The position numbers and the translations under genes are program-made. A stretch of 20,568 bases of DNA from a virus. Below are positions 1 to 20,568 of the stretch, one piece after another (positions within the stretch are counted from its first letter, which is position 1; every line of letters starts with the position of its first letter). The DNA is taken from positions 1-20,568 of the IMG/VR virus record IMGVR_UViG_3300027905_000451; one strand, given 5' to 3'. The notes beneath the pieces were generated by a model. The model was not told where the DNA came from. It made no database searches and was given only the letters and a program-made list of their open reading frames with translations.

Positions 1-2
1 TC

Positions 3-737
3 GTGCGCACCGACCGGCGCACCCTCGTGACCATGGGGGCCACGGGGTCGGTGCTCTACCGCGTGCTGGCGCAGACCCTCGTCGACGGGGGGATCCTGGC
101 GGCGCCGACGATCCGCATGACGGTCTGCCGGCAGGAGGGCACGTGGTCGAAGTACCAGTACCGCGCCGCCGAGCAGACCCTGATCATCCGGTCGCGGCTG
201 CGGAACCGGCTGGTCGTGGAGGCGGCGGCACAGGCAATGAAGCCGGCGCTCGTCTTCGTGCAGAAGCTCCAGCACGGGCGGCACCTCGCCGACATGATGC
301 GGGGCAAGGGGCTGCGCGTCGAGTTCGTGTGGGGCGCGAAGGACAGCGACGCGCGCGTGCGCGCGCTCGCCAAGCTGGTGGCCGGGAAGCTCGACGCCAT
401 CGTGTGCTCCGCGATTTTCACATCTGGAATCGACATCCCGTCGCTCGCCGCCGTCGTCGTGGCGGGCGGCGGGGCCTCTCAGATCGCCGCGATCCAGCGG
501 ATCGGCCGCGGCACGCGCAACACCACGGACAAGGGCACGTTCGAGGTTTGGGACGTGCTCGATCTCAATTCGGAGTGGATGGAAAGGCACGCGCGCACGC
601 GAAAGAACGCCTACGAGCAGGAGGGCTATGTAGTCGAGGTGCTCGATCCTGAACCGCTGGCGTTGATCAGATCACCGGGGAGAACCGCACCAGACGATGG
701 CCTGTTCCCAAGCATGGATCCCCGGTCCAATAGGTAA
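3..737 (+). CDS. SF2 DNA/RNA helicase, C-terminal part (UvsW-like), 5' end outside window
   Basis: This is the second RecA-like lobe of a superfamily 2 helicase, an ATP-driven duplex or branch-migrating enzyme. Visible motifs are motif IV-like ALVFVQKLQHGRHLADMM, motif V SGIDIPS and motif VI QRIGRGTR with its arginine fingers. The Walker A and DEAD/DEAH motifs of lobe 1 are absent, so the gene almost certainly begins upstream and the GTG at position 3 is only the first in-frame start-type codon. With UvsY-, gp32- and gp46/47-like genes nearby, a UvsW-like role in recombination-dependent replication is a reasonable inference. The last 55 codons (from 573, Glu-Trp-Met-Glu-Arg-His) are lower in GC than the preceding part and match a second, diverged copy at 1320-1475 beyond the HNH gene. 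The present C-terminus therefore looks imported. The helicase family call is firm; the exact subfamily is not. Confidence 0.85.
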   Translation: MRTDRRTLVTMGATGSVLYRVLAQTLVDGGILAAPTIRMTVCRQEGTWSKYQYRAAEQTLIIRSRLRNRLVVEAAAQAMKPALVFVQKLQHGRHLADMMRGKGLRVEFVWGAKDSDARVRALAKLVAGKLDAIVCSAIFTSGIDIPSLAAVVVAGGGASQIAAIQRIGRGTRNTTDKGTFEVWDVLDLNSEWMERHARTRKNAYEQEGYVVEVLDPEPLALIRSPGRTAPDDGLFPSMDPRSNR

Positions 738-785
738 ACAAAAGTGGGCCCCCTTCTAGCCGCAAGGCATGGTATACAAACAGCC

Positions 786-1298
786 ATGCCGGTAATGCCG
801 CGCCCACTCGTTGAACGGTTCTGGCCAAAGGTAGAAAAGACGGAGACGTGTTGGCTATGGCAGGGCGCCCGTTATTCAAACGGATATGGAAACATAGGCT
901 TGGTAGGACGCCGTGGAGGCAACCGGCTGGTACACCGGGTTTCATGGGAATTGCACTTTGGCCAGATACCCCAAGGACTACTGGTTTGCCACCGTTGCGA
1001 CGTAAAAGCTTGCGTTCGCCCCGATCACCTGTTCCTTGGGACGCAGGGGGACAACATGCGAGACATGCGCGCTAAAGGGCGGGCGGCACACAACGACGGG
1101 AGGGCGTTCAGGGCCTACAACGCGGCGCGTGTCTACCCGCGTGGGGCTGGTCATCCCTCTACGAAACAAGCAGACATCACCCAGGTACGTGCGCTTCGCT
1201 CCGAGGGGAAGCTTCTACGAGAAATCGCCGCCGCAACAGGGTATTCAATCACCCACGTTGCGGGAATTTTACGAGGGGAGCGACGCAGGCTGGGGTAG
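786..1298 (+). CDS. HNH homing-type endonuclease with C-terminal helix-turn-helix
   Basis: This is a free-standing HNH_3-type nuclease. The core reads CWLWQGA near the N-terminus, then LVHRVSWELHFG, LLVCHRCDVKACVRPDHLFLG and the GDNMRDMRAKGR tail typical of phage HNH endonucleases. Paired Cys residues and the His/Asn-type motif would form the beta-beta-alpha-metal site. The last 45 residues (SEGKLLREIAAATGYSITHV) resemble a helix-turn-helix DNA-recognition module. I chose ATG 786 because the family usually begins a few residues before the FWPKV segment. GTG 744 and ATG 798 are in-frame alternatives and none has a strong ribosome binding site. Base composition is lower in GC than the flanking replication genes. 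The gene lies exactly between two copies of the helicase 3' end and shares their reading frame. It most likely mobilises itself by cutting an allele of the helicase gene that lacks the insertion; that target is inferred. Confidence 0.85.
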   Translation: MPVMPRPLVERFWPKVEKTETCWLWQGARYSNGYGNIGLVGRRGGNRLVHRVSWELHFGQIPQGLLVCHRCDVKACVRPDHLFLGTQGDNMRDMRAKGRAAHNDGRAFRAYNAARVYPRGAGHPSTKQADITQVRALRSEGKLLREIAAATGYSITHVAGILRGERRRLG

Positions 1299-1475
1299 AT
1301 CCTCGCCGACGAGGGCAACGAGTGGATGGAGCGCCACGCGCGCACCCGCCGGCGCAGTTACGAGGACGAGGGCTTCGTCGTGCGGGTCGTCGAGGACGAC
1401 CGGGCCCCGCTGCTCCAACCCACGGCGCGCGTGCGCCCGAAGCCCCACGACGACGGCTTCTTCCCCCCGATGTAG
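1299..1475 (+). pseudogene. Displaced second copy of the helicase 3' end
   Basis: Starting directly after the HNH stop codon, and in the same frame as both flanking genes, this stretch reads ILADEGNEWMERHARTR, then YEDEGFVV, and ends DDGFFPPM and stop. It parallels the intact helicase C-terminus (EWMERHARTR, YEQEGYVV, DDGLFPSM), but codons and several residues differ, so it is not a recent tandem copy. Its GC content matches the upstream helicase body better than the C-terminus now attached. It is best read as the original helicase 3' end, cut off when the HNH cassette arrived with its own replacement end. It has no start codon or ribosome binding site of its own, so it is probably untranslated. 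Confidence 0.8.
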
Positions 1476-1738
1476 CGGGCCGGCCGCGGAACCCGCGTGT
1501 CCGCGGGGATGACCGGGTAGTAGAAAAAAGCTTGCCACGGAGCAGGCGCCCGTAGTACAAGCGGATCCGTGTTAGCCAAAGGGCCGCTGCCCCTATTGCT
1601 GCATACGACCAGTTACGGAGACGTCTACCTGTTGAGCGGCGCCGCGTCGGGGTCAAGAGGCTAGGACCCCTTCCCCCTGCCCCTGACGCAGCGACCGACG
1701 CGGGGCCACTCAGCCGGTAGACGTAGGAAGGGTTCGAC
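1476..1738 (+). other. Intergenic stretch with two GC-rich hairpins
   Basis: No gene is visible in these 263 nt. Two perfect inverted repeats stand out: CCGCGGA/TCCGCGG at 1484-1506 (7-bp stem, 9-nt loop), close behind the helicase remnant, and GGGGTC/GACCCC at 1649-1670. Neither is followed by a T-run, so intrinsic termination is only a possibility. A good ribosome binding site (AGGAAGG, 1725-1731) serves the next gene. I found no convincing -35/-10 pair and no tRNA cloverleaf. Confidence 0.4.
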
Positions 1739-3349
1739 ATGGTTGCGGCACAGGTTCCCGGGCCAGCGCCTTCGTACACGCACGCGCCCGGCTCCACCCC
1801 GCCCCGTTTCGTTCGGGGCCAGGCTCGTAAAGCACGACCACACCGGCCTGAATCCTGGTCGGCGAGCACTGTCGAGGCTTTGAATGGAGAAAAGGTCACG
1901 CTGGGGGCCGAGTGGCTCCAGCGTGACCTCTTTCTGCGCATGCCGGAGAAGGTCGTCACGACAGCTCGGTATCTCCACTGGCTACGGTGGGAGTACAAGG
2001 GGAAGGGCATGCGCGAGGTCTACGAGCGTCGGGATAGGATGCTCCAGGCGAAGCCCATGGCGGGGGTCACGGAGCGCCAGATCGAGTACGCGTTCGCATG
2101 GCTGCGTCGGTACGGGCTGCTCAGCACCCGCCTGGAGATCCGGCGCCGCGGAGACGGGACCTTCTACCGTCAGTACACCCACACGGTAAATTGGTGCGAG
2201 TACAAGTACCGGCGCGGAGACAGCGTTGACAACCCCCGCGTGGGACTGACCGTGGAGGCCAAGAATGGCCTGTCGGCGAAGGCGCTGCGCGGCCCCCACC
2301 ACGGGGCCAAGAGGAGGAAGGGAGGGAAACAAACCTTGGGACAAGACCCGGCGAACCTTGGGACAAGACCCGGGCAACCTTGGGACCATAGTTTAGAAGC
2401 TAGTACAGAGGCTAGTATCAGAGCTAGTTCAGTACTTCGTACTGAACCCGGCCAAACAGCCGCCGGGTTCCCTGAACAAGATCAAAACCAAGATCCCGAG
2501 TACATGCGTCTGTGCTACGCCGCCCTCAACGATGAACCGGACCCCTCCCCTACGCCGCCCGATCCCGTAGCCTCTGCGCCGACCCCAAGCCCCGACCCCG
2601 TGGCCTTTACCCCCAAAGCTCCCGCGGCGGGCGGGGCGGGCGCGCCCACGGCCCGGCGGGCCACCACGGAGGAAACGGACGACCGGGCGGAGTTCCGCGG
2701 GGGCGGGCGGGTCTATTTCCCACCGTGGCCCGGCCAGGCCGGCGTGCCGAAGGCCCCCTACGACGTGAAGCCCGCGGTGATCCCCGGGGCGCCCCTGCTG
2801 CCCGAGGGCGCTTCCGACGACACCCTGATCACCTGGCTCGTGAACGCTTACGCCGGGGCCTGCGCGGACCCCAAGACCGGCCGGCGCCCCTTCGTGCCCC
2901 CCGCGGTGATCAACCGCCACCGCGCCGCCATCCTGGAGGGCGCGCGCGCCATGATCGCCCGGAAGATCGCCCCGGCCGAGTGGGCCGTGTGGAGCGTGGG
3001 GGTGTTGGGGAAGTACATGGCCCGCGGCGAGGGTAGCCCCCCGCCATTCCACCTGGTCTGGAGCGAGAACCGCATGGCCTTGCGGCAGGGCTGGTTCGCG
3101 CACGACGGCGGGGGCCTCGGGGGCCGTTCCCTGGAGGGGGCGAAGTTCCGGGAGCTGTGCCTGCGTCACCGCACGATGCGCGAGCGCCTCCTCGCTACGC
3201 GCAGCGACGCCGAGGTCGCCGCCGTGGTGGCGCGGTGCTTCCCGGGCGACCTGTACGACCGCCTGCGCGCCGAGGCCACGCAGGAGGCCAACGACAACGC
3301 TGCCCGGCTCGCCGCGATGCGCGACGCCGGGAAGTGGTTGTGGTCTTAG
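1739..3349 (+). CDS. Putative replication initiation protein carrying an internal origin
   Basis: This is a 536-residue protein preceded by AGGAAGG seven nt before the ATG. Residues ~50-160 look like a winged-helix DNA-binding domain with many basic and aromatic residues (RQIEYAFAWLRRYGLLSTRLEIRR), as in phage replication initiators. Residues ~195-330 form a disordered Pro/Ala/Ser-rich linker. Residues ~345-536 are a separate mostly helical domain ending GKWLWS. The linker DNA contains three 22-bp direct repeats and an A+T-richer 12-bp repeat block, the layout of lambda O, where the initiator binds iterons in its own gene. The immediate neighbours are a DnaA-like protein and DnaB, which supports an origin-binding or helicase-recruiting role. 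The first half is visibly lower in GC than the second half (break near 2540-2560), which suggests a chimeric gene. The family is not recognised with certainty; function is inferred from context and repeats. Confidence 0.6.
   Translation: MVAAQVPGPAPSYTHAPGSTPPRFVRGQARKARPHRPESWSASTVEALNGEKVTLGAEWLQRDLFLRMPEKVVTTARYLHWLRWEYKGKGMREVYERRDRMLQAKPMAGVTERQIEYAFAWLRRYGLLSTRLEIRRRGDGTFYRQYTHTVNWCEYKYRRGDSVDNPRVGLTVEAKNGLSAKALRGPHHGAKRRKGGKQTLGQDPANLGTRPGQPWDHSLEASTEASIRASSVLRTEPGQTAAGFPEQDQNQDPEYMRLCYAALNDEPDPSPTPPDPVASAPTPSPDPVAFTPKAPAAGGAGAPTARRATTEETDDRAEFRGGGRVYFPPWPGQAGVPKAPYDVKPAVIPGAPLLPEGASDDTLITWLVNAYAGACADPKTGRRPFVPPAVINRHRAAILEGARAMIARKIAPAEWAVWSVGVLGKYMARGEGSPPPFHLVWSENRMALRQGWFAHDGGGLGGRSLEGAKFRELCLRHRTMRERLLATRSDAEVAAVVARCFPGDLYDRLRAEATQEANDNAARLAAMRDAGKWLWS
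2332..2387 (+). repeat. Iterons: three direct repeats, 22-bp period
   Basis: The 19-bp unit AACCTTGGGACAAGACCCG occurs perfectly at 2332-2350 and 2354-2372, and its first 12 bases recur at 2376-2387. Starts are exactly 22 bp apart, about two helical turns. Because 22 is not a multiple of three, the three copies are translated in three different frames (TLGQDP, NLGTRP, QPWDH). The conservation is therefore at the DNA level, not the protein level. Confidence 0.85.
2395..2430 (+). repeat. Three 12-bp direct repeats with core GCTAGT
   Basis: Units AGAAGCTAGTAC, AGAGGCTAGTAT and CAGAGCTAGTTC follow each other without gaps, with cores starting at 2399, 2411 and 2423. They encode a Ser/Glu/Ala-rich stretch in phase (EAS, EAS, RAS). 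They lie 12 bp downstream of the last iteron copy and are richer in A+T, so they may be the melting region or a second protein-binding array. Confidence 0.75.
2428..2446 (+). repeat. Perfect inverted repeat at the right edge of the origin candidate
   Basis: TTCAGTAC and GTACTGAA are exact complements separated by TTC, forming an 8-bp stem with a 3-nt centre. It could be a binding site for a dimeric protein or a cruciform/hairpin used in replication start. Its role is unknown. Confidence 0.75.
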
Positions 3350-3358
3350 GGGGCACCC

Positions 3359-3865
3359 GTGGTCGCGAACCTGATGGACCCCGTGGAGGACAAGCTCGTG
3401 CGCACGATCCGGCGTGCGCTGGCGCAGGCCTCCGCCACCGACCTCGACACCGTCGTGATGGCCGTCGTGGTGATCCCGGCGCGACGGCCGCCGGTGCTGC
3501 CGGGGCGGGACGGGCGGCTCCCCGTCGAGTGGTACGAGGCCCCGGCGACCTGGGACCGGATCGTGCGCCTCGTGGCCGAGACCTTCGGGGTGGAGCCGAA
3601 GCGGATCCTCGGACCGGAGCGGCACCCGCGCATCGCCCGCGTGCGGCAGACGGCCATGTGGCTCGCCCGCCGGTACACGTCGCTCTCCCTGTCGGATATT
3701 GGGCGCCTGTGCGGTGGGCGCGACCACACGACGGTTATGGCCGCCGTGCGGCGCGTCGGGGAGCTGCGGGCTGGGGACGAGCGGTACACCGTGTGCCTGG
3801 CGGAACTGGGGGCGCTGCTCCGGCCGGCCACGCCGGCCCCCGTGGGGGAGGACCCGAATGGCTGA
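3359..3865 (+). CDS. Stand-alone DnaA domain IV (DnaA-box-binding) protein
   Basis: This 168-residue protein carries the C-terminal DNA-binding domain of DnaA: a helical segment RQTAMWLARRYTSLSLSDIG, then the signature GGRDHTTV (Asp122, His123, Thr124, Thr125), which in bacterial DnaA reads the DnaA box through a helix-turn-helix. There is no AAA+ ATPase domain, so it cannot form an ATP-DnaA filament alone. The N-terminal ~60 residues are not recognised. The GTG start at 3359 follows a G-rich run just past the upstream stop; ATG 3374 is an alternative. Its stop overlaps the ATG of the helicase gene. Position between an origin candidate and DnaB suggests origin recognition, helicase recruitment, or interference with host DnaA sites. 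The domain call is firm; the role is inferred. Confidence 0.88.
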   Translation: MVANLMDPVEDKLVRTIRRALAQASATDLDTVVMAVVVIPARRPPVLPGRDGRLPVEWYEAPATWDRIVRLVAETFGVEPKRILGPERHPRIARVRQTAMWLARRYTSLSLSDIGRLCGGRDHTTVMAAVRRVGELRAGDERYTVCLAELGALLRPATPAPVGEDPNG

Positions 3866-6314
3866 GCCGAAGGTGGAGGGCCTGCCGTACAACTTCGCCG
3901 GGGCCTTCGAGCGCCGCGTGGCGTGGCTCTGCTGCACGTCGCCGGGCTTCATGGGGCGCTGCGGACACGCGCTCGACGCCGTGTGCCTGGCGGCCAAGGA
4001 GGCGGTCCTGGTGGTTATGGCCGCCCAGGCCATCTTCAAGGACCACGGCGCCGGCCCGCGTGACTGGGCGCTCGTGGAGCAGCGCCTGGCCGGGCAGCGC
4101 GAGCAGGGCAAGATCACGCACGAGGCCATCCAGGACGCCGGCCGCTACCTCGACGCCGACCTCGATCCGCCGACCGACCCTCCCGAGGAGGCCGTGATCG
4201 CCGAGCTGGTGCCGTTGCTTCGGCAGCGCATCATGCTCCAGATCGCGACGACGGCTTCGGCAGCCTACGCGAAGGGCGGGAAGGACGATCGCAAGATCGC
4301 GGAGTTGCTGAACCTCTCCGACGGGCTTGGGCGGGCGGATCAGGGCGCCGGCGTCCGGATGGGCGTGGCCTCCTTCGACGAGATCGAGCACATCCGCCAC
4401 CTGCAACACCTCCCGACCGGCATCGACGAGTTGGACTTCATCCTAAGCGGCGGCCCGGCGCGGGGGACCTTCAACGTCGTGATGGCCGGCGCGAAAGTGG
4501 GCAAGTGTCACGCAAAGGGACAGGGGGTCCTTCTCGCGGATGGAACCATTCGGAAGGTGGAGGACGTACGAGTAGGCGATCTCCTCATGGGCTGGGGGGG
4601 GTTCCGTAGGGTGTTGGCGACGAATCGGGGTCGTGGGGAGATGTTTGACATCGTGCCGAAGCGGGGCGCTCCTTGGCGGGTGAATGCTGATCACATCCTG
4701 ACGCTCGTGCGCACCGGTGTTGGCGGAGAGATGGTGGACGTTTCCGTGAAGGAACTGGGAACGTGGTCTGCTAAGCGGAAGCGAGCCTTCATGCTGACGC
4801 GATCTCCAGGAGTGGAATTCGCGCAAACTTCCCTGCGTCAGCTTCCACTCGATCCCTACTTTTTGGGGGTCTTGCTCGGGGACGGGTCCCTAGGGGGGAA
4901 GAGCCCTTCGATCGGTGTTACGACGGCTGATCCGGAAATCGTGACAGAGCTACATGCACAGGCCGCACGTTACAACCTCCGGGTACGCCCCGCGTCTCTT
5001 AGGTACGCGCCTACCTACCGGCTTTCGAGGATTCCGGAATATGCGCCGCATCCGACTACCCGGGCAGGAAGGCGGAAAAAGGGGGTGAAGAAGGTGTGGA
5101 ACCGCGTTACTACTCGGCTAGAGAGCCTGGGTCTGCGCGGAAAGACTTCGGGGGACAAGTTCATCCCACAGGCCTATCGGGTGGCGGACCCAAATTCCCG
5201 TCGGCAGATCCTGGCCGGCCTGATCGACACCGACGGCTACTTGGCCAAGGCCGGCCTGTCCCCCGCTTATGAGTTCACGCTCAAGTCTCGTCAGTTGGTA
5301 GAGGATATTGCCTTCATCGCGAGAAGCCTCGGGCTCGCAGCCTCCCGCGTGGTTGCGTGTCAGAAAACGTGCCAAACGGGGGCGGTGGGGACGTATTACC
5401 GCACCCGGATCTCCGGGGAGATCGAGCAGATCCCGGTGCGTGTAGCGCGGAAGCGGGCGCCGCCCTTTCAGAGGAAGCGGAAGGACGTGCGGAAGGTTTC
5501 GTTCACGGTCCGCCCCGCTGGGGAAGAGGATTACTACGGGTTTACCCTCGACGGGGACGGGCGTTACCTACTTGACGACTTCACCGTGACCCACAACTCC
5601 ATCTTCATGACGCACTGCGCCGCGCAGGCGATGATGCTGGGGCTCAACGTCTGCGTCGCCACGCTGGAGCTTTCCGTCGCCGAGTGGTTCGTGCGCGTGA
5701 AGTCCAACCTCACGGGGATCCCGATCGACGCCATCAAGGACGGGTCGATGGAACGCGCCCGCGAGATGTTGGCCGGCCGGCCGCTCGGCAACCTGGTGGT
5801 GAAGTGGTTCCCGAGCCGCGGCACCGGCGCCCGGGAGATCATCCAGTGGGTCGAGGACGAGGAGCAGCGCGCGGGCGCCCCGGTTTCCCTCTGCACGGTC
5901 GACTACCTCCAGAAGCTGAAACCGCGTACCGAGCCGGGGGGGAAGCGGTGGGATTCCCTCGGCGATGCCACGGACGAGCTGCGCGACTGGTCGATGGCCA
6001 AGAAGATCTGGACGTGGACCGGGGCGCAGCCACAGCGGGGCGCCGGGCAGGAGCGCGGGAAGAAGTCGAGCGGCGCCTCTCGCATCGGGACCGACGACGT
6101 GGCCGGGTCCATGGAGATCGTGCGGAACGCGGACCTCATCGTCACCCTGACGGGCGTAGACGACGACAAAATCGAGTACTACATCGCCGGCGGTCGGTAC
6201 GGCGGCACCGGGCGCGCGACGCCGGCCTTGCGCCACGAGTTCCCCTGCGCGCAAATGGTTCCACTCAACCGAACGCTGCCCGGGGCCGAACCCACGGGCG
6301 ACCTACCCTTCTAG
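3858..6314 (+). CDS. dnaB: Replicative DNA helicase, DnaB/RecA-fold type, interrupted by an intein
   Basis: The precursor is 818 residues; removing the 364-residue intein leaves about 454, the normal DnaB size. The start ATG 3858 overlaps the previous stop and has a G-rich binding site (3845-3851). Residues ~1-180 are a helical N-terminal region, poorly matching the usual DnaB primase-binding domain. The RecA-like domain begins LPTGIDELDFILSGG. Walker A is AGAKVGK joined to S after splicing, Walker B is LCTVDYLQ, and a motif 4-like loop GGRYGGTGR lies near the C-terminus. It should unwind DNA 5' to 3' ahead of the polymerase encoded downstream, with the primase at 6750. No helicase loader gene is seen nearby. 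The protein ends GDLPF, a tip similar to those of single-strand binding proteins. Confidence 0.93.
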   Translation: MAEPKVEGLPYNFAGAFERRVAWLCCTSPGFMGRCGHALDAVCLAAKEAVLVVMAAQAIFKDHGAGPRDWALVEQRLAGQREQGKITHEAIQDAGRYLDADLDPPTDPPEEAVIAELVPLLRQRIMLQIATTASAAYAKGGKDDRKIAELLNLSDGLGRADQGAGVRMGVASFDEIEHIRHLQHLPTGIDELDFILSGGPARGTFNVVMAGAKVGKCHAKGQGVLLADGTIRKVEDVRVGDLLMGWGGFRRVLATNRGRGEMFDIVPKRGAPWRVNADHILTLVRTGVGGEMVDVSVKELGTWSAKRKRAFMLTRSPGVEFAQTSLRQLPLDPYFLGVLLGDGSLGGKSPSIGVTTADPEIVTELHAQAARYNLRVRPASLRYAPTYRLSRIPEYAPHPTTRAGRRKKGVKKVWNRVTTRLESLGLRGKTSGDKFIPQAYRVADPNSRRQILAGLIDTDGYLAKAGLSPAYEFTLKSRQLVEDIAFIARSLGLAASRVVACQKTCQTGAVGTYYRTRISGEIEQIPVRVARKRAPPFQRKRKDVRKVSFTVRPAGEEDYYGFTLDGDGRYLLDDFTVTHNSIFMTHCAAQAMMLGLNVCVATLELSVAEWFVRVKSNLTGIPIDAIKDGSMERAREMLAGRPLGNLVVKWFPSRGTGAREIIQWVEDEEQRAGAPVSLCTVDYLQKLKPRTEPGGKRWDSLGDATDELRDWSMAKKIWTWTGAQPQRGAGQERGKKSSGASRIGTDDVAGSMEIVRNADLIVTLTGVDDDKIEYYIAGGRYGGTGRATPALRHEFPCAQMVPLNRTLPGAEPTGDLPF
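4506..5597 (+). mobile_element. Intein with LAGLIDADG homing endonuclease in the DnaB Walker A loop
   Basis: This is a 364-residue in-frame insertion. It starts at Cys217 (CHAKGQGVLLADGTI, splicing block A, with VEDVRVGDLLM) and has a block B-like NADH at residues 60-63. The two endonuclease motifs are FLGVLLGDGSL and ILAGLIDTDGYL. It ends with block F YYGFTLDGDGRYLL and block G TVTHN, directly before the extein Ser. The nucleophiles are therefore Cys1, terminal His-Asn, and Ser+1, a complete set for protein splicing. It splits GK from S in the P-loop, so helicase ATPase activity depends on splicing. GC content is lower than in the exteins, consistent with independent acquisition. Confidence 0.93.
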
Positions 6315-6326
6315 GAGGAAATGTAC

Positions 6327-6749
6327 ATGATGACACGCAAGCTCCCGGTAGACCTGTCGATGGAAGAGATGGTCTCGAAGTCGCGCGCCCTGGCGGCCAA
6401 GATGGCCGAGCGCGACGAGAAGGAGGACGCCGGCAAGGAGGCCGCGTCCGTCCTGCGCAAGCTGCTCAAGAACATGGACGGCGACATCAAGAAGGCCGCC
6501 AAGATGATCGTCGACGGGACCGAGGACCGCATGGTCGACGTGATGCTGCGGCCGAACCCGCAGCGCACCACGATCGAGCTGATCCGGCTCGATACCGGCG
6601 TCGTCGTGGAGTCGCGCCCGATGAACGCGGACGAGCGCGAGGCGCACCGCCAGGGCACGCTCCAGGCGCTGCTGGACGGCCGGAAGCCGGATCCGTTGGG
6701 GGACGACGAGGCGGACGACGAGGCCGAGGCGGAGGAAACGGTCCAGTAG
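6327..6749 (+). CDS. Small charged protein of unknown function
   Basis: About 140 residues, not recognised. The N-terminal half is helical and strongly charged (Lys/Glu/Asp-rich, e.g. SKSRALAAKMAERDEKEDAGKE). A central segment TTIELIRLDTGVVVESRPM looks like a small beta unit, and the last 20 residues are very acidic (DDEADDEAEAEE). ATG 6327 is preferred over ATG 6321 because AGGAGG at 6313-6318 sits 8 nt before it, against only 2 nt for the upstream codon. It lies between helicase and primase genes in the same operon, so a replisome accessory role is possible but unproven. Confidence 0.8.
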   Translation: MMTRKLPVDLSMEEMVSKSRALAAKMAERDEKEDAGKEAASVLRKLLKNMDGDIKKAAKMIVDGTEDRMVDVMLRPNPQRTTIELIRLDTGVVVESRPMNADEREAHRQGTLQALLDGRKPDPLGDDEADDEAEAEETVQ

Positions 6750-7640
6750 GTGCGCGTCGACCCGCAGGTAGTCCTCGCGGCCGTTGAGGGGAAGCGCCCG
6801 AACGCCGAAGGTCGCGTTCGGGCGCGGTGCCCCCTTTGTGACGGCCGGCGCGAGACCTTCTCGTTCCACCCCGGCGAGGGGTTCTTTTCCTGTTTTCGAT
6901 GCGGCGCGCGGGGGCGCATCCACGTTACCGGCGCGACCTACACGGCCCCGGCCGCGGCCCGGCCGGCCATGCGGGCGCCGGACGGGTACGTGCCCCTGTG
7001 GACCGACGACGCGTGGGCGTCGCGCGCGTGTGCGCCGGCGCGCGACTACCTGCTGGGGCGGCGGATCGATCGGGCGCTGATCCGGCGCGCGAGCATCGGC
7101 GCCGCCGTCCACCGCGGCAAGGCGTTCGGCCGGGTGATCGTGCCGATCTTCGGCACGGACGGGGAGACCTGGCTCGGCTGGTCGGGGCGCGTCTGGGTGC
7201 GCGGCAAGGTCGAGCGGCCCTACCGCTACGCCGACGGCATGGAGCGCGCCTACATGATGTTCAACCACCGGGCGCTGCTCCAGCCCCGTGCGGAGCCCGG
7301 GATCGTCGTGGAGGGCGTGTTCGACGTGCTGGGTACGTCGGCGGACGACAGCGTGGCCGTGCTGGGCAAGCCTTCGCCCTGGCAGATCGACGCCTTGCTG
7401 ATCTCGCCGCGGCCGCTCTCGATCGTGTTCGATGGCGACGCATGGCAACTCGGCCTCGCTACGGCGCTCCAGCTCCGCGTCCGGGGCCTGGAGCGGTACA
7501 AGGAGGGGGACCGCCTGGATCCCCTGCGGGTGGGGACGGTGCGGCTCCCGCCGGGGAAGGATCCGGACGAGTACCCGATCGGGACGATCCGCGAGGCGGC
7601 GGCGCTGAGCCTCACGCGCGTTTTGCCGGTGGCCGTGTAA
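6750..7640 (+). CDS. DnaG-like primase (zinc finger + TOPRIM)
   Basis: A 296-residue compact primase. Cys27, Cys30, Cys48 and Cys51 (CPLC and CFRC) make a zinc-binding domain of the CHC2/DnaG kind that recognises template. A TOPRIM fold follows, with the catalytic Glu188 in VVEGVFDVL and the metal-binding pair Asp228/Asp230 in IVFDGDA. A late GKDPDEY motif is also typical of phage primases. It should make RNA primers for the polymerase encoded at 9580, working with the DnaB helicase upstream. The gene starts at GTG 6750, directly after the preceding stop, with a GGAGGA element further upstream at 6731. It lacks a separate C-terminal helicase-interaction domain, shorter than bacterial DnaG (~580 residues), which is normal for phage enzymes. 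Confidence 0.88.
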   Translation: MRVDPQVVLAAVEGKRPNAEGRVRARCPLCDGRRETFSFHPGEGFFSCFRCGARGRIHVTGATYTAPAAARPAMRAPDGYVPLWTDDAWASRACAPARDYLLGRRIDRALIRRASIGAAVHRGKAFGRVIVPIFGTDGETWLGWSGRVWVRGKVERPYRYADGMERAYMMFNHRALLQPRAEPGIVVEGVFDVLGTSADDSVAVLGKPSPWQIDALLISPRPLSIVFDGDAWQLGLATALQLRVRGLERYKEGDRLDPLRVGTVRLPPGKDPDEYPIGTIREAAALSLTRVLPVAV

Positions 7641-7698
7641 CAGCGCCCCCGGCGGGGATGATCCAGGGGGCACGGCGCTAGGCGCCGGAGGAGGAACG

Positions 7699-8448
7699 AT
7701 GCCGCTCTTGCAGCTCTATGGGTTCCGCGGGCCGGCCGAGATTCTCGGCGCGGTCCACGAGGTCGAGTACGGGCAGCCGGACGGGGAGAGCCTCGGCGCC
7801 CTCGTGATCTCCGGGCTGGATCTGGCGGGCGCCCACCGCATCCTCGATGAACTGGCGACGGGGGCGGTCGTGTCGATCGAGCCGCGTCCGGCCGGGGGCG
7901 CCGACGTAGCCAGCACGAAGATCGCCCCGGCGGCGAAGGCAGATCCCATCCCACAGGCGGCGGCGCAGCCCGTGGCCGTCGAGGTGAAGCGCGAAGTCAC
8001 GCCGGAGGGCCTCAAGCCGGCGGCGCCCAGTGTGGCCCTCCAAGGGGCTGCCACGGCGCCTGCGGAGAAGCCGAAGACCACGCGGAAGACGAAGGCGGAA
8101 CCACCCGCGGAACCGGCCTCGCCAGCCGCGGCAGAGGCGCCCTCCGCCGCTCCGTCGAACGTGATCCCGATGCAGCCGTCTTCGGCGCCGCCGCCCGCCC
8201 ACCCCAAGACCAACGGCGCGGTGGCCTTGGAAGACGTGCCGGAGCTGTACCGGACGATGGACAAGATGCGTGACCTCCTGACCAACTTGCAGAAGGACGG
8301 GCTCGTGCTCGGTATCGAGGTGGTCGAGCGGTGCGTCGCCTGGGGCCCGCATGTGCCCGTCCTGGCCCGGATCGGCGGCGCCGTCGAGATCCGCGAGCGC
8401 GTCGGCCGCGCCGTCAACGCGCTCAAGCTGGAGCAAGGGGTCAAGTAG
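7699..8448 (+). CDS. Hypothetical protein with Ala/Pro-rich linker, adjacent to the clamp gene
   Basis: A 249-residue protein with a strong GGAGGAGG site before ATG 7699. It has a small N-terminal unit (residues 1-62, MPLLQLYGFRGPAEILG onward), a long Ala/Pro/Lys linker (about 63-180) that is surely disordered, and a C-terminal unit of about 65 residues (DVPELYRTMDKMRDLLTNLQ, then IGGAVEIRERVGRAV). No catalytic motif or family was recognised. Its last base is shared with the GTG start of the sliding clamp, so the two are translationally linked. Two small domains on a flexible tether would suit a replisome adaptor; this is only a guess. Confidence 0.8.
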   Translation: MPLLQLYGFRGPAEILGAVHEVEYGQPDGESLGALVISGLDLAGAHRILDELATGAVVSIEPRPAGGADVASTKIAPAAKADPIPQAAAQPVAVEVKREVTPEGLKPAAPSVALQGAATAPAEKPKTTRKTKAEPPAEPASPAAAEAPSAAPSNVIPMQPSSAPPPAHPKTNGAVALEDVPELYRTMDKMRDLLTNLQKDGLVLGIEVVERCVAWGPHVPVLARIGGAVEIRERVGRAVNALKLEQGVK

Positions 8449-9575
8449 TGCGCTTCGCGATCCCCGCGCCCGCACTGCTCGCGGCGGTACACCACGCCTC
8501 CAAGCTGTACGGCGACTCGAAGCCAGCGTTCGCCGGGTTGCGGTTCCGACGCGTCGACGACGTGCTCTACATGGACGCCACCGACCTCCAGATCGGCATG
8601 ACCGTCGCGCTGGAGGGCGGCGCCCTGGAGGGGCTCGGGTCCTTTATGGTGGGCGCCGACGCGATGCGCGTGGCGGTGGATGCGATGCGCGGCAAGGGCA
8701 ACATCACGGTCGAACAGGATGGCGCCGGGGGCCGCGTGGAGGTTTCGGCCGGGCGGGCGAAGTACCGGCTGAACCCGGGCGACGCCGGGGCTCTGCCTGT
8801 GCCGCAGCCGGTGCCCACGGCGACCGCCACGATCGAGGCCGCCCGGCTCGACGGGCTGATCAGGCGGGCGGCCTACGCCGTGTCGGCGGATCGTTCCGAA
8901 CTGATGGGCGTGTTCTTCGAGGCCGGCGTAGACGTGTTGACCGTGGCGGCGACCGACGGGCACAGGATGGCGCTCGCCGAGTCGGTCCAGCCCCCCGGCG
9001 AGGAGATACCGCCCCTGGTCGACACCTTGGTCCCCACGCACGCGATCCGCGCGATCCGGCGGCTCGTTGCCGACGACGCGGAAACTGGTCACGTGGGCGT
9101 GGCGCGCTCGCCGGGGCGCACGCACTGGTCTCGCCGGTTCGCTTGGGGGAGCATCACCCTGTCGGTCCTGCACGACGCCAACCTCCGGTTTCCGCCGTAC
9201 CGCCAGGTCATCCCGGAGTACGCGAAGACGGCCCCCTTTCAGGTTAAGCGGGAGGTGCTGCTCGGCATGGTCGAGCGCGCAGCGCTCATGGTGAAGCACG
9301 GCATGGGCGTGACCATCGTACTGGAACCGGACCCCCTGCTCGCCATGAAGGTCGACGGCGCGGACGGCGCGTACTACGAGGAGACCGACGAGGACGTGCT
9401 CTACGCCGGGGGTCACTTTGAGGCCACGTTCAACCCCCGCTACTTCCGCGAGTGGCTGGAAGCGGGGTCCGGCGAGTACGTGCTGCTCCACCCGGATCGG
9501 GACATGTCCTACGGCTCCCTGGTCCTGACCGACGGCCCCCATTACCGGGCCGTGCTGATGCCCATGAGGAGCTGA
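8448..9575 (+). CDS. dnaN: DNA polymerase III beta-type sliding clamp
   Basis: A 375-residue protein of the bacterial beta clamp family, which forms a ring on DNA and holds polymerase in place. Family landmarks are the central ATDGHRMAL, the second-domain segment IRRAAYAVSADRSELMGVFFE, and the C-terminal YRAVLMPMR, which matches the peptide-binding face of DnaN. The N-terminal start RFAIPAPALLAAVHHASK also fits. GTG 8448 shares its G with the upstream TAG and has CAAGGGG seven nt before it, so coupled translation is likely. Length matches DnaN (~366-380). A phage-encoded clamp beside a family A polymerase is unusual, since Pol I-type phages generally rely on other processivity factors. No clamp loader is encoded in the window, so loading probably uses the host gamma complex. 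Confidence 0.92.
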   Translation: MRFAIPAPALLAAVHHASKLYGDSKPAFAGLRFRRVDDVLYMDATDLQIGMTVALEGGALEGLGSFMVGADAMRVAVDAMRGKGNITVEQDGAGGRVEVSAGRAKYRLNPGDAGALPVPQPVPTATATIEAARLDGLIRRAAYAVSADRSELMGVFFEAGVDVLTVAATDGHRMALAESVQPPGEEIPPLVDTLVPTHAIRAIRRLVADDAETGHVGVARSPGRTHWSRRFAWGSITLSVLHDANLRFPPYRQVIPEYAKTAPFQVKREVLLGMVERAALMVKHGMGVTIVLEPDPLLAMKVDGADGAYYEETDEDVLYAGGHFEATFNPRYFREWLEAGSGEYVLLHPDRDMSYGSLVLTDGPHYRAVLMPMRS

Positions 9576-9579
9576 ACGG

Positions 9580-12189
9580 GTGCGGACCGCCCCGCTCTAC
9601 GAGCAGGCACCGGCCGCCACGATCGAGGCCGTTCACGGCCTGCCTCTCCACCCCGGCTGCCGCCTCTGCCCACGCCACGCCTCTGCTCGCAACGTCTGCC
9701 TGTCCCCTGACGGCGCGCCCGGCGGCCTCTACGTGGTCGGGGCCTACCCGGGCGTCGAGGAGGACCGCAGCGGCCGGGTCTTCGCCGGCCAGGGATCCCG
9801 CCGGTTCCGCGACCTCGTGGCGCAGTGGTGGCCCGGCCCGGTCATGTACGACAACGCCCTGCGCTGCCAGGATGTGGACGCGGCGAAGGCCACGATCCTG
9901 CCGTCGGCGGACAAGTGCCGGCCATACCTCGCCAAAGCCATCGCCGACGCCAAGCCCACCCGGATCCTGCTGCTCGGCGAGGTGGGCGCTTACGGGGTGC
10001 TCGGCCGCAAGGTCGAGCCGTTCTCCGCCCGCCGCGCCTTCACCTACCTGGCATCCGGCGTGCCGGTCTTCATGGTGACGCACCCGGCCGCCGCAGCGCG
10101 CAACCGCTTCGTGCGCGCCTGGCACGAGCGCGACCTCCAATGGGCCCTACAGGTCGCCGCCCCGCCCTGGGAGCCCGCCTGGGCCGGGAAGGTCTACCAC
10201 GACGTAGAGACCCCGGAGGACGCCGCCCAGGCCGTAGCTGCCCTGCGCGCCTACGCGCCCCCCGCGCGCCCCGTGGCCTCCGAGACCCCGCAGGCCGCGC
10301 TCACGTTCGACTGCGAGACCCGCGGGCGTCTCTACGACGCCTCGTTCGCCGTGGTGTCGATCTCGATCGGCACGCCGGATGACCTGTACGTGTGGGATCG
10401 CGCGGCCTTGGAGGATCCGGCGACGCGAGCGTCGGCGCTGGCCCTTCTCGCCGATCCCGCGGTGCTCAAGGGCGGCACCAACGTCAAGGGCGACATTCAG
10501 ATGATCTGGTGCGCCTACGGCGTGGAGGTGCACGGCATCGCCTTCGACGCCCAGCTCATGACCCACGTGATCGACCCGGACGCCGACGGCTACCTGGCCG
10601 CCATGGCCGAGGTCGTGGGGTGTGGCGGCCACAAGCAGGAGGCCGAGGCGGCGAAGGACGAGGCCAAGGCCCGCGCGAAGAGGTGGGACAAGGAACGGTT
10701 TCAGGCAAACCTGTTCGGCGGCGTCGATCAGATCGACGAGGTGGCGGCGCGCGGCATCGTCGACCAGGACGGGCCATCCGACCGCTGGGTCTACGCGCTC
10801 CTGCCGCCCCCCGTGCGCAAGCGGTACGTCTCCCGCGACGTGCTCGCCACGGCGCGCCTCGGCGTCCACCTGGATCGGCGCCTCGCCCGCGAGCCCGCCG
10901 GGCTCCAACAGGCGTGGCGCGAGTCGGTGCTGCCTGCGATCCAGACCTGCGTGCAGGTCGAGAAGTGGGGCGTGCCGGTCGACATAGGCGCCCTGCGCGC
11001 GGCCGACGCCCACTTCGCCCGCCTCCAGGAGCAGGCCGAGGTCAAGCTCAAGCACTACAAGTTCAACCCCGCCAGCCCCCCGCAGATTGCCGCATTCCTC
11101 TACGACGAGTTGAAGCTCTCGGTGCCGGAGGAGTTCGGCAGGTCGACGGCCGCCGAGGCGCTGGCCGCCATCAAGGGGAAGCACCCGGTCATCGCCGACT
11201 TGCTGCACTGGCGCCGGATCGACAAGCTGCGCGACACCTACACGCTGGGCTGGCTGCGCGAGTTGCGCGGGGACGGACGGCTCCACCCCACGATCAAGAT
11301 CGACGGGGCTCGCACAGGGCGTTTCAGCGCGGTGGAGCCCAACATACAAAACGTCGTGTCGGAGAAGGGCGACGGCCTCAAGGCCGAGTGGGGCACGCTG
11401 CTCAAGGGCTGCATCAAGGCGCCGCCCGGCTACGTGCTTTTTTCCGTAGACCTCTCGCAGATCGAGCTTCGCATAGCCGCCGACCTCTCCGGCGACGAAC
11501 TCATGCGCGAGATCTACCGGAAGGGGCTCGACTACCACCAGCGCACCGCCGAGCTGATCGCCCCGCTAGTGTGGCCGGGCCTAGCCCCCCACGAGGTTGG
11601 GAAGAACCAGCGGCGGGTCGCCAAAGAGGTGAACTTCGGCGTCTTCTACCGCCAGGGCGCCGCGTCGCTGGCGGAGAAGCTCCACACCACACAGACGGAA
11701 GCGCAGCGCATCCTCGACGCGGTGCTGGGCGCCTTCAAGACCTTCACGGCCTGGCGCGACGCGAAGATCCGCGAGACCCAGCGCACGGGTTGCATGTGGA
11801 CCCACTGGCACGAGCAGGAGTACCGGCGCCGGTGGCTTTGGCGGATCGCGGAGGCCGGCGACGACGACGAGGCGGGGCGCAACCGCAGCACGGCCGAGAC
11901 CGGCGCGTTCAACGGAGACATCCAGGGCACCGCCAACGAGGTGTGCATGCGGGCGATGATCGAGGTCGTGCGGTGGATCCGTGAAGAAGGAGTGGACGCG
12001 AAGATTTGCGCGCCCATCCACGACCAGCTACTTGGACAGGTACGGGAGCGCGAACTCGACGAGGTACTAGCGGCGACGGTCGAGCGGATGGAGTCCTACA
12101 AGTGCTCCGTCCCGATCGTGGCCGAGCCGGAGGTAGGGTACTCCTGGTCTTCGCTTGAGAAGTATGGGAAGCCGAGGCTCGTCGCGTAG
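9580..12189 (+). CDS. Family A DNA polymerase with N-terminal uracil-DNA-glycosylase-like 4Fe-4S domain
   Basis: The 869-residue protein has three parts. Residues 1-~200 match family 4 uracil-DNA glycosylases: iron-sulfur ligands Cys27, Cys30, Cys96 and Cys113 (ending KCRPYL), a motif-1 region VGAYPGVEEDRSGRVFAG and motif-2 VTHPAA. The usual acidic residue of motif 1 (GEAPG) is replaced, so base excision activity is doubtful. Residues ~240-470 are a 3'-5' exonuclease with Asp244/Glu246 (FDCET), the NVKGD motif and YVSRD. Residues ~520-869 are the polymerase: motif A Asp624 (FSVDLSQIELR), motif B Lys682/Phe686/Tyr690 (AKEVNFGVFY) and motif C His814-Asp815-Gln816, where Gln replaces the common Glu. 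It starts at GTG 9580 behind GAGGAG at 9566. It is the replicative polymerase, working with the clamp encoded just upstream. Confidence 0.93.
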   Translation: MRTAPLYEQAPAATIEAVHGLPLHPGCRLCPRHASARNVCLSPDGAPGGLYVVGAYPGVEEDRSGRVFAGQGSRRFRDLVAQWWPGPVMYDNALRCQDVDAAKATILPSADKCRPYLAKAIADAKPTRILLLGEVGAYGVLGRKVEPFSARRAFTYLASGVPVFMVTHPAAAARNRFVRAWHERDLQWALQVAAPPWEPAWAGKVYHDVETPEDAAQAVAALRAYAPPARPVASETPQAALTFDCETRGRLYDASFAVVSISIGTPDDLYVWDRAALEDPATRASALALLADPAVLKGGTNVKGDIQMIWCAYGVEVHGIAFDAQLMTHVIDPDADGYLAAMAEVVGCGGHKQEAEAAKDEAKARAKRWDKERFQANLFGGVDQIDEVAARGIVDQDGPSDRWVYALLPPPVRKRYVSRDVLATARLGVHLDRRLAREPAGLQQAWRESVLPAIQTCVQVEKWGVPVDIGALRAADAHFARLQEQAEVKLKHYKFNPASPPQIAAFLYDELKLSVPEEFGRSTAAEALAAIKGKHPVIADLLHWRRIDKLRDTYTLGWLRELRGDGRLHPTIKIDGARTGRFSAVEPNIQNVVSEKGDGLKAEWGTLLKGCIKAPPGYVLFSVDLSQIELRIAADLSGDELMREIYRKGLDYHQRTAELIAPLVWPGLAPHEVGKNQRRVAKEVNFGVFYRQGAASLAEKLHTTQTEAQRILDAVLGAFKTFTAWRDAKIRETQRTGCMWTHWHEQEYRRRWLWRIAEAGDDDEAGRNRSTAETGAFNGDIQGTANEVCMRAMIEVVRWIREEGVDAKICAPIHDQLLGQVRERELDEVLAATVERMESYKCSVPIVAEPEVGYSWSSLEKYGKPRLVA

Positions 12190-12220
12190 CCGCGGCGGAT
12201 CCGGGGATGTAGGAGGGTAC

Positions 12221-12709
12221 ATGGAACCGCGCGATCTGCCGCAGGACGACCCGGACGAAGCCGTCCGCATCGACGATCAGAACCTCAACGGACAGTTCCT
12301 GGAGCTGCCGGCGCTCTACGCCCGCTGGGGCTACAAGCACGCGGAGGCGCGCCGGCAGTCCAAGATCGAAAAGACCCTCTACGACCGAGTGCGGGCGCAG
12401 GCGCGCCTGACGGTCCGGGAGAAGTACAAGGGCGGCCAGGGTGGCGAGAAGCAGGATCGCGTGAAGGGCCCGACGACCGACGACGTGGACGCCATGGTCG
12501 AGGTCGACGAGGAGGTGCAGGAGGCGCGGCTCAACATGATCGCCGCCGAAGCGCGCGCCGACGCCCTGTGGGTCACGGTCAAGGCGCTGGAGTACAAGAA
12601 GGACGCCCTGATGAGCGCGGGCGCCGACCGGCGCAAGGAGATGGAGCACGACCCCACCATCCGTGCCCAGGTCGCCCGCGAGTCTTTTCGGGAAGGGGGC
12701 GAGTTCTAG
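12221..12709 (+). CDS. UvsY-like recombination mediator (tentative)
   Basis: A 162-residue, highly charged, helical protein. The order of features resembles T4 UvsY: an acidic start with IDDQNL, then LYARWGYKHAEARRQ followed by a basic helix and REKYKG, a short acidic break, and a C-terminal amphipathic helix ALWVTVKALEYKKDALMSA. UvsY loads recombinase onto SSB-coated single strands. The SSB gene lies two genes downstream and SbcCD follow, which fits. The start is ATG 12221 with AGGAGGG (12211-12217). The similarity is a reading of pattern, not a scored alignment, and no RecA/UvsX is in this window to pair with it. Confidence is high that this is a gene and moderate for function. Confidence 0.55.
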   Translation: MEPRDLPQDDPDEAVRIDDQNLNGQFLELPALYARWGYKHAEARRQSKIEKTLYDRVRAQARLTVREKYKGGQGGEKQDRVKGPTTDDVDAMVEVDEEVQEARLNMIAAEARADALWVTVKALEYKKDALMSAGADRRKEMEHDPTIRAQVARESFREGGEF

Positions 12710-13099
12710 ATGGAAAACGGCGCCAAGCTCATTGCGGACGAGCGCGACCGCCAGATCGCTGACGAGGGCTGGGGCGCCGACCACGACGACGAGCACAGGC
12801 GCGGGGACCTAGCGGACGCCGCCGTGTGTTACGCGGCCCGGATGCCCGTCTACTACCACCAGAAGGACCCCGGTACGTTCCGCTTCTACGACCCTTGGCC
12901 GTGGTCCGCGAACGCGGACAAGCGGGACAAGACCTACATGGGCTCCCGCGATCAGCGGGTGCGGCAGCTCGTCAAGGCGGGGGCTCTGATCGCGGCGGAG
13001 ATCGATCGGCTGCTGCGGATCAATGAACGCGAGGAGACCCGCTTGAGGCAGGAGCAGGAATACGCGCAGCGACATGTGCAACGGATGAAGCAACCGTAG
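12710..13099 (+). CDS. Small conserved phage protein of unknown function
   Basis: A 129-residue protein starting one base after the preceding stop. It shows a pattern common in phage genomes: an N-terminal IADERDRQIADEGWGADHDDEH, a central alanine-rich helix LADAAVCYAAR, a WPWS-type aromatic motif, and a C-terminal VKAGALIAAEIDRLLR helix. The all-helical pattern with conserved Glu/Asp-His residues recalls MazG-like nucleotide pyrophosphohydrolase relatives, but the key EExxE set of MazG is not clear here. No activity is claimed. Confidence 0.75.
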   Translation: MENGAKLIADERDRQIADEGWGADHDDEHRRGDLADAAVCYAARMPVYYHQKDPGTFRFYDPWPWSANADKRDKTYMGSRDQRVRQLVKAGALIAAEIDRLLRINEREETRLRQEQEYAQRHVQRMKQP

Positions 13100-13116
13100 C
13101 AAGCGGCCAGGCCCGC

Positions 13117-13133
13117 GGCCCCGTGGTGGGGCC
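13117..13133 (+). terminator. GC-rich hairpin before the SSB gene
   Basis: GGCCCC and GGGGCC form a perfect 6-bp stem with loop GTGGT. It sits between the preceding stop (13099) and the SSB ribosome binding site (GAGGAG, 13162). There is no T-run, so it may be a Rho-assisted terminator, an mRNA-stabilising hairpin or a processing site. Confidence 0.35.
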
Positions 13134-13173
13134 ATGCCGGACGATGGAACGCCGAACACACGAGGAGATCGAG

Positions 13174-14115
13174 ATGAGCGACGAGACCGAGCACAGCATC
13201 AACGACTACTACGAGACCTGGGACAAGGACGGTATCAGCGCCGACAACGCCGAGTTCGCCCGCGGCCGAGGCCAGTTCTTCAAGTTCGAAGTCGGGCCCA
13301 ACGACGTGCGCTTCCTGCCGCCGCCGCGCGGGCGGAAGTCGCCGTTCGTGATCGTCCACGAGCACCGCGTGCAGATCCCCGGCGGCGGCCCGGACGACAC
13401 CCTCCAGTACGCCTGCCCCCGCATCCACGGGGACAAGACCTGCGACGAGTGTGACAAGGCCGAGGAGCTGATCAAGAGCGGAAACCCCATCGACTACGAG
13501 GTCGGCCGCGAGATGCAGCCCCGCCCCAGCGCCCTCACGTCCCTGATCGACCGCAACGAGGAGGCCGCCGGCCCGCAGATCGCCCGGATCGGGAAAAAGC
13601 TGTTCCGCCAACTCCGCATCATGCGTGAGAACGCCAAGATCGCCGGGAACTTCACCGACCCGCTGCGCGGCTACGATCTCGTCATCACCCGCAAGGGCAC
13701 GGGGAAGAACGATACGGAGTACACGGCGGCGATCAACCAGGAGCGCGGCGCGTCCCCGATGGCCGGCCACTGGGACGACGCGGCCGGGGCCTGGGCGCCG
13801 AGCGAGGAACAGATGATCCGCTGGTTCCAGGCGCGGCCGGACCTCGACCGCTTCCTGCGCGCCATGTCGCCCGAGCAGATCTCCCAGGCCATCGCGGAGA
13901 AGCAGAAGTACATCGGTGGGGCCTCCCGCCGGCAGGGGCAGATCGCCGCCCCGCCTCCCCGTGACGACGCGCCGCCCCCGAGCGACGACGACGCCCCGCC
14001 CGCTCGCGCGGCGCGCCCGACGGCCCCCGCGGCGGCCACGCAGCCCCGCGGCAACGCCAAGCCGAAGCCGCGGCCGGAGGACGACCGCGCGGCCGACGAC
14101 GACCTCGCCTACTAG
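13174..14115 (+). CDS. Single-stranded DNA-binding protein, T4 gp32-like
   Basis: A 313-residue protein. Residues 33-63 (QFFKFEVGPNDVRFLPPP, then PFVIVHEH) match the start of the gp32-type OB-fold core. Cys81, His85, Cys90 and Cys93 (CPRIHGDKTCDEC) are likely ligands of the structural zinc of gp32-like SSBs. The C-terminal 70 residues are disordered, Pro/Ala/Arg-rich, and end in an acidic tip (DDRAADDDLAY), the usual partner-docking tail. It coats single strands at the fork and would interact with the polymerase and with the UvsY-like protein upstream. I chose ATG 13174 (GAGGAG seven nt upstream) rather than the farther GTG 13123, which lies inside a hairpin. GC-rich hairpins lie on both sides, suggesting that its message level is set separately from its neighbours. 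Confidence 0.82.
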   Translation: MSDETEHSINDYYETWDKDGISADNAEFARGRGQFFKFEVGPNDVRFLPPPRGRKSPFVIVHEHRVQIPGGGPDDTLQYACPRIHGDKTCDECDKAEELIKSGNPIDYEVGREMQPRPSALTSLIDRNEEAAGPQIARIGKKLFRQLRIMRENAKIAGNFTDPLRGYDLVITRKGTGKNDTEYTAAINQERGASPMAGHWDDAAGAWAPSEEQMIRWFQARPDLDRFLRAMSPEQISQAIAEKQKYIGGASRRQGQIAAPPPRDDAPPPSDDDAPPARAARPTAPAAATQPRGNAKPKPRPEDDRAADDDLAY

Positions 14116-14139
14116 GTAACAAAGGCGGCGCTTGGGTAG

Positions 14140-14162
14140 GCGCCCGGCTCACCCCCGGGCGC
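14140..14162 (+). terminator. Strong GC hairpin after the SSB gene
   Basis: GCGCCCGG (14140-14147) and CCGGGCGC (14155-14162) make a perfect 8-bp stem with a 7-nt loop, 24 nt after the SSB stop. No T-run follows. It may terminate or protect the SSB transcript. It also lies where the anticodon arm of a tRNA-like structure would fall (see 14163-14190). Confidence 0.45.
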
Positions 14163-14190
14163 GGCCGTTCGACTCGGCCACACCGCCCCA
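14163..14190 (+). other. tRNA T-arm-like hairpin with CCA at tRNA spacing
   Basis: GGCCG-TTCGACT-CGGCC is a 5-bp stem with a 7-nt loop that fits the T-loop consensus TTCRANY. Seven bases, one base and CCA (14188-14190) follow at the spacing of a tRNA 3' end. The 5' acceptor strand and D-arm upstream do not form, so this is not called a tRNA gene; it may be a tRNA remnant or chance. Confidence 0.3.
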
Positions 14191-14191
14191 C

Positions 14192-15304
14192 ATGAAGATC
14201 GCCTTCTGCTCGGACGTTCACGCTGGCCTCCACCGCCGCCTCGGCGGCCCCGTTGATGCCGGTCTCAACCGGCGGTGCCGGCAGATCGTCGACACGCTGA
14301 CGCGCTCGGTGCGGCGTGCCTCCGACCTGCGCTGCGACGCCTTCGTAGTGGCCGGCGACCTCTTCGACGACGCACGCCCGGCGCCCCAGGTGATCGCGGC
14401 GGTGCGCGCGGCCCTGGAGTCGGGGTCGACCGACATGCAGGTGATCGTGCTGCTCGGCAATCACGAGATGGTCTCGACGGCGCCCGGGGACCACGCGCTG
14501 GCGCCGCTGGCTCACGGGTGCGGCCGCATCAAGGTCGTGGAATGGCCGACCCGCTGGGGCCGTCTGCTGCTCGTGCCCTTCCGGCCCGGCGACGCTCGGG
14601 TCTGGTTGCCGGCGGACGTAGAGATGTTGATAGGGGCTGCGCCCGGCGCGGCGACGGTGCTGTGCGGGCACGTCGGGCTGATCGACGGCGACACCCCCGA
14701 CTACCTGCGGGGCTCGGCCGGCGCGATCGAGGCCGCTTCCGTCTTGGCCCTGATGGAGCAGCACAACCTCCAGTTCGCTGCCTTCGGTGATTGGCACCAG
14801 CACGCTTCCTGGCTCGACGGGCACCTCATCCAGATCGGGGCTCTTGTCCCGACCGGGTTCGACAATTTGGGGCTCGACGGCTACGGGACGCTCGCGATCT
14901 ACGACGATGAGGCTGGCGACCGGATCGTCGAGGAGATCCCCGGCCCGCGCTTCTTGGACGGGGAGGAAGTGGCGGAGAATGGCTGCGTGAGGGACCTTTC
15001 TGCCTCGACCAATTGCTGGTCCTTCTACGCGCGTCTCCGTGTGCCCGCCGACGGCCTCGCGGGCGGCCAGGCACGGCTTGCGGCCCTGATCGCGGCCGGT
15101 GTCTTGGTGGACGGTGTCGCGGAGATCGACCCGGCCGACGTGCGCGCCCGCCAGCAGGACGTGCGCGGGGCCGCCAATGCCGCCCGCGAGGCCGTGGTGC
15201 TGGACGAGGCCGTGGCCGCCTACGTGGGCGCGATGCCGCTGGCCGAGGGCGTGGACCGCGCCTCCGTACTCTCCCACGTGCGCGGCTACCTCAAGGGGGC
15301 CTAG
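14192..15304 (+). CDS. sbcD: SbcD/Mre11-type nuclease subunit (T4 gp47-like)
   Basis: A 370-residue calcineurin-like metallophosphoesterase. The five metal motifs are all present: Asp8/His10 in SDVHAG, Asp56 in GDLFDD, Asn90-His91-Glu92 in GNHE, His160 in CGHVG, and Asp200/His202/His204 in GDWHQH. It forms the double-strand-break processing nuclease with the SbcC ATPase encoded at 16346, here separated by three small genes. In T4 the same pair (gp46/47) prepares ends for recombination-dependent replication. ATG 14192 is placed exactly at the family's N-terminus (MKIAFCSD), but no ribosome binding site precedes it. A TTG at 14132, behind AAAGG, would add 20 residues and is an alternative. The last ~100 residues are a helical cap region (VAEIDPADVRARQQDV). 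Confidence 0.9.
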   Translation: MKIAFCSDVHAGLHRRLGGPVDAGLNRRCRQIVDTLTRSVRRASDLRCDAFVVAGDLFDDARPAPQVIAAVRAALESGSTDMQVIVLLGNHEMVSTAPGDHALAPLAHGCGRIKVVEWPTRWGRLLLVPFRPGDARVWLPADVEMLIGAAPGAATVLCGHVGLIDGDTPDYLRGSAGAIEAASVLALMEQHNLQFAAFGDWHQHASWLDGHLIQIGALVPTGFDNLGLDGYGTLAIYDDEAGDRIVEEIPGPRFLDGEEVAENGCVRDLSASTNCWSFYARLRVPADGLAGGQARLAALIAAGVLVDGVAEIDPADVRARQQDVRGAANAAREAVVLDEAVAAYVGAMPLAEGVDRASVLSHVRGYLKGA

Positions 15305-15580
15305 ATGGCTGTGGAGGACTTCAAGGGCGGAATCGAAGTCGGGTTCCCCGTAGACGATCTTGTCGGGCTCGCGTGCATCCAATGCGGTCATCGAGCGGAT
15401 CCAAAGGCGCGGTGCGCCATCATCACGATCCCCGATAAGTCCCGAACATCCTCTGCGGGATTCGTTGCCGTGGAGCGGATGATCTGTTGTGCGCCGTGCG
15501 TGAAGAGGAACGCGGCGGGGATGCCCGGGACGAGGTGGCTGTCTGTGTGGGAACAGTTGAAGGGCGTGCAGGAGTCATAG
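15305..15580 (+). CDS. Small Cys-rich protein, probable zinc ribbon
   Basis: A 91-residue protein starting directly after the sbcD stop. Cys24/Cys27 (CIQC) and Cys61/Cys62/Cys65 (ICCAPC) are spaced like the two knuckles of a zinc ribbon, with Cys37 between them. Nothing else is recognised. It is co-transcribed with sbcD and a second Cys-rich gene. Function unknown. Confidence 0.7.
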   Translation: MAVEDFKGGIEVGFPVDDLVGLACIQCGHRADPKARCAIITIPDKSRTSSAGFVAVERMICCAPCVKRNAAGMPGTRWLSVWEQLKGVQES

Positions 15581-15892
15581 ATGCCGGATCGGATCACCTA
15601 CGACCATGCTCGCTGCGGCTGCCCCGACTGCGGCGGCGCGCTTCCCGGGTGGGACGGGCAACTCTTCGCCGGGGAGTCCGCCAAGCCGACGCCGTGGGCG
15701 GTGATTTGCCGGATTCACGGCCGCGTCTACCTCACGCACCACGAGTACACGCACCAGATGCGCAAGCCGTACCGGCTCTGGACGTGCCCGCGCGGCGGGA
15801 CCTTCTGGACGCCCCCCTGCCCGCCGGCCGAATGGGACGACGAGACGGAGGAAGCGGCCATGGAGCAGGCGATGGCGGAGGACTGGCCGTGA
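15581..15892 (+). CDS. Small Cys/His-rich protein of unknown function
   Basis: A 103-residue protein whose ATG follows the previous stop without a gap. The N-terminus carries CGCPDCGG (Cys12, Cys14, Cys17), the middle ICRIHGRVYLTHHEYTH, and the end PYRLWTCPRGG with another Cys, so several metal ligands are available. The C-terminal 20 residues are acidic. Its stop overlaps the GTG of the ASCH gene by four nt (GTGA). Function unknown. Confidence 0.7.
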   Translation: MPDRITYDHARCGCPDCGGALPGWDGQLFAGESAKPTPWAVICRIHGRVYLTHHEYTHQMRKPYRLWTCPRGGTFWTPPCPPAEWDDETEEAAMEQAMAEDWP

Positions 15893-16344
15893 AGGCTCTT
15901 TCCCTCACCCAGCCGTGGTCGTCCCTCATGGCGATCGGGGCGAAGCGGTACGAAACCCGGAGCTGGAAGACTCCCTATCGGGGGCCGCTTCTCATCCACG
16001 CCGCCAAGGGGTTCCCCCGGGAAGCGCGCGACCTGCTGGCGCTGCACCCCTTCTGCTCCGTGCTGGAGGCCGCCTATCCCGGGTTCGTGAACCGGCGGCA
16101 CGGGGGCCTACCCCTCGGCGTGATCCTTGCCCGGGTCGAACTGGTTGACTGCGTGCCGGCCGAGACGGCTTTCGACGACCTATTCGAGACCCCGTTGCCA
16201 CACGGCGAGCACGAGCGCGTTTTCGGAGACTTCTCTGCGGGACGGTGGGCGTGGATCACGCGCGGGCTCACGCGCCTCTCCACCCCGATCCCGGCGAAGG
16301 GGCACCTCTCCCTGTGGGACTTCGATCTCGTGGAGGAGGCGTGA
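15889..16344 (+). CDS. ASCH-domain protein
   Basis: A 151-residue protein that opens with KALSLTQPWSSLMAIGAKRYETRSW and YRGPLLIHAAKG, the hallmark of the ASCH fold, a PUA-related beta-barrel. It then carries LGVILARVELVDCV and ends HLSLWDFDLVEEA, covering the domain end to end. Known ASCH proteins bind RNA or modified nucleosides, and some act as ribonucleases or N4-acetylcytidine amidohydrolases; which of these applies here is not visible. GTG 15889 overlaps the upstream stop (GTGA), so translation is probably coupled. It sits between sbcD and sbcC, though no functional link is known. Confidence 0.85.
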   Translation: MKALSLTQPWSSLMAIGAKRYETRSWKTPYRGPLLIHAAKGFPREARDLLALHPFCSVLEAAYPGFVNRRHGGLPLGVILARVELVDCVPAETAFDDLFETPLPHGEHERVFGDFSAGRWAWITRGLTRLSTPIPAKGHLSLWDFDLVEEA

Positions 16345-16345
16345 C

Positions 16346-18085
16346 GTGTCGTGGCCGGCGCTGGCGCCCCCCCACCCGCCCGGTCTCCACGGGTGCGAGT
16401 GCCTCGCGTGCCTGCGCGCCTTCCGCGCGGCCGCCGACGCCGCGGAAGACGCGAAGGATCGCGGGAGGGGCCCCATGAGGATTCGGGAAATCAGGCTGCG
16501 CGGCTTTATGTCCCACGCCGAAACCACCGTCACGCTGCCCGACCGGGGGGTCGTGCTTGTAAGTGGCGGCAACGGGTCCGGCAAATCGACGTTTGCCGAA
16601 GCCGTGTCCTGGGCCCTGTGGGGCCGCACGATCCGCGGGTCCGTGCCGTGGCGCGGCGACGAGGGCTGCGAGGCCGCCGTGGTGCTGGGCGATGGCCTCA
16701 CGGTGGCTCGCGAGCGGCGCAAGGGGAAGGCGTACCTCGCCTGGCAGCGGGGCGACGCGGCGGCGCCGACCTACGAGTCGGCCACGCGGGCGCAGGAGGC
16801 CCTGGAGTACGAGATCGGCACGCAGGACCAGTGGCGCCGCTCGCACGTGTTCAGCAGCGCCGACGCCGCCCACTTCTCCGCGGCCACGGACGCCGAGCGC
16901 AAGCGCCTCCTGGAAGGCCTGCTCGGCCTGGCCGTGTTCGACCCGGCGCTGGAGCGATGCCGGGAGGACATCCGCGCCGCCTCCGGCCGCGTGCAGGCGC
17001 TCACCCGGGACGTGGAGCGCGCCGCCGTCGGCGCCGAAGCCTGCGGGCGCCGTGTGGCGGACGCCTCCGCCGTGTTGGCCCGCCTGACCGCCGGGGAGGC
17101 CTTCCCAAGCCCCGCCGTCGTCATTACCGCCCGACAGGACGCCTCTGACGCCCGCGCCGCGCTGATGCGCGCTGAGGACGCGAGGCGCGAAGGCGCCACC
17201 CAGCTGGGGCGTGCGAGGGGTCAAGTGAGCGGTGACGAACGGGCGCTCGCGTTGCTCGCGGCCGACCGCTGCCCGACCTGCGGCCAGGCCGTGACGGGGC
17301 TCGTGCGCGCCCCCCATGAGGCCCGCCTTCGCGCCTCCACGGCGGCCGTGGTCGATCTGTCGGAGGCGGATCTCCGCGCGGCATCCGACGTGGGCGAGCT
17401 GCGCGAAGAGGCCGGGGCCCTCGCCCGTCATGCCGAAAGCCTCCAGTCGGCCTGCCGGCGCGAGCAGGAGTTGACGGGGCTCCGAGAACAGGCCGAGCGC
17501 GCCAAGATCGCCGCCCTGCACGATCAGGCCACCGCGGAGGCCGAAGGGGCGGCAGCGGCAGGCGAATTGGCATTGGCGCGCTCCGCCGTGGCCGAACTCG
17601 CGGCCGCCGAACAAGTCCTCGGCTTTCGCGGGGTTCGCGCGCAGATGCTGGCGCGCCTGCTGGACGGCCTCACCACGGTGGCGAACGCCTGGCTCGCCCG
17701 CCTGTGCGACCGGCCGATCACCCTGCGCCTCGCCGGCACGACCGAGCGGAAGTCCGGTGCCGTCGTCGACGCCATCTCCCTGGCGGTGGAAGGTGCCGGC
17801 GGCGGTCAGGGGTACGACGGCGCCAGTGGCGGAGAACGGCGCCGGATCGACGTGGCGCTGCTGCTGGCGCTCGCCGAGATCACGCCCGGCGCGCGGGGCA
17901 CCCTGATCTTGGACGAGGCGCTGGACGCGCTCGACACGGCCGGCGTCGAGGCCGTCGTGGGGCTCGTCGAGGAGATCGCGCAGGACCGCGCAGTCCTGCT
18001 GATCACGCACAACACCGCGCTGGCCGAGCGGATCCGGCCAGCGCTACACCTGCTGGTGTCGGAAGGAACGGTGGCGCTTGGCTGA
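16346..18085 (+). CDS. sbcC: SbcC/Rad50-type ATPase (T4 gp46-like)
   Basis: This is the ABC-type ATPase partner of the SbcD nuclease. From the GTG start it is 579 residues: Walker A GGNGSGKST (Lys80), zinc hook CPTCG (Cys309/Cys312) between short coiled-coil arms, signature SGGERRRIDVA (from Ser494), Walker B LILDEALD (Asp523/Glu524) and His-loop LLITHN. The arms are short, as in T4 gp46, against ~1000 residues in bacterial SbcC. The family usually starts at the Met of MRIREIRLRG (ATG 16475). I prefer GTG 16346 because GGAGGAGG (16332-16338) precedes it by seven nt and the extra 43 codons have G or C in nearly every third position. This extension contains CECLACL, a possible metal knuckle not normal for the family. 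The shorter start, with GGGAGGGG at 16463, remains possible. Confidence 0.88.
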   Translation: MSWPALAPPHPPGLHGCECLACLRAFRAAADAAEDAKDRGRGPMRIREIRLRGFMSHAETTVTLPDRGVVLVSGGNGSGKSTFAEAVSWALWGRTIRGSVPWRGDEGCEAAVVLGDGLTVARERRKGKAYLAWQRGDAAAPTYESATRAQEALEYEIGTQDQWRRSHVFSSADAAHFSAATDAERKRLLEGLLGLAVFDPALERCREDIRAASGRVQALTRDVERAAVGAEACGRRVADASAVLARLTAGEAFPSPAVVITARQDASDARAALMRAEDARREGATQLGRARGQVSGDERALALLAADRCPTCGQAVTGLVRAPHEARLRASTAAVVDLSEADLRAASDVGELREEAGALARHAESLQSACRREQELTGLREQAERAKIAALHDQATAEAEGAAAAGELALARSAVAELAAAEQVLGFRGVRAQMLARLLDGLTTVANAWLARLCDRPITLRLAGTTERKSGAVVDAISLAVEGAGGGQGYDGASGGERRRIDVALLLALAEITPGARGTLILDEALDALDTAGVEAVVGLVEEIAQDRAVLLITHNTALAERIRPALHLLVSEGTVALG

Positions 18086-19370
18086 GCGATCGATCGAGTA
18101 CATGGACCTGGCGGCGCTGCGGCCGCACCCGCGGAATCCAAAAAAACATGCACGCGGCGAGATCGAGGCGTCGATGACGAAGCGGGGCTACGCGGCCCCG
18201 ATCGTGCTGGACGAGCGCACCGGCCTGCTGGCCGCCGGGCACGGCCGGCGCGAGGCCCTCCAGGCGCTCCAGGCCGGTGGCGGCACCCCGCCCGAAGGCG
18301 TGCGCGTGGCGGAGGGCCGCTGGCTCGTGCCGGTCTACCGCGGCTGGTCGTCGCGCAACGACGACGAGGCCGAAGAGATGCTCGTGGCCGACAACGCCAT
18401 CGGGCCTCTCGGTGGCTGGGACGACAAGGGGGTTGCTGCCATCCTGCGCCGCGTGGAGGAGCACGGCGGGGACTTCTCCGGGCTGGGCTGGACCGCCGAG
18501 GAAGCGCGGGCGCTGATCCTCCGGTCCGAGGGGGCGTACAACGGGCCTTCGGCGGCCGGGCGCTTGCGCGAGAAGTTCCTCATCCCGCCGTTCTCCGTGC
18601 TCGACACGCGCCAGGGCTACTGGCAAGAGCGGCGCCGTATGTGGCTGGAACTCGGGCTGCGCGGGGAGTTGGGCCGCGGGGAGTTCACGCCCGTGGAAGG
18701 CCGCGCCTGGCAGGCATCCCCCAACAGCCTGGGGGACATCACGGAGCGCGCCGAGAAGGGCGTCCAGCGCAGCGATGTCGCCCAGCGCATCGCCCGATCA
18801 GGGCGCAAGATCGGCGCCCTGGCCGGCGTCGGTGACCACATCCAACGTGGCGCCGTCGTAGGGGAAAAGGGCGGGAACCCGGGACGCCTGACATCGTTCC
18901 GGGTTCTCGCCCCGCCTCGGACCTCGACGATACCAGCCGCCGGATCATCGCGCCGGCCCACACCGGCACGTCGATCTTCGACCCCTGGTTCGCCCCGCCC
19001 GGCGGCGCCGTACTCGACCCCTTCGCCGGGGGATCGGTGCGCGGCGTCGTCGCCGCCGCCCTCGGCCACCCCTACGTCGGCATCGACCTGCGCGCCGAGC
19101 AGATCGCAGCCAACCGCGAGCAGTGGGCCGAGATCGAACCCGCGTGGCAAGGGGACCCCGCGCCCCCGCCGCCTGCCCCCCAGTGGGAAGTGGGCGACTC
19201 CTCCGAAGTGCTTGCCCGGAGCGGCGATCCGTACGACCTGGTGTTCAGCTGCCCGCCGTACGCCGACCTGGAGCGTTACAGCGACGACCCCCGCGACATC
19301 TCGACCATGGACTACCCGGCGTTTCTCAAAGTCTACCGGGAGATCATCCGGCTCGCCTGCGCCCGCCTGA
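18078..19370 (+). CDS. ParB-like half of a ParB-methyltransferase protein (0 frame)
   Basis: Residues 1-~150 are a ParB/sulfiredoxin-like domain: an N-terminal LAALRPHPRNPKKH, the signature GHGRREAL, and EMLVADNAIGPLGGWDD. The following KFLIPPFSVLDTRQGYWQ segment is characteristic of phage proteins in which this domain is fused to a DNA methyltransferase. The frame stays open to 19370. After about 18900, however, the predicted protein turns into an Arg/Ser/Pro-rich low-complexity string, and the methyltransferase continues one base back. A -1 shift at 18866-18872 would give a 544-residue fusion ending at 19711; without it the product is 430 residues with a nonsense-like tail. TTG 18078 overlaps the sbcC stop; ATG 18102 is an alternative start. 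ParB-like domains of this group may act as nucleases or DNA-binding modules. Confidence 0.75.
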   Translation: MAERSIEYMDLAALRPHPRNPKKHARGEIEASMTKRGYAAPIVLDERTGLLAAGHGRREALQALQAGGGTPPEGVRVAEGRWLVPVYRGWSSRNDDEAEEMLVADNAIGPLGGWDDKGVAAILRRVEEHGGDFSGLGWTAEEARALILRSEGAYNGPSAAGRLREKFLIPPFSVLDTRQGYWQERRRMWLELGLRGELGRGEFTPVEGRAWQASPNSLGDITERAEKGVQRSDVAQRIARSGRKIGALAGVGDHIQRGAVVGEKGGNPGRLTSFRVLAPPRTSTIPAAGSSRRPTPARRSSTPGSPRPAAPYSTPSPGDRCAASSPPPSATPTSASTCAPSRSQPTASSGPRSNPRGKGTPRPRRLPPSGKWATPPKCLPGAAIRTTWCSAARRTPTWSVTATTPATSRPWTTRRFSKSTGRSSGSPAPA

Positions 19371-19711
19371 AACCCGATCGGTTGGCCGTGTGGGTCGTGT
19401 CGGAGGTGCGGGACGTCAAGGGCTACTGCCGCGGCTTCGTGCGCGACACGATCGACGCCTTCGCCGCCGCCGACCTGCGCCTCTACAACGAGGCCGTGCT
19501 CGTCAACTCCGTCGGCTCGCTCCCGCTGCGCGTGGCGAAGCCGTTTGGGCGCTACCGCAAGCTCGGCCGTACCCACCAGTGCGTCCTGGTCTTCATCAAG
19601 GGCGATCCCCGGGCCTTGCCGGGCGCGCTCGGCGACCTTTCCGTCACGCGCGACCCGCTCGAAAGCGAGGCCGACGTGCTCCGGGACGATCCGACGGCCG
19701 ACGAAGCGTAG
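18836..19711 (+). CDS. DNA methyltransferase half (read in the -1 frame)
   Basis: The frame is open from 18836 (just after a TGA at 18833) to 19711. It encodes GTSIFDPWF, the SAM-binding motif I VLDPFAGGSVRG, and the catalytic motif IV FSCPPYADLE, followed by VVSEVRDVKGYCRGF and KLGRTHQCVLVFIKGDP. This is the full core of a phage amino-methyltransferase. The CPPY motif fits an N6-adenine or N4-cytosine enzyme, and the target site cannot be read from sequence. There is no ATG, GTG or TTG in this frame before motif I; the first GTG (19037) lies inside it. Translation must therefore enter from the ParB-like frame, unless the sequence has an indel error. The likely role is protection of phage DNA against host restriction. 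Confidence 0.8.
   Translation, partial: PHPTWRRRRGKGREPGTPDIVPGSRPASDLDDTSRRIIAPAHTGTSIFDPWFAPPGGAVLDPFAGGSVRGVVAAALGHPYVGIDLRAEQIAANREQWAEIEPAWQGDPAPPPPAPQWEVGDSSEVLARSGDPYDLVFSCPPYADLERYSDDPRDISTMDYPAFLKVYREIIRLACARLKPDRLAVWVVSEVRDVKGYCRGFVRDTIDAFAAADLRLYNEAVLVNSVGSLPLRVAKPFGRYRKLGRTHQCVLVFIKGDPRALPGALGDLSVTRDPLESEADVLRDDPTADEA
18866..18910 (+). promoter_or_regulatory. Candidate -1 frameshift signal: slippery heptamer plus stem-loop
   Basis: In the ParB frame the bases at 18866-18872 read A AAG GGC, fitting the X XXY YYZ pattern for simultaneous -1 slippage. The arms 18871-18884 and 18897-18910 pair over 14 bp (two G-T pairs, no mismatch) with a 12-nt loop. A G-rich, Shine-Dalgarno-like AGGGG precedes the heptamer (18860-18864). 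The spacer is shorter than in classic cases because the stem base overlaps the heptamer, so partial melting would be needed. Activity is inferred. Confidence 0.55.
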
Positions 19712-19715
19712 CCAG

Positions 19716-19739
19716 CCCCGTGCCGGGGATGATCTAGGG
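19716..19739 (+). promoter_or_regulatory. Hairpin followed by GGGGATGATCTAGGG at the gene junction
   Basis: CCCCG/CGGGG (19716-19720, 19724-19728) is a 5-bp hairpin right after the methyltransferase stop, and its right arm runs into a 17-nt motif that ends one base before the next ATG. Closely similar motifs sit at 1503, 7652 and 12201. The AGGG part may serve as a ribosome binding site, but the whole element's role is unknown. Confidence 0.35.
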
Positions 19740-19740
19740 C

Positions 19741-19977
19741 ATGACCGTCCGCGGGGCCATCGCCGGCTTGCTCGACGAGGCCCATATCGAAGACTTCATC
19801 TACGACGTCCGGAGCCGCGCGGCCGAGAGTGCCCCGGCCGGCTACGCAGGCAGCACATGGGATCTGCCGGCGGTCGTGCGGTACAGCGACGCCTGCGCGA
19901 CCCTCCGGCAGTACCTGACGGTCGACCGCGCCTACCGGGCGAAGTCCGGCAAGCCCGCTAAGAAACTCGGCAAGTAA
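19741..19977 (+). CDS. Small hypothetical protein
   Basis: A 78-residue protein with helical content (RGAIAGLLDEAHIEDFIYDV) and a very basic Lys-rich end (KSGKPAKKLGK) that could contact nucleic acid. No family is recognised. GC-rich third codon positions support real coding. It starts one base after the conserved GGGGATGATCTAGGG junction motif. Function unknown. Confidence 0.65.
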   Translation: MTVRGAIAGLLDEAHIEDFIYDVRSRAAESAPAGYAGSTWDLPAVVRYSDACATLRQYLTVDRAYRAKSGKPAKKLGK

Positions 19978-20000
19978 CCACAACCAAAGGAGAACTCAAC

Positions 20001-20343
20001 ATGGCTACTACCAAGAAGAAGTCCCCCCGATCTGGCAAGGCCCCTCGGCCAGTGCTGCTCGCCAACAAGTCGTACGGGCTGTACATCGGCGAGGTCGTGG
20101 ACGACGGTGAACTCGCGCCCGACGGGACGCGCACGATCCGCGCGACCAACGTGCGGCACGTCGCGCACTGGCGTGGCAAGACCGGCGGGATCACCAGCCT
20201 CGCCGCACATGGTCCGTGCGGCCCGAACGCCAAGCTCTCGCGCATCGGCGCACCAGCCCCCGCGGCGCTGCTCAGCGGCATCGTCAACGTCTTCGATCTC
20301 ACCCCGGAGGCGGTCTCCGCGTTCGCGGGGATCGCGGCCACCG

Positions 20344-20351
<8 letters not shown>
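20001..20351 (+). CDS. Small phage protein, possibly DUF6948-like
   Basis: A 116-residue protein with a good AAAGGAG site before ATG 20001. After a basic N-terminal tail (TTKKKSPRSGKAPR) comes a compact beta-rich unit: SYGLYIGEVV, RTIRATNVRHVAHW, GGITSLAAHGPCGPNAKLSRIG, VFDLTPEAVSAFAG. The pattern of a short strand pair, a residue run ending in Trp, a Gly-rich LAAxGP turn and a closing TPEAV helix resembles small phage proteins I recall as DUF6948. That label is from memory and tentative. Role unknown; it overlaps the following repeat-protein gene by 8 nt. Confidence 0.75.

Positions 20352-20568
<217 letters not shown>

Follow-up and report, generated by a model that had tools for sequence, protein, structure and literature searches.

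A UvsW-like helicase gene in a phage genome fragment carries two diverged copies of its 3′ end, one joined to the gene in frame and one stranded behind an HNH endonuclease gene. This arrangement is best explained by a mobile cassette, comprising a foreign helicase 3′ end together with the HNH gene, that probably inserted into the helicase gene and left the native end downstream as a relic. The arrangement is real and recurrent, and it is a phage version of a kind of element known from fungal mitochondria. The window analysed here, meaning the whole stretch of DNA, is a linear virus record of 20.6 kb with a replication module aboard (DnaB-like helicase, primase, sliding clamp, DNA polymerase I, SSB, SbcCD and a ParB-like protein).

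Two helicase ends around an HNH gene

The start of the contig truncates the helicase frame, and the 5′ part of the gene lies off the contig. The HNH_3 frame behind the helicase (Table 1) is open from a GTG at 744, and family matches begin near the ATG at 786; its product has a reading frame of its own, an intact motif and a helix-turn-helix-like C-terminal region. The orphan tail lies directly 3′ of the HNH stop, a TAG at 1296–1298, and has no start codon of its own. The locus shares two features of the fungal-type mobile ORF: an endonuclease ORF directly behind an in-frame, diverged end, and the native end kept downstream.

Table 1 Features of the helicase–HNH locus, in positions of the window
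Feature	Positions	Strand	Evidence
UvsW-like helicase, C-terminal half (ORF)	3–737	+	PF00271 E 4e-10; phrog_9690 E 4e-35
Native helicase body, RecA-like domain 2	3–545	+	PF00271, phrog_9690; GC3 174/181 (96%)
Attached (replacement) helicase C-terminal tail, in frame	546–737	+	Aligns to family tails; low GC3, 38/54 (70%), counted over 573–734
HNH_3 homing-type endonuclease gene	786–1298	+	PF13392 E 3e-14; phrog_1872 E 6e-32; GC3 103/170 (61%)
Orphan (native) helicase C-terminal tail	1299–1475	+	58 open codons; aligns to helicase tails; GC3 52/54 (96%)
Inferred insert (replacement tail plus HNH gene)	555–1298	+	Length a multiple of three

An earlier note on this DNA had proposed that the helicase 3′ end is present twice around the HNH gene, and direct comparison confirms it. 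The attached and orphan tails share 49% identity over 55 residues (blastp E 2e-14), and their Smith–Waterman score of 141 lies far above the scores of 5,000 shuffles (mean 24, sd 4.6, maximum 49). Both tails align with the C termini of other phage helicases. The layout given in that note stands, but the orphan does not start at 1320 as it had placed it: homology begins at 1299–1302, and the left edge of the insert falls near 546–555, uncertain by ~10 nt.

Uninterrupted relatives and base composition

Single-protein searches (the helicase, its tail, the next gene and the DNA polymerase in IMG/VR, and the helicase in GTDB genomes) returned no close relatives, and a nucleotide search of cultured phages gave no match. 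Using a degenerate pattern in which QRIGRG is joined to the tail W-M, followed by a two-sequence profile built from the window and L174, we found six relatives representing five distinct helicase alleles, 40–47% identical to the window helicase: L174/L179 (one contig), the near-identical L175/L176, L177, L178 and L180. Each of them ends in one tail, which is not immediately followed by an HNH_3 gene; in several, recognizable homologues of the genes that come next in the window lie behind the helicase. The uninterrupted allele that the earlier note had suggested looking for therefore exists in related phages at this level of identity. Joining 3–557 of the window to 1299–1475 restores an open frame that is collinear with these relatives apart from two extra residues; joining after codon 552–554 leaves one. 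The orphan tail is not nearer than the attached tail to these 40–47% identical relatives: L177, L178 and L180 match the attached tail at 46–54% and the orphan at 33–42%, in a comparison limited to the only relatives found. The donor of the attached tail may have been a phage of the same broad group, judging from these identities.

Base composition distinguishes the two tails. The earlier note had described the attached copy and the HNH gene as lower in GC and the detached copy and the helicase body as GC-rich, which GC3 confirms (70% and 61% versus 96% and 96%). The attached tail differs from the body (p 6e-7) and from the orphan (p 5e-4), with no difference between attached tail and HNH gene (p 0.26) or between orphan and body (p 1). 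Because the attached tail matches the HNH gene and the orphan matches the body, the segment from ~546/555 to 1298 is best read as one foreign insert between native flanks, with its tail substituted for the native one. Fitted with two segments, GC3 is split best at 414 and nearly as well at 546; the break at 414 is due to an isolated patch of AT-rich codons at ~411–437, over the helicase motif SAIFTSGIDIP. The rest of the body is GC-rich, including the stretch from the end of the patch to 545, and the patch is possibly a separate conversion tract. Among 294 long genes from GC-rich loci, 7 show a GC3 drop of this size in their final 54 codons, a count that may include the cases themselves, and drops this large at gene ends affect about 2–5% of genes generally. 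Because neither a donor allele nor an uninterrupted relative more than 47% identical was found in these searches, the foreign origin of the insert rests on composition and divergence.

The window and its relatives also contain inteins. An intein of ~364 residues (4506–5597) interrupts the DnaB-like helicase gene of the window at its Walker A motif (GKCHAKGQ...HNS), with a GC3 of 259/364 against about 0.9 in its flanks, and the relative L180 is interrupted by an intein at this position too. Among relatives of the UvsW-like helicase, an intein sits at Walker A in L174 and immediately ahead of the DEAH box in L175/L176; both inteins contain weak HNH_3 matches in the open frame. The same helicase gene is thus invaded by different HNH-bearing elements.

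Gene ends repeated around other HNH genes

To assess recurrence, we collected 79 IMG/VR loci with relatives of the HNH gene, plus other PF13392 places in those contigs and in the helicase contigs, and looked for same-strand direct repeats between the protein regions flanking each HNH gene (low-complexity masking, E < 0.01). A version of this survey run without masking was discarded, as its matches were mostly GC-rich noise. Direct end repeats are present at 9 of 123 HNH places, the window included, versus 4 of 234 control genes comparable in size. One of the four positive controls is itself an AP2-like HNH endonuclease gene with the same layout (L013; phrog_374, E 8e-63), which leaves 3 of 233 controls (p 0.004; p 0.01 with the window left out). 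The enrichment is modest, and five to six of the nine positives survive inspection. All 11 HNH places in ten cultured-phage loci lack the layout.

Inspection yielded four further clear cases, all in IMG/VR phages. Two are tails in the same direction as the HNH gene. In L038, a phrog_503 gene ends VLQFTPKQLQSIEAIDVIRRAL, the HNH gene overlaps this end, and the orphan VFQFTPKQLMMIETIEWLRAQL lies directly after the HNH stop; in L228, the attached end GPLPATIADTMTLLKKYGD is followed by the HNH gene and, ~dozen bases after its stop, by the orphan GPLPATIAETMTLLRKYGGN. The third, L027, has an antisense HNH gene between the attached tail NAALQSLLTALANYGLVTDSTTA and the orphan NNTLANLLTALADNGLIINNTTA; it shares one phage contig with L228 and involves a different gene. 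The fourth, L185, is a mirror case at a 5′ end, also with an antisense HNH gene, in which an orphan lysozyme start accompanies an intact lysozyme gene (PF00959 E 9e-14) with a new start.

These cases repeat the compositional pattern of the window. GC3 of the attached end is below that of the body in L228 (9/19 versus 200/237), L027 (12/23 versus 767/837), L185 (23/39 versus 86/102) and L038 (17/36 versus 126/162), with p 0.002 or less each; it is also below that of the orphan in all four (p 0.03, 0.05, 0.18 and 0.32). The shift goes the same way in every clear case: the end joined to the gene is low in GC3 and resembles the endonuclease gene. We also considered readthrough of the HNH stop in the window into the in-frame orphan and rejected it, as the orphans of L038 and L228 are in another frame than their HNH genes; the in-frame placement in the window is probably chance.

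L046 is a probable head case of 12 residues only. Its HNH protein begins with MLRLPPKKIAVT, 12 residues similar to those that open the next gene, MIRLPPRKVACT (L046:3971–4509), as if the old start had been taken over by the HNH gene. In L013, the AP2-like gene lies between two ends of a long opposite-strand gene of 730 codons, whose end HQExKHDQPGGRSTxSxSR is duplicated on both sides of the endonuclease gene, and an HNH_3 gene lies directly beyond the orphan end (L013:4448–5544); these are perhaps two insertions side by side. A 14-residue match at this HNH_3 gene was not counted. Nor were L056, an array of similar genes, and L075, where neighbouring genes are similar. Near 4037, several neighbouring copies of PADLVKAAxCFxC lie in L056 on the strand opposite the HNH gene, which looks more like an array of repeats than a swapped end. 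Short genes whose ends resemble one another (PPEGEQP, PSPEGEQP) form another array at L041:5045–6700 and are probably tandem paralogues.

Origin of the layout and related mobile elements

Several other histories could place two gene ends around an HNH gene. Ordinary recombination may have swapped the helicase end plus whatever lay behind it, making the HNH gene a passenger and its cutting irrelevant; nuclease genes do occur at phage recombination boundaries, as described in PMC10448857. We consider this passive mosaicism unlikely. In the three same-strand tail cases, the right edge of the replaced segment is either at the HNH stop or no more than about a dozen bases away, and HNH genes show the layout more often than other genes do. 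A second history, in which the helicase tail was duplicated locally in tandem and the HNH gene was captured later between the copies, draws some support from the closest match of each window tail being the other one (71% over 24 core residues), in a set with no relative above 47% identity. Under duplication, the attached copy should look native and the orphan should be decaying; composition shows the opposite, making this history highly improbable. The earlier note had held that grouping of the two copies would indicate tandem duplication; this does not follow, as a native-like orphan beside an outlier attached copy is the reverse of the prediction.

The contig is metagenomic and could in principle be an assembly chimera of two related phages. 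Such a chimera would need composition to switch twice, each time at the edge of a feature, and other contigs show the same layout; we give it very little credence. Least plausible, and barely worth entertaining, is a spliced group I or group II intron with an HNH ORF that joins the helicase body to the downstream tail. Phage group I introns often house HNH genes, and the insert is a multiple of three in length, but most of it is coding and its 5′ part encodes a good helicase tail that has a separate stop. An Rfam search for introns gave no match at E 1 or better in the window and none at the gathering threshold in four other cases. An intein was rejected because separate stops at 735–737 and 1296–1298 leave no continuous frame through both exteins. 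Composition, the uninterrupted relatives and recurrence with other HNH and target genes instead support what the earlier note had proposed, an invader that arrived with a 3′ coding end of its own, the displaced one remaining downstream.

We infer that such a cassette would home by double-strand-break repair, with cutting near the junction, loss of the target site and the relic serving as a homology arm. It would have entered the helicase gene ~50 codons before the stop, so that the helicase reads through into the imported end at full length and the native end, now severed, becomes a relic right behind the HNH stop. During co-infection, the HNH enzyme would cut uninterrupted helicase alleles near the insertion point, and break repair would copy the tail and the HNH gene from the donor with the gene body as left homology arm. 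On the right side, the copy may be joined just after the HNH stop or may pair with a relic tail acting as right arm. The divergent new tail would abolish the target site while the gene keeps working. The tight right edge suggests that the cut falls at the insertion point.

Introns and inteins reach the same result, a lost target site in a gene that keeps working, by splicing. Several other elements partly resemble the helicase cassette. In phage Aeh1, the endonuclease gene mobE sits inside the essential gene nrdA, which remains functional but is split into two working pieces; the window locus instead has one full-length hybrid and a relic. Phage 21 and e14, which integrate into icd, carry a replacement 3′ coding end, rebuild the end of their target gene and displace the old one; unlike the HNH element of the window, they are based on an integrase and attachment sites and reside in host chromosomes. 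The seg and mob genes of T4 are, like the HNH gene here, free-standing endonuclease genes outside introns or inteins, and they spread by intronless homing, in which break repair co-converts the flanks; in the review text searched, their cut site lies away from the insertion site or endonuclease gene, and no carried replacement end with a relic is described (PMC2988022).

The closest parallel is in fungal mitochondria. Mobile ORFs in Glomus atp6, atp9, cox2 and nad3 supply a foreign in-frame C-terminal end with an endonuclease ORF behind it, the native end is left downstream, the two ends are strongly diverged, and the hybrid genes are transcribed (PMC3630166). The likeness to the Allomyces atp6 element that the earlier note had drawn is borne out, the mobile ORF of Allomyces macrogynus having the same layout as described in that article. 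The fungal elements encode LAGLIDADG or GIY-YIG enzymes and have close uninterrupted relatives and some RNA data; those described here are HNH_3 genes of phages. Antisense and 5′-end versions occur among the phage cases and are not described for the fungal ORFs in PMC3630166.

A search of the open-licence literature with limited terms found no phage report of the replacement-end layout and no description of its 5′-end and antisense forms. Our results show, in several independent cases, that a peculiarity of mitochondrial DNA in fungi also exists in phages, where selfish endonucleases reshape essential genes at their ends. Recent homing events and their exact sites can be found by a simple signature, the relic of a gene end next to an endonuclease gene. 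Recurrence in several phages makes the layout look like a general alternative to introns and inteins. We propose, tentatively and as somewhat less than an even bet, that HNH-group phage endonucleases commonly move as end-swapping cassettes (a tail or head plus the HNH gene, in either orientation), with the relic as second homology arm for repeated, splicing-free homing into intact coding genes. If so, such cassettes would be a third general harmless route into coding genes, besides introns and inteins, and would give rise to hybrid phage genes.
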